NCBI GenBank assembly: GCA_947627625.1
Contig: CANQWR010000010.1
Coordinates: 1 to 64,000 of the forward strand
DNA length: 64,000 bases
Source of the DNA: an uncultured Ruminococcus sp.
Lineage (GTDB): Bacteria; Bacillota; Clostridia; Oscillospirales; Ruminococcaceae
Direction: 5' to 3'
Shown: positions 1 to 64,000 of the stretch, piece after piece
Position numbering within the stretch: the stretch's first letter is position 1
Layout: every line of letters starts with the position of its first letter
The notes under the pieces: model-generated
The model's database searches: none
Told to the model about the DNA's origin: nothing
The model's input: only the letters and a program-made list of their open reading frames with translations
Made by a program: the position numbers and the translations under genes

Positions 1-147
1 GGGGTTCGGGGGGATTCTTCCCCCCGACGGGGGTTTGGGGGCAGAGCCCCCAATGGGGGTTCAGGGGGGGAAGCCCCCTGCCCCTAATCGTTAATGGGGG
101 GCTTGGGGGGCAACGCCCCCCAATGGGGGTACGGAGTACCCCGACTT
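1..147. repeat. G-rich composite hairpin repeat, copy 1 (cut by window edge)
   Basis: A chain of G-run/C-run hairpins fills the space downstream of the mannanase gene. Examples are GGGGGG-ATTCTT-CCCCCC near position 9 and GGGGGCAGAGCCCCC near position 38. The CCCCTAATCGTTA end is visible near 82. The left part lies outside the window. The hairpins could act as a transcription terminator for the mannanase gene, but there is no clear T-tract. Confidence 0.85.
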
Positions 148-156
148 AAATCATAC

Positions 157-2124
157 TTATGGATTATAGGGCAGACTGTCTATAAGACCCGCATCGAGTT
201 TCTGGATAGCAAGAGCGTCATCGGTGTTGATACCGTCACCGACGTTGTAACAGTCCGCTTTTGACATAGCCTCGTCATCTAAAGCATATTCGTCTGAGCT
301 TGCAAGGAACTGTAAAATAGAAACGCAGTCGGCTATTGTCGTTTCACCGTCACCATTAGCGTCACCGTTACCAGCGTCAGGAGTATCGCCACTGTCAGAA
401 CTACTGACGGAAGAAGTAGTTGTTGTTTCGGTCTCGCCGTCTGAAGCAGTCGTATTTTCTGTGTTTGTAGTGGTAGTATTTTCAGTGTTTGTGGTGGTCT
501 TTTCGGGTTTTTCGTCTTCGGAGGAATCACCCGAGAAGTTGTATAAATCTTCGGGCAATTCGTCAAGAGTTATGCACAGATCGCTCTGATAGAATTTTGT
601 GAACTCGTCCTTGTCCTGATAAGCATCACCGAGAAAAGCAGTACCGCCGTCCTCACCGCCATCGTACCACGGGCAGACATAGAGCCAGTAAGCGTCCTCA
701 ACAATCATGTTGTCGGTTGCGGGGATAGTGTCGTTTTCAGCCATAGAGACCATTTTACCGCCGTCTGTGAGATTGTAGAGGGAGTCGAATTTTCCCGATA
801 TAGCTATAAGATTAGGACCACTGCTTTTTCCGTCACCACGGTTGTTTTCAACGTTGTACTTGTCATATGCGACAATATCGACCATATCGTCACCGGGATA
901 CCAGTCGGGGGAAGACTCATAGTCATAGCTGTTGAACTCCCAGATTATGTTGTGCAGGTCATATTTTTCGGTGAGAGTGGTGTAGAGGAGTTTCCAGAGA
1001 CCTTTGTAGACTTCCGCACCTCTGTCGCCCCACCAGAACCAAGCTGTTCCGTCACCGTAGAGACCGTCATTGCCCTGAGCTTCGTGGAGAGGACGGAATA
1101 TTATGGGAACGTTTGCGTCCTGTAGTTTTGTGAGCTGTTCAGCCAGGTCCTCCATAGCGAGTTCAAAATATTCACGCTCTTTTGTACCCTCTTTGAGGAC
1201 GTTTTCGGTGTTGAAAGTGCCGTTGCTTGCCTGATAGTTTTTGTAGGTACACTTCTGCCAGTCAAGTTCGTCACCTATTTCGTAATTCTCAAAATCTATG
1301 GGGACATTTATGTGCCAAGAAGCCGTAATAATACCGCCACGCTCCTTGACCCACGCTATTGCACGCTCCGTAGAACCGTCGTCCCAGCCGTAAAGCGGAT
1401 TGTAGTTCATGAAGTCAAGACCTCTTATTGCGGGGACTTTTCCCGTGAGATTTTCAATATATTCGTTCTCCCACTCGTAATTGCCCTGATGACCGCCGCC
1501 GTAAATCTCCTGCTGACCTGCAATGACGTGCTTTCCGTAGACACTTTTCAGGTACTTCATAAGTGACTTTGTTTCGGGAGTGGCATCGGGGTCACAGGTC
1601 TCACCCGTCGCAAGGGAGTAGTCATGTTTTTCGGCTACAGAGACGGTGAGGGAGTCCACAGCCATATAGCCGTACTTATTGAGGACTTCTATTGTGTTCT
1701 CACCCTTGTTGAGACGGACGTTCCCGAAACTGAAATCAGTCCACTTGTCGGCATAGGGTATTACTTTGGAAATTTCGTTTCCGTTGACAGCTATGGTCTC
1801 GGTTCTGCCCTGTTCCTTGTCGAGAATTTGTGCACCCCTGACAGTTATTGTGTACATACCGTCTTCGGGAACAGTGACCGTGCAGGAGATGGAGTTGCCT
1901 GTGATATAGGCGAAACCCTCCCCCGAATAGTCGGGAATCTGGTTTTCATAGATAGAAGTCCAGACCTGGTCGACATCGTCCATATTTTCGCCCTCTATGG
2001 TGAAGGGGAAAGTTGTAACGGCATCGTCCACAGCGGTTACGGACACGGCAGGCATTGAGACAGCCAGAAGCGAGAGGGCAGTCACAGCGGAGAGGAAAGC
2101 TCTTGATTTTTTCTTATTTTTCAT
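157..2124 (-). CDS. Secreted GH26 beta-mannanase with CBM35-like module and dockerin
   Basis: Predicted endo-beta-1,4-mannanase, secreted and probably docked to a cellulosome. Residues 1-32 form a signal peptide (basic start, hydrophobic core). Residues about 38-165 resemble a CBM35/CBM6-type beta-sandwich. The GH26 domain spans about 180-520. Its proton donor is probably Glu348 in RPLHEAQG and its nucleophile Glu463 in MAEND. A Thr/Asn/Glu linker (about 540-585) leads to a type I dockerin (586-652) with two calcium loops, DANGDGETTIADC and a second around NVGDGINTDD. The start has AGGAGG eight bases upstream. The gene stands alone, read away from miaB, with a sigma-A type promoter. Family and dockerin are seen directly; exact substrate is inferred. 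Confidence 0.93.
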   Translation of the reverse strand: MKNKKKSRAFLSAVTALSLLAVSMPAVSVTAVDDAVTTFPFTIEGENMDDVDQVWTSIYENQIPDYSGEGFAYITGNSISCTVTVPEDGMYTITVRGAQILDKEQGRTETIAVNGNEISKVIPYADKWTDFSFGNVRLNKGENTIEVLNKYGYMAVDSLTVSVAEKHDYSLATGETCDPDATPETKSLMKYLKSVYGKHVIAGQQEIYGGGHQGNYEWENEYIENLTGKVPAIRGLDFMNYNPLYGWDDGSTERAIAWVKERGGIITASWHINVPIDFENYEIGDELDWQKCTYKNYQASNGTFNTENVLKEGTKEREYFELAMEDLAEQLTKLQDANVPIIFRPLHEAQGNDGLYGDGTAWFWWGDRGAEVYKGLWKLLYTTLTEKYDLHNIIWEFNSYDYESSPDWYPGDDMVDIVAYDKYNVENNRGDGKSSGPNLIAISGKFDSLYNLTDGGKMVSMAENDTIPATDNMIVEDAYWLYVCPWYDGGEDGGTAFLGDAYQDKDEFTKFYQSDLCITLDELPEDLYNFSGDSSEDEKPEKTTTNTENTTTTNTENTTASDGETETTTTSSVSSSDSGDTPDAGNGDANGDGETTIADCVSILQFLASSDEYALDDEAMSKADCYNVGDGINTDDALAIQKLDAGLIDSLPYNP

Positions 2125-2165
2125 AAATTTATGACCTCCTGTACATCGTTTTGATTTATAATATA

Positions 2166-2194
2166 ATTATATAACATTTCAGAAAATAAAGCAA
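2166..2194 (-). promoter_or_regulatory. Predicted sigma-A promoter of the mannanase gene
   Basis: On the minus strand TTGCTT (2189-2194) and TATAAT (2166-2171) are separated by exactly 17 bases. The promoter lies about 40 bp upstream of the mannanase start, in the 271-bp gap it shares with the divergent miaB promoter. Confidence 0.65.
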
Positions 2195-2321
2195 TATATT
2201 AACAGAAAAAGCGGAGATTTGAAAATGTTATTTGTGAAATATCCATAAATCAAACATATAATATTTATGCAATATGACGCAAAGAAAAAATTTTTTCGGG
2301 AGATCGTTTTGAATTTTTGTA

Positions 2322-2350
2322 TTGCAGAGAGCGAAAAAATGTGTTATAAT
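2322..2350 (+). promoter_or_regulatory. Predicted sigma-A promoter of miaB
   Basis: TTGCAG (2322-2327), a 17-base spacer and TATAAT (2345-2350) lie about 45 bp upstream of the miaB start. This is a near-consensus vegetative promoter for the miaB block. Confidence 0.7.
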
Positions 2351-2395
2351 ATACTTTGGAGACAGTTCAAGACAGTCTGAAAGAGAGGGTAAAAG

Positions 2396-3751
2396 ATGGA
2401 AAAAATATTGAAAAAAGCGGTCGGGAAACTCGCATATGTGAGGAGTTTCGGCTGTCAGCTAAATATGTCGGACGGCGAAAAGATAAAGAGCATATTGGAG
2501 AATATAGGCTGTGTTCTGACGGACGACGAGTCAAGAGCCGATATAATTATTCTGAACACCTGTGCGGTGCGGGAGAGTGCGGAGGACAGGGTGTTCGGCA
2601 TAATAGGGAGTATGAAAAAACTGAAAGAGGAAAAGCCGTCACTGATAATAGGGGTGGCAGGTTGCATGGTACAGCAGGAGCAGAACGTTGAGAAAATTAA
2701 AAAATCCTATCCGCAGGTTAGTTTTGCGGTGGGGACTTCTGCACTCGATTCAATTCCGAAACTGATAGAGGAGTCACTTGAAAGTACAAAATTTGTCTCT
2801 GATACGGAGGAGTACAGCAATTTCTGCATGGGGGGACACCAAGTCCGTGACAGCAGTTTCAAAGCGTCAGTGCCGATAATGTACGGCTGTAACAATTTCT
2901 GTACATACTGCATAGTGCCGTATGTGAGGGGCAGGGAGAGAAGCCGTTCACCCGAAGAGATAGTTTCGGAAGTCAGAGAACTTGTGCGGAGTGGTTACAA
3001 AGAGATAATGCTTCTGGGACAGAATGTCAACTCTTACGGAAATTATTTTGAGGAGGAGTGTTCCGAAAAAATAGATTTCCCGAAACTTCTGCACATGATA
3101 GATTCTTTAGAGGGAGAGTTTGTCATAAGGTTTATGTCCTCGCACCCGAAGGATGTTTCCCCCGAATTGATTGACGCAATTTTTGAGTGTCCGAAAGTCG
3201 CAAAGCATCTCCATTTGCCGCTGCAAAGCGGGAGCAACGATGTACTTGACAGAATGAACAGGAAGTACACAGTTGAAAAATATTTAAGAATAGTTGACGA
3301 GATACGCAGGAGAAGTCCCGATTTTTCGCTGACTACTGATATAATAGTGGGTTTCCCCGACGAGACCGAACAGGATTTTGGTGCGACACTTGACGTTCTG
3401 AAGAGAGTGGAGTACGACAATGTTTACTCTTTTATATACTCAAAGCGTTCGGGGACAAAGGCTTGCGATATGCCCGACGGCACTACTGAGCAGAGGAAGA
3501 GCGAGAGAATGCGGGAACTCCTTGAATTGCAGAGGGAGATTTCCACAAGGCATTACAAGAGATTTATCGGCAGGACTATGAGAGTACTTGTGGACGGCGT
3601 TTCAAAAAAGCGTGAGGGATTTGTGACGGGCAAGTCCAATGAGTTTATAATAGTGGAGTTTGAGGGGGATAAGTCCCTGATTGGGCAGTTTGTGAACGTC
3701 AAAATAACGGATTCCATGAACTGGGCGGTTACGGGGGAGATGATTTTGTAA
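2396..3751 (+). CDS. miaB: tRNA-2-methylthio-N6-dimethylallyladenosine synthase MiaB
   Basis: Radical SAM methylthiotransferase that adds the 2-methylthio group to i6A37 of tRNAs reading UNN codons. The N-terminal UPF0004 domain has three cluster cysteines (Cys20 in FGCQLN, Cys56 in LNTCAVRE, Cys90 in AGCM). The radical SAM triad is Cys165, Cys169 and Cys172 in GCNNFCTYCIVPYVRGRE. A TRAM domain closes the protein at about 385-451. The length of 451 aa is normal. MiaA, which makes the i6A substrate, is encoded ten kilobases downstream in the same conserved block. In B. subtilis miaB (ymcB) precedes ymcA and mutS, as here, but two lipoprotein genes now separate them. Confidence 0.97.
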   Translation: MEKILKKAVGKLAYVRSFGCQLNMSDGEKIKSILENIGCVLTDDESRADIIILNTCAVRESAEDRVFGIIGSMKKLKEEKPSLIIGVAGCMVQQEQNVEKIKKSYPQVSFAVGTSALDSIPKLIEESLESTKFVSDTEEYSNFCMGGHQVRDSSFKASVPIMYGCNNFCTYCIVPYVRGRERSRSPEEIVSEVRELVRSGYKEIMLLGQNVNSYGNYFEEECSEKIDFPKLLHMIDSLEGEFVIRFMSSHPKDVSPELIDAIFECPKVAKHLHLPLQSGSNDVLDRMNRKYTVEKYLRIVDEIRRRSPDFSLTTDIIVGFPDETEQDFGATLDVLKRVEYDNVYSFIYSKRSGTKACDMPDGTTEQRKSERMRELLELQREISTRHYKRFIGRTMRVLVDGVSKKREGFVTGKSNEFIIVEFEGDKSLIGQFVNVKITDSMNWAVTGEMIL

Positions 3752-3834
3752 ATAATATATATAATAAAAAATATATATAATTAAAATAAAATAATAAAAT
3801 AAAATAACAAAATAATTTATGAGGTGACGGTTTT

Positions 3835-4761
3835 ATGAATATGAAAAAATTTACGGCTTTTCTGGCGGTCTCCGCAATGCTGACGGGTTGCGGACAGATT
3901 GAGACCGAAAACAGCACGGACTTAGCAATTGAGGAGCAGGAGGCGGTGAGGGAGACTTTTGAGATACAGTCTCCGCAGGTTGTGACAAGTCAGCCCGAGA
4001 CGACGGCAGAACCCGAGACTACAGCCGAGACCGAGACACAGCCCGAGACCACTGTCGATATGGCGAGAGCTACACAGCCCGAGACGGAAGCCCCTGTCGT
4101 CACGGAACCGATTGTCATGGAGGAAGTTTTGCCCGAAACCGAACCTGTCACAGAGCCTGAGACCGAACCCGAGACCGAACCTGTGACAGAGCAGGAGACT
4201 TACAGGGAGGAAATAATCGGTGCATATCAGCTTGCAATTGAGAACTGCATGGACGAGGTGTATTCAACTCACGACGGCAGTTATGTCTATGTGGAGTACA
4301 CTCTCTATGATATGGACTACGATTCCGTAAAGGAACTTGTTGTTAAATACGGAACTTGTGAAGCCGATTTCCAGACGGCTATTTACACATACAGAGACCA
4401 TATGCTTGTTCAGATAGCCGACGGAATAGCCGGAAGTCACGTTGGTTTTGCGTATGACTACGTTGCAAATCAGCTTGTACTTGCAAACGGTCACATGGGT
4501 TACGGAAGTATGTCGTGGTACGACCTTGACGAGACAGGAAATCTGAGGTTTCTTATAAGTACTGATTTCACGTATTCTATTGAAGGCAATCCCGAGTACG
4601 AGTGGTATGAAAACAAGTACAACGTCGCAAATCTCAACTATGCGTACTATTCGGGAAGTCCCGACAGCGGGGAGACAGTTTTGTGTACAAATCAAAACGG
4701 CGAACTTGTGACGGAGAATTACGCAGGTTTTGACGTTACTTTCCTTGAAATGAACGTGTAA
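3835..4761 (+). CDS. Lipoprotein with Glu/Thr/Pro-rich spacer and conserved C-terminal domain (paralogue 1)
   Basis: I do not recognise a named family. A lipoprotein signal peptide ends in LTGC (lipidated Cys19). Residues about 45-125 are a low-complexity spacer of TEPETE/TQPETT type. The C-terminal domain (about 130-308) begins with a helix and then TLYDMDYDSVKELVVKYG, which resembles the DxDxDG-PELLV motif common in clostridial surface lipoproteins. It continues with AYDYVANQ and GYGSMSWYDLDETGN. The following gene encodes the same domain, so the pair is a tandem duplication. A GAGGTG ribosome site precedes the ATG. An AT-only spacer separates it from miaB without a visible terminator, so read-through is possible. 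Predicted surface anchored; role unknown. Confidence 0.85.
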   Translation: MNMKKFTAFLAVSAMLTGCGQIETENSTDLAIEEQEAVRETFEIQSPQVVTSQPETTAEPETTAETETQPETTVDMARATQPETEAPVVTEPIVMEEVLPETEPVTEPETEPETEPVTEQETYREEIIGAYQLAIENCMDEVYSTHDGSYVYVEYTLYDMDYDSVKELVVKYGTCEADFQTAIYTYRDHMLVQIADGIAGSHVGFAYDYVANQLVLANGHMGYGSMSWYDLDETGNLRFLISTDFTYSIEGNPEYEWYENKYNVANLNYAYYSGSPDSGETVLCTNQNGELVTENYAGFDVTFLEMNV

Positions 4762-4803
4762 ATTGTGCGGATTATGGGAATTTATTTTCAGGGAGGTATT
4801 TTT

Positions 4804-5739
4804 ATGAAAAAATTTGCGGCAATGGTTGCGGTTGTTGCGGCTATTTCCCTCACAGCCTGTGGAGATACGGGGGATACGTGGTCAAACCCCGAATCGGGCA
4901 TTGATTTTAATTCGGAAACACAGCAGGCGGAGACGGAAACGGAAGTCGAGACCGAGACCGAGATAGAAACCGAAACGGAGACGGAAGTTGAAACGGAGAC
5001 CGAAACGGAGACGGAAGTTGAGACAGGGACAGAGACAGAAACGAAAACGGAGACCAAAACAGAGACGGAAACCGAAACAAAGACGGAAGTTCAAACCAAA
5101 CCCGCCCCCGAACCCGAAACGGAACAGGTGCAGGAGGTACAGCCCGAACCCGAACCCGAGGTACAGCCTGAACCCGAGGTACAGCCCGAGCCTGAACCTG
5201 AACCCGAGCCACAGCCCGAGCCCGAACCTGAACCCGAGCCACAGCCCGAACCACAGGAGCAGGCACAGTATGTCAGAGAGGACGTTATAGAGGCTTACAA
5301 GGAAATACTGAGGGTTAAACTTGACGAGGGACACGGTTGGGCGACTTACGCCCTTTACGATATGGACTACAACGGCATTCCCGAACTGCTTGTGGATTAC
5401 GGTGAAGCCGAAGCATTAAGAGTTATATGTATATACACTTACAGGGACGGCGGTGCTGTATGTCTGAAAGACGGTCTTGGCGGTGGACACACGGGTTTTG
5501 CGTATGACTACGTTGCAAATCAGGTTGTACTCGCTTACGGTCAGATGGGTTACGGTATACTCTCATGGTACGATATTGACGAATCGGGAAACGTAAGATT
5601 TTTGATAGACACGGATTTTCAATATATGGACACGCTGTCTTACCCCGATTATATGGCGGATTGGAATGTCGCATGGCTTGACAGCTGTGATATGTTTGGA
5701 AGTTATGATTTCAGTCTGCTTGAAAATTATTCGTTCTGA
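4804..5739 (+). CDS. Lipoprotein with Glu/Thr then Pro/Glu repeats (paralogue 2)
   Basis: This is the second member of the tandem lipoprotein pair. I chose ATG 4804 because GGGAGG lies just upstream and the signal peptide [13 protein letters not shown] with lipobox LTAC (Cys19) then starts cleanly; an upstream in-frame ATG at 4765 has no good site. The spacer (about 35-160) is a run of ETETE units followed by PEPEPQPE units, longer than in the sister protein. The C-terminal domain shares [32 protein letters not shown] and [10 protein letters not shown] with it. The spacer probably carries the domain across the cell wall. Function unknown. Confidence 0.85.
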
Positions 5740-5774
5740 GGAATTAAAAATATAAAATTTCGGGAGAAAAATTT

Positions 5775-6179
5775 ATGGATATTATACAGATGACAAGAGA
5801 ACTCGGCAGGGTTTTGCAGCAGGACGACAGATATATTGCGTACTGTCTCGCAAAACAGGCGAACGATGCCGACGAAAAACTTCAGGAGCTTATAAAAAAT
5901 TTCAGTGAAAAGCAAGCGGAAATAAGCCGTGAACTTCAGGAAAAGGGCGGAGATAGCGACAGAATAGACACTCTGAACAGTGAGCTTGAGGAGTGCTACA
6001 GAAAAATCATGTCAAATAAGAATATGATGGTGTTCAACGCCACAAAGAACGCCATAGACGCTCTTGTAAAGAACATGGGGGAGATAATAGTGATGTGTGC
6101 GAGCGGAGAAGACCCCGATACCTGTCAGCCGTCAACGGGCTGTACGGGGAGCTGTTCGACCTGTGGAGGTTGCGGATAA
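5775..6179 (+). CDS. ricA: YlbF/YmcA (RicA/RicF) family protein with cysteine-rich tail
   Basis: 134-aa helical protein of the YlbF/YmcA family. In B. subtilis RicA, RicF and RicT form a complex carrying [4Fe-4S] clusters that assists RNase Y and influences sporulation and biofilm decisions. Residues 1-105 are predicted helices (MTRELGRVLQQDDRYIAYCL and later). The last 27 residues hold six cysteines (108, 117, 123, 127, 130, 133), ending CSTCGGCG, in line with metal or Fe-S binding. Its place between miaB and mutS matches B. subtilis ymcA, which is why I prefer RicA; on sequence alone RicF cannot be excluded. Confidence 0.75.
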   Translation: MDIIQMTRELGRVLQQDDRYIAYCLAKQANDADEKLQELIKNFSEKQAEISRELQEKGGDSDRIDTLNSELEECYRKIMSNKNMMVFNATKNAIDALVKNMGEIIVMCASGEDPDTCQPSTGCTGSCSTCGGCG

Positions 6180-6207
6180 TGTGCGGATTTTTTAGAATTT
6201 TTTAATT

Positions 6208-6510
6208 AGAACGATAAGGGGCAGGGAGTTTCCGCCACCTTGGGTTTGGGGGATTCTGCCTTGTGAGGGTTTCCGCCCCCACTCCCCGCCAAATTAGATA
6301 TTTTTAGTTTTGCGACCACTTAAGTTTTAGTTGATTATGGAGGTGTCCCCCTGCTCTTTAATTTTTTCCTCTGTGGGAATAATTATGGGGGGTTCGGGGG
6401 GATGCTTCCCCCCGGCGGGGGTTTGGGGGCAGAGCCCCCTGCCCCTAATCGTCCACTAATAAATAATTCGGGGGATAACTTCCCCTAATCGTTCACTAAT
6501 AAATAATTCA
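6208..6510. repeat. G-rich composite hairpin repeat, copy 2
   Basis: This fills the 360-bp gap between ricA and mutS. An inverted part begins AACGATAAGGGGCAGGG near 6210. A module with TTAAGTTTTAGTTGATTATGG follows near 6322. The main unit from about 6366 (CTGTGGGAATAATTATGGGG) runs to CCCCTAATCGTCCACTAAT at 6459. The right end is duplicated: CCCCTAATCG, C/T, then CACTAATAAATAATTC occurs at 6442 and again at 6481. No gene is visible in the gap. Confidence 0.85.
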
Positions 6511-6539
6511 AATGACATAATTATAATTAAAGGGAGAAT

Positions 6540-9029
6540 ATGAATTTGAGAATTGGAAATTACGAGGTAGATACAAAAAAAATCTCTCCGATGATGAGAC
6601 AGTACTGCACGATAAAAGAAAATCACATGGACGCTATAGTTATGTTCCGTCTTGGCGATTTTTATGAAATGTTTTTCGGTGATGCCGAAAAAGCGTCAAA
6701 AATTCTTGGGCTGACACTGACGGGCAGAGACTGCGGACTTGAAGAGAGAGCACCAATGTGTGGAGTGCCGTATCACGCTGTGGACGGCTATATCAGGAGA
6801 CTTGTTGAGTGCGGACAAAAAGTTGCGGTCTGTGAACAGGTGACAGAGCCGACGTCTACAAAGGAACTTGCGGAGAGAGAGGTCACGAGAGTTGTCACGG
6901 CGGGAACTATAACAGACAGCGATATGCTCGATGATTCGGTCAACAATTACATATGCAGTATATATTACGACAAGGCAAAGAAAGTATGTTCGGTTGCATC
7001 GGCAGATGTCTCAACGGGGGAGGCATATGTGCGTACATTTTGCGGGGAGTATATGTCGGGAGACGTTATAAGCGAACTTCTGAGACGTGACCCTGCGGAG
7101 ATAGTCTTTACAAACAGCTTTTTCTCTCTGAAAGAGGTAGCCGATTTTGTGAAAAACAAGATGGACTGCCCCGTCTCAAACAGGGATACTCTCTACTTTA
7201 CCCCCGATTTCAGCAGGAAGACTTTATTTGAAATATTTCACACAGATGACCTGAAAAAACTCGGACTGTCGGAAGATGGTACGGACTGCCGTGCGGTATG
7301 CGGACTTTTTGACTACATAACCGACAACCACAGAGCTTGTGCGTCACGTTTTACTTCAATACAGATAATAAGTGAGAGTGCATATGTGGGAGTGGATTCG
7401 AGTGCACAGAGAAATCTTGAACTTGTCGAGACGATAAGGACAAAGGAGAAAAAAGGTTCACTTCTGTGGGTTCTTGACCACACAAAGACTTCAATGGGAA
7501 GACGTATGCTGAGGAACTGGATAGAACAGCCTTTGAGGAGTGTTGAGGAAATAAACGAAAGACTGGACGCTGTTGAGAGACTGACGGAAAACAGTGTCGT
7601 TATGGGGGATATAAGGAGCATTCTTGAAAACGTCTATGATATAGGCAGACTTATTACCAAAGTTGTCTATAACAGGGCAAATCCGCACGACTTGAAGACT
7701 ATTTCCATAACGGCAAGGCAGATACCCGAACTGAAATCCGAACTTGAAAAGCTGGGCGGTGACGGACTTCTGAAAAAGTGTTCCGACGGGCTTGGTGAAC
7801 TTAGTGAACTTTATGACTACATAGACAGTGCATTGTGCGATGAACCGCCGATTGCAGTAAAAAACGGCGGAGTTATAAGAGAAGGTTTTAACAAGGAACT
7901 TGACGACGTACGCCACATAATGAATCACGGTGAAGAGCTTATTCAGGAGATTGAGCAGAGAGAGCGTGAGAGGACGGGTATAAAAAATCTCAAAACGGGC
8001 TATAACAGGGTTTTCGGCTATTTTCTTGAGGTGACACGTTCATATTATGACATGATACCGCCTGAGTGGACGAGAAAGCAGACACTTGCAAATTCAGAGA
8101 GATTTATAACTTCCGAACTCAAAGACGCTGAAAACCAGATACTCAACGCAAAGGAGAGGGCAATTGAACTGGAGACAGAGATATTCAAAAAAATTGTGGA
8201 ATACGTCTCCTCAATGATGGAAGTCATAGAAAAAACAGCGTTTTCTATTTCGGTCATAGATATACTGTGTTCCTTTGCGGACACCGCCATAAAAAACAGG
8301 TATACAAAGCCCGTGATGTGCATGGACGGGACACTCGAAATAAAAGACGGCAGACACCCTGTTGTTGAACTTATGCTTCAGGACGGTTTATTTGTCCCGA
8401 ATGACACGGTCATGAACAACGACACAGACAGAATGCTTATAATAACAGGTCCTAATATGGCAGGAAAGTCCACATACATGAGACAGATAGCTCTTATAGT
8501 CCTTATGGCACATATAGGCAGTTTTGTACCGTCATCATATGCAAAAATTTCCGTTGTTGACAGAATTTTCACAAGGATAGGTGCATCGGACGACCTGTCT
8601 GCGGGGGACAGCACATTTATGGTCGAGATGAGGGAAGTTGCGGACATACTCGAAAATGCGACACCCGAAAGCCTTGTCATACTTGACGAAGTAGGGCGTG
8701 GAACTTCAACATATGACGGAATGAGTATAGCGAGAGCAGTTGCGGAGTACATATGCTGTAATATAAATTTAGGCTGTAAGACGCTCTTTGCAACGCACTA
8801 TCATGAACTTACAGAACTTGAAAACGAAATAGACGGTATAAAGAATTACAGTGTGGAAGTCGAAAAGACAGAGGACGGAATAAGGTTCATGAGGAGAATT
8901 GTCAGGGGAGGAGCAGACGAGAGTTACGGAATAGAAGTCGCAAAACTGGCGGGTCTCCCCGACACGGTTATTGACAGGGCGAGATATTTGCTCAGTGAAA
9001 TCGAGAAAAACAGCGGAGATGATGTATGA
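6540..9029 (+). CDS. mutS: DNA mismatch repair ATPase MutS
   Basis: Recognises mismatches and small loops and starts repair with MutL. Domains in order: mismatch-binding domain with the Phe-x-Glu wedge (Phe41, Glu43 in GDFYEMFFG), connector, lever and clamp helices, then the ABC-type ATPase with Walker A GPNMAGKST (about 636), Walker B ESLVILDEVGRGTSTYD and ATHYHEL. The length of 829 aa is slightly short because the C-terminal tetramerisation tail is minimal. AGGGAG precedes the ATG. The stop overlaps the next start by four bases (ATGA), implying translational coupling. Confidence 0.97.
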   Translation: MNLRIGNYEVDTKKISPMMRQYCTIKENHMDAIVMFRLGDFYEMFFGDAEKASKILGLTLTGRDCGLEERAPMCGVPYHAVDGYIRRLVECGQKVAVCEQVTEPTSTKELAEREVTRVVTAGTITDSDMLDDSVNNYICSIYYDKAKKVCSVASADVSTGEAYVRTFCGEYMSGDVISELLRRDPAEIVFTNSFFSLKEVADFVKNKMDCPVSNRDTLYFTPDFSRKTLFEIFHTDDLKKLGLSEDGTDCRAVCGLFDYITDNHRACASRFTSIQIISESAYVGVDSSAQRNLELVETIRTKEKKGSLLWVLDHTKTSMGRRMLRNWIEQPLRSVEEINERLDAVERLTENSVVMGDIRSILENVYDIGRLITKVVYNRANPHDLKTISITARQIPELKSELEKLGGDGLLKKCSDGLGELSELYDYIDSALCDEPPIAVKNGGVIREGFNKELDDVRHIMNHGEELIQEIEQRERERTGIKNLKTGYNRVFGYFLEVTRSYYDMIPPEWTRKQTLANSERFITSELKDAENQILNAKERAIELETEIFKKIVEYVSSMMEVIEKTAFSISVIDILCSFADTAIKNRYTKPVMCMDGTLEIKDGRHPVVELMLQDGLFVPNDTVMNNDTDRMLIITGPNMAGKSTYMRQIALIVLMAHIGSFVPSSYAKISVVDRIFTRIGASDDLSAGDSTFMVEMREVADILENATPESLVILDEVGRGTSTYDGMSIARAVAEYICCNINLGCKTLFATHYHELTELENEIDGIKNYSVEVEKTEDGIRFMRRIVRGGADESYGIEVAKLAGLPDTVIDRARYLLSEIEKNSGDDV

Positions 9030-10129
9030 AATCAGGAAAAATAATATGCACGGCTTTTTCGCTCTTTTTGAGTGTAATTCTTGCGGGGTGCAGTATGATT
9101 GAACCGAGGGAGACTTTTACTCCGCCCGAATATATAAAGCCATATGAGATTGTGGAGGTAGAGCCGAAGTTTCAGGAGGACAAAAATTCTGACTGGTATA
9201 GAGACTTCTGCCGTCAGGCGGGGGAGTACGAGACGAGAATAGTTGTGGACGGAAAACTTGACAAGGAACTTGTAAAGGGGGCTTTCAGGCAGATAAACAA
9301 CGACTGTCCCGACATATTCTGGCTGGGGAGTTGTCGGTATGACAGGGGCAGCAAGAGGACTGTCTGGGATTTTGACCTTATAGACGGGTGCAGTGAGGAC
9401 ACTATAGAGACAATGCACGCTGAACTTGAAAAGTCCGCCGACAATATAATATCAATGATTCCCGAGGAAGTTTCCGACTATGAAAAAATTCTCTTTGTGC
9501 ACGACTACATAGCACTCCACACGGAGTATGACAATTCTATTGAGTTTGACATAGAGAACACAAACGGTCTAATGTATACGGCGTACGGCTGTCTTGTGGA
9601 CGGCAAAGCGGTGTGTCAGGGGTATGCGGAGGCTTTTACTTACATAATGAACAGGCTGGGAATAGAGTCGGGTGTGTGCAACGGTGACACATATGTAGGC
9701 GGACACGCTTGGAATTACGTCTTACTTGACGGCAATTATTACTGGGTGGACATAACTTGGGACGACATGGATTCCGAAATAATGCCCGTACAGCACTCCT
9801 ATTTTCTCTTCAATGACGAGATGCTCACACGCACACGCCGTCTTGACCCGTATCAAAATTTCGCACCCGTCTGTGACACTGAAAGTCACGGTTGGTTTTC
9901 AAGAAATGAAACTCTCTTTGACAGCTATGACATTGGTCAAATTGCAGAGACTGCAAAGAACGTCGGAGCAGGGGAGTCCTTTGAGATGATGTTCACGGAC
10001 TATGACACGTACTGCAAAGCCCTTACACAGCTTATAGGAGAAGGAGACATGATGAATATAGAGGGTTTCGGCGTGAACAGCTCATATTATTGTGACGACA
10101 GGAATTACATAGTAAATATAATATACTGA
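9026..10129 (+). CDS. Lipoprotein with transglutaminase-like (papain-fold) domain
   Basis: 367-aa predicted cell-surface lipoprotein: signal peptide with lipobox LAGC (Cys22), a helical region, then a transglutaminase-like core. The triad is visible as Cys197 (AVCQGYAEAF), His227 (GGHAWNYV) and Asp242 (YWVDITWDD). Related clostridial proteins are usually assigned protease or peptide cross-linking roles, but the substrate is unknown. It sits between mutS and mutL, overlapping mutS by four bases and lying 19 bp before mutL. A membrane lipoprotein inside a repair operon suggests co-transcription by convenience rather than shared function. Confidence 0.85.
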   Translation: MKSGKIICTAFSLFLSVILAGCSMIEPRETFTPPEYIKPYEIVEVEPKFQEDKNSDWYRDFCRQAGEYETRIVVDGKLDKELVKGAFRQINNDCPDIFWLGSCRYDRGSKRTVWDFDLIDGCSEDTIETMHAELEKSADNIISMIPEEVSDYEKILFVHDYIALHTEYDNSIEFDIENTNGLMYTAYGCLVDGKAVCQGYAEAFTYIMNRLGIESGVCNGDTYVGGHAWNYVLLDGNYYWVDITWDDMDSEIMPVQHSYFLFNDEMLTRTRRLDPYQNFAPVCDTESHGWFSRNETLFDSYDIGQIAETAKNVGAGESFEMMFTDYDTYCKALTQLIGEGDMMNIEGFGVNSSYYCDDRNYIVNIIY

Positions 10130-10148
10130 CATTTTTGGAGGGAGAGCA

Positions 10149-12068
10149 ATGCCACAGATAAATCTTCTCAGCAGAGAGATTTCCGAACTCATAGCGGCGG
10201 GAGAGGTCATAGAAAAGCCCGCATCGGTCATAAAGGAACTTGTCGAGAACGCTGTTGATTCGGGAGCGAGACACATATCTGTTGAGATAAAAAACGGCGG
10301 AATAACGTATATGCGTGTAGCGGACGACGGCTGCGGAATTGCAAACGAGGACGTTCCGACAGCTTTTCTACGTCACGCAACGAGCAAGATAGAGAAAGTC
10401 AGCGACCTTGACAGCGTAATGACGCTTGGTTTCCGTGGTGAAGCACTTGCGTCAATATCGGCGGTGTCTAAAGTGGAAGTTATGACGAGGAGAAAAGAAG
10501 ACGACTATGGGACTATCTACAAAATAGACGGCGGTGAGGAGGTCAGCAACGAGAAAAGCGGTTGTCCCGTCGGCACGAGCATGGTTGTAAGGGACCTGTT
10601 TTACAATGTACCCGTCAGGCTTAAATTTCTGGGAAAAGATGTCACGGAGGCAAATGCCGTGAGCAGTATTGTCAGGAAGATAGCCATTTCCCACCCCGAA
10701 ATATCTTTCACAATGATTCGTGACAACAGAAACGAGTTCACGACTTCGGGGGACGGAAAAATTTTTTCGGCTATATATTCGGTTCTGGGCAAGGACTTTG
10801 CAAGAGACATGATTGAGTGCCATTATGAATACAATGGAACAGTGGTGAAAGGGTACATTATAAAACCTCTTTATGCGAGGAAAAACAGGGCTTTTCAGAA
10901 TTTTTTCGTGAACGGCAGATATGTCAGCTCAAAAGTCTGTATGTACGCCCTTGAAAACGCCTACAGAAATCTGATAATGACGGGGAAATTTCCCGCCTGT
11001 GTGCTTATGATAGAGGTTTCGCCCGAGACAGTCGATGTGAACATACACCCGTCCAAAGCGGAAGTGAGATTCAGTGACGAGAAAAACATATCTGATGCGA
11101 TATTTTTTGCGGTAAAGAGTGCGATGTCCGAAAACGGTCTCATATACGAATTTGAGACAGATTCCGCTGTCACGGCAAATGCGGAGGAAGTCAAAAATAT
11201 TCCCGAAAAAAGCACACAGTTTCAGGCGGCAAATCGGACTTTTGAGACAGAGAGAGCCGAAAAAAAGACGGTCAAAGCGGACACCGTACAGGAGAGACTG
11301 CCCGAATTTGACACCGAAAAATTCACGCACGGGGAGAGTGTCACGGAGACAAAAAAAACGGAGAAGTCGGACAGACAGCCCGATTATACGTTTACTCCCC
11401 CCACACAGAAAGATTTTGACTTTGAACAGTTCAGCAAATTTATGGCACGTCCCGAGAAAGAGGTTATCCCCGAACCCGAAAAAATTCAGACTCCCCCAGT
11501 TGAGGACATTAAGATAATCGGGGAAGTTTTTGGTCTCTATGTGATATGCGAGTGCGGTGACGAGCTTATCATAATAGACAAACACGCCTCCCACGAGAGA
11601 ATTATATTTGAGCAGTTAAAAGAGCGTAATAAAAAGAATTTCAAGCAAAATCTTCTTGTGGGTGTCAGGGTACTTCTCACGGAGGAGGAGTTCGGTGCGG
11701 TTGAGGACAATTATGAAATTTGCAAGGACATGGGGTTTGAGTTTGACTTTTCGGAGAGACCGCTGATTATAGCGACAGCAGTCCCCGACTTTGCGGTTAA
11801 TCTCACTCCCGAAGAGATAATAACGGAGATAGCCGACAATCTCCTGAACCACCTGCAAGATCCGCAGACTACAGCCCTTGACGATATGTACCACAGTCTT
11901 GCGTGCAAGTCGGCGGTGAGGGCAAACGACAGGAACAGTCCCGAGGAGATGAGGGCTCTTGTTAATAAAATCCTGACTGACGAGAGAATAAGGCACTGTC
12001 CGCACGGCAGACCTGTTATGTTTGTCATGAAAAAGAGCAGTATAGACAGGCAGTTCAGGAGGACCTGA
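10149..12068 (+). CDS. mutL: DNA mismatch repair protein MutL (endonuclease type)
   Basis: MutS partner that nicks the unmethylated strand in bacteria lacking MutH. The N-terminal GHKL ATPase has Asn35 in ELVENAVDSGA, DDGCGI and TLGFRGEALASI. A variable linker (about 335-450) is rich in Lys, Glu and Thr. The C-terminal domain carries the metal endonuclease motif DKHASHERIIFE (about 477), with ACKSAVRAND and CPHGRP further on. This matches the DQHA(X)2E(X)4E form with Lys in place of Gln. GGAGGGAG lies upstream of the ATG. miaA follows after 12 bp. Confidence 0.96.
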   Translation: MPQINLLSREISELIAAGEVIEKPASVIKELVENAVDSGARHISVEIKNGGITYMRVADDGCGIANEDVPTAFLRHATSKIEKVSDLDSVMTLGFRGEALASISAVSKVEVMTRRKEDDYGTIYKIDGGEEVSNEKSGCPVGTSMVVRDLFYNVPVRLKFLGKDVTEANAVSSIVRKIAISHPEISFTMIRDNRNEFTTSGDGKIFSAIYSVLGKDFARDMIECHYEYNGTVVKGYIIKPLYARKNRAFQNFFVNGRYVSSKVCMYALENAYRNLIMTGKFPACVLMIEVSPETVDVNIHPSKAEVRFSDEKNISDAIFFAVKSAMSENGLIYEFETDSAVTANAEEVKNIPEKSTQFQAANRTFETERAEKKTVKADTVQERLPEFDTEKFTHGESVTETKKTEKSDRQPDYTFTPPTQKDFDFEQFSKFMARPEKEVIPEPEKIQTPPVEDIKIIGEVFGLYVICECGDELIIIDKHASHERIIFEQLKERNKKNFKQNLLVGVRVLLTEEEFGAVEDNYEICKDMGFEFDFSERPLIIATAVPDFAVNLTPEEIITEIADNLLNHLQDPQTTALDDMYHSLACKSAVRANDRNSPEEMRALVNKILTDERIRHCPHGRPVMFVMKKSSIDRQFRRT

Positions 12069-12080
12069 CGAGGGCGTATT

Positions 12081-13055
12081 ATGAGTTTTGAAGATAAGAA
12101 TAATAAAAATAATAAAAAAAAGCCGTTTGTGCTTGCAGTCGTCGGACCGACAGCATCGGGCAAGACTTGGCTGGGGGTCGAACTTGCGAAAATTTACGGC
12201 GGGGAGGTCATTTCAGCCGATTCGATACAGATTTACAAGGGGCTTGACATAGCGTCCGCAAAGCCCACACAGGAGGAAATGCAGGGCATTCCGCACCACC
12301 TTATAGATTTTTTAGGGCGTGACAAGCCTTTCAGCGTTTCGGAGTATGTAAATCTTGCTAACGAAAAAATACGGGACATTCTCAGCCGTGGGAAGTTGCC
12401 GATTGTAGTGGGGGGGACAGGTCTCTATGTGGACTCACTCCTTGACAATATAAAATTTATAGACATAGAGTGCAGTCCAGATTACAGGGCGGAGCTTGAA
12501 AAAACCGTACGCACACAGGGCAATGGTGTTTTATATGAAGAACTTATGAAAAAAGACCCTGAAGCCTGTGAAAGTATCCATGTAAATAACACTGTCAGGA
12601 TATTGAGGGCTTTGGAGGTGATAAACGCAACAGGCAGAAAGTTCAGTGAGATAAAAGCAGAGGGCAGAAGTCATGAAAGTCCGTATGATTCGCTTATTCT
12701 GGGACTTGATTTTGTCGACAGGAGTATCTTATACGACAGAATAAACAGGAGAGTTGACGATATGGTCAAAAGAGGTCTCGTGCAGGAGGCTTATGAGGTC
12801 TGGAGAGAGGGCAATCTGCAAACTGCGTCAAAGGCTATAGGCTATAAGGAACTGATACCGTATTTTTCGGGGGAGACTTCTCTTGAAGACTGCATTGCAA
12901 ATATAAAACAGCAGACACGCCACTATGCCAAAAGACAGCTGACATGGTTTAGAAAAAATAAACGTATAAGGTGGATTATTGCGGAGGATTTTAGTCAAAA
13001 GAATGAAATTTCAGAAAAATCGCAAAAAACTATAGCCAATTACAGAAATTTATGA
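12081..13055 (+). CDS. miaA: tRNA dimethylallyltransferase MiaA
   Basis: Transfers the dimethylallyl group from DMAPP to A37 of tRNA, producing the substrate of MiaB. The P-loop is GPTASGKTW (about 22-30), followed by [13 protein letters not shown], the VGGTGLYV segment and the [14 protein letters not shown] motif near the C-terminus. The length of 324 aa is normal. The N-terminus starts with a Lys/Asn-rich stretch ([11 protein letters not shown]) ahead of the fold. It follows mutL closely and precedes hfq, as in many Firmicutes. Confidence 0.97.
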
Positions 13056-13061
13056 TATAAT
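13033..13061 (+). promoter_or_regulatory. Possible internal promoter for hfq
   Basis: TATAAT at 13056-13061 has a weak -35 (TAGCCA, 13033-13038) 17 bases upstream, overlapping the last codons of miaA. A start near 13068 would give a leader of about 95 nt carrying two hairpins before hfq. The -10 is convincing; the -35 is poor. Confidence 0.4.
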
Positions 13062-13075
13062 ATATGATGTGTATT

Positions 13076-13134
13076 CAGCCGTTGGATTCCGGCTGTACTC
13101 CGATGTGCGGAGGGAAAGTCCGCACAGTCGGAGT
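13076..13134 (+). promoter_or_regulatory. Two strong hairpins in the hfq leader
   Basis: Hairpin 1 pairs CAGCCG (13076-13081) with CGGCTG (13090-13095) over an eight-base loop. Hairpin 2 pairs 13097-13111 with 13119-13134, a 15-bp stem with one bulged G at 13127 and loop GGGAAAG. No T-tract follows, so it is not a typical terminator. It could bind Hfq or a regulator, or stabilise the mRNA. Confidence 0.6.
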
Positions 13135-13161
13135 CAAAAAAGCAGAATGGAGATAATGTGT

Positions 13162-13401
13162 ATGAACAAGACTATCAATTTGCAGGATGTGTTTCTGAAC
13201 CAGTGCAGGAAGGAGCGAATTTCCGTCACGGTGATACTGACGAACGGTTTTCAGTTCAAGGGAATGGTGAGGGGATTTGACAGCTATGTCGCAATATTTG
13301 ACTGTGACAACAAACAACAACTCGTATACAAGCACGCAATCTCGACTATAATACCGTCAAGAGCTGTTTCTATTCTTGACCTGCCGGAAAAGAGCGAATA
13401 A
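13162..13401 (+). CDS. hfq: RNA chaperone Hfq
   Basis: 79-aa Sm-like RNA chaperone expected to form a hexameric ring. The Sm1 and Sm2 motifs are clear: [36 protein letters not shown] and the YKHAISTI hexamer-contact motif with the conserved Lys-His. I set the start at ATG 13162 because GGAG lies nine bases upstream and the protein then has the usual length. A longer reading from 13069 would translate straight through the leader hairpins and is unlikely. Its place after miaA is the classical arrangement. Confidence 0.96.
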
Positions 13402-13416
13402 CACGGAGTGATCGGT

Positions 13417-14682
13417 ATGCGACAGGGGAGGTCTGAAAATGGCTTTGTCGTGAAATTTCTCCGCAACACCGTCCTGATACTACTGCTTATAATGTTTGTC
13501 AGCATAGTTGTGAACTTCCGCAACAGCCACAGTCCGACCGAGACGGCACTTATGGAGGAGGCTACCGACTCTTGCAGTATAAAGGGAGTTTTCATAAGGA
13601 GCGAGGAGGTCATAAACTACAGCGGAGAGGGAGTTTTAAGCTACAGTGTCGCTGACGGCGGAAAAGTCGGAAAGGACACTGTTATAGCAAGAGCCTATCC
13701 CGATGAAACTCAGATAGAGACAGACAGCGAAATCGAGAGACTAAGCGAAAAACTCAGCATACTCAAAAAGATACAGAACCCCGGAACTCTCGAATCCGCA
13801 CAGCCTGCGTCCATAGCGGAGAGCATAGAAGAGAACTACAGAAGTCTCGTATACGCAAGGGATTTGAAAAATTACTCCTCAATGGAGGAGAATATATCGG
13901 AACTTCTTGTTGAGATGTGTACATATCAGCTTATAACTGATGAAGTTGTCAGTTTTGAACCGCAGATAGCCGAAATAGAGGCACAGCTTAAGGAATTGGA
14001 GGACAATTCGATAGTGCCGTCCGAGATAATACTCTCCGAGAGACCTGCCTATTTTGTGAGTTTCTGTGACGGCTATGAAAATCTTCTCTCACCCGAAAAA
14101 TTGAGTACCCTGACAGCTGACGACATTGAAAATGTCAGGGACGAAAAGAGCAAGGACAGGACTATTGCGGGAAAACTCATAGACGGCTACAGCTGGTATC
14201 TTGCAGGAGTAGTTGACAATTCGTCAAAAAAATATGCAATAGGAGATGCCGTGAAACTCAGATTTGACTCCTCTGCCGAGACATTCGATGCGGTCATAAC
14301 GGACATTCACGATTCGGGAGATGTCAGCAGGAGTGTAATAATAGCGGAATGCAGTCAGTTCAATTACGACCTTGTGCAGAAGAGGTACGCAAAGACCGAA
14401 CTTATAAAGGGCGAGGGCGTTTACAGGGGGCTGAGAGTGCCGAGAAACTCAATAAGATTTGCCGATGTTCAGGAGACTGTTTATGACGAAAATACGGGAG
14501 AGTCCATTGGAGTTAATACAGTGAACTACAAGGGAGTGTACATACAAAAGGGCGAACAGGTCACATTCAGAAAGATAGATGTTATATATGAGGGAGAAGA
14601 CTACGTTCTCTCAGCCGTACACGAAAATGACGAGACATATCTTGCCCTGTACGATGATATAATAATTGAAGGTGTTGATTGA
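13417..14682 (+). CDS. HlyD-like membrane-anchored protein of the division gene cluster
   Basis: 421 aa. One N-terminal membrane segment (about 11-32, NTVLILLLIMFVSIVV) is followed by an extracytoplasmic part that starts with a biotinyl-lipoyl/HlyD-like beta segment (GEGVLSYSVADGGKVGKDTVIA), continues with a coiled coil (about 95-200) and ends in beta-rich sequence. I chose ATG 13417 over GTG 13408 because the ribosome site (ACGGAG) overlaps the GTG. Similar proteins occur upstream of yggS-sepF in Clostridia. No ABC transporter is nearby, so export function is doubtful and a cell-envelope role with the division genes is inferred. Confidence 0.75.
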   Translation: MRQGRSENGFVVKFLRNTVLILLLIMFVSIVVNFRNSHSPTETALMEEATDSCSIKGVFIRSEEVINYSGEGVLSYSVADGGKVGKDTVIARAYPDETQIETDSEIERLSEKLSILKKIQNPGTLESAQPASIAESIEENYRSLVYARDLKNYSSMEENISELLVEMCTYQLITDEVVSFEPQIAEIEAQLKELEDNSIVPSEIILSERPAYFVSFCDGYENLLSPEKLSTLTADDIENVRDEKSKDRTIAGKLIDGYSWYLAGVVDNSSKKYAIGDAVKLRFDSSAETFDAVITDIHDSGDVSRSVIIAECSQFNYDLVQKRYAKTELIKGEGVYRGLRVPRNSIRFADVQETVYDENTGESIGVNTVNYKGVYIQKGEQVTFRKIDVIYEGEDYVLSAVHENDETYLALYDDIIIEGVD

Positions 14683-14683
14683 T

Positions 14684-15379
14684 TTGGAGGACAATTTTGA
14701 TTATATAAGTGAAAATCTGAAAATAATAAGGGAGAGAGTGGGGGAAGTTCTTGACAGGTGCGGAGAGCCTGAAAGGAAAGTCAGGATAATGGCTGTGACA
14801 AAGACGGTCCCCCCCGAAAAGGTGAATTTCGCTGTCTCACAGGGAATAGACCTAATTGGCGAAAACAAGGTGCAGGAGTACACCTCCAAACGAGAGTTTT
14901 ATGACAAGTCCGCAGAGGTACACTTCATAGGGCATTTGCAGACAAACAAGGTCAAGTATATTGTAGATTCCGTCAGCATGATACAGTCTGTTGACAGATT
15001 TGTCCTTGCGGAGGGTATAAACAGGAAATCTTCTTTTCGCAACAAGACTATGGACATACTCTGTGAAGTGAATATAGGCGGTGAGGACTCAAAGAGCGGA
15101 GTTCTGCCCGAAAATCTGAAAAGTCTGATAGAGGAGATTTCGGGGCTTGAAAATCTCAGAATAAGAGGTCTTATGACTATCCCGCCACGCTCTGACAGCG
15201 ACATATTTCTCGGAAAGATGCAGGAACTTTTCCTGAAAACAAAGCAGGATTTTCCTAAGCTTCAAAATTTTGACACGCTCTCAATGGGAATGACGGGCGA
15301 CTATGTACAGGCTGTAAAGTACGGGTCAACACTCGTCAGAATAGGTACGGGTCTTTTCGGAGAGAGAGCCTACCGCTGA
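14684..15379 (+). CDS. yggS: YggS/PLPBP family pyridoxal phosphate homeostasis protein
   Basis: Single-domain TIM-barrel protein that binds PLP and buffers its cellular level. The PLP lysine lies in AVTKTVPPEKV, followed by GENKVQEY, HFIGHLQTNKVKYI, a MSMGMTGDY-type segment (LSMGMTGDYVQAV) and the end motif VRIGTGLFGERAY. Start choice is uncertain. TTG 14684 has AAGGTG nine bases upstream and gives MEDNFDYISENL, 231 aa. TTG 14666 would overlap the previous gene without a ribosome site. It sits immediately before sepF, as in most Firmicutes. Confidence 0.92.
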   Translation: MEDNFDYISENLKIIRERVGEVLDRCGEPERKVRIMAVTKTVPPEKVNFAVSQGIDLIGENKVQEYTSKREFYDKSAEVHFIGHLQTNKVKYIVDSVSMIQSVDRFVLAEGINRKSSFRNKTMDILCEVNIGGEDSKSGVLPENLKSLIEEISGLENLRIRGLMTIPPRSDSDIFLGKMQELFLKTKQDFPKLQNFDTLSMGMTGDYVQAVKYGSTLVRIGTGLFGERAYR

Positions 15380-15501
15380 TATTGCTTTACGGGTACAGAC
15401 GAGACATAATATCGGCACGAAAAACATGACTTCAGCGATTTTTCCGCATGAAATCGGTGAAAGTCAGGTTAGAAACTATGCGGAGAAGAGGAGTATATAT
15501 T

Positions 15502-15978
15502 ATGAAAATACTTGATAAAGTTAAAAATTTCTTTTTTACTGCTGATGAGGACGACCCCGAGGATATAGAAGCACAGGCAAATGAGCCGTCAAGACCCGAG
15601 AGACAGGTAAACACCAACCCCACACCCGTTGAAGTTGAGGAGCCTGTTAACGAAGCACCGCCGAAGAGGGGCAACAAGGTAGTGAATATACAGGCGACTG
15701 CACAGCTACAGGTTGTGCTTGTAAAGCCTTCGGCGTTTACGGACGCAAAGCAGATTGCGGACCATCTCATAGCAAAAAAGACTGTTGTACTGAACCTTGA
15801 AACGGCTTCCCCCGAAAACAAGAGGAGAATTATAGATTTTCTTGTCGGAGTGGCTTACGCAAACGGCGGAAGTCTGAAACCCGTCGCAAATCTGACCTAT
15901 ATTATAACTCCCTACAATGTCGGATTTATAGGTGAGGACTTGGTCGGGGAACTTGAAAACAACGGGGTATTTATCTGA
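15502..15978 (+). CDS. sepF: Cell division protein SepF
   Basis: FtsZ-tethering protein of the septum. The N-terminal amphipathic helix MKILDKVKNFFF is the membrane anchor. A disordered acidic linker (DEDDPEDIE) follows, then the FtsZ-binding SepF domain with VLNLETASPENKRRIIDFL and a GVAYANGGSL segment. ATG 15502 was chosen because GAGGAG lies eight bases upstream and the anchor helix then begins the protein; a longer reading from 15448 is not supported. 158 aa. The next gene starts one base after its stop. Confidence 0.95.
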   Translation: MKILDKVKNFFFTADEDDPEDIEAQANEPSRPERQVNTNPTPVEVEEPVNEAPPKRGNKVVNIQATAQLQVVLVKPSAFTDAKQIADHLIAKKTVVLNLETASPENKRRIIDFLVGVAYANGGSLKPVANLTYIITPYNVGFIGEDLVGELENNGVFI

Positions 15979-15979
15979 A

Positions 15980-16744
15980 ATGAGTCTAAGTCCTGAGAAA
16001 CTCTTTCACGGCATGGTGTGTGACATGGTGAGAATATGTCAGCGTGACTGTACGTCTGTTTTTTCGGACTTCCTTGACGAGGGACAGTGTTCGGTTGCAG
16101 AGAAGATCCTGAAATCTGAATTTCCCGATGTGATGTACAGTTTTCAGGGAGGATTTCCAAAGGCTTCAAGAAAAATGCTTGCGGTTTTCCCCGACTACTG
16201 TGAGGACTATATTTCGGAGGATTTTGTGGAAAGGTGCAGGTGCGTGACTTTTACCTACAGGAAGTCCGACAACCTCACCCACAGGGATTTTCTCGGTACA
16301 CTCATGGGAATGCGTCTAAGGCGTGAAACAGTGGGGGATATAGTGGTCTCGGAGGGCAAGACACAGATTTTCATGACAGCGACGGTTGCGGGACTTGTTA
16401 TTTCGACAGTCGGGAAGATAGGCAGAGTCGGAGTTAAAGTGACGGGAGACGAGCCTTTTTCACTCGAAGTAAAGCAGGAGTTCAAGACGATAAACGGCAC
16501 TGTCTCCTCACTCAGACTTGACAGCATAGTCAGCCTTGCGACAGGGCTTAGCCGTGAGAAGTCGTCCGCACTTGTGAAGTCCGAGAGGGTGGACGTAAAC
16601 CACATGACACAGAAGTCCGTCTCCCACATATTGAGTGCGGGCGACACTGTTTCCGTCAGGGGTTACGGGAGGTTTTTGCTCGCAGATACGGACGGAGTGA
16701 CGAAAAAGGGACGTATAAGAGTGACCGTAAAAAAGTTTATATAG
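15980..16744 (+). CDS. ylmH: YlmH-type S4 domain RNA-binding protein
   Basis: 254-aa protein with a C-terminal S4 domain (about 175-245: LRLDSIVSLATGLSREKSS, VDVNHMTQKS, GDTVSVRGYG). The N-terminal half holds the YlmH-specific GNAT-like fold (HRDFLGTLMGMRLRRETVGD). YlmH associates with stalled ribosomes/peptidyl-tRNA in B. subtilis. The ATG one base after the sepF stop was chosen; a start at 15932 inside sepF lacks support. The order sepF-ylmH-divIVA is conserved, although the yggT gene usually between sepF and ylmH is absent. Confidence 0.92.
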   Translation: MSLSPEKLFHGMVCDMVRICQRDCTSVFSDFLDEGQCSVAEKILKSEFPDVMYSFQGGFPKASRKMLAVFPDYCEDYISEDFVERCRCVTFTYRKSDNLTHRDFLGTLMGMRLRRETVGDIVVSEGKTQIFMTATVAGLVISTVGKIGRVGVKVTGDEPFSLEVKQEFKTINGTVSSLRLDSIVSLATGLSREKSSALVKSERVDVNHMTQKSVSHILSAGDTVSVRGYGRFLLADTDGVTKKGRIRVTVKKFI

Positions 16745-16843
16745 ATTTATTTTATTCTGTAATTTTAAGATAAAATAAAACAAAAAATAAAATAAAAAAT
16801 AAAAAAATAAAAAACAAAGAAATAATACGGAGAGGTGGGTATT

Positions 16844-17440
16844 ATGATTACTTCAAAGGACATAAGAAACAAGCGTTTTGAAAAGGGAGCTTTCGGCTAT
16901 AACCTTGAGGAGGTTGACGCTTTTCTCTCACAGCTTGAGGCTGAACTTGACGAGATGGAGCGTGAAAGGGCTGAGGCAAACAACAAAATACAGATACTTG
17001 CTGACAGAGTGAGGGAGTATATGCGTGACGAGGAGGCACTCAAAGACGCATTGCTCATGGCACAGAAACAGGGCAAACAGGTTGTCAGGGAGGCAAACGA
17101 AAAGGCTGAGAGTATAGTAAACGAGGCAAAGGAAAAGGCTGCCGAAATCGAGGAGGAGACCGAGAGACAGCATCAGCTTGAAATGGAAAAGAACAGACAG
17201 GAGATTGAAGCCGAACACCAGTATCTCATAGACGCAAAGAGACGTGTGACGGAGTTCAAGAAGTCCATGTTTGAGATGTACAAGGAACATCTCACCGCAA
17301 TTTCGGCAATGCCCGATTTTGAAGCTGAAATTCAGGAGAAGGAGACTGCCGAGGAAATAGCCGCAGTTATAGCGTCCGTCACCGATAGTGAGGAGACCGA
17401 GCAGGACAGAGAGAGTGAGGCAGAAGAAGTATTTTTCTGA
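16844..17440 (+). CDS. divIVA: Cell division/polarity protein DivIVA
   Basis: 198-aa coiled-coil scaffold that recognises negatively curved membrane at septa and poles. The N-terminal lipid-binding domain is typical: ITSKDIRNKRFEKG, GYNLEEVDAFL. A long coiled coil (about 30-155, rich in EAEL and KAEE heptads) and an acidic tail follow. ATG 16844 follows GGAGAGGTGGG; the GTG at 16835 lies within that ribosome site. A roughly 100-bp AT-rich low-complexity spacer (A/T with few C) precedes it. Confidence 0.95.
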   Translation: MITSKDIRNKRFEKGAFGYNLEEVDAFLSQLEAELDEMERERAEANNKIQILADRVREYMRDEEALKDALLMAQKQGKQVVREANEKAESIVNEAKEKAAEIEEETERQHQLEMEKNRQEIEAEHQYLIDAKRRVTEFKKSMFEMYKEHLTAISAMPDFEAEIQEKETAEEIAAVIASVTDSEETEQDRESEAEEVFF

Positions 17441-17484
17441 TTTTGCAGATTAAGAAAATAAAACAGAAAGGATTATAATTTGAA

Positions 17485-20250
17485 ATGGCACAGGATTACA
17501 ACAAGACTCTTAATTTACCAAAGACAGATTTCCCGATGAGGGCAAATCTCCCGAAGAGAGAACCGCAGACACTTGAAAAGTGGGAGGGCGAGAGACTTTA
17601 TTATAAAATAATCGAGAAAAACAGCGGAAAAAAGACTTTTATACTCCACGACGGACCGCCTTACGCAAACGGTGAGATTCATCTGGGAACGGCACTGAAC
17701 AAGACGTTAAAAGATTTTATAGTAAAATATAAAAACATGAACGGTTTCTGTTCGCCGTATGTGCCGGGCTGGGACACTCACGGACTGCCGATTGAGCTGA
17801 AAGCCATGAAAGCGATAGGTGTCGAAAACGGAGCGATTCCCCCGACTGATTTGAGAAAGCACTGCCGTGACTATGCAATGACACACGTTGCGAACCAGAT
17901 GGAGCAGTTCAAGAGACTTGGTTCAATAGGCGATTATGACTATCCGTATCTGACACTCCGTCCCGAATACGAGGCAAAGCAGGTTGAAGTTTTCGGAGAG
18001 ATGGCAAAAAAAGGTTATATGTACAAGGGACTGAAACCTGTCTATTGGTGTCCCGACTGCAATACCGCACTTGCCGAAGCGGAGATAGAGTACTCAAACG
18101 ACCCATGTCACTCTATCTATGTGAAATTTCAGGTGACTGACGACAAAGGAATTTTCACGGGTCTGGGACTTGATATATCAAAAATATATTTCGTTATATG
18201 GACTACCACGACATGGACTATTCCCGGAAATTTAGCTATATGTCTCGGACCCGAATACAATTACACTCTTGTCCACGCAAACGGTGAGTATTATGTTATG
18301 GCGGAGGAACTTGTAAAGACTACAATGGAGACCGCAGGAATATCAGACTACACCACCGACCATATTTTTACGGGTGCGGAACTTGAGGGAATGAAGACAA
18401 AGCACCCTCTGTATGACCGTCCGTCACCGATCATTGTCGGAGACCATGTAACTCTTGAGAGCGGCACGGGCTGTGTACATACCGCCCCGGGCTATGGTGT
18501 TGAGGACTTTGAGGTCTGCAAAAATTATGACGATATAGGAATTATCGTCTGTGTGGATGCTAAGGGCAGACAGACCGCCGAAGCAGGTGAGTTTGAGGGC
18601 ATGGACACCGATACCGCAAACAGGGAGATTGCAAAGAAACTTGAAGAGCTGAACGCTCTGCTTGCTATACAGGAGATAGTCCACCAGTACCCGCACTGTT
18701 GGAGGTGTTCAAGTCCTATAATATACAGAGCTACAGAACAGTGGTTCTGTTCGGTGAACGGTTTCAAGGACGAAGCTGTAAAAGCTATTGAGGACGTTCA
18801 GTGGATACCCGAGTGGGGTGAGGACAGAATAAAGGGAATGGTTCGTGATAGAAGTGACTGGTGCATTTCGAGACAGAGGACATGGGGCGTACCGATTCCC
18901 GTTGTGTACTGCAAAGAATGCGGTAAACCGATATGCACGGACGAGACTATAAAAGCGATTTCTGACCTGTTCAGGGCAGAGGGAAGTGACTCTTGGTGGA
19001 CGAAAGAGCCTGCTGAATTTATACCCGAAAGTGTTAAGTGCGAGTGTGGCTGTGGGGAGTTCACAAAGGAGTACGACATAATGGACGTATGGTTTGACAG
19101 CGGTGTTTCGCACTCTGCCGTTATGGACGAGTTCAAGGGACTGTCGTTCCCCGCTGATTTGTATTTAGAGGGTGCAGACCAGTACAGAGGTTGGTTCCAG
19201 TCGTCACTTCTCACTTCCGTTGTTTACAAGGGCTGTGCACCTTACAGAGCTGTCTGCACTCACGGCTGGGTAGTTGACGGAGAGGGCAAGACCATGCACA
19301 AGTCTCTCGGAAACGGCATAGACCCCTCCGAAATAACGGAGAAATACGGTGCAGATATTCTCAGACTGTGGGTAGCGTCGTCGGACTACCACAACGACAT
19401 AAGAATTTCGGATGCGATTCTGAAACAGCTGTCGGAAGCTTACAAGAAAATCAGGAACACGGCGAGGTTCATTCTCGGAAATCTCGGAAACGGTGACGGT
19501 TTCAACCCCGATACGGACTGTGTTGCGGACAGTGAGCTGACGGAGCTTGACAGATGGGCTATTATGAAACTGGACGCACTTATTGACGATGTGAAGTCGG
19601 GCTATGACAAGTACGATTTCCACGTGGCTTTCCACGCTATTCACAATTTCTGTGTTGTGGATATGTCGAATTTTTATCTTGACATTATAAAGGACAGGCT
19701 TTATTGCGAGAAGGAAAATTCTCCCGTACGCCGTAGTGCACAGACAGCTATGTACAGAATACTGAGTGCTATAACACGTCTCTCCGCACCGATTATATCG
19801 TTCACAGCTGAGGAGATATGGGGCTTTATGCCACACTCCGCAAGTGACGACACAGAGAGTGTCTTCCTGAACCAGATGCCCGAAAAGAGCGGACTCGAAT
19901 TTTCGGAGGAGTTTGTTGAGAAGTGGAACTTCATATACAGCACACGTCTCTCCGCAAACAAAGTCCTTGAGGAAGCAAGAAATCAGAAGATAATCGGAAA
20001 GTCTCTTGAAGCCAAGGTAGTGGTCAAGTCGCCCGAGTGGGAGAAGTATCGGGAACTTGCAGGGGAACTTGCGGAAATACTGATAGTATCGGGATTTGAA
20101 GCGGAGAAGTCCGAAACAGAGACGGTCTTTGAGGCAGTTTTGGCAGACGGCGGAAAGTGCGAGAGGTGCTGGAGGTGTTCGGCATATGTCGGCACAAATC
20201 CTGTCCACCCGACACTGTGCGAGAGGTGTGTCATAGCGGTTGAACCATAA
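17485..20250 (+). CDS. ileS: Isoleucyl-tRNA synthetase
   Basis: Class I synthetase charging tRNA-Ile, with editing of valine. Rossmann core with the HIGH-type signature PPYANGEIHLGTALN, editing CP1 domain (about 200-390), the KMSKS-type loop GKTMHKSLGNG, an anticodon-binding helical domain, and a C-terminal zinc finger with CERCWRC and CERC. The length of 921 aa is typical of the bacterial type. No T-box leader precedes it; only 44 bp separate it from divIVA, so it is probably transcribed with the division genes. AAAGGA is upstream of the ATG. Confidence 0.98.
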   Translation: MAQDYNKTLNLPKTDFPMRANLPKREPQTLEKWEGERLYYKIIEKNSGKKTFILHDGPPYANGEIHLGTALNKTLKDFIVKYKNMNGFCSPYVPGWDTHGLPIELKAMKAIGVENGAIPPTDLRKHCRDYAMTHVANQMEQFKRLGSIGDYDYPYLTLRPEYEAKQVEVFGEMAKKGYMYKGLKPVYWCPDCNTALAEAEIEYSNDPCHSIYVKFQVTDDKGIFTGLGLDISKIYFVIWTTTTWTIPGNLAICLGPEYNYTLVHANGEYYVMAEELVKTTMETAGISDYTTDHIFTGAELEGMKTKHPLYDRPSPIIVGDHVTLESGTGCVHTAPGYGVEDFEVCKNYDDIGIIVCVDAKGRQTAEAGEFEGMDTDTANREIAKKLEELNALLAIQEIVHQYPHCWRCSSPIIYRATEQWFCSVNGFKDEAVKAIEDVQWIPEWGEDRIKGMVRDRSDWCISRQRTWGVPIPVVYCKECGKPICTDETIKAISDLFRAEGSDSWWTKEPAEFIPESVKCECGCGEFTKEYDIMDVWFDSGVSHSAVMDEFKGLSFPADLYLEGADQYRGWFQSSLLTSVVYKGCAPYRAVCTHGWVVDGEGKTMHKSLGNGIDPSEITEKYGADILRLWVASSDYHNDIRISDAILKQLSEAYKKIRNTARFILGNLGNGDGFNPDTDCVADSELTELDRWAIMKLDALIDDVKSGYDKYDFHVAFHAIHNFCVVDMSNFYLDIIKDRLYCEKENSPVRRSAQTAMYRILSAITRLSAPIISFTAEEIWGFMPHSASDDTESVFLNQMPEKSGLEFSEEFVEKWNFIYSTRLSANKVLEEARNQKIIGKSLEAKVVVKSPEWEKYRELAGELAEILIVSGFEAEKSETETVFEAVLADGGKCERCWRCSAYVGTNPVHPTLCERCVIAVEP

Positions 20251-20260
20251 CCCGTTTATA

Positions 20261-20290
20261 ACAGTCTGCTGTCAAACGGCAGCAGGCTGT
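20261..20290 (+). terminator. Strong hairpin between ileS and lspA
   Basis: A 13-bp stem (20261-20273 with 20278-20290, two G-U pairs) closes a four-base AAAC loop. TTTGTTG follows instead of a clean T-run. It may be a partial terminator or mRNA processing site reducing lspA expression relative to ileS. The lspA ribosome site begins eight bases after it. Confidence 0.5.
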
Positions 20291-20310
20291 TTGTTGTGAA
20301 AGGAGACAAT

Positions 20311-20820
20311 TTGGCTGTTTTACTTGTTTTTCTTATAGTGATACTTGTCGGTTCGGACCAGATAATAAAGATGTGGGCAGTTGAAAACCTGAGCCACAAC
20401 GGAGGTGTCGGCAGGCAGTTCATACACATAGGAAGCTTAAGAATTTTGGATTTGAATTATCTTGAAAATGACGGTGCGATTTTCGGGAGTATGTCTGGAC
20501 AGAAATGGTTTCTTGTGGGAGTGACATCAATAGTGATAGCCGTGGGAATTGTGGCGATGTTCAGGTATATGAAGAAGTCGAAATTTGTGTCTCTGATAAT
20601 ATGTCTCTTTGTGGCAGGCGGTATCGGGAATCTGATAGACAGGATACGTCTGGGGTACGTTGTGGATATGTTCGAGATAAAATTATTTGACTTTGCGATA
20701 TTCAACTTTGCAGATATGTGCGTGACTATAGCTTTTTGTATGGCGTTGGTGTACACGCTTTTCATAGAGCCGAAACTTGAAAAAGCTGAAAAAAAGGCAG
20801 AGGTCGAGGGCGATGAGTGA
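20311..20820 (+). CDS. lspA: Lipoprotein signal peptidase LspA
   Basis: Aspartyl membrane protease that removes signal peptides from lipoproteins, several of which are encoded in this window. Four membrane segments. Conserved motifs: GSDQIIKMW, NDGAIFG, GNLIDRIRLGYVVD and the catalytic pair Asp in LIDR/VVD and FNFADMCV. I chose TTG 20311 because AGGAG lies five bases upstream; the GTG at 20296 lies before that site. 169 aa. Its last eight bases overlap rluD. Confidence 0.96.
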   Translation: MAVLLVFLIVILVGSDQIIKMWAVENLSHNGGVGRQFIHIGSLRILDLNYLENDGAIFGSMSGQKWFLVGVTSIVIAVGIVAMFRYMKKSKFVSLIICLFVAGGIGNLIDRIRLGYVVDMFEIKLFDFAIFNFADMCVTIAFCMALVYTLFIEPKLEKAEKKAEVEGDE

Positions 20821-21724
20821 GAGAATAGTTGTCAAGACGGAGGAAAATTCGGCAGGAGTCAGAATAGACAAGTATCTTGCGGAAAAAACAGAGCTGACAC
20901 GCTCTGCCGTTCAGGGACTTCTTGAAAAGGGAAATATTCTCGTGAACGGGAAGAGCGTGAATAAAAATTACAAGCTGAAATCAGATGACAGCATTTCCGT
21001 TGAAGTTCCCGAACCCGAACCCATGGACGCTTTACCCGAAAATATTCCGCTTGATATTGTCTATGAAGACGACGACTTGCTCGTTGTGAACAAGCCGAAG
21101 GGAATGGTGGTACACCCCGCACACGGCAATTACAGGGGTACTCTTGTGAACGCTTTGTTATATCACTGTGGGGGAAGTCTGTCGGGAATAAACGGTGTTG
21201 TACGTCCGGGAATAGTCCACAGGATCGACAAGGACACAAGCGGTCTGCTGATAGTTGCAAAGAACGACAAATCGCATATAAATCTTGCGGAGCAGATAAA
21301 GTCCCACAGCTTTACAAGGGAGTATGAAACTATTGCGGTGGGGTACTTCAGGGATAGCAACGGTACTGTCGATGCCCCCATAGGCAGGAGCAGGACTGAC
21401 CGAAAAAAGATGTGCGTGACATATGAAAATTCACGCAATGCCGTCACTCACTACAGTGTGATAAAGCAGTACGGCGGTTATGCCCATGTTAGACTGAGAC
21501 TTGAAACGGGGCGGACTCACCAGATAAGGGTACACCTTGCCCATATCGGACACCCTGTTTTCGGGGACGGCGTTTACGGAAAGCCGTGCAGGTACTTTGA
21601 GGGGCAGTGTCTCCACGCAAGGAAGATAGGATTTATACACCCTGTTTCGGGGGAGTATATGGAGTTTACAAGCGAACTCCCCGAATATTTTGTCTCAATG
21701 CTGAATAAACTTGAAAAAATGTGA
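20813..21724 (+). CDS. rluD: RluD-family 23S rRNA pseudouridine synthase
   Basis: 303-aa RluA/RluD-type enzyme. N-terminal S4 domain (about 12-75: VRIDKYLAEKTELTRSAVQG), then the synthase domain with the catalytic Asp in HRIDKDTSGLL, followed by GRTHQIRVH. Genes of this type follow lspA in most Firmicutes (B. subtilis ylyB). The ATG overlaps the lspA stop by eight bases. Whether it modifies the RluD helix 69 sites or another site is not visible from sequence. Confidence 0.93.
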   Translation: MSERIVVKTEENSAGVRIDKYLAEKTELTRSAVQGLLEKGNILVNGKSVNKNYKLKSDDSISVEVPEPEPMDALPENIPLDIVYEDDDLLVVNKPKGMVVHPAHGNYRGTLVNALLYHCGGSLSGINGVVRPGIVHRIDKDTSGLLIVAKNDKSHINLAEQIKSHSFTREYETIAVGYFRDSNGTVDAPIGRSRTDRKKMCVTYENSRNAVTHYSVIKQYGGYAHVRLRLETGRTHQIRVHLAHIGHPVFGDGVYGKPCRYFEGQCLHARKIGFIHPVSGEYMEFTSELPEYFVSMLNKLEKM

Positions 21725-21734
21725 GGTGTGCGGA

Positions 21735-22550
21735 ATGGATATAACAAAAGTGATAATTTTCAGCGACATGGACGGCACACTTCTGACACATGATAAAAAA
21801 ATAAACGAAAAAGACCTGAGTGCAATACGGAAATTCAGAAATCTCGGAGGGAAATTCACTTTCGCAACGGGCAGGACGTTGCAGTCTTTTGAGCAGTACA
21901 GGGAGAAACTCGGCACGGATTTTCCCCTGATAATGTACAACGGTGCGATGATACACGACTATAAGAGCGGAGAAAATCTCTGCATGAAGCCTCTCCCCGA
22001 CAATGCAAAGCAGATGGCACTTGACATAATGTCACTTATGCCCGAGTGCGGAGGGGAAGTATTAACATCAAGAAATACTTATGTGTTCAGCAACACGAAG
22101 TATCAGCAAATTCACACAAGACTGTGTGCTATAACGCCTGTCTATGAAAATCTTGCGGACATTCCCGACGGTGAGTGGCTGAAAGTGCTGTTTTCGCTTG
22201 CACCTGACAGAGTACCCGTACTTGAAGAGATTATAGACGGTCTGAATCTGAGCGGAGTGGAATTTGTGAGGTCTGCTGAAATTCTGCTTGAGATGTTGCC
22301 GAAAGGGATAAGCAAGGGCACAGCACTTGATGACTACAGGAAACTTGATGGAATGTCTGACTATACTTTTATAGCAATAGGCGACTTTGACAACGATATT
22401 GAGATGATAACGAGTGCCGATATAGGGGTATGTCCTGCAAATGCAGAGGAATCCGTCAAAAATATTTCCGATATTGTTCTTACAAGGGACTGTAACAGCG
22501 ATGCAGTTGCGGAGCTTATTGAATATATGATTAAAAAATGTAAATGCTGA
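21735..22550 (+). CDS. Cof-type HAD family phosphatase
   Basis: 271-aa haloacid dehalogenase hydrolase of subclass IIB. Motif I is FSDMDGTLLTHD (nucleophile Asp), motif II ATGRT, motif III the KGTALDDY-type lysine, and motif IV GDFDNDIEMI. Substrates for such proteins are usually sugar phosphates or nucleotides; nothing here narrows it. ATG 21735 has GAGGTG upstream, overlapping the end of rluD by spacing only. Confidence 0.88.
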   Translation: MDITKVIIFSDMDGTLLTHDKKINEKDLSAIRKFRNLGGKFTFATGRTLQSFEQYREKLGTDFPLIMYNGAMIHDYKSGENLCMKPLPDNAKQMALDIMSLMPECGGEVLTSRNTYVFSNTKYQQIHTRLCAITPVYENLADIPDGEWLKVLFSLAPDRVPVLEEIIDGLNLSGVEFVRSAEILLEMLPKGISKGTALDDYRKLDGMSDYTFIAIGDFDNDIEMITSADIGVCPANAEESVKNISDIVLTRDCNSDAVAELIEYMIKKCKC

Positions 22551-22592
22551 ATACGGCAGAGCCGTTAAAATAAATAACGCACGGAGGTAAAT

Positions 22593-23429
22593 ATGGAAAG
22601 TTCAATGAAAAAGAATTTGCAAAAAATTGCCTGCAAAGTGAGAATGGGTGTTATTGAGGGGACTTATAACGCAAAATCGGGACACCCCGGCGGTTCACTC
22701 TCAATAAGCGAACTGCTGACTTATCTCTATTTCGGCAAGATGAGAATTGATCCCGAAAATCCCGAAAACCCCGACAGAGACAGGTTTGTACTCTCAAAAG
22801 GTCACACAGCACCTGCGTTGTATGCGGTACTTGCTCTGAAAGGCTATTTCCCGTATGAGGAACTCAAAACTCTCAGGCACATAGGTTCAGATCTTCAGGG
22901 ACACCCGTCCATTCACACAAAGGGCGTAGATATGTCAAGCGGTTCACTCGGACAGGGTATTTCTGCGGCGGCAGGTATGGCTCTTGCGGGGAAAATCGAC
23001 GGCAAGGATTACAAAGTCTACACAGTTCTCGGGGACGGTGAAGTTGAGGAGGGACAGGTCTGGGAGGCTTGTATGTTCGCCTCTCACTACAAACTGGACA
23101 ACCTTGTTGCAATTGTGGACAGAAACGGCTTGCAGATAGACGGTGCTATAACAGAAGTCTGCTCCCCCGAACCCATAACCGACAAATTCAGGGCTTTCGG
23201 CTGGCACGTCATAACTGCGGACGCTCACGACTTTGACAGTCTCGAAAAGGCTTTTGACGAAGCGGACAAAATTACGGGAAAACCTGTTGTTATAGTGCAG
23301 GATTCCGTAAAGGGCAGGGGAGTGTCATACATGGAAAATCAGGTCGGCTGGCACGGCAAAGCACCAAATAAAGATGAATATGAGCAGGCTATGAAAGAGC
23401 TTGAGGAAGAACTCAGAGGACTGGAGTGA
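22593..23429 (+). CDS. Transketolase, N-terminal (TPP-binding) subunit
   Basis: Split transketolase of the non-oxidative pentose phosphate pathway; it transfers two-carbon units between sugar phosphates. This 278-aa subunit binds the pyrophosphate of TPP: SGHPGGSLS, LSKGHTAPALYA, and the GDG motif GDGEVEEGQVWEA with NGLQIDG. GGAGG lies upstream of the ATG. The C-terminal half is encoded seven bases downstream; the two form the active enzyme together. Confidence 0.93.
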   Translation: MESSMKKNLQKIACKVRMGVIEGTYNAKSGHPGGSLSISELLTYLYFGKMRIDPENPENPDRDRFVLSKGHTAPALYAVLALKGYFPYEELKTLRHIGSDLQGHPSIHTKGVDMSSGSLGQGISAAAGMALAGKIDGKDYKVYTVLGDGEVEEGQVWEACMFASHYKLDNLVAIVDRNGLQIDGAITEVCSPEPITDKFRAFGWHVITADAHDFDSLEKAFDEADKITGKPVVIVQDSVKGRGVSYMENQVGWHGKAPNKDEYEQAMKELEEELRGLE

Positions 23430-23436
23430 TAGAGAA

Positions 23437-24381
23437 ATGGGAGATGTAATTAAAAAGGCTACAAGGGACAGTTACGGAGAGGCACTCACGGAACTTGCAA
23501 AGGAGTACGAAAATCTTGTGGTACTCGATGCGGACCTTGCCGCTGCGACAAAGACGGCTATATTCAAAAAGGCTTACCCCGATAGATTTTTTGACTGCGG
23601 AATTGCGGAGGAAAACATGATGGGAGTTGCGGCAGGTCTTGCAACTTGCGGAAAGATTCCCTTTGCAAGCAGTTTTGCGATGTTTTCGGCAGGAAGAGCG
23701 TATGAAATAGTCAGAAATTCGATAGGCTATCCGCACCTGAATGTAAAAATAGGTGCAACCCATGCAGGAATTTCCGTGGGGGAGGACGGTGCTACACACC
23801 AGTGCAACGAGGACATAGCTCTTATGAGGACTATTCCCGGAATGACTATAATAAATCCCGCTGACGACATAGAGGCAAAACAGGCTGTGCGTTCGGCTGT
23901 TGAGATGGAAGGACCTGTCTATATGCGATTCGGCAGGCTTGCAGTACCCGTCATAAATGACGAAAGTTATAAATTTGAACTCGGCAAGGGAGTAGTTTTG
24001 CGAGAGGGCAGTGACGTGACCATAATTGCAACGGGACTTATGGTGAATGAAGCTGTTCAGGCTCACGATATGCTCAAAAATCAGGGTATTTCGGCAAGAG
24101 TTGTGAATATCCACACCATAAAGCCTATTGACAGGGAACTCATCTGCAAATGTGCGGAGGAGACGGGGCTTATAGTTACGGCTGAGGAGCACAGTGTCAT
24201 AGGCGGACTTGGTTCGGCAGTCGCTGAAGTCGTGACGGAGAGTTGTCCCGTGAGAGTGGTTAAGATAGGAGTAAATGACGAGTACGGCTATTCGGGACCC
24301 GCACTTGACCTTCTCAAAAAATTCGGTCTCTCTGCCGAAAATATAGCGGAAGTTACCGCAAAGGCACTTGCAGAAAAGTGA
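23437..24381 (+). CDS. Transketolase, C-terminal (pyrimidine-binding) subunit
   Basis: 314-aa partner of the preceding subunit. It contains the pyrimidine-binding domain with the proton-relay Glu in CGIAEENMMGVAAG, phosphate-site residues in GEDGATHQ, and the C-terminal transketolase domain (VRVVKIGVNDEYGYSG). I chose ATG 23437; starts inside the previous gene are not supported. A bidirectional terminator follows, closing the long plus-strand block. Confidence 0.93.
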   Translation: MGDVIKKATRDSYGEALTELAKEYENLVVLDADLAAATKTAIFKKAYPDRFFDCGIAEENMMGVAAGLATCGKIPFASSFAMFSAGRAYEIVRNSIGYPHLNVKIGATHAGISVGEDGATHQCNEDIALMRTIPGMTIINPADDIEAKQAVRSAVEMEGPVYMRFGRLAVPVINDESYKFELGKGVVLREGSDVTIIATGLMVNEAVQAHDMLKNQGISARVVNIHTIKPIDRELICKCAEETGLIVTAEEHSVIGGLGSAVAEVVTESCPVRVVKIGVNDEYGYSGPALDLLKKFGLSAENIAEVTAKALAEK

Positions 24382-24406
24382 TGTTAAATAATATAAATAA
24401 AAATAA

Positions 24407-24433
24407 AAAACCGCTGTCTGAAACAGCGGTTTT
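24407..24433. terminator. Bidirectional intrinsic terminator
   Basis: A 10-bp perfect stem (24407-24416 with 24424-24433, including the A/T flanks) encloses loop TCTGAAA, with T-runs on both strands. It lies between the converging transketolase and peptide-binding protein genes and overlaps neither beyond the last base pairs. Confidence 0.92.
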
Positions 24434-24434
24434 T

Positions 24435-26063
24435 TTAGTTATAATTCAGAGCAAGACGGTAGTCGACAGCACCCGAAAAAGCGTCATAGGAAATATTTTC
24501 ATTCCCGCTTTTGAATATCAGGTAGGAATTTTTATAAAATATGGGGATAAATCTGTAGTCGCTGAGAAGAAGCTCCTCCGCCTCTGCGTACTTTACAGCA
24601 AGCTCGTCATCATTTGCACAGGACATCAGGGTGTCGGACAGTCCCGCATCGGAGAACTTGTTTTTAAGGCAGGGAGTGTTCTCAAATTTTTCTATGAAAG
24701 ACAGACCGCTTGCGAAATCGGCAGTGAGAGGGTACAGAGCGATAGTGTAATCGCCGTCTGAAATTCTCTGTGAGAACTGTGTGGGAGTAACGTCTTCAAT
24801 GCCGAGATTCATTCCCGAGACAGATTCCCAGTGTTCAACAAGTGGCTGTAAATACACGGAGTTTATAGTCTTTGCGTTCACAAGAATTTTTATCTCCTCA
24901 TCTTTGGGAGGATCTGCGGACTTAAACAAATTTGAGGCAGTCGGCATATCGTAGTATTCAAACTGTGAGTCGGGAGACATAGTCCTGTAGGATTTGCCGT
25001 TGATTTTTATTCCCTGTGGAATTATACCTCTTGCAGGAGACAAGTCCTCCGAGTCGACGATCTCACTGATGGAATTTCTGTCAACGGAGAGTGCAAAGGC
25101 TTTACGCATATCGTCCGAGGAGAGAGGTTTTTCGGGGTTGAAAATCAGACCGAGAGTAACCGAGTTTACGGACTTTGTGACACATTTTTCGGAGTTATAA
25201 AGAGATGGGTCAAGGGAAGTCATGCACTCCGCACTGTCCTGCATAAAGAGTGTCTTGACGCTCTCTTCGCTGTCCTCAATTGAGAAACTCAGATAGGAGG
25301 GAGCTATTTCAAAGTTTTCCGACACATTTGGTTCATTTTTTTTCATATAGAGAATATTGTTTGAGCCGTAGGGGTCATAAAACCACTGTCTAACATAGAA
25401 CGCACCATTTGACATTACACTCTTGTCGTCAAGACCGTATCTGCCCTTTGTGGAGAAAAAAAAACTTCTGTTGCAGGGGAGTGCGGGGGGAGTTGATAGA
25501 AGATTGAGAAATTCGGCGTTTTTGTTTTCGAGGACTATCACAAGCGTGTAATTGTCGGTGGCGTATATTTCGGCAGAGTTTACAGGAGCTTCACCGTCTA
25601 TTATAGCCTTTGCACCCTTTATACAGGAGAAATTGTGTGCATAGGGAGACTTCATTTCGGGGTTCAGGACACGCTGTAGTGCGAACACATAGTCATCGGC
25701 TGTGACGGGGAAATATTCGTCATCACCGATAAAATCGTCCTCATTCTGGTCAAAGAACCAGTAATTGTCGTGTCTCAGACTGAAAGTGTAAGCAGTGCCG
25801 TCCTCCGAGACCGAATAGCTCTCAACGTTGCAGGGGACTGTATTTCCGTCAGCATCAGTCGTAAAAAGACCGCTGTAGAGATTTTTGATAACGGTAGCGG
25901 AGGAAGGGTCTCCCGAGAACACTTGCGGGTCGAGACTTTGAGGGTTGCCGATAAGAGCGGATTCATAGTTATGTCCCTCACCGCTGTTTCCGCTTGAGTT
26001 TCCGCAAGAGGTGAGCATTACCGCACACGCACACAGCACAACAGCAAGTTTTCTCTTTTTCAT
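24435..26063 (-). CDS. Peptide ABC transporter substrate-binding lipoprotein (SBP_bac_5)
   Basis: 542-aa oligopeptide-binding protein of the OppA/DppA family. Lipoprotein signal peptide with lipobox LTSC (Cys20). The mature protein begins with NYESALIGNPQSLDPQVF, typical of SBP_bac_5, and has TAYTFSLRHDNYWF and AFALSVDRNSI. ATG 26063 has AAAGGAG upstream; a longer reading up to 26168 would run into a repeat. No permease or ATPase gene is adjacent, so it is an orphan binding protein that may serve a transporter elsewhere or act as a peptide sensor. Confidence 0.92.
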   Translation of the reverse strand: MKKRKLAVVLCACAVMLTSCGNSSGNSGEGHNYESALIGNPQSLDPQVFSGDPSSATVIKNLYSGLFTTDADGNTVPCNVESYSVSEDGTAYTFSLRHDNYWFFDQNEDDFIGDDEYFPVTADDYVFALQRVLNPEMKSPYAHNFSCIKGAKAIIDGEAPVNSAEIYATDNYTLVIVLENKNAEFLNLLSTPPALPCNRSFFFSTKGRYGLDDKSVMSNGAFYVRQWFYDPYGSNNILYMKKNEPNVSENFEIAPSYLSFSIEDSEESVKTLFMQDSAECMTSLDPSLYNSEKCVTKSVNSVTLGLIFNPEKPLSSDDMRKAFALSVDRNSISEIVDSEDLSPARGIIPQGIKINGKSYRTMSPDSQFEYYDMPTASNLFKSADPPKDEEIKILVNAKTINSVYLQPLVEHWESVSGMNLGIEDVTPTQFSQRISDGDYTIALYPLTADFASGLSFIEKFENTPCLKNKFSDAGLSDTLMSCANDDELAVKYAEAEELLLSDYRFIPIFYKNSYLIFKSGNENISYDAFSGAVDYRLALNYN

Positions 26064-26112
26064 TCTATCATCTCCTTTGTGTTGACAATTTGGGGTAGAG
26101 GGTGTTTTTTTA

Positions 26113-26250
26113 TGGGGGACTTTGCCCCCTTTGGATTTTGGGGGTGTCTCCTCTGTGGGAATAATCATGGGGGGTCTGGGGGGATACTTCCCCCCAGTGG
26201 GGGTTCAGGGGGCAAAGCCCCCTGCCTCCTATCGTTCTAATTAAAATTCA
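26113..26250. repeat. G-rich composite hairpin repeat, copy 3
   Basis: It carries both conserved ends: CTCTGTGGGAATAATCATGG near 26151 and CTCCTATCGTTCTAAT near 26226. Between are GGGGGG-ATACTT-CCCCCC and GGGGGCAAAGCCCCC hairpins. A partial extra unit lies at 26113-26143. It lies between the two minus-strand genes. Confidence 0.85.
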
Positions 26251-26288
26251 CACATTCCCCAACAGTCCACAAGTCCCAAAAATTAAAA

Positions 26289-27500
26289 TTATAATTTATC
26301 TTTGACCGTGACTATAAAGCCGTCGGAGTTGTTGCCCGAGACCGTATATTCGCCCTTTTTTGGAACGAGTACGGCAGTCGCACCCCTCTTTGCACACGGT
26401 ACATAGTAAATTTTATACTTATAGTCATCGTCCTCAAACAGTAGCGGGTTGTCTTTAGTATGTGATTTCAGGAGTTGTATATACTCCTCCATGCAAAGAC
26501 TGTTTTTGTATATATATTCAGCGTGTGGGACACCGACATATCTGTATGTCCTGTATCTGTACTCCTCACCTGTTATGTCATCTTTTCCCTTTGGGAATCT
26601 TATTATAAAACCGTATTTCGGAGCGTTCTGCAAAAACCACCTGTACTCACCCGAGGCTTTGAAGTAGTAGGAATCGCCCTCCATGTTTTCAAATATAGCG
26701 AGGTCGAAAGTGCGGGAGGTGTGGTAGTCCGAAAAGCCCGGACGAAAGATTGAGTCACCACTTTGATAGATTTTTTCCTGCTGTTCGTAGGTGCGGAAAC
26801 CGTCTATGACCATTATATTTGAATCTTTTCTGTCGGTTTCCCTGAGAAATGCGGACATCATGAGGTTTAGTTTTCTTATGACGGTATCGTCAAGGGAAGT
26901 CACCATATCTTTGACGTCGTAGTCGTGATTTGTGTGGGAGTATACGGCAACGGTTTCGGTGTCATTTTCGGGGAATCTGTACTCATTTTCGGAGTTCACC
27001 AAAATGAGGTCGCCCTTGTATATATCGTCGTGAGGGTGTATTTCACGCATGAAGTTGGGGTCTGTGGTAGTGGTGGTAGTAGTTGTTGTAGTAGTGGTCG
27101 TGGTAGTCGTTGTAGTCGTGGTAGTAGTAGTGGTGGTTGTAGTAGTAGTCGTCGTGGTGGTTGTAGTAGTAGTCGTCGTGGTGGTTGTAGTAGTAGTGGT
27201 GGGAGTAGTAGTAGAAGTTGTTGTGGTGGGAGTCGTTGTGGTCTGTGTTGTTGAAGTAGTTGTTGAAGTTTCGGTTGTGGAAGTGGTACTGGTGGTAGTA
27301 GTTGAGGAAACGGTCTCGGAGGTCTGTGATACGGGCAGAATATCCCCGATGTCGCTGTAGTCCTCCTGCTTTTGATGAGAAGTTCCGAAAAATGCGACAA
27401 AAAGCAGTACAAACACCGCAATTACGGCGGCAGCTATTGCAATTCTGTCGTATCTTATTCTGTATCTCCGTCTGTTTCTGCGTTTTGTTCCTCTGTTCAT
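26289..27500 (-). CDS. VanY-like D,D-carboxypeptidase homologue with poly-Thr linker, probably catalytically impaired
   Basis: 403 aa. Basic N-terminus, one membrane segment (about 20-39), a Ser/Thr linker (about 60-155) that becomes an almost pure threonine run, then a peptidase M15B/VanY domain (about 185-345). GFRTYEQQEKIY and PGFSDYHTSRTFDL keep two zinc ligands (His260, Asp266), and PKYGFIIRFPKGKDD is conserved. The usual EPWHYRYVG motif reads RYRTYRYVG: the catalytic Glu is Arg315 and the third zinc ligand His is Thr318. It may be an inactive peptidoglycan-binding pseudoenzyme or use a shifted ligand such as His325-326 region. Extracellular, membrane anchored. Confident for family, less for activity. 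Confidence 0.85.
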   Translation of the reverse strand: MNRGTKRRNRRRYRIRYDRIAIAAAVIAVFVLLFVAFFGTSHQKQEDYSDIGDILPVSQTSETVSSTTTTSTTSTTETSTTTSTTQTTTTPTTTTSTTTPTTTTTTTTTTTTTTTTTTTTTTTTTTTTTTTTTTTTTTTTTTTTTTDPNFMREIHPHDDIYKGDLILVNSENEYRFPENDTETVAVYSHTNHDYDVKDMVTSLDDTVIRKLNLMMSAFLRETDRKDSNIMVIDGFRTYEQQEKIYQSGDSIFRPGFSDYHTSRTFDLAIFENMEGDSYYFKASGEYRWFLQNAPKYGFIIRFPKGKDDITGEEYRYRTYRYVGVPHAEYIYKNSLCMEEYIQLLKSHTKDNPLLFEDDDYKYKIYYVPCAKRGATAVLVPKKGEYTVSGNNSDGFIVTVKDKL

Positions 27501-27546
27501 ATAGAACGCTCTCCTTTTCGGGCATTATATTTTTTTCCCGAGTTAA

Positions 27547-27575
27547 ATTATAGCACAATGAAGCGGAACTGTAAA
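27547..27575 (-). promoter_or_regulatory. Predicted sigma-A promoter of the VanY-like gene
   Basis: On the minus strand TTTACA (27570-27575) and TATAAT (27547-27552) are spaced by 17 bases, about 45 bp upstream of the start codon. The VanY-like gene can therefore be transcribed apart from the SCIFF operon that ends at 27625. Confidence 0.7.
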
Positions 27576-27624
27576 GCATATTTATACAGTTTTCATGTAA
27601 TTTTCAGGAGTATAAGAGACGTAT

Positions 27625-28425
27625 TCAGACTATGTTCATGTAATTTTCGGCAGTATTCCTGCGAAATTCGGTTGGTGTACAGCCCTTTTTGATGCGGAAC
27701 TGTCGCATAAAATAGGAGTCGCTGTCGTAACCGCACTTTTCCGCTATTTCCGCAACAGACAGGTCTGTATTTATAAGAAGCTCCTCACTCCTTAAAATTC
27801 TGCTGTTTATTATGTCCTGATGACAGGTAGTGCCGAAAGCCCTTGTATAAATTCTGTGGAAGTACGCACGGCTCATACGCATATTATTGCAGATTACGTT
27901 TATATCCCAGTTTTTCTGTGGAGATTCATATATACTCTCCCTCAGACTGCAAAGCTGTGAATATCTCGGAATTATGTCGGAGTTGTCACGGCTTTTCGCC
28001 TTTTCGAGTTCCTCCGAGACACACAGGAAGAGCATTTTCATTGAGAGTGCGGAAAATTCGCTGAAACTGTCGCACTGTTCTATAAATTTTACTCTCAGAT
28101 TTTTTATAATGGACGATATTACAAAGTCGTCCTTTACCGTGACAGGGGTGTTGAGAGCTATCCCCGATGATTTTATATAGTCGCACTCTTCGGGGGAGGG
28201 AGTGAAATAGATCATGTCGAACTTTATCTGTCTGCCGTTTGGGGAGCATAGGGAGAGTTTCCCCTCGGAGAATATTGCTATTGACTTAGGACAGAGAGTT
28301 TTCCCCGATTCACCGCACTCCAATATTACGGGAGTCCTGAAAAAGCAGAGAAAAAAGCCGTTCGGGGCTACTCTGACATCTCTCCTTATCCTCTTGCAGT
28401 TGAGCTGAATATTAAGAATTTTCAT
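27625..28425 (-). CDS. AraC family transcriptional regulator
   Basis: 266 aa. The N-terminal half (1-150) is a beta-rich cupin-like sensory domain without strong motifs. The C-terminal half (about 165-260) holds two helix-turn-helix units: NWDINVICNNMRMSRAYFHR and LSVAEIAEKCGYDSDSYFMR, ending in the PTEFRR signature. It overlaps the SCIFF maturase gene by 14 bases and is the last gene of that operon, so it probably regulates this operon or a process tied to it. Ligand unknown. Confidence 0.9.
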   Translation of the reverse strand: MKILNIQLNCKRIRRDVRVAPNGFFLCFFRTPVILECGESGKTLCPKSIAIFSEGKLSLCSPNGRQIKFDMIYFTPSPEECDYIKSSGIALNTPVTVKDDFVISSIIKNLRVKFIEQCDSFSEFSALSMKMLFLCVSEELEKAKSRDNSDIIPRYSQLCSLRESIYESPQKNWDINVICNNMRMSRAYFHRIYTRAFGTTCHQDIINSRILRSEELLINTDLSVAEIAEKCGYDSDSYFMRQFRIKKGCTPTEFRRNTAENYMNIV

Positions 28426-29794
28426 TTTCTTCTCCGAAAGTCCTAAGAGCTTTAAGCATTATTGCACATTCAAGACGTTTCTTTTCAAGCTGACAGGAGA
28501 TTTTGTGAGCCGAACGAATATCGCCGTTGTACTGGTAATTGTTGGCGTTACAGCCACCGCTGCAGTAGAATTTAGCCCAACACTTTTTACATTCGGGTTT
28601 TGAATAGATATGTGCGGAGGCGAAATCCTCTTTTATGGACTGGTTGAAAGTGCCGTCATTTATATTGCCCATTTTGAACTTGTCCTCACCTACAAACTGG
28701 TGACAGGGGAAAATATCGCCGTCAGGAGTTATAGCAATGTAGTCGTTTCCACAACCACAGCCCCTGAGACGTTTCACCGCACAGGGACCTTGGTCGAGGT
28801 CGATCATAAAGTGGAAGAAGTTGAACTTACCGCCTTTTTTTTCGTTTTCAAATATTCTCTTTGCGAGATTTTCGTACTCCCTGAAAATTGCGGGAATTTC
28901 CCTTTCGGTTATGCCGTAACCCTGAGCGTCACCCGTGACAGGTTCAATGGAAATCTGGTCAAAACCCTCCTCGTAGAGTGCAAAAACGTCATCGGAGAAG
29001 TTGAGATTCTGATTCGTAAAAGTACCCCTGACATAGTACTCCTTTTCGCCCCTCTGTGCGACGAGTTCCTTGTATTTGTCGATAATCAGGTCATAACAGC
29101 CCGAACCGTCGGGGAATACTCTGAACTCGTCATTTATCTCCTTTCTGCCGTCTATGGACAGCACAACGTTGGACATCTCTTTATTTATGAAGTCAATTTT
29201 GTCGTCGTCAAGCAGGAGACCGTTGGTAGTTATAGTGAACCTGAATTTCTTGTTATATTCGGTCTCACGGCTTCTTGCGTACTCAACTGTCTGTTTCACC
29301 ACATCAAAATTCATAAGCGGTTCACCGCCAAAGAAATCCACTTCAAGATTAGGTCTGTCACCCGAATTTTCAAGTACGAAGTCTATAGCTTTTTTGGCGG
29401 TCTCAAAGGGCATAAGTTTTCTGCCCTTGCCGAAGTCACCCGTGGAGGCAAAGCAGTATTTACATCTGAGTTGACAGTCGTGGGAAATATTCAGGCACAG
29501 AGCCTTGACGGGAGATGCAACAGAATATTTTGCAAATTTTTCATAGTCGTCCTCTGAGAATAAAATTTTCTCCTCGTAGAGCTGTACTATTTCCTGATAG
29601 CATGACTCTATATCTTCAGGTGAGTAGGACAGAGACAGTTTTTTGACGACCGTTTCGGGGCAATGCTCCTCAAAAGGCGGTTCAACGTTGTCAAGCAGGT
29701 CATATGTGAGTTCGTCCACAATGTGTACTCCACCGCTGTTCACGTCCAGAACTATATTAAAATTATTTAATTTGAACTTGTGTATCATGATCAA
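28412..29794 (-). CDS. scfB: SCIFF radical SAM maturase (thioether cross-link forming, CteB/ScfB type)
   Basis: 460-aa radical SAM/SPASM enzyme that forms Cys-to-alpha/gamma-carbon thioether links in the SCIFF precursor. Domains in order: N-terminal RiPP recognition-like segment (1-85), radical SAM core with Cys107, Cys111 and Cys114 in HDCQLRCKYCF, then GGEPLMNF, and a cysteine-rich SPASM region (about 340-440; GCGCGNDYIA, FPCHQF, CKKCWAKFYCSGGCNANNY) for two auxiliary clusters. The SCIFF peptide gene lies upstream in the same operon, but a TIR-domain gene is inserted between them, overlapping this start by four bases. That insertion is unusual. Confidence 0.95.
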   Translation of the reverse strand: MIMIHKFKLNNFNIVLDVNSGGVHIVDELTYDLLDNVEPPFEEHCPETVVKKLSLSYSPEDIESCYQEIVQLYEEKILFSEDDYEKFAKYSVASPVKALCLNISHDCQLRCKYCFASTGDFGKGRKLMPFETAKKAIDFVLENSGDRPNLEVDFFGGEPLMNFDVVKQTVEYARSRETEYNKKFRFTITTNGLLLDDDKIDFINKEMSNVVLSIDGRKEINDEFRVFPDGSGCYDLIIDKYKELVAQRGEKEYYVRGTFTNQNLNFSDDVFALYEEGFDQISIEPVTGDAQGYGITEREIPAIFREYENLAKRIFENEKKGGKFNFFHFMIDLDQGPCAVKRLRGCGCGNDYIAITPDGDIFPCHQFVGEDKFKMGNINDGTFNQSIKEDFASAHIYSKPECKKCWAKFYCSGGCNANNYQYNGDIRSAHKISCQLEKKRLECAIMLKALRTFGEENENS

Positions 29795-31356
29795 AATTCC
29801 TCCTCGTCAATAAGACGCTTTTCAAGATTTTTCTTTGCTTTTATGTTGCCCCTGCATAAGATTACAATAGCCAATATAGTCCCCGACCATTCAACGCAGA
29901 AACTGAAAACCACAGCGATTTCAATAGAATTAAAAAGTTTTACAGCAAATATGTGAGCCAAATCAAACAAGAACCAAGTGCCGATAGCAATGAAAAGATT
30001 TTTTAACTTGTCAATTTTGTAGTGTTTTATAGCCCTGTTGAATTTTTCATAGTTGGGATTTTCGGTCGGAACCTGACTGTCCATAGAGGCGTTTTCGTTG
30101 AAAGAAAGTCTCCTTGCGAGATTTTCGTCTGCCTTTTTAAGTTTTCTTAAATATTTCGGAAGATAAAATACTACCGTCAGAATAAGCATGACAAATGTAA
30201 TTATCATCCACGGAATCGGAGAGGATATTTTGTCAAACATAAATGCTGTAATAAAGCACCACAACAAAAGTTCCCCGAAGGCGACAATTACGAATTTACC
30301 CGACATTTCGCTGCGTTCTTTTTTGTACAGCAGATAGGCGTTTTTCTTTTCCTCAATGGCAGTTTTTCTGTACTGTTCCTCATAGGCGTGCAGTTTGGTC
30401 ATCTGACTTTTCAGTCTTAGTTCGTACTGTTCAAAGAAATTTTTCAGTTGATTTTTTGTGTCGGAGTTTGCGGACATGATTTCCTCTATATTTTTAATTA
30501 TATTCCCGACAGCGTTTTCGTCAGCGAGATTCTGAGCCTGAAAGCCTTTTAACTCGTCCGGCAGAGAGGTGACACCCATTTCCGAATAACAGGGAATTAT
30601 AACTCTGCTGTTGTCGGATTTCATAAGGTCAAGAAACCTGCTCCACTCGTTCCGCACCCACACAGCGTTGAAATGTTCGGGGGAAGTCCCCACGCAGAGC
30701 ATTACTCTTGCGGAATTTATAGCCGAGAATATATAGGGTTCAAATTCAGTGCCGAGCTTGTCCCTGAGAGTTACGGACGAAAAAAAGACTTTGAAATTTT
30801 TTTCGGTGAGAGTTTTATAGAGTTTTTCCGCAAGAAAACTGTCTTTAGTCCTGATGTTGTTATCGCTCTCTTTGTAGCAGATAAAAATATCAAAGGGCTT
30901 TTCTTTTGCGGACACGGAAATAATTTTCCTCTGGATTTCGTCAATCCTGTCAGCCTCTTTTGAGTATATTGACGCCATAATTTCGTCAGCGTATTTTATA
31001 GCGTTTTCAAAATCTGAAGTCTCTTTTATCCTCTCAAAAGACGTTCTGTGACAGGTGGGGATTTTTTTACCCGTGTCGGGATCTGTGACATATTCTATAC
31101 CGTAACGGCACAGGCACAGCCCCCAGTAAGCTTCCGACTCGTTCGGAAATATCGAGACTATCTCCGAATAGACATCACAAGCCCTGTCGAACTGGCAGTC
31201 AAAGCGGAGTTTGTTTGCCCTGTTGAAAAGATTTAATTTTTTCTCACCGCTTATATTTGGGATAGTCTGATAGCTGTCGCAGTAACTGCACTTGCATATT
31301 CTCATGCCCTCAGTGATTTCGAGATTTCCTCCGCACATTTTGCAGTTAAAAACCAT
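29791..31356 (-). CDS. TIR-domain membrane protein with N-terminal zinc ribbon
   Basis: 521 aa. A zinc ribbon (Cys5, Cys8, Cys21/23, Cys26), a helical repeat-like segment with AYWGLCLCRYG (about 40-145), then a TIR domain (about 153-290). The TIR starts FDIFICYKESD and has VFFSSVTLRDKLGTEFEPYI, where Glu204 or Glu206 is the candidate NADase glutamate, and VRNEWSRF. A coiled segment and four membrane helices (about 352-372, 380-400, 450-470, 475-497) complete it. Similar zinc ribbon-TIR proteins occur in Firmicutes with no settled role. Here it lies between the SCIFF precursor and maturase genes, coupled to the latter by ATGA. NAD cleavage, signalling or an immune role is inference. Confidence 0.88.
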   Translation of the reverse strand: MVFNCKMCGGNLEITEGMRICKCSYCDSYQTIPNISGEKKLNLFNRANKLRFDCQFDRACDVYSEIVSIFPNESEAYWGLCLCRYGIEYVTDPDTGKKIPTCHRTSFERIKETSDFENAIKYADEIMASIYSKEADRIDEIQRKIISVSAKEKPFDIFICYKESDNNIRTKDSFLAEKLYKTLTEKNFKVFFSSVTLRDKLGTEFEPYIFSAINSARVMLCVGTSPEHFNAVWVRNEWSRFLDLMKSDNSRVIIPCYSEMGVTSLPDELKGFQAQNLADENAVGNIIKNIEEIMSANSDTKNQLKNFFEQYELRLKSQMTKLHAYEEQYRKTAIEEKKNAYLLYKKERSEMSGKFVIVAFGELLLWCFITAFMFDKISSPIPWMIITFVMLILTVVFYLPKYLRKLKKADENLARRLSFNENASMDSQVPTENPNYEKFNRAIKHYKIDKLKNLFIAIGTWFLFDLAHIFAVKLFNSIEIAVVFSFCVEWSGTILAIVILCRGNIKAKKNLEKRLIDEEEF

Positions 31357-31389
31357 GAAGATCCTCCTGTAATAAGTATTTTACTGTAT

Positions 31390-31421
31390 AAAAATGAGCC
31401 GGCTTTTCCATTCACCGGCTC
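31390..31421 (-). terminator. Attenuator-like terminator between SCIFF precursor and TIR gene
   Basis: On the minus strand GAGCCGG (31415-31421) pairs with CCGGCTC (31396-31402) over a 12-base loop, followed by A then five T. It lies 20 bases after the SCIFF stop. Partial termination here would give more precursor transcript than downstream enzyme transcript, as is usual in RiPP operons. Confidence 0.8.
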
Positions 31422-31441
31422 GGCAGAGTTCTGAAGCGAGT

Positions 31442-31579
31442 TTATTTTTCACACTTCTGGTTTGCGACAGTACAAGAAGTCTTGCAGGCGGACTGGCATG
31501 AAGCCTGACACTTGCCGCAGCCGCCTTTTTTAGCTGACTCTTTCAGATTTGCCTTGTTGATAGTCCTGATGTGTTTCAT
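31442..31579 (-). CDS. scfA: SCIFF ranthipeptide precursor (six cysteines in forty-five residues)
   Basis: 45-aa precursor of a thioether-bridged RiPP. Leader MKHIRTINKANLKESAKKG, then a core with cysteines at 21, 24, 28, 32, 36 and 43 (CGKCQASCQSACKTSC, then QKC). Length and cysteine count fit the family name exactly. The ribosome site AGGAGG lies eight bases upstream of ATG 31579, and a near-consensus promoter precedes it. The maturase is encoded two genes downstream. SCIFF peptides are near-universal in Clostridia; their role is still debated, with population-level signalling proposed. Confidence 0.96.
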   Translation of the reverse strand: MKHIRTINKANLKESAKKGGCGKCQASCQSACKTSCTVANQKCEK

Positions 31580-31628
31580 AACAAATTCCTCCTAATTATT
31601 TTTACGGGCAAGCCGTTTGTAGATTTTC

Positions 31629-31657
31629 ATTATATCACATTTCCCGAATTTTTTCAA
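31629..31657 (-). promoter_or_regulatory. Predicted sigma-A promoter of the SCIFF operon
   Basis: On the minus strand TTGAAA (31652-31657) and TATAAT (31629-31634) have a 17-base spacer. The start codon lies about 50 bases downstream, with a small hairpin (ACGG/CCGT) in the leader. Confidence 0.75.
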
Positions 31658-31752
31658 TAGTTTTTTCTGAAACGAGGGGGAGAAATTTTAATTTTAGTGA
31701 TTTGTCACAATTCAGGTTGACTATGTATGTGATATATTGACTATTATTATGT

Positions 31753-32085
31753 TGAGGACCTGTTTCTTCTGTGGGAATAATCATGGGGGGTTCGGGGGGA
31801 TACTTCCCCCCGACGGGGGTTTGGGGGCAGAGCCCCCAATGGGGGTTCAGGGGGCAAAGCCCCCTGCCCCTTATCGTTCTAATAAAATTTCAGATGTAAC
31901 TGCACCTGTTCCACTATTATTTCAATAGAAAAATTTCTAAAAAAATTATAATTTTAAGAAAATTATTTTTTGGGCAAAGCCCCTTTGGAAACCCGTGATT
32001 AAACACTTTATAGTTCTCTCACCATTTAAGTTTTTGTCTAATTATGGAGGGTGTACCCCCTGCCCCTAATCGTTCACTCCCCCCT
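31753..32085. repeat. G-rich composite repeat, copy 4, with AT palindrome and third module
   Basis: This occupies most of the 512-bp gap between the SCIFF promoter and spoIVA. A full G-rich unit runs from CTGTGGGAATAATCATGGGG (near 31769) to CCCCTTATCGTTCTAAT (near 31864). An AT-rich near-palindrome lies at about 31938-31972, then GGGCAAAGCCCC and a third module (GTGATTAAACACTTTATAGT near 31994), ending CCCCTAATCGTTC near 32070. No gene is visible. Confidence 0.85.
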
Positions 32086-32091
32086 AAAAAA

Positions 32092-33576
32092 TTACAATAT
32101 AAAACATATAAGACCCGAACAGCCGTCGTTTATAACTCTTTCGAGAGTCTCCTGTAGTTTCATTCTTGCATCGGAGGGCATTTTGTAGAGTTTGCTGTGC
32201 AAGCCCTCGTTTACAAGTTCGTGGAGGGATTTACCGAAGATGTTGCTCTCCCATATTTTTGTGGGGTTGTCGTCAAAGCCGTCAAGGAGGTACATGACGA
32301 GTTCCTCCGACTGCTTTTCCGTGCCGACAATAGGGCTTACAGTAGTGGTGATGTTTGCTTTCATAAGGTGTATAGAGGGGGCGGAGGCTTTCAGTTTCAC
32401 GCCATATTTACCGCCCTGTTTTATAATTTTAGGCTCTTCAAGGGTGAGTTCCTCCATTTCGGGCATTACTATCCCGTAGCCCGTAGCTTCCACTTCAGCG
32501 AGTGCAGGAGCGATTTTTTCGTATTTTTTCTTAATGTCGTTCATCTCCATAAGAAGCGGCATTAAATCGCTCTCACTCTCTATCTCTATACCCGTCTCCT
32601 CACCGAGAATTTTGTAAAATAAACTGCTTTCGAGGTCGGCAGTGACCGTCACAGAGCCACGCCCCAAATCCATAGAAGTTATAGAGCAGTTGACAATGTG
32701 CGGACACTCTCCCATTGCCGTAACGGCAGTATCGGTCTCACGCATTATTTTAACGTCCTTTGCGGAATTTCTTATGCAGTCGAGAATTTCTTTTCTCAGC
32801 CAGTGTCCCTTTTCGAGAGAGTTTATCCAGTGTGCGGTACGGATATTTATCTCTTTCACGGGGAAGGAGTAAAGAATTTCCTTTATTATCTCTCTTATGT
32901 CGTTCTCATCGAGGTCGATACAGCTCACGGGTATGACTTTTGCATCGTACCTGTCGGTCAGTTCGGAGGCGAGTTTTTTAGTTTCGGAAGATGTCGGGGA
33001 AGTCGTGTTGAGAATTACAACAAAGGGCTTTCCGAGTTCTTTCAGTTCGTTTATGACTCTCTCCTCACATTCGGCGTACTCCTCTCTGGGAATATCCGAA
33101 ATAGAGCCGTCGGTGGTGACGACAAGACCTATTGTAGAGTGGTCTGTTATGACTTTCTGAGTACCTATCTCCGCAGCCATATTAAAGGGAATTTCCTCTT
33201 CAAACCACGAAGTCATAACCATTCTGGGCTGTTCGTTTTCAATGTACCCTATGGAACTCGGCACTATGTAGCCCACGCAGTCTATAAGACGGACGTTGAA
33301 AATCGCACCCCCTCCGAGACTGACCTCAACAGCTTCCTCGGGAATGAATTTCGGTTCGGTGGTCATGATAGTCTTTCCCGCAGAGGACTGTGGCAATTCG
33401 TCCAAAGCCCTCTCACGCATGAATTCGCTCTTTATATTGGGAATCACAAGAGACTCCATGAAGTGCTTTATAAAAGTGGACTTTCCCGTCCTGACAGGTC
33501 CCACAACGCCTATATATATGTCTCCACCTGTACGCTCTGCAATGTTGCTGTAAATATCCTTTGTCAAAACTGCCAA
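32092..33576 (-). CDS. spoIVA: Stage IV sporulation protein A, SpoIVA
   Basis: Spore coat base ATPase that polymerises on the forespore surface. 494 aa from TTG 33576, which has AAAGGGG nine bases upstream and gives MAVLTKDIYSNIAERTGGD, matching the usual N-terminus and length (492 aa in B. subtilis). A longer reading from another TTG at 33606 is not supported. Walker A GPVRTGKS lies at about 26-33 and the DCVGYIVPSSIGYIE segment follows. The C-terminal end LICFIL fits the coat-assembly tail. Its partner sipL is encoded immediately upstream on the same strand. Confidence 0.95.
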   Translation of the reverse strand: MAVLTKDIYSNIAERTGGDIYIGVVGPVRTGKSTFIKHFMESLVIPNIKSEFMRERALDELPQSSAGKTIMTTEPKFIPEEAVEVSLGGGAIFNVRLIDCVGYIVPSSIGYIENEQPRMVMTSWFEEEIPFNMAAEIGTQKVITDHSTIGLVVTTDGSISDIPREEYAECEERVINELKELGKPFVVILNTTSPTSSETKKLASELTDRYDAKVIPVSCIDLDENDIREIIKEILYSFPVKEINIRTAHWINSLEKGHWLRKEILDCIRNSAKDVKIMRETDTAVTAMGECPHIVNCSITSMDLGRGSVTVTADLESSLFYKILGEETGIEIESESDLMPLLMEMNDIKKKYEKIAPALAEVEATGYGIVMPEMEELTLEEPKIIKQGGKYGVKLKASAPSIHLMKANITTTVSPIVGTEKQSEELVMYLLDGFDDNPTKIWESNIFGKSLHELVNEGLHSKLYKMPSDARMKLQETLERVINDGCSGLICFIL

Positions 33577-33647
33577 CGCAATTATCCCCTTTCTCTTTAC
33601 AAACAATAATGGACTTCTTGCGTAATTAAATTATAATTTATGTTTTC

Positions 33648-33830
33648 AGTTCTGTTACTATCCAAGTATTAGCAAAACTGTTTGAGTTTCCATCATGGGG
33701 GGTCTGGGGGGATACTTCCCCCCAGCGGGGTCAAGGGGCAGAGCCCCTTGTGGGGGTTCAGGGGGCAAAGCCCCCTGCCTCCTATCGTCCTAACGGGGGT
33801 TTGGGGGCGAAGCCCCCAATCCACAAGCCC
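33648..33830. repeat. G-rich composite hairpin repeat, copy 5
   Basis: This fills the 334-bp gap between sipL and spoIVA. The third module (CTGTTACTATCCAAGTATTA, GAGTTTCCATCATGGGG) leads into GGGGGG-ATACTT-CCCCCC, GGGGCAGAGCCCC and GGGGGCAAAGCCCCC hairpins, and CTCCTATCGTCCTAAC near 33779. A further partial unit ends at 33814. Confidence 0.85.
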
Positions 33831-33910
33831 CGATAGCATAAATTATAATTTATTTTGCAAGAGGTCTGATATACGGTCTTTTCGGTAACACTCCGCACTG
33901 TACGGCAGGA

Positions 33911-35464
33911 CTACTCTTTTATCGGGATAAGCAACATAGCACCCGTTTCAAGTCTCTCACCGTCAAGGTCATTTTCCTCAATGATAGCGTCCTCTCTTGT
34001 GCTGTAGCGTTTGGCTATATCCCATATATCCTCGTCCTGAGTGCCGAAATAGAGTTTTACGGCATAGTCGCCGTCACGCTGTTTTTTTGAGGAGTCGTCT
34101 ATCGTTATATCGGTGACAGCCTTTACCGATTCGGAACCTGAGACAGAAATATCAGCCTGCAATTGAGACTCGGCGGTGAGAGTGCCGTCCGCACCTATCT
34201 TGTATGTGACATCTGACGAAGATATATTGACAGAGACACTGTGTCCTGTCAGACCGTCGGGGAAGGGCAGAGTTTTTTCAAATGTTTCGTCCTTGTCTGA
34301 GATAATCATCATGCCCGAACTGTCACGCCCTGCCGTTGTGTAGGTTAGCATTCCCGTTATGGTTACTCCCGAACCTCCCTCCGTGACACTCGCATTTATA
34401 TTTCTCGGCACTACCCACATTCCGAAAACTGCTGACGGAACGCTGTCCCCCGAAGCTATTACAGCGGAGTGACGGAATTTTTCGGAATTTACGTCAGGTA
34501 TCTGTTCAGCCCTTATCTCGGAGAAGGAAATTTCACACGGGTACACGGTTGAAAATGCGTCAGAGACGATCATGACAGAACTCTTTTTTACGGCTTTGCA
34601 CACAAGTCTTATTTCGGGACTGCATTTGACTATTCTGTTTTCACCCGATTTGTCCGCACAGGGAGTTATATCACACGAAATTATTTCGGGATTTACCGTG
34701 CATTCGTAACTCTCGTCCATGCCGTCTATGTCTACTATCTGACTATAGGGAACTGTCAGCGACAGCGGTTCGGCACTTGTCTCCCCGCCCTTTTCACAGG
34801 AGTACAGCATTTCCACGTTGACTTCACCCTTTGCAAGGAGTTTCCCCGAAATGACTTTTACCTCTTTTCCCGATATACTGCACCTGTACGTTATTATCCC
34901 CGACATAGGTGGTTGAGTCGGAGAAAGCTCTGTCTCCTCAGATAATTGGAGATTTTTTTCAGCTCTCAGTTTTTGAGAAGCGAACGTCACGGGAGTTTTG
35001 CGTAGCTGTATATTCATTCCGAAAGCGTCACTGACAGCCTCCTGCATTTTTTCCCCCGTGACACATATCCTCACAGACACAGCACCCCTCATGTCAAGCC
35101 GTCTCTTGTTTACCGCACGGAAATTTGAGTGGTCAGCCTTTGCCGATATGCTCACTTCTGGGGAATCGCACACCTTGCCGAGTTCGGCAGTCCTTGAGAA
35201 ATTTTGTTTCTGACTGACGCACTGGAGAGTTTTTCCCCCCTCACTACAGTACAATATTCTTATATCACACACAAGTTCATACGAGAGTTTGTCGCCGTTT
35301 ACAGAGTAGTCCGTCACCGTCGGTTTTACTTCACATCTCACAAGTCTGAAAATATCGGGATAGTAGTCGGGCAGAATATAGTCGAGTTCAACGCTCTGTT
35401 CCTGTACGCCCTCCCACACCTTTTCGGAAACCGGTATTGTCTCCCTGTTTATTCTGAAATCCAT
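33911..35464 (-). CDS. sipL: SipL-like spore morphogenesis protein (SPOCS/DUF3794 plus LysM)
   Basis: 517 aa. The start MDFRINRETIPVSEKVWEG and VELDYILPDYYPDIF are typical of the clostridial DUF3794/SPOCS proteins; repeated SPOCS-like beta modules cover about 35-400. A C-terminal LysM domain (about 468-515; YFGTQDEDIWDIAKRYST, LETGAMLLIPIKE) matches the SpoIVA-binding LysM of C. difficile SipL, the functional counterpart of SpoVID. Adjacency to spoIVA on the same strand supports this. AGGAGGTTCAGG precedes the ATG. Confidence 0.9.
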   Translation of the reverse strand: MDFRINRETIPVSEKVWEGVQEQSVELDYILPDYYPDIFRLVRCEVKPTVTDYSVNGDKLSYELVCDIRILYCSEGGKTLQCVSQKQNFSRTAELGKVCDSPEVSISAKADHSNFRAVNKRRLDMRGAVSVRICVTGEKMQEAVSDAFGMNIQLRKTPVTFASQKLRAEKNLQLSEETELSPTQPPMSGIITYRCSISGKEVKVISGKLLAKGEVNVEMLYSCEKGGETSAEPLSLTVPYSQIVDIDGMDESYECTVNPEIISCDITPCADKSGENRIVKCSPEIRLVCKAVKKSSVMIVSDAFSTVYPCEISFSEIRAEQIPDVNSEKFRHSAVIASGDSVPSAVFGMWVVPRNINASVTEGGSGVTITGMLTYTTAGRDSSGMMIISDKDETFEKTLPFPDGLTGHSVSVNISSSDVTYKIGADGTLTAESQLQADISVSGSESVKAVTDITIDDSSKKQRDGDYAVKLYFGTQDEDIWDIAKRYSTREDAIIEENDLDGERLETGAMLLIPIKE

Positions 35465-35544
35465 ACCTGAACCTCCTTAAATTTGCTCTGAATAATACTA
35501 TGCAGTTTTCCGTACAAGTATGCTAAAAAATTATCGAAATGACA

Positions 35545-35915
35545 GGTGTTTATTGGGGGCGTTGCCTTGTGGGGGACTCTGCCCCCAAGCCTCAAAAAAT
35601 AATTTTCTTAAAATTATATTTTTTTGGAAATTTTTCTATTAAAATAATTGTGGAGCAGGTACAATTTATTAGAACGATAGGGGGTAGGGGGCTTTGCCCC
35701 AAAAAATAATTTTCTTAAAATTATAATTTTTTGGAAATTTCTTTTATTTGTAGACTGTCGGGGACTGTGCAAATTTTAATTAGAACGATAAGGGGCAGGG
35801 GGCTTTGCCCCCTGAACCCCCATTGGGGGCTCTGCCCCCAAACCCCCGTCGGGGGGAAGAATCCCCCCGAACCCCCCCATGATTATTCCCACAGAGGAAA
35901 CAAACCCCACCCCAA
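35545..35915. repeat. G-rich composite repeat, copy 6, with two AT palindromes
   Basis: This is most of the 513-bp space between sipL and tRNA-Arg. A partial unit at 35554-35590 is followed by AT near-palindromes at about 35593-35635 and 35700-35740. A complete inverted unit runs from AACGATAAGGGGCAGGGGGC (35784) to the complement of the CTGTGGGAATAATCATGGGG end (about 35897). No gene is visible. Confidence 0.85.
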
Positions 35916-35925
35916 AAATAAAATA

Positions 35926-35957
35926 TAAAAAACTCCCCACATGATAAATGCGGGGAG
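35926..35957 (-). terminator. Intrinsic terminator of the tRNA-Arg gene
   Basis: On the minus strand a 10-bp stem (35948-35957 with 35933-35942, one G-U) encloses loop TTATC and is followed by TTTTTTA. It lies 20 bases after the tRNA 3' end. Confidence 0.9.
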
Positions 35958-35977
35958 CATAGAATAAAATAAAACAG

Positions 35978-36049
35978 TACGCCTGACAGGAGTCGAACCT
36001 GCCCGCACGGCGTCGGAGGCCGTTGCTCTATCCGATGAGCTACAGGCGT
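35978..36049 (-). tRNA. tRNA-Arg, anticodon CCG
   Basis: 72 nt with a complete cloverleaf: acceptor ACGCCTG/CAGGCGT, D stem GCTC/GAGC, anticodon stem ACGGC/GCCGT with loop CTCCGAC (anticodon CCG), T stem GCAGG/CCTGT with TTCGACT loop, discriminator A. CCA is not encoded. It reads CGG codons. Own promoter and terminator are present, so it is a single-gene unit. Confidence 0.96.
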
Positions 36050-36079
36050 ATACACGAAAAAGAGTGTCGTGCCTTAATT

Positions 36080-36108
36080 ATTATATCAAAAAGTATTGAA
36101 ATTTACAA
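36080..36108 (-). promoter_or_regulatory. Promoter of tRNA-Arg, interleaved with a divergent promoter
   Basis: On the minus strand TTGTAA (36103-36108) and TATAAT (36080-36085) are 17 bases apart, about 30 bases upstream of the tRNA. The -35 lies within the spacer of the opposite-strand promoter. Confidence 0.75.
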
Positions 36109-36124
36109 TAGATTGTGATATAAT
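36096..36124 (+). promoter_or_regulatory. Promoter of the hydrolase gene, interleaved with the tRNA promoter
   Basis: TTGAAA (36096-36101), 17-base spacer, TATAAT (36119-36124). Transcription would start near 36131, giving a leader of about 95 nt. The overlap with the tRNA-Arg promoter means one polymerase probably excludes the other. Confidence 0.8.
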
Positions 36125-36143
36125 TTATAGGAGAGAATTTTTC

Positions 36144-36218
36144 GTGTCTTTGAGACACAAATTTAGGCATTATTACCTAATAATTTTTCCTGTAAGGTAA
36201 CAATGCCCCGACAGGAGG
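36144..36218 (+). promoter_or_regulatory. Structured 5' leader with possible ribosome-site sequestration
   Basis: Hairpin A pairs GTGTCT (36144-36149) with AGACAC (36153-36158). Stem B pairs 36166-36177 with 36196-36207 over 12 positions with one A-C mismatch. Inside the loop of stem B lies CCTGT (36189-36193), which can instead pair with ACAGG (36211-36215) that overlaps the AGGAGG ribosome site (36213-36218). The two pairings exclude each other, as in a translational riboswitch or attenuator. No known class recognised. Confidence 0.55.
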
Positions 36219-36225
36219 ATTTAAC

Positions 36226-36801
36226 TTGGATGATTACATATACCTGATACTCACTCAGACCGGAACACGTCCGGCAAGATTTTTCAGGTTCATAACCAAA
36301 AAGCCATATAATCACGTTTCCCTTTCCGGGGACGCAAGCCTTTCCCGGATGTACAGTTTCTGCCGTACATACAGACCATTTCCTCTGCCTGCCACTTTTA
36401 ACAGGGAGATAGTCAGCAAGGGTACTCTCGGACAGTACAGCTCCATACCCTGTGAGATCTACAGAGTACCCGTTTCGTCAGTACAGAAAGAGGAGTACAA
36501 CAAGATAATACGCCATTTTGCCGACAACAGAAATATCTATTCATACAACGTTCTCGGGCTTCTCGCTGTGTACCTGAATATAGACTGGAAGCGAAAAAAG
36601 AGTTTTGTGTGTTCGCAGTTTGTGGCTTACACTATGGAACAGATAGGCATACCGCTTGAAAAGCCGTCAAGCCTGTACATTCCCGATGATTTCCGCAGAC
36701 TCCCCTATGCGGACCTGATATATTCGGGTGAACTAAATTCGTTTTATTATAATTATAAAATAAAGGAAAATTCAAACAGACAGAGAGTGTATGCCCACTG
36801 A
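36226..36801 (+). CDS. Permuted papain-like (YiiX/NlpC-P60 superfamily) hydrolase
   Basis: 191 aa, no signal peptide. The conserved pair for the permuted NlpC/P60-like fold is visible: His in KPYNHVSLS (about residue 30) precedes Cys in SFVCSQFVAYTM (about residue 129), the reverse order to classical NlpC/P60 proteins. Such enzymes act on amide or ester bonds in peptides, lipids or cell wall. TTG 36226 is the start, with AGGAGG seven bases upstream. Its leader is structured and its 3' end is part of a local duplication. Confidence 0.75.
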   Translation: MDDYIYLILTQTGTRPARFFRFITKKPYNHVSLSGDASLSRMYSFCRTYRPFPLPATFNREIVSKGTLGQYSSIPCEIYRVPVSSVQKEEYNKIIRHFADNRNIYSYNVLGLLAVYLNIDWKRKKSFVCSQFVAYTMEQIGIPLEKPSSLYIPDDFRRLPYADLIYSGELNSFYYNYKIKENSNRQRVYAH

Positions 36802-36943
36802 ATCATTTTCGGTCAAAATCTTTATATCAGCCCTCTGACCGTCTGTTTTCGGTTCGGCAGGCGGTATCTTTTCGGCAATTAGTCTAAAGAAAATTCAAAC
36901 AGACAGAGAGTGTACGCCCACCGAATTATTTTCGGTCAAGATC
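36766..36943. repeat. Local direct duplication at the end of two converging genes
   Basis: A 55-bp segment beginning GAAAATTCAAACAGACAGAG at 36766 recurs at 36889 with six or so changes. Between the copies, 36822-36886 resembles 37058-37122 (ATCAGCCCTCT, GGCAGGCGGTATCTTTTCGG), i.e. the middle of the neighbouring small gene. The region is a degenerate partial copy of that gene with its centre deleted. Confidence 0.75.
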
Positions 36944-37216
36944 GGAAGTCAGTATTTTGAGTTCGTCAGGCATAAGGAGGTACGCCACAAGCCACATTTT
37001 ATTGCCGTCCTCAGCGGGCTTGACACTGAAAGAAAACCTGTACCCGAGAATCTGTATATCAGCCCTCTCGCCGTCCGTCTCAAGCCCGGCAGGCGGTATC
37101 TTTTCGGCACTCAGTCTGTTGTACGAATTTGAGTAAAAATTCAGAAACATTGATATTCCGGTGGTGACAAGCACGTACATCATTATTGCTGTCACCACCG
37201 GTTTTTTCTTTTCCAT
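36926..37216 (-). CDS. Small single-pass membrane protein of unknown function
   Basis: 96 aa: a basic start (MEKKKP), one membrane helix (about 7-28), and a short extracytoplasmic part with IPPAGLETDGERADIQILGYRF. I recognise no family. It lies just downstream of spoIIP on the same strand, separated by a 68-bp AT-rich spacer, so it may be transcribed with spoIIP. A degenerate copy of its centre and 3' end lies immediately beyond it. The ribosome site is modest (AGAAGAG). Confidence 0.65.
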   Translation of the reverse strand: MEKKKPVVTAIMMYVLVTTGISMFLNFYSNSYNRLSAEKIPPAGLETDGERADIQILGYRFSFSVKPAEDGNKMWLVAYLLMPDELKILTSDLDRK

Positions 37217-37284
37217 ATATCTCTTCTCTCACTTCTTTTTTATTTTTTTAATTTTTATTTAATTTTATTTTAATTATAATTTAA

Positions 37285-38451
37285 TTATTTCATGCTGTTG
37301 AGTAAATCGGCGAGGGAGCGACCTATAAGCTGACCTGAGTACTGAACCTGTTCGAGAGTATTGCCGTGAGAGCCGACTTCTATCAGTAGACTGCCCGTTG
37401 TCAGGTCTTGATTGTAGTGGCGGTAGTCAAACAGAATAGGTCTTGTCAGACCCGGGAAATCGGTTTCAAGCTGTTGCTGGAGAGTGCAGGCAAAGTGAAA
37501 ATTTTTCATATAGTCGGGCATATTCATAGTGCCGTCATCACAGCCTGAAATTATCATTATCTGTGCAGCCTCTTTGCCGTCTATTTCGACATATGGCTGC
37601 GAGGCGAAACCCTCCCCCGATATTGCATCACGGTGTATGTCGAGTACCACTTTTATACTGGGATTTTCTTCGAGTATGGGTAAAATTGTCTCTCTGCTGC
37701 GTTCATAAGAGCCGTTATAGGAGGGGTAGTCATGTATAGTAGTGGCGTGAACGACACCTATTCCGTTCGCTTCAAGTTCAGCCTGAATGGCGTTTCCGAC
37801 CATCACCATATTTTTGGTTTCGTCGGTAGTCCTGTAGTTGAAAGTGGAGTCATAGTATTCACGGACATATGGTTCAAAGCTCTCTGTGGTGTGGGTGTGG
37901 TATATAAGAACAAGGGGTTCATCAGTGTCGGAGACCGTGAAATTCGGCAGACACATACTCTCACTGTAGAGAGTGTCATTGGGAATATCGGTCTTGTTGT
38001 TGACCTGTCCGGCTTTTTCGAGATAGAAAAAAGAAGTACCGCTGTAGTTGCCGTAAGTTGTGCGGACTATCTCACCGCCCTCTGTCCAGTCAGTGGGGTA
38101 GGGTTTTTCCCCTGGGTTTTCCGACACCATATCAAGAGGACTGACAAGTTTCACTCCTGAACCCGAATCTGAATTTGAATCTGAATCGTATTTTTCGGCT
38201 TTTACACCATAGCCCTCCGACAGCATGAAACTGTCATTTATACTGCTCTCGTCCCTTTTGAGATTGTATTCAGGCTGATTTATAAAATTTTTTTCTCCGA
38301 CATCTTTGCCGAGACTTACGGAACCAAGCGTGTCAAAAATTTCTTTTATCTGCGGAGTCTCTTTCGCAAGGAATGCGGTACAGAACGGCACAGAGAGGAG
38401 TACGCACAATTTCACTGCCCCGACAATCTTTCTCTTTCTGAATCTGGTCAT
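37285..38451 (-). CDS. spoIIP: Stage II sporulation protein P, SpoIIP
   Basis: 388-aa membrane-anchored peptidoglycan amidase/endopeptidase of the engulfment complex with SpoIID and SpoIIM. N-terminal membrane segment (about 10-26). The C-terminal SpoIIP domain (about 180-385) has VLIYHTHTTESFEPY, YERSRETILPIL, VLDIHRDAI with zinc-binding His, and LIEVGSHGNTLEQ with the catalytic Glu region. Gpr, its usual neighbour in Bacilli, is absent here. GAGGTGAGG precedes the ATG. Confidence 0.95.
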   Translation of the reverse strand: MTRFRKRKIVGAVKLCVLLSVPFCTAFLAKETPQIKEIFDTLGSVSLGKDVGEKNFINQPEYNLKRDESSINDSFMLSEGYGVKAEKYDSDSNSDSGSGVKLVSPLDMVSENPGEKPYPTDWTEGGEIVRTTYGNYSGTSFFYLEKAGQVNNKTDIPNDTLYSESMCLPNFTVSDTDEPLVLIYHTHTTESFEPYVREYYDSTFNYRTTDETKNMVMVGNAIQAELEANGIGVVHATTIHDYPSYNGSYERSRETILPILEENPSIKVVLDIHRDAISGEGFASQPYVEIDGKEAAQIMIISGCDDGTMNMPDYMKNFHFACTLQQQLETDFPGLTRPILFDYRHYNQDLTTGSLLIEVGSHGNTLEQVQYSGQLIGRSLADLLNSMK

Positions 38452-38599
38452 TTCCTCACCTCATAAGTATAACTTCTTTTCAGAAATATATTCACAAGGG
38501 ACAAAAAAAATTACAGAGAGGGGGAAACCGTCCTAAACCGTTTGTACATAATATAAAATCCCCGAGCATATAAATTTCAGGGAAGAGGTGTTATAAAAT

Positions 38600-39469
38600 A
38601 TGTACGGTTGCTGTAATCTAAGGAGATTTCTGAAACTTCTCTGTCTTGACGCATTTGTAATATGTCTGCTTGCCGTACTGTTCACGGCGGTGAGGACAGT
38701 CTGTGCCGACAAATCCGAGGAAAAGCCTGTGTTTTTGCCTGCTATAATGTACCACAGTGTTTTTACGGACACCCCCGAGGAGTACGCCGTCACGCCCGTA
38801 CAGCTTGAAAACGATTTGAAATGGCTATATGACAACGACTACAATTCCGTGACGGCACAGCAGTTGTGCGACTATGTATACAACGGCGGTACACTCCCCG
38901 AAAATCCTGTTTTGATAACTCTTGATGACGGATATTATAATAATTTATCAGTCCTTTTGCCGCTTCTTGAAAAATACGATATGCACGCAATAGTTTCTGT
39001 TGTGGGCATTTACACGGACGTAAATGCTCCCGCAGACCCCCATGTTCCGAAATATTCATATCTTACATGGGAGGACATAAACGTGCTTTTGTCTTCAGGC
39101 AGAATAGAAATCGGCAATCACACTTACAATATGCACTCCCTCTACAAGGGCAGAAAGGGCTGTATGAAAAAGGACAGCGAGACAGAGAGCGACTACGCCG
39201 ATGCACTCAGGAGTGACATATCGCTTTTGCAGGACAAAATCATGGAGAACACCGGAATGCTCCCGTTTGTGTTTACATATCCGTTCGGGGCGTTTAGTAG
39301 GGAGAGTCTTCCCGTAATATATGACAGCGGTTTTCTGATAACACTGACCTGTCGTGAAGCACCGAATTACATAACCCGTGAACCCGTCTGTCTCTACGGC
39401 ATAGGCAGGTACAACAGGAGCGGTTTATATTCAACGGAGTATTTTATGAATATGGTTACGGATAACTAA
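38600..39469 (+). CDS. Polysaccharide deacetylase (NodB homology)
   Basis: 289 aa, N-terminal membrane anchor or signal segment (about 13-34), then a NodB domain (about 45-285). Motif 1 is ITLDDGYYNN (catalytic base and metal Asp), motif 2 is GNHTYNMH (metal His pair), motif 3 is TYPFGAFS. Enzymes like this de-N-acetylate peptidoglycan or chitin-like polymers. Proximity to spoIIP could point to spore cortex work (compare PdaA), but the pairing is divergent. GAGGTG lies upstream of the ATG. Confidence 0.9.
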   Translation: MYGCCNLRRFLKLLCLDAFVICLLAVLFTAVRTVCADKSEEKPVFLPAIMYHSVFTDTPEEYAVTPVQLENDLKWLYDNDYNSVTAQQLCDYVYNGGTLPENPVLITLDDGYYNNLSVLLPLLEKYDMHAIVSVVGIYTDVNAPADPHVPKYSYLTWEDINVLLSSGRIEIGNHTYNMHSLYKGRKGCMKKDSETESDYADALRSDISLLQDKIMENTGMLPFVFTYPFGAFSRESLPVIYDSGFLITLTCREAPNYITREPVCLYGIGRYNRSGLYSTEYFMNMVTDN

Positions 39470-39490
39470 ACAGAATTTTGAAAATGACAA

Positions 39491-39585
39491 ATTAGAACGA
39501 TAAGGGGCAGGGGGCTTTGCCCCCAGACCCCCGTCGGGGGAAGTATCCCCCCGAACCCCCAATGATTATTCCCACAGAGGAAACA
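39491..39585. repeat. G-rich composite hairpin repeat, copy 7 (inverted)
   Basis: A compact inverted unit: AACGATAAGGGGCAGGGGGC at 39497, two hairpins, then ATGATTATTCCCACAGAGGA near 39562. It separates the converging deacetylase and membrane protein genes and could serve as a terminator for both. Confidence 0.85.
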
Positions 39586-39610
39586 CTTCCGCCCCATGAT
39601 AATTGCTGTT

Positions 39611-40180
39611 TTAATTTTGGATGGCAAGAGGTAAAGTTCCCCAACCCCATATTCTTTGGGACAAGTCCACAAGAGACTCTCTGTCCCGTGAGGAGGAGTT
39701 ACTATCATTATAGCTGTCGCCGCTGTCCATATATTTTATCAGATACATATAGAATTCCGAAAAGTCTTTCATTCCCATGATACTCCAGTATTTGTCGTAT
39801 TCGGGAGCAAAGTACTCCGAAAATTCATCGGGGACTTCTCCTGTTTGGTTATAGTCCTCAACATATTCGGGAGCATTTATCAGAAATAAATTCCAGTCGT
39901 CCATAACACCCTTGTATGCGATATTTATATACGTCAGCAGTGAAACGGATATGACCGAAATAATTATTCCTGCCACAGCCATTGTCTTACCGCCCCTGTG
40001 GGTTGCAAGGGAGATGACGGAGAGAATTATCGAGATAGGTGCTGATACGAAACTGAAAAGACAGCCGAACAGAAGAAAATTTATCAGACTTATAACGAGA
40101 GACATGACAGCAAAGCCCGTTTTATAGGCGTTTGGATTTTCGGGCTGACCGTCCTGATTTATAATAATTTCGTCACTCAT
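39611..40180 (-). CDS. DUF4190-like membrane protein
   Basis: 189 aa. A polar start (about 1-18), two membrane helices (about 22-50 and 62-86, with a THRGGKTMAVAGIIISVIS turn typical of DUF4190 proteins), then an acidic soluble tail rich in Tyr, Asp and Ser. Role unknown. AAGGAG precedes the ATG. It appears to be a single gene, downstream of metA on the same strand but about 85 bp away. Confidence 0.7.
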   Translation of the reverse strand: MSDEIIINQDGQPENPNAYKTGFAVMSLVISLINFLLFGCLFSFVSAPISIILSVISLATHRGGKTMAVAGIIISVISVSLLTYINIAYKGVMDDWNLFLINAPEYVEDYNQTGEVPDEFSEYFAPEYDKYWSIMGMKDFSEFYMYLIKYMDSGDSYNDSNSSSRDRESLVDLSQRIWGWGTLPLAIQN

Positions 40181-40264
40181 AAATAAAAAAACTCCTTTTT
40201 TGTGTTATGTGAAATTCGTCCGTGACAAACGCAGACGTTAATTCATACAGGGAAATTCCGTACA

Positions 40265-41212
40265 TCAGAAACTTGTCTCCCAGGTCCAGCTTCTTATTTT
40301 CAGCTCATCGAGATTATAGGGAGTTTTCTGGTATACGCAGTAGTTCAGCCAGTTTGAGAACATGAGATTTGCCGTACACCTCCACGAGAACAGCGGAGTA
40401 TTTTGGGGGTTGTCATCGGGGAAATAGTTATAGGGTAGTTTTATATCAAGCCCCTTTTTTATATCACGGAAGTACTCCCCCGCAATGGTGTCACGGTCGT
40501 ATTCGGAGTGACCTGTTATAAAGTACTGTCTGCCGTTTTTGTTTGCGACTATGTGTACTCCCGAAATATCGGACGATGTGAGGATTTTGAGTTGAGGGAC
40601 TTTTTCGATGTCCTCACGCCTTATTTCGGTGTTTCGGGAGTGCGGAACATAGAATATGTCGTCAAAACCTTTTAGTAACAGGGAGTCTTTGACTTCTGCC
40701 TTGTGGGGGAAAATCCCGAACATTTTTTCACTCAGCTGATATTTCGGTATACCGAAGTGGTAGTAAAGCCCCGCCTGAGAAGCCCAACAGATATATATAG
40801 TCGAAAATACGTGTGTTTTCGACCACTCAAATATTTCTGTTATCTCTTTCCAGTAGTCCACCTGTTCATATTCGAGAAGTTCAACGGGAGCACCCGTGAC
40901 GATCATGCCATCATAGCGGTTGTCTTTTATTTCGTCAAATTTTTTATAGAACGCCTCAAGGTGCTGTTTTGAAGTGTTTCTTGAAACATGGGAAGCCATC
41001 TGCAAAAGTTCAATATCCACCTGCAAAGGTGTATTGCTGAGAAGCCGCATAAGCTGAGATTCGGTCTCTATCTTTTTGGGCATTATGTTTAATATTATAA
41101 CTTTAAGAGGACGTATGTCCTGATGTTCAGCCCTCTCTTTTGACATAACAAATATATTTTCCTCTCCGAGAACTTTGTACGCAGGAAGTTCAGAGGATAT
41201 TCTTATCGGCAA
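40265..41212 (-). CDS. metA: Homoserine O-acetyltransferase (MetA family)
   Basis: 315 aa. First committed step of methionine synthesis, acylating homoserine. Catalytic Cys142 in ICWASQAGLYY and the His/Glu pair in ITGHSEYDRD are present. Residue 111 in APVELLEY is Glu. In this family Glu111 is associated with acetyl-CoA and Gly111 with succinyl-CoA, so I call acetyltransferase despite the MetA name. Start is TTG 41212 with AAGGAG upstream. Third gene of the rluB operon; no SAM riboswitch or T-box is visible. Confidence 0.94.
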   Translation of the reverse strand: MPIRISSELPAYKVLGEENIFVMSKERAEHQDIRPLKVIILNIMPKKIETESQLMRLLSNTPLQVDIELLQMASHVSRNTSKQHLEAFYKKFDEIKDNRYDGMIVTGAPVELLEYEQVDYWKEITEIFEWSKTHVFSTIYICWASQAGLYYHFGIPKYQLSEKMFGIFPHKAEVKDSLLLKGFDDIFYVPHSRNTEIRREDIEKVPQLKILTSSDISGVHIVANKNGRQYFITGHSEYDRDTIAGEYFRDIKKGLDIKLPYNYFPDDNPQNTPLFSWRCTANLMFSNWLNYCVYQKTPYNLDELKIRSWTWETSF

Positions 41213-41217
41213 TTATA

Positions 41218-41601
41218 TCACTCCTTGTTTTTACAGTGTTCACAGGCGTTCATAAAAGAATTTAAGTCATTGCACTGTCTGTCCTGATTGCTTAGAAATT
41301 TCAGTTTTTTTAGAGTGTCATATTTTTCTGTATCGGGAATGTCAAAAATAATGCTGTCGATATTTTTCATGACACTTTTCAGCATGACAGACCTGACAAG
41401 ACCGTCACAGAGCATAATGTCACCGCTGTCGTCGTAGTCATAGACAACAGTCCTCTCGTGCATATAGTCGTAAGAGTACGCAATAAAGCCGATGACGTTC
41501 CCCCTGTCGAGAGCCTCTGTTATGTGCAGAACGTCCTTGTCGGCACGCTCCGCTATTTCGGGGTATTTTTCGGTGTTTTCGGTCTCTTTTATTTCAAGCA
41601 T
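41218..41601 (-). CDS. Small protein of unknown function between rluB and metA
   Basis: 127 aa, no signal or membrane segment. The middle (IGFIAYSYDYMHERTVVYDY, DGLVRSVMLKSVM) has the strand-helix rhythm of a truncated GNAT acetyltransferase, but the acetyl-CoA loop is not evident. The C-terminus ends CEHCKNKE, a possible metal site. It starts one base after the rluB stop and ends five bases before metA, so it is translationally coupled. Confidence 0.6.
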   Translation of the reverse strand: MLEIKETENTEKYPEIAERADKDVLHITEALDRGNVIGFIAYSYDYMHERTVVYDYDDSGDIMLCDGLVRSVMLKSVMKNIDSIIFDIPDTEKYDTLKKLKFLSNQDRQCNDLNSFMNACEHCKNKE

Positions 41602-41602
41602 A

Positions 41603-42334
41603 TTATTTCACCTTTCCCGTTGCAGTTCTCAAAGCCCTTAGTTCCTCGGCGGTCAGGTCACGCCACGTTCCGGGTTTGAGCATACCGAGTTTGACAGGTC
41701 CGATACTTATTCTCCTGAGCCTTGCGACTTTAAGCCCGACAGTTTCGCACATCTTTCTTATCTGTCTGTTTCTGCCCTCTCTTATCGTTATAAGAAGTAC
41801 AACTCTGCCCTCCTGCTTGTCCTTTACAACGACGTTTGCGGGGAGAGTTACTTTTCCGTCTATCTCAACTCCCGCAGAGAGTGCCGTGAGCTGACCCTCG
41901 TTTATATCGGGACGGACTGTCACCCTGTAAGTCTTTGTGACGTGCCTGCTTGGGTGCATTATGTCGTTAGCGAATTGACCGTCATTTGTGAACAGAAGCA
42001 GACCCTCCGAATTTCTGTCAAGTCTGCCGACGGGGTAGACACGTTCCTCAACACCGTCCAATAAATCCATTACGCACTTTCTGTCAAGTTCGTCCGAAAC
42101 AGTCGTGACGTAACCTCTCGGCTTGTTGAGCATTATATATCTGAATTTTTTCTTTCTGGGAGTGCTTATTCTCTCGCCGTCAATGGTTATCAAATCTCTT
42201 AGAGTAAACTTGTCGCCCAATTTGACGGGTCTGCCGTTTACTTTGACTCTGCCCTGCTGTATGAGTTCTTCAGCCTTGCGTCTGGAGCAGTAACCGCTTT
42301 CGGCAATTATTTTCTGCAATCTTATTTTTTCCAT
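41603..42334 (-). CDS. rluB: RsuA/RluB family rRNA pseudouridine synthase
   Basis: 243 aa. N-terminal S4 domain (about 1-60: RLQKIIAESGYCSRRKAEEL) and a synthase domain with the catalytic Asp in GRLDRNSEGLLLFTND, NKPRGYVTTV and the EGRNRQIRKM motif. RluB modifies 23S U2605 in E. coli; RsuA modifies 16S U516. Length and Firmicutes context (often next to scpB) favour RluB. AAGGAG is upstream. First gene of the rluB-unknown-metA unit. Confidence 0.92.
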   Translation of the reverse strand: MEKIRLQKIIAESGYCSRRKAEELIQQGRVKVNGRPVKLGDKFTLRDLITIDGERISTPRKKKFRYIMLNKPRGYVTTVSDELDRKCVMDLLDGVEERVYPVGRLDRNSEGLLLFTNDGQFANDIMHPSRHVTKTYRVTVRPDINEGQLTALSAGVEIDGKVTLPANVVVKDKQEGRVVLLITIREGRNRQIRKMCETVGLKVARLRRISIGPVKLGMLKPGTWRDLTAEELRALRTATGKVK

Positions 42335-42371
42335 ACGTCTTTTTTCTCCTTATTATATTAAAACTTATGTC

Positions 42372-42650
42372 TTTCGGGATTTTTTGGGGGGCTTTGCCCC
42401 TTTTGGAAACACGTGATTATATATTTTTAGTTTTCCCACTATTAAAGTAACAGTAAAACTTGACTAAGTCCATCATGGGGTCGGAGTTTGTTTCTTCTGT
42501 GGGAATAATCATGGGGGGTCTGGGGGCAGAGCCCCCAATGGGGGTTCAGGGGGCGAAGCCCCCTGCCTCCTTATCGTTCTAACTAAATAATAAATCTCCA
42601 AAAAAATATAATTTTAAGAAAATTATTTTTTTGGGCGAGATCCACAACCC
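42372..42650. repeat. G-rich composite repeat, copy 8, with AT palindrome and third module
   Basis: This fills the 316-bp gap between the dacF-like gene and rluB. Third module near 42405-42478 (CACGTGATTATATATTTTTA, AAACTTGACTAAGTCCATC), G-rich unit from CTGTGGGAATAATCATGGGG (42498) to CCTTATCGTTCTAAC (42569), AT near-palindrome at about 42598-42635. Confidence 0.85.
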
Positions 42651-43772
42651 TTAATCGTTCCCCTTAAAAAATTTCCAAAAAAAATTTTTCTTTTCAGGTG
42701 GCGGGGAGTAAAAATCCGCACTCTCCTCCGCATAGAGGGGTACTCTTTTTACTTCTCTGTCATTGTAAACTATGCTCACTTCCGCTATGCTGTCGCCCTT
42801 TCGGACGGGTGCATATACAAACGGTTGAGAGATTAAATTATATTCAAAATCGTCCTCATCTGCCGAAAAGACCGTCACTTCAACGGGTTCACAGCCTGCT
42901 TTTATGGTCTCACTCTCACCGCCTGCAAGGTTCACCTCAAAATCGGGGATTTGCAGTTCAATATTTTTGACTTCCCCGAAAGCGTAGTCATACATAGCCA
43001 TGTGGTCGTCCCAGTCGTTGCGGTCGTTGAGGGTGACACATATAAGCTCCCTGCCGTCACGCTCACACGACGACACAAGACATCTGCCCGCCTCGTCCGT
43101 GAAACCCGTTTTGACACCGTTCGCACCCTCGTACATTGTGAGCAGTCTGTTTGTATTTTTGAGCCACCTTTTATAGGGAGGATTTCCGAACTCCACCTGA
43201 ATACTCGGACTTGAGCAAATCTCCCTGAAAGTTTCGTTTTTGAGGGCTTCCCTTGCGAGAAGAGCCATATCGTTGGCGGTAGAGCCGTGACCCTCTCCGT
43301 CGAGCCCGGACGGAGTTACGAAATACGTCTTTGAGAGACCGATTTTTTCGGCACGTTCGTTCATCATATCGGCAAATTTTTCGGTACTTCCTGCGAGTTT
43401 CACAGCCGTGGCGTTTGCGGCATCGTTTCCGGACGGCAGGAGCATTCCGCAACAGAGGGCATATTTCGTCACAATATCCCCCTCGACAAGTCCCATTGAA
43501 GAGCCTTCCACTTTTATAGCGTTGCTGTCAACGACAAATTCCTCGTATAGATTGCCGCTCTCCAGACACAGCAGAGTAGTCATAATTTTTGTAGTACTCG
43601 CCATGGGGAGTTTTTCGTCGGGATTTTGGGAAAATATCACCTCGCCCGTGTCAGCGGATATGACCGTTGCGGACTTTGCGGAGACGGCGGGTTCTTCGGC
43701 ACTATGAGCCGTCATATTCCCTGTTAAAAAAATTGTTGAGACCGCACAAATCAGCACAGATATTTTTTTCAT
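42651..43772 (-). CDS. dacF: D-alanyl-D-alanine carboxypeptidase, DacF/PBP5 type
   Basis: 373 aa, exported serine peptidase that trims peptidoglycan stem peptides. Signal peptide (1-24), then the S11 peptidase domain: SxxK in MASTTKIMTTLL, SxN in LLPSGNDAANATAV, KTG in GVKTGFTDEAGRC. A PBP5-like C-terminal beta domain (about 270-350) and a Lys/Phe-rich end follow. ATG 43772 has GAGGTG upstream; a longer reading up to 43910 runs into a repeat. Its neighbours (gerW, DUF2953, scpB, scpA) suggest the sporulation-linked DacF. Confidence 0.9.
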   Translation of the reverse strand: MKKISVLICAVSTIFLTGNMTAHSAEEPAVSAKSATVISADTGEVIFSQNPDEKLPMASTTKIMTTLLCLESGNLYEEFVVDSNAIKVEGSSMGLVEGDIVTKYALCCGMLLPSGNDAANATAVKLAGSTEKFADMMNERAEKIGLSKTYFVTPSGLDGEGHGSTANDMALLAREALKNETFREICSSPSIQVEFGNPPYKRWLKNTNRLLTMYEGANGVKTGFTDEAGRCLVSSCERDGRELICVTLNDRNDWDDHMAMYDYAFGEVKNIELQIPDFEVNLAGGESETIKAGCEPVEVTVFSADEDDFEYNLISQPFVYAPVRKGDSIAEVSIVYNDREVKRVPLYAEESADFYSPPPEKKNFFWKFFKGND

Positions 43773-43879
43773 TTTTTCACCTCTTCTGCAAACAGATACA
43801 GTGAATATTATGCTGAAAAAGCCGATTATATGCAGTTTATTAAATTTATGACTTATGTGAGATTTTTGATTTGTGGGAT

Positions 43880-44450
43880 ATTGGGGGGCAACGCCCCCCA
43901 AGCCCCCCATTAACGATAGGAGGCAGGGGGCGTTGCCCCCTGAACCCCCACTGGGGGGAAGTATCCCCCCAGACCCCCCATGATGGTCTACTGTTTCAGT
44001 TTTGAGAGTCTGAACGTTTTAGAACGATTAGAGGCAGGGGGCTTTGCCCCCTGAACCCCTGACCGGGGGTTTCACCCCCGGACCCCCACAAGGGGCTCCG
44101 CCCCTTGACCCCGCTGGGGGTTAAAAACCCCCAGACCCCCAAAATGGAAACAACAGTCAGTTTCGTTACTGTTTGAGGGTTCGTTTAATCATGGGGGGTT
44201 CGGGGAGATTCTTCCCCAAAAAATAATTTTATTAAAATTATATTTTTTTGGAGATTTTTTTATTTGTGAACTGTTGGGGGGCTACGCCCCCCAAGCCCCC
44301 ATGAACGATAAGAGGCAGGGGGCTTTGCCCCCTGAACCCCCATTGGGGGCTCTGCCCCCAAACCCCCGTCGGGGGGAAGAATCCCCCCGAACCCCCATGA
44401 TGTTCTACTGTTTTAGTTTTGAAAACCGGAGGGCAAAGTCCCCCAAATCT
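43880..44450. repeat. G-rich composite repeat, copy 9 (largest array)
   Basis: This fills the 679-bp gap between gerW and the dacF-like gene. Several units are fused: GGGGGGCAACGCCCCCC near 43881, an inverted unit at 43911-43982, one at 44025-44140 with an extra TTTCACCCCCGG hairpin, a third-module piece near 44143-44195, an AT palindrome at about 44216-44255, and a last inverted unit at 44299-44400. No gene is visible. Confidence 0.85.
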
Positions 44451-44451
44451 C

Positions 44452-44892
44452 TTAATCGCTTATGACAACTTCGGGTTCGGATTTGTCCTCGCCGCCGTCC
44501 TCCTCCGACTTCTTATTTTTCTTTTTGTTTATCATTCCCGAAATCTTGTCAAAAATTTCGGGTGCAGAGCTTATAACTGCACTGACTTTGTCTTCGGAGG
44601 GCTGTGCGTGAACCATTCTTGCACTTCCGTTGGGTGATATGACCAGAAAGCCTTCGGGTTTTATCGAAACGCCTGCCCCTGCTCCACCGCCGAATAAGTC
44701 CTTGTCGTATTTTGAGGGGATGTCCGAACCGCCCGACGCAAAGCCGTAAGAGACTTTTGAGATAGGGATTATATTAGTACCGTTGTCGAGTTTTATAGGT
44801 TCGCCGATTATAGCGTCCACATCAGCCATCTGCTTTATTTTCTCAATGGAGATCCCGAGCAGTTCATTTATGGGAGTTTTCTTTGATTCCAT
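44452..44892 (-). CDS. gerW: Sporulation protein GerW (YtfJ family)
   Basis: 146 aa. Conserved core: PINELLGISIEKIKQM, VIGEPI-type GEPIKLDNGTNIIPISKVS, GFASGG, GGGAGAGVSIKPEGFLVI. A Lys/Glu-rich tail (KKKNKKSEEDGGEDK) follows. In B. subtilis GerW is needed for L-alanine germination response. The DUF2953 protein encoded just upstream is its usual partner (ytfI-ytfJ). A tract of A/T repeats lies between the two genes. GAAAGAGG precedes the ATG. Confidence 0.92.
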   Translation of the reverse strand: MESKKTPINELLGISIEKIKQMADVDAIIGEPIKLDNGTNIIPISKVSYGFASGGSDIPSKYDKDLFGGGAGAGVSIKPEGFLVISPNGSARMVHAQPSEDKVSAVISSAPEIFDKISGMINKKKNKKSEEDGGEDKSEPEVVISD

Positions 44893-44984
44893 AAAAAAAT
44901 ACCTCTTTCCTGATTGTTATTTAATTATTATATATTATTTATATATTTATATATTTATATATTCATATTATTTGGGCTTGTGTC

Positions 44985-45869
44985 TCACTGTTTCCCGTGA
45001 ATTTTCTGCGGAATGAGGACTCTGAACAGGTACACAAACACAAACCAGACCGCCGTTATGACGAGTGTCCCGAGCCTGAATTTGAGCCTGAAAGAGATAT
45101 TCCACCTGCACTCTTCCAGACCGAAACCCGCATTTATATCGACAGTCCTGAATTTTATCGTGAAAGCAGTTCCGATAAAGGCGAGCAGGTTATAGACCGC
45201 CCCCGAGACTGCACCGTACGATATTGCACATTTATAGGCGTCTTCGTCAGCGACTATGAAATCTATAAAAACATCGCTGAAAACGAACCCTTTCATAAGC
45301 CCTATGAGCGGACGGTCCGCACATCTCCACACATCAAGAATAAATTCTATCTTGTCCGCCAGAGATTTGCCCTCTCTCTTTTCTTTTTCGGGTTCTTTTT
45401 CGGGACTGTCTTTGTCGGGAGATTTTTCTCTCTTTTTTGCTCTTCTCTTCTCTTTTTTCTCTTTTCTCTCTTTTTTGTCCGCTGTCTCACGGGTTGTGTC
45501 CGTGTCTTCTTCTTCGTGACTTTCCGTTTCGGGGGACATATCCTCAGAAATTTCTCCGTCATCGGGACTGTTATCGTCATAAATTTCAAAGTCCTCCGAA
45601 TTTTCCAAATCCTCCAAGTCCTCCAAATCATTGGAGAAATCATAGTCATAGTCTTCGGAGGCATCCTCCCGAGACTCTCTTTTTTTGAGCAATTTTTTTA
45701 CAATTCCGCCGCCGTCGGAGTTCAGCAGTAGCAGCAGCCAGAATTTAGCATCATAACTGAATTTGCCGTCTATAAAAGAGACTTTTGCCGAGAGGGGCAT
45801 CAGGAGCAGTATTATAACAATTGCGAGGATTACAACAATAATCCAGAGCAATATTTTCAGCAGTATCAA
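44985..45869 (-). CDS. DUF2953 membrane protein (YtfI-like)
   Basis: 294 aa. N-terminal membrane helix (about 2-25), then a highly charged insert (about 75-165) of DED and KKEKRRAKKREK character, then the DUF2953 core with PLIGLMKGFVFSDVFIDFIV and YKCAISYGAVSGAVYNL, and a C-terminal membrane helix (about 270-288). The charged insert is unusually long. TTG 45869 is the start, five bases after scpB. Function is unknown but it is linked with GerW by gene order. Confidence 0.82.
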   Translation of the reverse strand: MILLKILLWIIVVILAIVIILLLMPLSAKVSFIDGKFSYDAKFWLLLLLNSDGGGIVKKLLKKRESREDASEDYDYDFSNDLEDLEDLENSEDFEIYDDNSPDDGEISEDMSPETESHEEEDTDTTRETADKKERKEKKEKRRAKKREKSPDKDSPEKEPEKEKREGKSLADKIEFILDVWRCADRPLIGLMKGFVFSDVFIDFIVADEDAYKCAISYGAVSGAVYNLLAFIGTAFTIKFRTVDINAGFGLEECRWNISFRLKFRLGTLVITAVWFVFVYLFRVLIPQKIHGKQ

Positions 45870-45873
45870 TCTA

Positions 45874-46419
45874 TCACCACTTTTCAGTCAAATCTCCGTC
45901 CACAGCGGATTTCTCCGAGAGAGGAGGAAGGTCATCAATTGAGGAGAGCCCGAAACATCTGAGAAATGCGGGAGTTGTCCTGTAGGCGAGAGGTTTTCCC
46001 ACTACATCAAGTCTGCCTGCCTCCTCAACAAGACCTTTTTCAACAAGATTATTCACAACAGAGGAACTGTCCGTACCCCTTATGTTTTCAATAAAGCCCT
46101 TTGAGACGGGCTGGTTGTACGCTATAATGGTGAGGACTTCCATAGAGGCGTTTGAGAGGGGAGTATTTCTGTGCCTGTCAAGGGCAGTCCTGACCTGCTG
46201 TGCATACCTGTAACTTGTACACATCTGGAAACTGTTTCCAAGTCGCTTTACTCTCACACCGCTTTCACAGTCCTCGTATCTCTCATTTAATAATTTTACA
46301 AGAGAGACAGTTGTCGGGACATCTGTCTGAACGGTCTCCGCAAGACGTTTTATCTCAACGGGTTCTCCTGACGCAAACAAAACCGCCTCAATAGCACCAA
46401 TTTTATACTTTATCTCCAT
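45874..46419 (-). CDS. scpB: Segregation and condensation protein B
   Basis: 181 aa, two winged-helix domains that bind ScpA and stabilise the SMC complex for chromosome compaction. Conserved IGAIEAVLFASGEPV at the start and MEVLTIIAYNQPVSKGFIE then RGTDSSSVV and GRLDVVGKPLAYRTT in the second domain. ATG 46419 follows GGGGTGGAG; a longer reading to 46470 is not supported. It overlaps scpA by 17 bases. Confidence 0.95.
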   Translation of the reverse strand: MEIKYKIGAIEAVLFASGEPVEIKRLAETVQTDVPTTVSLVKLLNERYEDCESGVRVKRLGNSFQMCTSYRYAQQVRTALDRHRNTPLSNASMEVLTIIAYNQPVSKGFIENIRGTDSSSVVNNLVEKGLVEEAGRLDVVGKPLAYRTTPAFLRCFGLSSIDDLPPLSEKSAVDGDLTEKW

Positions 46420-47140
46420 AAACTCCACCCCTCTCTTTTTTTCTGAAAGATATAGCAGTACAGTCGTCACTTATTACTATTCTGCCCGACTTTGCCAGTT
46501 CGAGGACTGCAAGGAATGTCGCAACTCTTGCGGAGCGGTCAGAGACACCTCTGTACAGTTCGTCCATCATGACGGTCTCACGCCTGTAGAGTTTCCTAAG
46601 AATGTGGACAACTTTAGTCAGAACGGGTACAACTCTCTTCTGTGCGGATTCGCTTATTCTCTCCTGTATGCGGACTTTTGACACTTCGCTCTTTATCTTC
46701 TTTGACGAGAGATTTTTATAGGCTCTCAAAAGAGATTCGGGGCTGTGCCTGTTTCTGTAGACGTTGTCAGTCTCCAAGACAGTCGGACTTCTCACAAAAA
46801 TATCGTCCCCGACAAATTTTTCGGAGAGTTTCCTTGCGGTCTCCTTGCAGATGGACAGTTCTATCAAAGAACCCTCCAGTTCTTTTTTGAGACGTTCCGC
46901 CTCCTGCGGTTTCGGCAACAGAGAGACAGTCTTTATATAAATCAGTCTTGCCGACATTTCGAGAAATTCCCCTGCAAGTTCAAGATCGTTTTCCTCTGCC
47001 TCGTCCATAAAATCCATGTACTGTTCAAGCAGTTTTGAAATTTCTATATCGTATATATTCAGCTTGTGTTTTGAAATCAGATTCAGGAGAACGTCAAGCG
47101 GTCCTTCAAATACGTCAAGTCTGAAAGAAATGCTCTCCAT
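46403..47140 (-). CDS. scpA: Segregation and condensation protein A
   Basis: 245-aa kleisin linking SMC heads. The N-terminal part has FEGPLDVLLNLISKHKLNIY and YMDFMDEAEENDLELAGEFL, the C-terminal winged helix has TFLAVLELAKSGRIVISDD. Standard length and motifs. It lies six bases after the M50-like gene and overlaps scpB, forming one operon with it. Confidence 0.95.
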   Translation of the reverse strand: MESISFRLDVFEGPLDVLLNLISKHKLNIYDIEISKLLEQYMDFMDEAEENDLELAGEFLEMSARLIYIKTVSLLPKPQEAERLKKELEGSLIELSICKETARKLSEKFVGDDIFVRSPTVLETDNVYRNRHSPESLLRAYKNLSSKKIKSEVSKVRIQERISESAQKRVVPVLTKVVHILRKLYRRETVMMDELYRGVSDRSARVATFLAVLELAKSGRIVISDDCTAISFRKKERGGVYGDKV

Positions 47141-47145
47141 ATCAA

Positions 47146-47811
47146 TCAGCCCGCCACGAACGAGTATATAAGTCTTGCGGGGAGACTGAGTATATTGCTG
47201 AAAATATTTATTATCCAGCCGAGAGGATCAAGAAGTCCGCCCGTGAGAGTGGGCAGGAAAAACAGCAGGAGGAGTATAAGAGTTGAGTACCTGTTTATAT
47301 TGAAGTGGTTGGAGTGATACCAGTTCAGGAATTTCGGCGGTGCGAACTGATAGAAAATGTTGAAACCGTCCATGCCGGGGAGGGGGAGCAGGTTTATAAC
47401 TCCGAGACTGACGTTTATACTTGCTAAAATCATCAGTATCATACTCAGAGAAGCCGTAAGCGTTGAGGTCAGCGGAATAAATAAGTACGCCGTATAGCAT
47501 ATTATTGCGGAGATAAAGTGTGTGAGAGGACCTGTCAGAGAGATTAAAATTATACCCTTGCGGGGGTTTTTCATTCTGTTCACGTTTATGGGCATTGGTT
47601 TTGACCAGCCGAGTCCGCACAGCATTATGACGAGTGAACCGAGAGGATCGAGGTGTGCGAACGGGTTGAGAGTGAGCCTGCCCGCCTGTTCTGCACTGTC
47701 GTCACCGAGTTTCTTTGCGACTGCACCCCTTGCGTAGTTCGTCACGGGCATCACCAGCAGAAGCATAAGTGCACGGGTGAAATACCTGAGAAATATGTTC
47801 AGTGTGTTCAT
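47146..47811 (-). CDS. M50 site-2 protease-like membrane protein lacking HExxH (pseudoprotease)
   Basis: 221 aa, about five membrane helices. The fold signature AGRLTLNPFAHLDPLG and the third-ligand motif LLPLPGMDGF (Asp148) of the M50B family are intact. The zinc-binding HEFAH is replaced by TNYAR (residues 24-28), so zinc binding and catalysis are not expected. The reading frame is otherwise clean. Active family members lie before scpA in many Firmicutes, so position is conserved while activity appears lost. ATG 47811 was chosen (RBS AAAGGAG); an upstream reading to 47892 is less likely. Confidence 0.85.
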   Translation of the reverse strand: MNTLNIFLRYFTRALMLLLVMPVTNYARGAVAKKLGDDSAEQAGRLTLNPFAHLDPLGSLVIMLCGLGWSKPMPINVNRMKNPRKGIILISLTGPLTHFISAIICYTAYLFIPLTSTLTASLSMILMILASINVSLGVINLLPLPGMDGFNIFYQFAPPKFLNWYHSNHFNINRYSTLILLLLFFLPTLTGGLLDPLGWIINIFSNILSLPARLIYSFVAG

Positions 47812-47951
47812 GAAAAGTAAAATCTCCTTTTTTTGTATTCTGTTTATTTTCTCCTGTAAAAATATTATACACCTTATATGAAAAATTTTCAAGTGTTCGG
47901 GGGCAATTTTAATAATTTTGAAAAAAATTTCTGATTTTTTTGAAAAAACAC

Positions 47952-47980
47952 TTGCAATTTCGGAAAAGTTGTGCTACAAT
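47952..47980 (+). promoter_or_regulatory. Predicted promoter of rpmB
   Basis: TTGCAA (47952-47957), 17-base spacer, TACAAT (47975-47980), about 67 bases upstream of the rpmB start. Confidence 0.65.
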
Positions 47981-48047
47981 AGAGTTGTTGCTGTTTACAG
48001 GTATTATTCACAAACATCAGTCAAGTCATTTAAGGAGGTGCTGTTTC

Positions 48048-48233
48048 ATGGCAAAATGCGAAATATGCGGAAAGGGAGTCACTTTCGGTATCAAGGTATC
48101 TCACTCCCACAGACGTACAAACAGGACATGGAAGCCCAATGTAAAGCGTGTAAAGGCTGTAGTTAAGGGAACTCCCTGCCATATTTACGCCTGCACAAGG
48201 TGTCTGCGTTCGGGTAAGGTTGAAAGAGCCTGA
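48048..48233 (+). CDS. rpmB: 50S ribosomal protein L28
   Basis: 61 aa. Conserved MAKCEICGKGVTFGIKVSHS with a cysteine pair, RRTNRTWKPNVKRV and a second pair in ACTRCLRSGKV: the zinc-binding form of L28. Start follows TAAGGAGGTG. A single gene with its own promoter and terminator. Longer in-frame readings upstream pass through the promoter and leader and are unlikely. Confidence 0.97.
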   Translation: MAKCEICGKGVTFGIKVSHSHRRTNRTWKPNVKRVKAVVKGTPCHIYACTRCLRSGKVERA

Positions 48234-48272
48234 GTGCATGGCAAAACACATATCGGACTGCTTCAGTCTTGC

Positions 48273-48331
48273 GGAACGTTTATTCTCTGTTTTTCGGTTT
48301 CGGAAAAAGAGAAAAGACGTTCCCCTTTTTT
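48273..48331 (+). terminator. Terminator of rpmB
   Basis: GGAACGT (48273-48279) pairs with ACGTTCC (48317-48323); further imperfect pairing between CTCTGTTTTTC and GAAAAAGAG extends the stem. A T-run (48325-48331) follows. Confidence 0.85.
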
Positions 48332-48437
48332 ATATTTTATTATTTTTACGGGCGAACTGCCTTTTGTACTTTGTAGACAAAAACAGACAAAATAAATGTG
48401 CATAATTTGGAATAAATCACAATTTTGTCTTCAGCTC

Positions 48438-48466
48438 TTGACAAAACGGAAATAATATATTATAAT
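48438..48466 (+). promoter_or_regulatory. Perfect consensus promoter reading toward rpoB
   Basis: TTGACA (48438-48443), 17-base spacer, TATAAT (48461-48466). A start near 48473 gives a leader of about 375 nt for rpoB, containing a repeat fragment and a 9-bp hairpin. Confidence 0.85.
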
Positions 48467-48510
48467 GAATGGTGTGTCAATATGTGAGACAGGGCTTGTT
48501 TCCGCAAAAT

Positions 48511-48539
48511 ATTATAGCATATAACTCCCGATTTGTCAA
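48511..48539 (-). promoter_or_regulatory. Perfect consensus promoter facing the rpoB promoter
   Basis: On the minus strand TTGACA (48534-48539), 17-base spacer, TATAAT (48511-48516). It fires leftward across the rpoB promoter toward the antisense side of rpmB. No minus-strand gene follows until 47811, so its product would be a non-coding or antisense RNA. Confidence 0.8.
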
Positions 48540-48559
48540 GAGTTATTTGGACTGTTTGG

Positions 48560-48640
48560 TGAACGATCAGGGGCAGGGGCTTCGCCACAAAAAATAATTT
48601 TCTTAAAATTATATTTTTTTGGAAATTTTTGAAGTCCGAG
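48560..48640. repeat. Short composite repeat fragment with AT palindrome, copy 10
   Basis: AACGATCAGGGGCAGGGGCTTCGCC, split as AACGATCAGGGGCAGG and GGCTTCGCC (48563-48586), is followed by the AT near-palindrome at about 48590-48625. It lies in the rpoB leader region. The rest of the 617-bp gap between rpmB and rpoB holds the promoters and hairpins listed separately; no gene is visible and rplL is not upstream. Confidence 0.75.
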
Positions 48641-48779
48641 CGGGTGAAACTCCCAACTGACTTCCAGAGCAAAAATCCCTTGTTCATTGTCACTCCAAAA
48701 CCAGACATCTTTTTGCAAAACAGGCTATATCCCCCCGATTCCCTCTGTGGAGAAAAGGGGGCTGTCTTTTCAGAACATC

Positions 48780-48826
48780 AGTGTGTTCTTTTGTATGTTC
48801 CATGTGCTGACGTGCGGGAACACACT
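48780..48826 (+). promoter_or_regulatory. Hairpin in the rpoB leader
   Basis: AGTGTGTTC (48780-48788) pairs perfectly with GAACACACT (48818-48826), nine base pairs around a 29-base loop. It ends ten bases before the ribosome site (AAGGAGG) of rpoB. Could modulate rpoB expression; no T-run. Confidence 0.45.
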
Positions 48827-48850
48827 CAAAATACAAGGAGGTTCCTGCCT

Positions 48851-51800
48851 ATGGCGAACGTAACACGCAAACAGCTTGGAAAGAATTTCAGAATGAGTTT
48901 CGGCAAGATCACCGAACCACTTGAAATGCCCAATCTCATTGAAGTCCAGAAAAACTCGTTCAGGTGGTTCAGGGAGGAGGGCTTGCGGGAAGTCTTTCGT
49001 GACATGACCGCCATAACCGACTACAACGGAAATCTCGTCCTGAATTTCAAGGACTACAGATTTGAAGATGTACCCAAGTACAGCCTTGCCGAGTGCAAAT
49101 CGAGAGGAGCGACTTATCAGGTCGCAATGAAAGCAACTGCAACTCTCTGCAACAAGGAGACGGGAGCTGTCAGCGAGAGCGAGATATACATGGGAGATTT
49201 CCCGCTAATGACAGACAGTGGTACTTTCGTCATAAACGGTGCGGAACGTGTGATTGTCTCACAGCTCGTGCGTTCGCCCGGTGTCTATTACGCATTTGAG
49301 AAGGACAAAACGGGAAAAGACCTTTTCAGTGCGACTGTCATTCCGAACAGGGGTGCATGGCTTGAGTACGAGATGGACTCAAATGATGTCGTGTATGTCC
49401 GCATAGACAAGAACAGGAAAATACCCATAACGACCTTTATAAGGGCACTCGGTGTGGGTACGGACCAGGAGATATTTGATATGTTCGGTGCGGACGAGAG
49501 ACTCAGACAGACGATACTCCAGAAAGACCAGACGAAGGACACTTCCGAAGCACTGATAGATGTGTACAAGAAACTCCGTCCGGGTGAACCCCCGACAGTA
49601 GAGAGTGCCGTGACACATCTGAACAATCTCTTCTTTGACGCAAAGAGGTATGACCTGTGCCGTTTCGGAAGATACAAGTACAACAAAAAACTCGGTATAG
49701 CCTCACGCCTTGCGGGACACATTCTGTCCGAACCCGTCACAAATCCTCTGACAGGTGAGATAATGGCTGACGAGGGCGAAGTCGTGACGTACGAAAAGGC
49801 TTGTGAGATAGAACAGGCAGGCGTTTACAGTGCGTTTGTGACTGTCGAGGCAAAGGAGTATCTCACGAATGAGCGTGGAGAGACCACTATCCAGACAGTC
49901 GAGAGAGTTGCAAAGATAATCGGAAACGGCATGGTAGATATAAAGGGCTATGTCTCTTTCGACACCGAAAAATACGGTATAAATGAAAAAGTCTCATTCA
50001 AAGTTCTCAGAGAGATTATTGAGAACTCCGCAGATGACGAGGAGCTTGAAGAGAATATAAAGAAAAGGGCTGACGAGCTTGTCCCCAAGCACATTATCCT
50101 TGATGACATATTCGCTTCAATAAGCTATTTTATAAATCTCTGTGAGGGCGTGGGAAATGTCGACGACATAGACCACCTTGGAAACAGGAGAATAAGGAGC
50201 GTGGGAGAGCTTCTCCAGAACCAGTTCCGCATAGGTTATGCGAGAATGGAGAGGGGAATACGTGAGAGAATGAACATTCAGACTCAGGACGTAAACACCC
50301 TCACTCCGCAGAATCTCATAAATATAAGACCTATATCCTCCGCAATGAAAGAGTTTTTCGGCTCTTCACCCCTCTCGCAGTTCATGGACCAGAACAATCC
50401 CCTTGCGGAACTCACCCACAAGAGGAGACTTTCGGCACTTGGTCCTGGCGGACTTTCCCGTGACCGTGCGGGATTTGAAGTCCGTGACGTACACTACAGC
50501 CATTACGGCAGAATGTGTCCTATAGAAACTCCCGAAGGACCTAATATCGGACTTATATCCTACCTTGCGACTTTTGCGAGAATAAACGAGTACGGCTTTA
50601 TTGAAGCACCGTACAGAAAAGTTGACAAGGCAACGGGAGTTGTCACAGACGAAGTTGAGTACATGACCGCCGATGTGGAGGACAATTTTGTTGTCGCACA
50701 GGCAAATGAACCTCTCACAGAGGACGGAAAGTTCAGGAACAAGCAGGTAAATGCGAGAAGACGTGACCAGATAATCGCCATAGAGCGTGAAAAAGTGGAC
50801 TACATGGACGTGTCGCCTAAAATGGTAGTATCTGTAGCGACTTCCATGATACCGTTCCTTGAGAATGACGATGCAAACCGTGCACTCATGGGTTCAAATA
50901 TGCAGAAACAGGCAGTACCTCTTCTTAAAACGGAGAGACCTTTTGTCGGCACTGGAATGGAGTACAAAGCCGCTGTCGATTCGGGAGTCTGCATTCTTGC
51001 GGAGTGTGACGGCGTTATCTCTTATGTCGATGCGGACACCATAAAGATGTTGGGCGATGACGGCATTGAGAGAAAGTACGATCTGACAAAATTCAAGCGT
51101 TCCAATCAAGGAACTTGCATAAACCAGAGACCTATAATTTCGGTCGGAGAGAGAGTTAAAAAGGGAGACGTTCTTGCGGACGGTCCTGCCACTTCCGAGG
51201 GAGAAATTTCACTTGGAAAGAATGCCCTTATAGGTTTCATGACTTGGGAGGGCTACAATTACGAAGACGCTGTACTCCTGAACGAGAGACTTGTCCGTGA
51301 AGACGTTTTCACGTCCGTACACATAGAGGAGTACGAGATAGACTGCCGTGACACTAAATTAGGTCCCGAGGAGATAACCCGTGACATTCCGAATGTGGGT
51401 GACGATGCCCTTGCAAATCTTGACGAGAGCGGAATAATAAGAATAGGTTCGGAAGTCACATCGGGAGACATTCTTGTCGGAAAAGTCACCCCGAAAGGAG
51501 AGACGGAGCTGACTGCCGAAGAGAGACTTCTCAGAGCTATATTTGGCGAAAAGGCGAGGGAAGTCAGGGACAATTCGCTGAAAGTTCCGCACGGTGAAGC
51601 GGGAGTTGTCGTGGACGTTAAGGTGTTCACAAGGGCGAACTGTGAGGAACTCCAGGCGGGAGTAAATATGCGTGTAATATGCTATATTGCACAGAAGAGA
51701 AAGATAACAGTCGGAGATAAAATGGCGGGAAGACACGGCAACAAGGGCGTTGTGTCGAGGATACTCCCCGAAGAGGATATGCCGTTTTTGCCCGACGGCA

Positions 51801-52786
51801 CACCGCTTGACATAGTTCTGAACCCCTTGGGAGTGCCGTCACGAATGAATATCGGTCAGGTTCTTGAAGTACACCTTGGTATGGCTTGCAAGGCTCTCGG
51901 CTGGCACATAATGACACCCGTCTTTGACGGTGCTCACGAAGACGACATAAGAGAGTGTTTCCGTGAGGCGAACAACAGGAACAAAGACCACAGAGATGAC
52001 TACTTTGAACTCAAAGCTATGGACAAGGTGATAAACCCGAAAGCCCTTGAGATGAACGAGGACGGAAAATTTGTCCTGTATGACGGAAGAACGGGTGAGA
52101 AGTTCGACAACAGGGTAACGGTCGGATATATGTACTATCTCAAACTCCACCACCTTGTTGACGACAAGATTCACGCACGTTCGGTAGGTCCATATGCACT
52201 TGTAACTCAACAGCCACTCGGAGGAAAGGCACAGTTCGGCGGACAGCGTTTCGGAGAGATGGAAGTCTGGGCTCTGGAAGCTTACGGTGCGGCGTATACA
52301 CTTCAGGAGATACTGACCGTAAAGTCCGATGACACGATAGGACGTGTAAACACCTATGAAGCAATAGTAAAGGGACAGAACGTCCCGACACCGGGAATAC
52401 CCGAGTCGTTTAAGGTTCTTATAAAGGAGATGCAGGCACTGTGTCTTGATGTGAGGGTACTTGACATAAATCAGCAGGAGATAGACCTGAAACAGAATTT
52501 TGACGACGATCCTATCCCCGCAAGAGACTCGTTCCGTGACGAGAACACCGCTGACAAAAACGACTACTCCGATGACGACATAGGCGGAGCAGGTTTCTCC
52601 CTTGACGACATTGACGATGATGATGACGAGGACGATGAGGACGAACTTATTGACTCCGATGACACTTCCGTCGAAGACGATTTCGGTTTTGACGAGGACA
52701 CAGACGAAGACTATGACTTTGACGACAACGAGTCGGACAATGACGACTATTTCGACACCCTTGACCTTGATGACCCTGCCGACTGA
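48851..52786 (+). CDS. rpoB: RNA polymerase subunit beta, with long acidic C-terminal tail
   Basis: 1311 aa. All conserved regions are present: the fork/Rif region ([20 protein letters not shown], then [19 protein letters not shown]), [34 protein letters not shown] and [20 protein letters not shown]-type sequence near the end. After the usual end the protein carries about 75 extra residues dominated by Asp and Glu. ATG 48851 follows AAGGAGG; a longer reading from 48629 is not supported. The Rif pocket sequence [10 protein letters not shown] and [12 protein letters not shown] looks wild type. rpoC follows. Confidence 0.98.
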
Positions 52787-52809
52787 GTTTAAGACCGTAT
52801 AAGCACACG

Positions 52810-52842
52810 CCGACTGAGGGGGAGAATTTCTCCCTTAGTCGG
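52810..52842 (+). promoter_or_regulatory. Hairpin between rpoB and rpoC
   Basis: A 14-bp stem (52810-52823 with 52829-52842, two G-U pairs) encloses loop GAATT. There is no T-run after it, so it may be an mRNA processing or stability element within the rpoBC transcript. Confidence 0.6.
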
Positions 52843-52885
52843 TGAGGAAAATAATGTTCACCATTTTTATTAAGGAGGAAGAATC

Positions 52886-55800
52886 TTGGAATTTAATACT
52901 TTTGAATCGATCAAGATAGGTCTTGCTTCACCCGAACAGATAAGAAGCTGGTCTTACGGAATCGTCAAAAGACCTGAAACTATAAACTACAGGACACAGA
53001 AACCCGAAAAGGACGGTCTTTTCTGTGAGAAGATATTCGGACCTACAAAGGACTGGGAGTGTCACTGTGGAAAGTTCAAGAAGATACGTTTCAAGGGAAA
53101 AGTGTGCGACAGGTGCGGAGTTGAGGTCACAAGGGCGAGAGTAAGGCGTGAGAGAATGGGAAGAATCGAGCTTGCAGCACCCGTCTCCCACATATGGTAT
53201 TTCAAGGGAACTCCGTCACGCATAGGACAGGTTCTTGAAATCTCACAGAAACGCCTTGAAGAAGTGCTTTACTTCACGAAATATATAATCACCGACGCAG
53301 GAAACACCGAACTTGTCAAGAAACAGCTGCTCACCGAAAAGGAGTATTTCACATACCGTGAGAAGTACGGCGACGACTTCAAAGCGGAGATGGGTGCGGA
53401 GGCTATAAAAAAGCTCCTGCACGAGTACGACCCCGACAGATATGACGCACAGAAAAACAGGCTCATTGAGATGGGCAGGATCTCTCTTGATACGAGAAAG
53501 GCACAGTGTTTCAACAACCCTGTGGAGTGTTTCTGTGAGGAGTGCAGTAAGTTTGCACAGCTTGTCGATGTGGAGTGGAAAAACAATATAGAACTCTGTG
53601 CGGACGATCTGAAAGCTGAACTCTCCGGACTGCCCGACGGTCAGAAGAAAGTAAAACTCCTGAAGAGATTGCAGATTATTGAAGCGTTCAGGCTCTCGGG
53701 AAACAAGCCCGAATGGATGATACTGGACGTTGTCCCGGTTGTCCCGCCCGATATACGTCCTATGATACCGCTTGACGGCGGTAGATATGCGACTTCCGAC
53801 CTGAACGACCTCTACAGGCGTGTAATAAACAGAAATAACAGGCTTATGCGAATGCTGGAACTTGACGCTCCCGATATAATTGTCAGAAACGAGAAGAGAA
53901 TGTTGCAGGAGGCTGTTGACGCTCTTATCGACAACGGCAGGCACGGCAGGGCTGTCACAGGTCCTAACAACAGGGCTTTGAAGTCGCTTTCGGATATGCT
54001 GAAAGGAAAACAGGGACGTTTCAGGCAGAATCTTCTCGGAAAGCGTGTTGACTATTCGGGACGTTCGGTTATTGTCGTTGGACCTGAACTGAAAATGTAT
54101 CAGTGCGGACTTCCCAAAGAGATGGCTCTTGAACTGTTCAAGCCGTTTGTGCTGAAAAGGCTTGTTGACAAGAAAATTGCCGCAAATATAAAGTCTGCAA
54201 GGAGGCTGATAGACCACGCAGACAACAGGGTGTGGGACGCTCTTGAAGATGTCATAAAAGACCACCCCGTAATGCTGAACCGTGCCCCCACGCTCCACAG
54301 GCTTGGTATTCAGGCGTTTGAACCCATTCTTGTTGAGGGCAGAGCTATAAAACTCCACCCGCTTGTGTGTTCGGCGTTCAATGCGGATTTTGACGGCGAC
54401 CAAATGGCTGTACACCTTCCGCTGTCGGCAGAAGCTCAGGCAGAAGCACGTTTCCTCATGCTTGCGGCAAACAATCTTCTCAAACCCTCTGACGGAAAGC
54501 CTGTTGCAGTGCCGTCACAGGACATGGTACTCGGCTCTTACTATCTGACTATTTCAAAGCCTGGTGAAAAGGGAGAGGGAAAAGTTTTCAGAGATGTCAA
54601 TGAAGCACTTATGGCTTATCACGAGCATGATGTCTCACTCCACGCAAACATAAAAGTTAAAATAACTAAAGATATAGGCGGAAAGAAAGTCTCAAAGATA
54701 ATAGATGCGACAGTCGGCAGACTTATTTTCAACGACAATATACCGCAGAATTTAGGCTATGTGGACAGGACGAACTCCGAAAAGCAGTTTGACCTTGAAA
54801 TTTCTTTCCTTGTCGGCAAAAAACAGCTATCGGACATAATTGAGAGGTGCATAAAAATTCACGGTACGACGACAACTTCAGAAGTACTTGACAGGATAAA
54901 GTCTCTCGGATATAAGTACTCCACAAGGGCGGCACTGACCGTTGCAGTGTGCGATGCGACCATTCCGCCGCAGAAAAAGGAAATACTTGCAAAGGCTGAT
55001 GATGAGGTTGCGGAAATCACGGAGGAGTACAACTACGGCTATATTTCGGCTGAAGAGAAGACAAAGAGAATTATCTCCCTCTGGACACAGACTACGGACG
55101 ATGTAACGGATGCTCTGAAATCCAATTTCGACAGGTACAACCCCATATGGATGATGGCGGATTCGGGTGCGAGAGGTTCAATTTCGCAGATCCGTCAGCT
55201 TGCGGGAATGCGTGGACTTATCGCAAACACGTCGGGTACGGTCATTGAAATTCCGATTCGTGCGAATTACCGTGAGGGACTGAATATTCTGGAGTACTTC
55301 ATAGCTTCAAGAGGTGCAAGAAAGGGACTTGCGGACACGGCTTTGCGTACAGCGGACTCGGGCTATCTGACGAGAAGACTTGTTGACGTTTCGCAGGACG
55401 TCATAATCCGTGAGGAGGACTGCAAGACCACAGACGGAATAGAAGTTTACGAAATCAAAAACGGAAATGAAGTCGTTGAGCCGTTCAAGGAGAGACTTGT
55501 CGGCAGGTATCTCTGTGAGGACTTGCGTGACGAGTCGGGAGAACTGCTCATATCAAAGAACAAGCTGATAGGCGATGCGGACGCAAAGAAGATTATAGAC
55601 GCAGGTGTAGAGAGGATAAAGATACGTTCCGTGCTGAACTGCAAGGCGAGGACGGGAGTCTGTGCGAAGTGTTACGGTGCGAACCTTGCGAACAACAATG
55701 TAGTTTCTGTGGGTGAGGCAGTCGGAATAATCGCTGCACAGTCCATAGGCGAGCCGGGTACACAGCTCACAATGAGAACTTTCCACACGGGCGGTGTTGC

Positions 55801-56590
55801 ATCTGCCGATGCTGAGGACATAACACAAGGTCTGCCCCGTGTAGAGGAACTTTTCGAGAGCAGACGACCAAAGGGTGCGGCTATACTCACGAGAATTTCG
55901 GGAACTGTCCATATTGAGGAGATAAAGGCGACAAGAAATATCATAATCAGCAACGAGACCGAGAGCGAGAGCTACATGATTCCCTATAACCTTAAGATAA
56001 AGGTTCAGGAGGGCGACAGGATAAAGAAAGGCACACGTCTCACTGAGGGAAATATCTACCCGACAGATATTCTGAACATTCTCGGTACACAGGAAGTCCA
56101 GAACTATATAATAAATGAGGTCCAGAAGGTCTACAGGCTACAGGGTGTTGACATAAACGACAAGCACATTGAGGTAATAGTCCGCCAGATGCTGAGGAAA
56201 GTAGTCGTGACGGAGTCGGGAAGCAGTTATATTCTCCCCGGAACTCTTGTCGACAAAAAGGAGATAGCCTCCATAAATGAGGAAATTCAGGAGAGGATAA
56301 ACAGCGGGGAGTACGGACTAAGCCCTGTCAAGACCGAACCTGTGCTACAGGGTATCACAAAGGCTTCCTCCAATTCCGACAGCTTTATGTCGGCGGCTTC
56401 ATTCCAAGAGACTACAAGGGCACTCACGGATGCTGCAATCAGGGGCAAGAGCGACAAACTTCTCGGACTTAAAGAGAATGTAATTATAGGAAAACTCATT
56501 CCCGCAGGTACGGGTATGGACTGCTACAGTCACGTAAAAATCGTCAAGAATGAGACTTACAACGACCACGGCAATTCCACCGTTCAGTAA
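52886..56590 (+). CDS. rpoC: RNA polymerase subunit beta-prime
   Basis: 1234 aa. Zinc ribbon CHCGK and CDRCGVEV near the N-terminus, catalytic magnesium motif [16 protein letters not shown], bridge and trigger regions ([29 protein letters not shown]), and the second zinc site [16 protein letters not shown] start with AGGAGG seven bases upstream. A classical terminator follows. Confidence 0.98.
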
Positions 56591-56601
56591 TAAAAAAACG
56601 C

Positions 56602-56628
56602 AAAGGGGCTGTAAAAAGCCCCTTTTTT
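56602..56628 (+). terminator. Terminator of rpoBC
   Basis: AAAGGGGCT (56602-56610) pairs with AGCCCCTTT (56617-56625) around loop GTAAAA, followed by TTTTTT. Confidence 0.93.
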
Positions 56629-56639
56629 GCTGTAAAATT

Positions 56640-56830
56640 GGGGACTTTGTTTTGTGGGGGGACTCTGCCTTGTGGGGCGTTGCCCCACACCCCCATTAGA
56701 ACGATAAGGGGCAGGGGGCTTTGCCCCCTGAACCCCCCACGATGTAAACTCAGCCAATTTCGCTAATGCTTGGATAGCGGAACTGTCAGTTGTTTTAATT
56801 TTTGAAATCTGAGGTATATACTATCGTTCC
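56640..56830. repeat. G-rich composite repeat, copy 11
   Basis: This occupies the 360-bp gap after rpoC. Degenerate hairpins at 56655-56690, an inverted G-rich unit from AACGATAAGGGGCAGGGGGC (56700) to GAACCCCCCACGATG, then the third module inverted (GCTAATGCTTGGATAGCGGA near 56761). The rest of the gap holds the promoter of the next gene. Confidence 0.8.
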
Positions 56831-56888
56831 ATATAAAAAAATCCCCAAAAAGCTCACATAAATTGTAATTTCTTTTTTTCCGAAAATA

Positions 56889-56917
56889 TTTACATCTTCC
56901 GCAAAAAGTGGTATACT
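56889..56917 (+). promoter_or_regulatory. Predicted promoter of the 56951 membrane protein gene
   Basis: TTTACA (56889-56894), 17-base spacer, TATACT (56912-56917). The start codon lies 34 bases after the -10. Confidence 0.65.
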
Positions 56918-56950
56918 TAGTTAGAGGATTGCTTTACAGAGGGGGATTAC

Positions 56951-57694
56951 ATGAAAAAAAGCTCACGCATTGCCGAAAAGCCCGACCATGCACACTACCC
57001 TGCGTGCAGTACGAGAATGATTGAGATAGAGAAATTTTCGTCAAGAGCGTTTTTCTACACACTTTTCTGCTGTGTGGTACTGGGAATGCTGACGTTTGCA
57101 GTCGTCTATATACCTGCGATTTCGTTCATACCGTCTGCGTTCGGGAGCATGACTTCAATAAATTATTTTGGGGTACAGCTTGCGGAACTTGCTTTGATAT
57201 TTGCGATGGCGTTTCTGGGATACGGCAAGAGGAAATTTTTTAACAATATTTTGTTTTTCGTCTATCTTGCGATAGCTGTGGCAGGTTTTTTTGAAGAGAA
57301 TGTGTTCAGTGCCGTTGTCGGTGAAGTTGTCGGCGTAGCGGGAGTAGTTCTTTTTTTCCGTTCGTTCGGGGTGTGGGCGGACTACAGACAGCTTACGAAT
57401 ACGGAGGGTTTCCCGTATTTTAACATACGCTATGCGGAGAGCCGTGACAAGCCCGATTATTCGGCAAGGCGAGCGGTAAAGTACTCCACGCCGTCAAAAG
57501 AGAGAGCCGAAATGCCTGTTCCCGAGAGGACTTGCGATTTGGGGGAACTTTCGGCTTTTTTGGGTGGAATGTCCTCATCGGACACGGTTCCCGCCGAGTA
57601 TGTGGGGAGCGAGTTTCGGCAAAGTTCACCTGAAACTCCGAAGCCCGAATTTGAATTTTTTCTTACGGACGAATCCGATGATGCAGATATATAA
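56951..57694 (+). CDS. Membrane protein of unknown function
   Basis: 247 aa, not recognised. A cytoplasmic start (about 1-30), four membrane helices (about 33-55, 72-92, 98-113, 120-137) and a long hydrophilic C-terminal tail (about 140-247) rich in Ser, Glu and Pro. No enzymatic motif is visible. It has its own promoter and a GAGGGGG ribosome site. Followed by an AT-only spacer and comM, with which it may be co-transcribed. Confidence 0.75.
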   Translation: MKKSSRIAEKPDHAHYPACSTRMIEIEKFSSRAFFYTLFCCVVLGMLTFAVVYIPAISFIPSAFGSMTSINYFGVQLAELALIFAMAFLGYGKRKFFNNILFFVYLAIAVAGFFEENVFSAVVGEVVGVAGVVLFFRSFGVWADYRQLTNTEGFPYFNIRYAESRDKPDYSARRAVKYSTPSKERAEMPVPERTCDLGELSAFLGGMSSSDTVPAEYVGSEFRQSSPETPKPEFEFFLTDESDDADI

Positions 57695-57778
57695 ATTATA
57701 AATACAAATATAAATATTATATATAAATAAATATTATATAAATTAAATATAATAAATAAAATATACAAATAAATTTTA
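57695..57778. other. A/T-only spacer before comM
   Basis: About 80 bp made almost only of A and T (ATATAAATAAATATTATATA and similar), ending at the GGGAGG ribosome site of comM. Comparable tracts precede the 3835, 16844 and 37216-37285 genes and gerW. Confidence 0.7.
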
Positions 57779-57790
57779 AGGGAGGTTTCT

Positions 57791-59320
57791 ATGTTTTCAA
57801 AGATTTCAAGTCTCGGACTGTTCGGACTTAACGCATTTGCAGTTGATGTAGAGATAGATGTCAGCAGAGGTGCACCCCATTTTGAGATAGTCGGACTGCC
57901 TGACGCAGTAGTCAGGGAGAGCCGTGAGAGAATACGGTCTGCAATGAGGTCTTGCGGGATAGGGTTTCCCGTTTCGTCGGTTATGGTGAATCTCGCACCA
58001 GCCGATACAAAAAAGAGCGGTTCTGTACACGATATGGCTATTTTTATGGCACTCGTCAAGGCTATGGGACTTATAAGCAGAGAGACAGACAATTCCGCTT
58101 TTATAGGTGAACTGTCGCTGAACGGCGATATAAGGAAGATAAACGGAGTATTGCCGATGGTAATGCTTGCAAAGGAGAAGGGGATAAGGGCAGTATTTGT
58201 GCCGAACGCAAATGTAAAAGAAGCGTCTGTGACGGAGGGAATTGAAGTCTACGGGGTGAGGAACGTCGGTGAACTTATGGACCACTTCAGGGGAGTTAAA
58301 GAGATAGAGCGTGCGGAGGTGTACGTCCCACAAAGCAAGCCGTACTCGGATGTTCTGGATTTTGTCGACGTAAAGGGACAGGAGAACGCAAAAAAGGCTT
58401 TTGAGATAGCGGGTGCAGGGGGACACAACATACTTTTGATAGGTTCACCGGGAAGCGGAAAGAGTATGCTTGCAAAGAGGACTCCCTCCATACTGCCGCC
58501 GCTCTCTTTCAGCGAATCCCTTGAGACGACAAAAATTCACTCAATATGCGGTCTGCTGAGTGACGACACTCCGATAATAACAGAGAGACCTTTCAGAAGT
58601 CCGCACCACACTATTTCCTCAGCGGGACTTGTCGGCGGTGGAACTGTCGTGAGACCTGGTGAAATTTCCCTTGCCCACAACGGTGTGCTGTTCCTTGACG
58701 AACTTGCGGAATTTGACAGAAAGTCCCTTGAAGTAATGCGACAGCCCCTTGAAGACAGAAAGATAACCGTTGCACGTGTTTCGGGGACAGTTACATATCC
58801 GTGCAATGTAATGCTGATAGGGGCGATGAATCCGTGTCCTTGCGGATATTACGGACACCCGACAAGGAAGTGTATCTGCACACAAAAGAAAGTGCAGGCT
58901 TATTTGTCGAGAATTTCAGGACCTATGCTTGACAGGTTTGACTTACACGTTGAGGTTTCGCCCGTAAAATTTGACGATTTCAGTGTTGACAGGCATTCGG
59001 AGTCCTCCGCCGAAATGCGTGAGAGGGTTTTCAGGGCGAGGGAGATACAGAATCAGCGTTTTAAGGGAACGTCCATAACCTGTAATGCGATGATTACTCC
59101 CGATATACTGAGCGATGTTTGTGTTATGGACCCCTCCGCCGAAGATATGCTGAGAGCTATTTTTGACAATCTCGGACTTAGTGCAAGGGCTTATGACAGA
59201 ATACTCAAAGTTGCAAGAACGTGTGCTGATATAGACGGTTCTGACGTGATACAGAAAAATCACATTGCAATGTCGGCACAGTACAGAAGTCTCGACAGAA
59301 AATACTGGTCGGGTTATTAG
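57791..59320 (+). CDS. comM: ComM/YifB-type Mg-chelatase-like AAA+ ATPase
   Basis: 509 aa. N-terminal Lon-protease-like fold domain (about 1-170; HFEIVGLPDAVVRESRERI), AAA+ core with Walker A GSPGSGKSMLAKR, Walker B NGVLFLDELAEF, and GAMNPCPCGYYGHP followed by a zinc-like CxC. C-terminal Mg-chelatase extension (SARAYDRILKVARTCADI). In other bacteria ComM is a branch-migration helicase acting in natural transformation. No competence or dprA gene is next to it here. Confidence 0.95.
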   Translation: MFSKISSLGLFGLNAFAVDVEIDVSRGAPHFEIVGLPDAVVRESRERIRSAMRSCGIGFPVSSVMVNLAPADTKKSGSVHDMAIFMALVKAMGLISRETDNSAFIGELSLNGDIRKINGVLPMVMLAKEKGIRAVFVPNANVKEASVTEGIEVYGVRNVGELMDHFRGVKEIERAEVYVPQSKPYSDVLDFVDVKGQENAKKAFEIAGAGGHNILLIGSPGSGKSMLAKRTPSILPPLSFSESLETTKIHSICGLLSDDTPIITERPFRSPHHTISSAGLVGGGTVVRPGEISLAHNGVLFLDELAEFDRKSLEVMRQPLEDRKITVARVSGTVTYPCNVMLIGAMNPCPCGYYGHPTRKCICTQKKVQAYLSRISGPMLDRFDLHVEVSPVKFDDFSVDRHSESSAEMRERVFRAREIQNQRFKGTSITCNAMITPDILSDVCVMDPSAEDMLRAIFDNLGLSARAYDRILKVARTCADIDGSDVIQKNHIAMSAQYRSLDRKYWSGY

Positions 59321-59354
59321 TTTTTTAGGGGGATTTATTGGAGACTTTTTAGGG

Positions 59355-59720
59355 AGAACGACGGGGGACGGAGTTTGTCTCCTCTGTGGGAATAATCATG
59401 GGGAGTTCGGGGGGCGGGGTATGGGGTGTCCCCATTTTCAAATCACCCCCGGCGGGGTCAAGGGGCTTCGCCCCTTTGGAGTTGGGGGGCTCTGCCCCCC
59501 AAGCCCCCCGCCAAAGGGGGAAACCCCCTTTGGAAACCCGTGATTAAACATTTTTAGTTTTTTGACTATCCAAGTGTCAGTGAAACTTGATTGAGTTTCC
59601 ATTATGGGGGTCAAGGGGGTTTTTAACCCCCTTGTGGGGATCTGGGGGCAAAGCCCCCAGTGGGGGTTCAGGGGGCAACGCCCCCTGCCTCCTATCGTTC
59701 ACTAATATGGGGTTCAGAGG
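59355..59720. repeat. G-rich composite repeat, copy 12
   Basis: This fills the 447-bp gap between comM and the Lrp regulator. G-rich unit from CTGTGGGAATAATCATGGGG (59384) onward with a degenerate centre, GGGGCTTCGCCCC hairpins, the third module at 59531-59606 (GTGATTAAACATTTTTAGTT, GAAACTTGATTGAGTTTCC), and a second unit ending CTCCTATCGTTCACTAAT near 59687. Confidence 0.85.
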
Positions 59721-59767
59721 ACAACTGTTCCAAAACGTTATAAAATTAAACAGAAAGGAAATTTTTT

Positions 59768-60244
59768 ATGAGAGACCAGATAATAAGCATTCTACAGCAG
59801 AACGCCCGTATTTCAAATACGGCTCTCGGGGAAATGCTCGGCATAAGTGCCGAAAAGGCGAGCGAGGAGATAAAAAAGCTCGAAAAAGAGGGAGTTATAA
59901 GGGGTTACAGCGTCATTCTGGACGATGAACTCTATAACAACTCCGCTGTCTATGCGACTATAGAACTGAAAGTCACTCCGCAGAGGGATTGCGGTTTTGA
60001 CGACATTGCAAGGACTATCATGATGTATGACGAAGTTGAGAGCGTGAGCCTTATGTCGGGTGCGTACGACCTGTCTGTAGAGGTAAAGGGCGAGAACCTC
60101 AAAGACGTTGCATTTTTTGTCTCTGAGAGACTCTCCACAATTGACGGTGTTCTGTCGGCGTCCACGCACTTTATTCTAAAAAAATACAAGGAAAAGGGAA
60201 TATTTATTGACGGTGACGAACACGATGAAAGGGGATTGGGTTGA
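59768..60244 (+). CDS. Lrp/AsnC family transcriptional regulator
   Basis: 158 aa. N-terminal winged helix (about 3-55: ILQQNARISNTALGEMLGIS, VIRGYSVILDDE) and C-terminal RAM ligand-binding domain (about 65-140). It is followed with a four-base overlap by an aminotransferase gene; such pairs are common in Firmicutes and suggest amino-acid-responsive control of that gene. Which amino acid is unknown. GAAAGGAA precedes the ATG. Confidence 0.92.
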   Translation: MRDQIISILQQNARISNTALGEMLGISAEKASEEIKKLEKEGVIRGYSVILDDELYNNSAVYATIELKVTPQRDCGFDDIARTIMMYDEVESVSLMSGAYDLSVEVKGENLKDVAFFVSERLSTIDGVLSASTHFILKKYKEKGIFIDGDEHDERGLG

Positions 60245-61449
60245 ACGTGATTGACTACGAAAAAGCTCTGTCTGAAAAGATAAAGACGATAAAGCCCTCC
60301 GGGATAAGGAAATTTTTTGACATAGCAGGTACTATGGAGGGAGTAATTTCTTTGGGAGTTGGTGAACCTGATTTTTCAACGCCGTGGGTGATAAGGAAGT
60401 CCGCTATACAGGTCCTTGAAAGAAAACATATAATATACGGTCCGAACAAGGGACTTTCCACGCTGAGAGAAGCTGTCTCCGACAGAATTTACAAAAAGCA
60501 CGGCGTGAGATATGACAGCGATAATGAAGTAATAATAACGGTAGGCGGTTCGGAAGCTATTGACCTTGCTATCAGGAGTATTGTAGACCCTCTTGACGAG
60601 GTGCTTGTGGTGGAACCCTGTTTTGTGTGCTATGCCCCGCTTGTTGAACTTGTGGGGGGAGTGGCAGTCCCCGTTCCGACAAGCATTGAAAATAATTTCA
60701 GGCTGACTGTGGACAATATAAAAGACAAAATCACCGACAGGACTAAACTTTTAATTCTGCCATATCCAAACAACCCGACAGGTGCGATAATGACAAGGGA
60801 GGAACTCGAACCGATTGCGGACTTTTTGAAAAATACAAATATCATGATTCTGACGGACGAAATTTATTCGGAACTCACCTACGGCAGAAAACATTTTTCA
60901 ATAATAGAACTTGACGGTATGCCCGAGAGGACTATCTATGTGAACGGTTTTTCAAAGGCGTATGCTATGACGGGGTGGAGACTTGGTTACACGACTGCCC
61001 CAGAACCTATAATCTCACAGATGGCTAAAATTCACCAGTACGGCATAATGTGCAGTCCGTATGTGAGCCAGAACGCCGCTGTTGAGGCACTTGAGTCGTG
61101 CGACTCCGAAATTCAGAAGATGAATGACGAGTACAACATCAGGAGAAGATATTTAGTAAACGAGTTTAACAGAATCGGGCTGTCGTGTTTCAATCCCGAG
61201 GGAGCATTTTATGTATTTCCCAGCATAAAGAGTACAGGGCTTTCAAGCGAGGAATTTTGTGAGAGACTGCTCTATGAAGAGAAAGTCGCCGTAGTCCCGG
61301 GAAGTGCCTTTGGGGACAGCGGTGAGGGCTATGTGAGAGTTTCCTACGCCTACTCTCTCAGACACCTTATGGAGGCTATGCAGAGGATAGAGAAGTTTCT
61401 TGGAAGGTTAAGAAATGAAAATAAAAAGCGTGAGAGGGAGTGTGACTGA
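60241..61449 (+). CDS. Class I/II PLP-dependent aminotransferase
   Basis: 402 aa of the aspartate/aromatic aminotransferase group (fold type I). GEPDFSTPW near the start, GGSEAIDLA, PNNPTGAIM, and the PLP lysine at Lys239 in NGFSKAYAMTGWRLGY, then VRVSYAYSLRHLMEAMQR. TTG 60241 overlaps the Lrp stop, with AAAGGGG six bases upstream; GTG 60247 is possible. Substrate unresolved; MalY/PatA-like alternatives exist. Confidence 0.9.
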   Translation: MNVIDYEKALSEKIKTIKPSGIRKFFDIAGTMEGVISLGVGEPDFSTPWVIRKSAIQVLERKHIIYGPNKGLSTLREAVSDRIYKKHGVRYDSDNEVIITVGGSEAIDLAIRSIVDPLDEVLVVEPCFVCYAPLVELVGGVAVPVPTSIENNFRLTVDNIKDKITDRTKLLILPYPNNPTGAIMTREELEPIADFLKNTNIMILTDEIYSELTYGRKHFSIIELDGMPERTIYVNGFSKAYAMTGWRLGYTTAPEPIISQMAKIHQYGIMCSPYVSQNAAVEALESCDSEIQKMNDEYNIRRRYLVNEFNRIGLSCFNPEGAFYVFPSIKSTGLSSEEFCERLLYEEKVAVVPGSAFGDSGEGYVRVSYAYSLRHLMEAMQRIEKFLGRLRNENKKRERECD

Positions 61450-61450
61450 C

Positions 61451-62308
61451 GTGAAAAACAGAGAGATGACACTGAAAACCCCTGCAAAGATAAACCTTGC
61501 ACTTGATGTCACGGGAAAACTTGAAAACGGCTATCACAGTATTTTAAGCGTTTTTCAGACTGTCGGTCTGTATGACGAAGTTTCCGTTGAGCTGACGGAC
61601 TCCTGTAAACAGGTCATATGTGAAGTGCCCGAGGAGTTCCGCATAAGTGACACCGTTCCCGACGGTGAAAAGAATATAGCTTACAGGACTGCCGAAAAGT
61701 TCATAGAGGAAAACGGTCTTGAAACGGGTTTCAGGATAAGGATAAAAAAGGGCATTCCCTCACAGGCTGGAATGGGCGGAGGGAGTACGGACGCAGCAGC
61801 TGTTATAAAGTGTCTGGAAGATCTCACAGGGAAAACTCTCTCAAACCCCGAAAAAATCGGTGCGGACGTGCCGTTTTTCCTCACGGGCGGGACTGCACTT
61901 GTGGAGGGTATCGGTGAGAGGGTGACTCCCATAGCGGACTATTCGGGAAAAATATTTGTCATAGCAAAGGGCAGAGAGGGTGTCTCGACGGCAGAGGCTT
62001 ACAAAAATATTGACGGACTTGAGAACCCTCCGCACCCCGATATTGCAGGTCTTGTAAGGGCTATTTCCGAAAATCCCGACAAGGCATATAATTATTTTGA
62101 CAATATATTTGAACAGGCTGTTAGTCTAAAAGAAGTCGGCGATATAAAAAATATAATGTCGGGGTACACCCTCTCGGCTTGCATGACGGGAAGCGGTTCG
62201 GCGGTGTTCGGTCTATGCGAGACACGGGAGCAGGCTGAAAAATGTGTCTCTGTCCTCAAAGAGAGAGGATATTTTGCGGTAACTTGTCTGTCTGTCGGGA
62301 GAAGCTGA
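61451..62308 (+). CDS. ispE: 4-diphosphocytidyl-2-C-methyl-D-erythritol kinase
   Basis: GHMP kinase of the non-mevalonate isoprenoid pathway. TPAKINLALDVTGKL, the ATP loop PSQAGMGGGSTDAAA, GADVPFFLTGGTA and the end motif MTGSGSAVFGL. The stretch between the ATP loop and GADVPFF is about six residues shorter than in E. coli IspE. Start is uncertain: GTG 61451 (285 aa, ribosome site GAGGGAG) versus ATG 61466 at MTLKTPAKIN. One base after the aminotransferase stop. Confidence 0.93.
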   Translation: MKNREMTLKTPAKINLALDVTGKLENGYHSILSVFQTVGLYDEVSVELTDSCKQVICEVPEEFRISDTVPDGEKNIAYRTAEKFIEENGLETGFRIRIKKGIPSQAGMGGGSTDAAAVIKCLEDLTGKTLSNPEKIGADVPFFLTGGTALVEGIGERVTPIADYSGKIFVIAKGREGVSTAEAYKNIDGLENPPHPDIAGLVRAISENPDKAYNYFDNIFEQAVSLKEVGDIKNIMSGYTLSACMTGSGSAVFGLCETREQAEKCVSVLKERGYFAVTCLSVGRS

Positions 62309-62377
62309 AACTCCGACATAGGACTAAAGATAGATATGAAAAAAATTTTTTTGAATTATAAAGGGTGATTGTAAAAA

Positions 62378-63772
62378 ATGGTGTTCAGCAGTCTGGAGTT
62401 TGTTTTTATATTTCTGCCGATATTTCTGGGGGTCTACGCCTTCACGGACAGAAAATATAAAAATGCAGTTATTTTTCTCGGCAGTATAGTTTTCTACTCG
62501 GTGGGAGTTATAGAAAATCCGCTGTATATTATGCTGTTTCTGTCAACTATAGTTGTTAACTTCATAGTCGGGGAGTTTATATATCATTTCCCCGAAAATG
62601 GTAAAATGTGGCTGATTGTGGGGTTGGTTTTTGACTTTTGGGGGCTTGTCTTTTTCAAATACTTTGGTTTTATCATGGAAAATGCGAACTCTCTTTTCAG
62701 AGCGGGAATGACGGTCAAGGACATAATTTTGCCCGTCGGAATCAGTTTTTACACGTTCCAGAACGTCTCCTACATAATGGATGTGTACAGAAAATCATGT
62801 TCCTCGGAGCACAGCTTTGTAAACTACGGAGCATATATAAGTATGTTTCCACAGCTCATTGCAGGACCAATTGTCACATATCAGACGGTCTCCGAACAGC
62901 TTGCGGAAAGAAAGCACACTGCAAAAAAAGTAGAAAATGGTCTGAAGAGGTTCACAATAGGACTTGGAATGAAAGTAATAATAGCCAATCAGATAGGAGG
63001 TCTGTGGCGTGACATAACGCAGATAGGATTTCAGAGTATTTCCCCACAGCTTGCGTGGATGGGTATTTTCGGTTACTCTTTTCAGCTGTATTTCGACTTC
63101 TACGGCTATTCCCTGATGGCAATGGGGCTTGGTGAGATTATGGGCTTTGACATTCCGCAGAATTTCAACAACCCGTATATTTCCGTGACTATGACGGAGT
63201 TCTGGAGGAGATGGCACATAACTCTCGGCAGTTGGTTCAGGGAGTATATTTATATTCCTCTCGGAGGAAGCAGAGAGGGAAGTAAAATTCTGATAAGGAA
63301 TACTCTTGTTGTGTGGCTTTTCACAGGTCTTTGGCACGGTGCAAGCTGGAATTTCGTACTATGGGGACTTGTCCTGTGTGCGATAATACTGCTTGAAAAG
63401 TTTTTCATAGGTAAATTCATGAGAAGTCACCGTACCGTCGGACACATATACATGATACTGCTTATTCCGCTCACATGGCTTATATTTGCGGTCACGGACT
63501 TCCACCAGCTCGGTTTATATTTCAGGAGTCTCACGCCCTTTTTCAGGGACAGCAGTATAGTCATACCGAAAAATGACTATGTAAAATATCTCGGCATATA
63601 CGGCAAATATTTTGTTGCGGGGACTATCCTGTCAACGGGTCTGCTTGACAAGCCGTACGAAAAGATAAAAAATTCCGTATTTGGTGCGTTCCTGCACCTT
63701 GCAATATTCTGGACTTCCGTGTACTGTATGTACATGGGAATGGACGATATATTCATGTATTACAGATTTTGA
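62378..63772 (+). CDS. MBOAT family O-acyltransferase (AlgI-like)
   Basis: 464 aa with about ten membrane helices. Conserved MBOAT features: SFYTFQNVSYIMDVYR, NFNNPYISVTMTEFWRRWHI, SLGSWFREYIYIPLGGSR-type LGSWFREYIYIPLGG, and the catalytic His in LWHGASWNFVLWG. Members O-acetylate extracellular polysaccharides together with a secreted SGNH-type partner. The truncated next gene fits that partner role. AAGGGTG precedes the ATG. Confidence 0.93.
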   Translation: MVFSSLEFVFIFLPIFLGVYAFTDRKYKNAVIFLGSIVFYSVGVIENPLYIMLFLSTIVVNFIVGEFIYHFPENGKMWLIVGLVFDFWGLVFFKYFGFIMENANSLFRAGMTVKDIILPVGISFYTFQNVSYIMDVYRKSCSSEHSFVNYGAYISMFPQLIAGPIVTYQTVSEQLAERKHTAKKVENGLKRFTIGLGMKVIIANQIGGLWRDITQIGFQSISPQLAWMGIFGYSFQLYFDFYGYSLMAMGLGEIMGFDIPQNFNNPYISVTMTEFWRRWHITLGSWFREYIYIPLGGSREGSKILIRNTLVVWLFTGLWHGASWNFVLWGLVLCAIILLEKFFIGKFMRSHRTVGHIYMILLIPLTWLIFAVTDFHQLGLYFRSLTPFFRDSSIVIPKNDYVKYLGIYGKYFVAGTILSTGLLDKPYEKIKNSVFGAFLHLAIFWTSVYCMYMGMDDIFMYYRF

Positions 63773-63786
63773 GGAGATTTAACAAG

Positions 63787-64000
63787 ATGGACAAGAATAA
63801 AAAAAATATGTCTCAGTTGAGGCAGTCGCTTTACACCTTTTTGCTGATTACTACCTGTCTGATTGCATCGCCGTTAATGTATTCAAAAATATGGAAATCG
63901 TCCGCAGAAAAGGGCAAACCGCAGAATATTCCCGCTGCCTCGGCAAATACCGTGACGACAGCACCGAAAGTTCAGGAGACCACCTCCGCAGAAAAACAGG
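63787..64000 (+). CDS. Membrane-anchored protein, 5' part only (possible AlgJ/DHHW-type partner)
   Basis: 71 codons are inside the window; the gene runs off the end. Basic start, one membrane helix (about 13-34), then a Lys/Thr/Pro-rich linker. GAGGAG lies upstream of the ATG, 14 bases after the MBOAT stop. Position after an AlgI-like gene suggests the usual SGNH/AlgX-type acetyltransferase partner, but no catalytic motif is visible yet. Confidence 0.7.
   Translation, partial: MDKNKKNMSQLRQSLYTFLLITTCLIASPLMYSKIWKSSAEKGKPQNIPAASANTVTTAPKVQETTSAEKQ

What the first reader, a model, noticed from the sequence alone, without database searches (positions are those of the whole stretch)
27625..31657. 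SCIFF ranthipeptide operon with an inserted zinc ribbon-TIR membrane protein and an AraC regulator
Order on the minus strand: promoter, SCIFF precursor, attenuator, TIR protein, SCIFF maturase, AraC regulator, with overlaps of 4 and 14 bases. SCIFF precursor and maturase are usually close neighbours. A TIR protein with a candidate NADase glutamate and four membrane helices, placed between them and translationally coupled to the maturase, suggests the modified peptide and TIR protein work together, for example as signal and membrane sensor, or as a peptide-controlled NAD-cleaving effector. The partnership is inference; the gene arrangement is directly seen.
Basis: partly seen in the sequence, partly recalled or inferred. 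Interest (0 to 1): 0.82.

Follow-up and report, generated by a model that had tools for sequence, protein, structure and literature searches.

The report
TIR gene inside SCIFF peptide operon
In some gut and rumen Ruminococcus bacteria, a gene for a membrane-anchored TIR protein (a type that often cleaves NAD) sits in one fixed place between a highly conserved small peptide gene and the enzyme that modifies that peptide, which suggests, but does not prove, that peptide and TIR protein work together.

Summary
The gene order is confirmed: promoter, SCIFF precursor, hairpin, zinc ribbon-TPR-TIR protein with a membrane tail, SCIFF maturase, AraC regulator. It is not peculiar to this genome. In 125 genomes of the genus I found 21 genes of this TIR type; all 21 lie between SCIFF and maturase (20 on one contig, one over two overlapping contigs). 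In 92 other SCIFF loci the gap is 56-207 bp and holds no TIR. In an order-level sample of 103 loci, 102 have gaps of 20-550 bp; only the window has a gene-sized insert. The 17 SCIFF-type TIRs tested form one clade (SH-aLRT 100) in a tree of 152 sequences; 0 of 108 other family loci show SCIFF in the DNA fetched. The TIR domain is under purifying selection and keeps the glutamate at the catalytic position. Two copies are broken and the tree implies about seven losses, so the gene is an accessory. The SCIFF core is nearly the same with or without TIR. AraC belongs to a separate AraC-VanY-OppA-like block. Best reading: one old recruitment of a membrane TIR enzyme or switch into the SCIFF operon. 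Partnership is plausible but unproven, because one inherited insertion gives the same pattern.

The parts
31629..31657 (-). sigma-A-type promoter-like site TTGAAA-17-TATAAT
   Evidence: 11 of 12 consensus positions; consensus match only
31442..31579 (-). SCIFF ranthipeptide precursor, 45 aa, six Cys
   Evidence: PF13165 1.4e-24, TIGR03973 above cut-off
31390..31421 (-). hairpin plus T-run (attenuator/terminator candidate) after SCIFF
   Evidence: hairpin plus T-run in 21 of 21 TIR+ and 88 of 91 TIR- loci; shuffles pass in half and a third
29791..31356 (-). zinc ribbon (1-35), TPR-like helices (36-150), TIR (151-290), coiled/membrane tail (291-521)
   Evidence: E237 invariant in 17 aligned proteins
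28412..29788 (-). SCIFF radical SAM/SPASM maturase, ATG start
   Evidence: TIGR03974 696 bits
27625..28425 (-). AraC-family regulator, overlaps the maturase by 14 bases; head of a separate AraC-VanY-OppA-like block
26289..27500 (-). VanY-like D-Ala-D-Ala carboxypeptidase with Thr-rich linker (AraC block)
24435..26168 (-). OppA-like oligopeptide-binding protein (AraC block)
   Evidence: matches to OppA models are below their cut-offs

Best explanation
A gene of the zinc ribbon-TPR-TIR family was recruited once, near the base of this Ruminococcus genus, into the SCIFF operon, downstream of the existing hairpin and directly ahead of the maturase. Since then it has been kept under purifying selection or lost cleanly. 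It most likely works as a membrane-tethered accessory of the SCIFF pathway: it is made at low, maturase-like levels, its zinc ribbon/TPR half senses the SCIFF peptide or its maturation state, and on sensing, its cytosolic TIR domain cleaves NAD to make a signal or slow the cell. Shown here: placement, single origin of the gene type, exclusivity within what was searched, selection, Glu at the catalytic position, hydrophobic tail. Inferred: NAD cleavage, SCIFF as ligand, direction of control, expression level.
For: 21 of 21 SCIFF-type TIR genes in 125 genus genomes lie between SCIFF and maturase (G036 by contig overlap). No TIR and no gene-sized gap in 92 other loci, nor in 102 of 103 loci of the order sample (gaps 20-550 bp; the 330 and 550 bp gaps not inspected). 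One clade of 17 in a tree of 152, SH-aLRT 100. 0 of 108 other family loci show SCIFF or a maturase-like gene in the DNA fetched. The triad stays while downstream neighbours differ: deaminase, FtsW, dTMP kinase, AraC or others. dN/dS of the TIR region 0.05-0.14 in 11 chosen pairs. E237 invariant in 17 of 17, aligned with the Glu of WCLMEL in flax L6 TIR; best PDB fold match SARM1 TIR, E=8e-4. 16 of 17 TIR-maturase junctions within -11 to +26 bases.
Against: The 21 loci are not independent: one inherited insertion suffices, and the upstream neighbour is the same ABC transporter-like gene in 18 of 19 non-window TIR+ loci, so little had to be 'kept'. The SCIFF core is almost unchanged with or without TIR. 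G005 and G109 carry broken TIR genes beside intact SCIFF and maturase (assembly error not excluded), and about seven losses are implied. The Glu is not diagnostic of an enzyme: the best sequence match in the PDB, a TLR2/TLR15 TIR (not known as an NADase; recalled), also has Glu there. The structure model is weak overall (pLDDT 73.6, pTM 0.35). No binding or activity data.
Confidence: 0.42

Rival explanations
1. Passenger or parked defence gene: the TIR protein is a self-contained membrane NADase (for example an abortive-infection effector) that landed once in a conserved operon and is inherited there. It uses the SCIFF promoter and hairpin for low expression and has no biochemical dealing with SCIFF.
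For: Family members elsewhere have other C-terminal parts; of four such loci annotated, two (L106, L109) have an SPFH/Band_7 neighbour and one (L106) restriction-modification genes. The tail evolves fast (dN/dS 0.15-0.46 where defined). Repeated loss, two broken copies, nearly unchanged SCIFF core. Vertical inheritance fits the distance ratios. Genomes with the SCIFF-type gene rarely hold another family member: 1 of 21 against 37 of 104, Fisher p=0.004, not corrected for kinship.
Against: If the site were merely a convenient harbour, other genes should sit there too; none in 92 loci. No gene of this clade was found elsewhere. No PADLOC match for 4 of 5 TIR proteins scanned, one trivial CorA hit E=0.0055.
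Confidence: 0.37
2. The TIR protein is a catalytically idle scaffold or membrane platform that holds maturase and precursor at the membrane, for example for maturation or export.
For: No exporter gene among the proteins scanned at the locus. Tight junction to the maturase. Zinc ribbon and TPR are typical binding modules (general knowledge). Glu at the position also in a TLR TIR.
Against: 92 loci have SCIFF and maturase without it. The Glu and surrounding motif are invariant.
Confidence: 0.13

Closest known systems
SCIFF ranthipeptide system (precursor TIGR03973; maturase TIGR03974)
   Same: Precursor and maturase both exceed the curated cut-offs.
   Different: In 102 of 103 order-level loci and 92 of 112 genus loci the two genes are close neighbours without a gene-sized insert; here a TIR gene lies between them. 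SCIFF function is reported as quorum-sensing or sporulation related (passages of PMC8102284 and PMC8326336 citing Chen et al. 2020, which I did not read).
FxSxx-type peptide-processing modules with TIR-AP-ATPase-TPR (Kaur et al. 2020, PMC7159879, section 24 read in full)
   Same: Small peptide, radical SAM/SPASM enzyme and a TIR plus TPR protein encoded together; the authors predict a peptide toxin or signal.
   Different: Actinobacterial; peptide ends in FxSxx; zincin metallopeptidase, vWA/VMAP partners and AP-ATPase there, not seen here.
Zinc ribbon-TPR-TIR family of gut Clostridia, in some loci beside SPFH/Band_7
   Same: Residues 1-300 align at 47-56% identity with the nearest members, about 30% with more distant ones.
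   Different: C-terminus DUF6273, repeats or other TM parts instead of this tail; not near SCIFF.
Thoeris TIR proteins (type III ThcB4, NF058526)
   Same: TIR domain, weak match 23.6 bits.
   Different: Far below the cut-off of 220 bits; no Thoeris effector gene in the operon.

Membership tests
SCIFF ranthipeptide locus | Precursor over TIGR03973 cut-off and maturase over TIGR03974 cut-off, in one operon | tested here: met
   82.6 against 50 and 696.4 against 425 bits
SCIFF ranthipeptide locus | Thioether cross-links in the product | not testable with these tools
   needs mass spectrometry
TIR_2 domain family | Pfam gathering score | tested here: met
   45 bits against 28; fold match SARM1 TIR
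TIR NADases | Glutamate at the catalytic position (W-x-x-x-E) | tested here: met
   E237 invariant in 17 of 17, aligned with flax L6 WCLMEL (E=0.079 and 0.19); that this Glu is catalytic in L6 and SARM1 is recalled; a TLR TIR also has Glu there, so the feature is not sufficient
TIR NADases | NAD cleavage | not testable with these tools
   assay needed
Thoeris | Curated Thoeris TIR model | tested here: not met
   23.6 bits against 220
Thoeris | Partner effector gene beside the TIR gene | tested here: not met
   operon holds SCIFF, maturase, AraC; no PADLOC match for TIR or AraC, only weak radical SAM (pVip) matches for the maturase; the rest of the genome was not searched
FxSxx/VMAP peptide-TIR system | Peptide with C-terminal FxSxx | tested here: not met
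   SCIFF ends ...NQKCEK
FxSxx/VMAP peptide-TIR system | TIR protein with AP-ATPase (NB-ARC) | tested here: not met
   no ATPase domain in the TIR protein at E<=0.1
FxSxx/VMAP peptide-TIR system | Zincin metallopeptidase and vWA partner | tested here: not met
   none among six proteins scanned at 26292-33606; the only peptidase-like one is VanY-like (PF02557)

The most novel reading that the evidence does not exclude
A bacterial TIR enzyme whose ligand is a radical-SAM-made thioether peptide (SCIFF): a peptide-gated, membrane-bound NAD-signalling switch recruited onto an otherwise widespread clostridial peptide system, convergent in logic with the actinobacterial FxSxx modules.
Probability: 0.3. 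Interest if true: 0.88.

Novelty: new variant of a known kind. Interest (0 to 1): 0.62.

Why it matters
SCIFF is widespread in Clostridia and, to my knowledge, its receptor is unknown. A TIR protein found only inside SCIFF operons is a concrete, testable candidate reader of this peptide. It would also link RiPP peptides to NAD-based signalling in gut and rumen bacteria.

Tried and rejected
Rejected: that the arrangement is a one-genome accident. Rejected: that AraC is part of the TIR unit; next to SCIFF it occurs in 19 TIR- loci of one clade and the window, heading an AraC-VanY-OppA-like block. Rejected: Thoeris or another curated defence system. Rejected: recent spread of a SCIFF-TIR cassette between the four TIR+ groups; TIR/maturase distance ratios between groups (median 3.09) are not lower than within (1.68); old transfers are not excluded. 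Viral contigs: 96 stretches matched a pattern, one encodes a relative (residues 3-298, 48% identity); its neighbourhood was not examined. The whole-protein profile matched nothing in the PDB by sequence.

Paper searches for the pairing found none: SCIFF + TIR domain, 0 papers; radical SAM + TIR domain + RiPP, 1, a cyanobacterial genome paper; TIR domain + zinc ribbon + SPFH, 1; TIR domain + Ruminococcus + NADase, 1; 44 papers with two of four terms; the 10 listed concern TIR, the other 34 were not seen. Searches searched SCIFF and ranthipeptide papers (listings only, 20 of 53 and 12 of 12). The library is open-licence PMC papers only.

Limits and rows dropped: 11 of 125 genus genomes had no maturase row over the cut-off, only fragments, or none (G018, G027, G035, G042, G049, G055, G066, G070, G072, G088, G107). 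Of 116 SCIFF loci examined, 4 did not show both genes (two are the halves of G036). The family-level search scored at most 3 candidates a genome. Flanks of the 108 other family loci range from under 1.5 to 10 kb, some cut by contig ends. The dN/dS pairs were 11 chosen pairs, some with dS above 1. Trees are 'quick' ones; one search warns of long branches, among them the join at the SCIFF clade's base, and no AU test was run. The paralogue contrast used my cut E<1e-20.
Full report
Observation. The window (contig C10 of a 2.04-Mb, 38-contig genome) holds on the minus strand a promoter-like site, a SCIFF precursor, a hairpin with T-run, a 521-aa zinc ribbon/TIR protein, a SCIFF maturase and an AraC regulator. 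The maturase ATG at 29788 leaves a 2-base gap after the TIR stop; the 4-base overlap holds for an upstream TTG only. This is the only gene of its kind found in the genome (1 match; genome 87% complete).

Distribution. The TIR protein was sought in 125 genomes of the genus and the maturase family in the same 125. Twenty-one hold a match that reaches into the C-terminal tail: 18 without stops, G036 at a contig end, and G005 and G109 interrupted. I took DNA around 116 SCIFF loci (114 genomes; and the window). In 112 loci SCIFF and maturase are on one contig: 92 have a 56-207 bp gap and no TIR, 20 have a 1648-1981 bp gap that holds the TIR gene. The 21st, G036, has SCIFF-TIR on one contig and TIR tail-maturase on another, and the two overlap in the TIR tail. 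No TIR remnant was found in the 92 other loci (tblastn E<=1e-3). In GTDB contigs the best 79 loci include 18 of this type; 18 of 18 have SCIFF directly upstream and 17 show the maturase (one contig ends first). In the order sample (147 genomes, window included) 104 have both genes, 103 on one contig: 102 gaps of 20-550 bp, two over 300 and not inspected. A family-level search (396 genomes, at most 3 candidates scored each) found the N-terminal family in 41, outside the genus without this tail (one chance-like tail match with stops, E=7e-4).

Origin. In a tree of 152 N-terminal parts (17 SCIFF-type, 135 others, some duplicated between collections) the SCIFF-type is one side of a branch with SH-aLRT 100 (quick tree, long-branch warning). 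None of the 108 other loci shows SCIFF or a maturase-like radical SAM gene in the DNA fetched. On the maturase tree (114 rows) TIR presence needs four changes: a clade of 15, the window's clade of 4, G039 and G091. With one gain at the midpoint root, 7 losses follow. Distances between groups are not compressed for TIR relative to maturase, so recent cassette transfer is unlikely. Outer neighbours of 19 non-window TIR+ loci: upstream the same ABC transporter-like gene in 18 (also common in TIR- loci), downstream deaminase 8, FtsW on the other strand 3, dTMP kinase 1, none of the genes tested 6, too short 1. The window has SpoIVA upstream and AraC downstream. So the downstream side changed several times, the upstream side seldom.

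Anatomy. Mean pairwise identities among 17 proteins: zinc ribbon 78%, TPR-like part 71%, TIR 73%, tail 43%; maturase 87%. G053 has a shorter tail (458 aa). dN/dS in 11 chosen pairs: maturase 0.02-0.04, TIR 0.05-0.14, tail 0.15-0.46 where defined (some dS above 1). The model (15 sequences, pLDDT 73.6, pTM 0.35) shows a TIR-like alpha/beta order and four long helices; the best PDB fold match is SARM1 TIR (E=8e-4). The profile of 19 TIR domains aligns E237 with the Glu of WCLMEL in flax L6 (E=0.079 and 0.19) and also with a Glu of the best match, a TLR2/TLR15 TIR (E=0.0024). That the residue is catalytic in L6 and SARM1, and that TLR TIRs are not known NADases, is recalled. NAD cleavage is likely but not shown.

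Regulation. A hairpin with T-run follows SCIFF in 21 of 21 TIR+ and 88 of 91 TIR- loci. Shuffled stretches pass in 103 of 210 and 318 of 910, so the loose criterion is weak per locus; the total and the recurring GAGGCAG..CTGCCTC stem in many of the loci printed speak for a real element. The TIR gene lies downstream of it, so TIR and maturase may share a lower expression level than SCIFF (inference).

SCIFF itself. In 21 TIR+ loci the core is GGCGKCQASCQSACKTSCTVANQKCE plus R (17) or K (4, the window's clade). In 91 TIR- loci it is the same with R, except six with N or Q for the K of GKC, and one read short. Nothing in the peptide marks TIR presence; if TIR reads SCIFF, the TIR side adapted.

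AraC. Each of the 125 genomes has homologues at E<=1e-25. Next to SCIFF it occurs in 19 TIR- loci (one maturase clade) and the window. A VanY-like gene follows in 19 of 19, an OppA-like gene was seen in 12 of 19 (not in the stretch fetched for the rest). In five other genomes the AraC-VanY-OppA block carries a TIR-less zinc ribbon/TPR protein between AraC and VanY.

Literature. Passages of PMC8102284 and PMC8326336 report SCIFF-derived ranthipeptides in quorum sensing and sporulation (Chen et al. 2020, not read itself). Section 24 of PMC7159879 was read in full, other passages of it seen: FxSxx peptides with radical SAM/SPASM and a TIR-AP-ATPase protein, predicted as toxin or signal. One table passage of PMC9092222 lists NAD products of several gut bacterial TIR_2 domains; whether any has this architecture I did not establish. 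No paper pairing SCIFF with TIR was found in the searches named under Tried and rejected.

Judgement. Arrangement and exclusive association within what was searched: shown. Functional partnership: slightly favoured, because no other gene was seen at the site and no gene of this clade elsewhere; weakened because one inherited insertion explains the counts and the gene is dispensable. The peptide-gated NAD switch is the boldest reading left open.

Noticed in passing
window 31760-31870, also 35792-35902: A GC-rich ~111-bp element with inverted repeats just upstream of the SCIFF operon; 41 near-full matches (own copy included) at 94-100% identity, with 40 of 403 first-look candidates scored. Looks like a high-copy REP/MITE-type repeat; total copy number not counted.
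   Followed up: partly
window 24435-28425; 19 loci among L095-L295: An AraC-VanY(-OppA-like) block follows the SCIFF maturase in 19 TIR- loci and the window: a carboxypeptidase and an oligopeptide-binding protein next to a peptide operon.
   Followed up: partly
L307-L311: A TIR-less zinc ribbon-TPR protein (about 430-450 aa, hydrophobic C-terminus) sits between AraC and VanY in five genomes; its N-terminal part is 32-38% identical to the window's TIR protein.
   Followed up: partly
L106 4910-14189; L109: Zinc ribbon-TPR-TIR genes with DUF6273, repeat or TM C-termini beside an SPFH/Band_7 zinc-ribbon protein; in L106 three such genes next to a restriction-modification operon. No PADLOC match for the three L106 proteins scanned.
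   Followed up: partly
genus genomes: Genomes with the SCIFF-type TIR rarely hold another zinc ribbon-TIR gene: 1 of 21 against 37 of 104 (Fisher p=0.004, not corrected for kinship).
   Followed up: partly
8 TIR+ loci among L064-L079: A small cytidine-deaminase-like gene (below curated cut-offs) follows the maturase in 8 of 19 non-window TIR+ loci and in 0 of 92 TIR- loci; probably a clade trait.
   Followed up: partly
window 26289-27500: VanY-like protein with a very long threonine tract after its N-terminal hydrophobic stretch; the tract length could vary by slippage.
   Followed up: no
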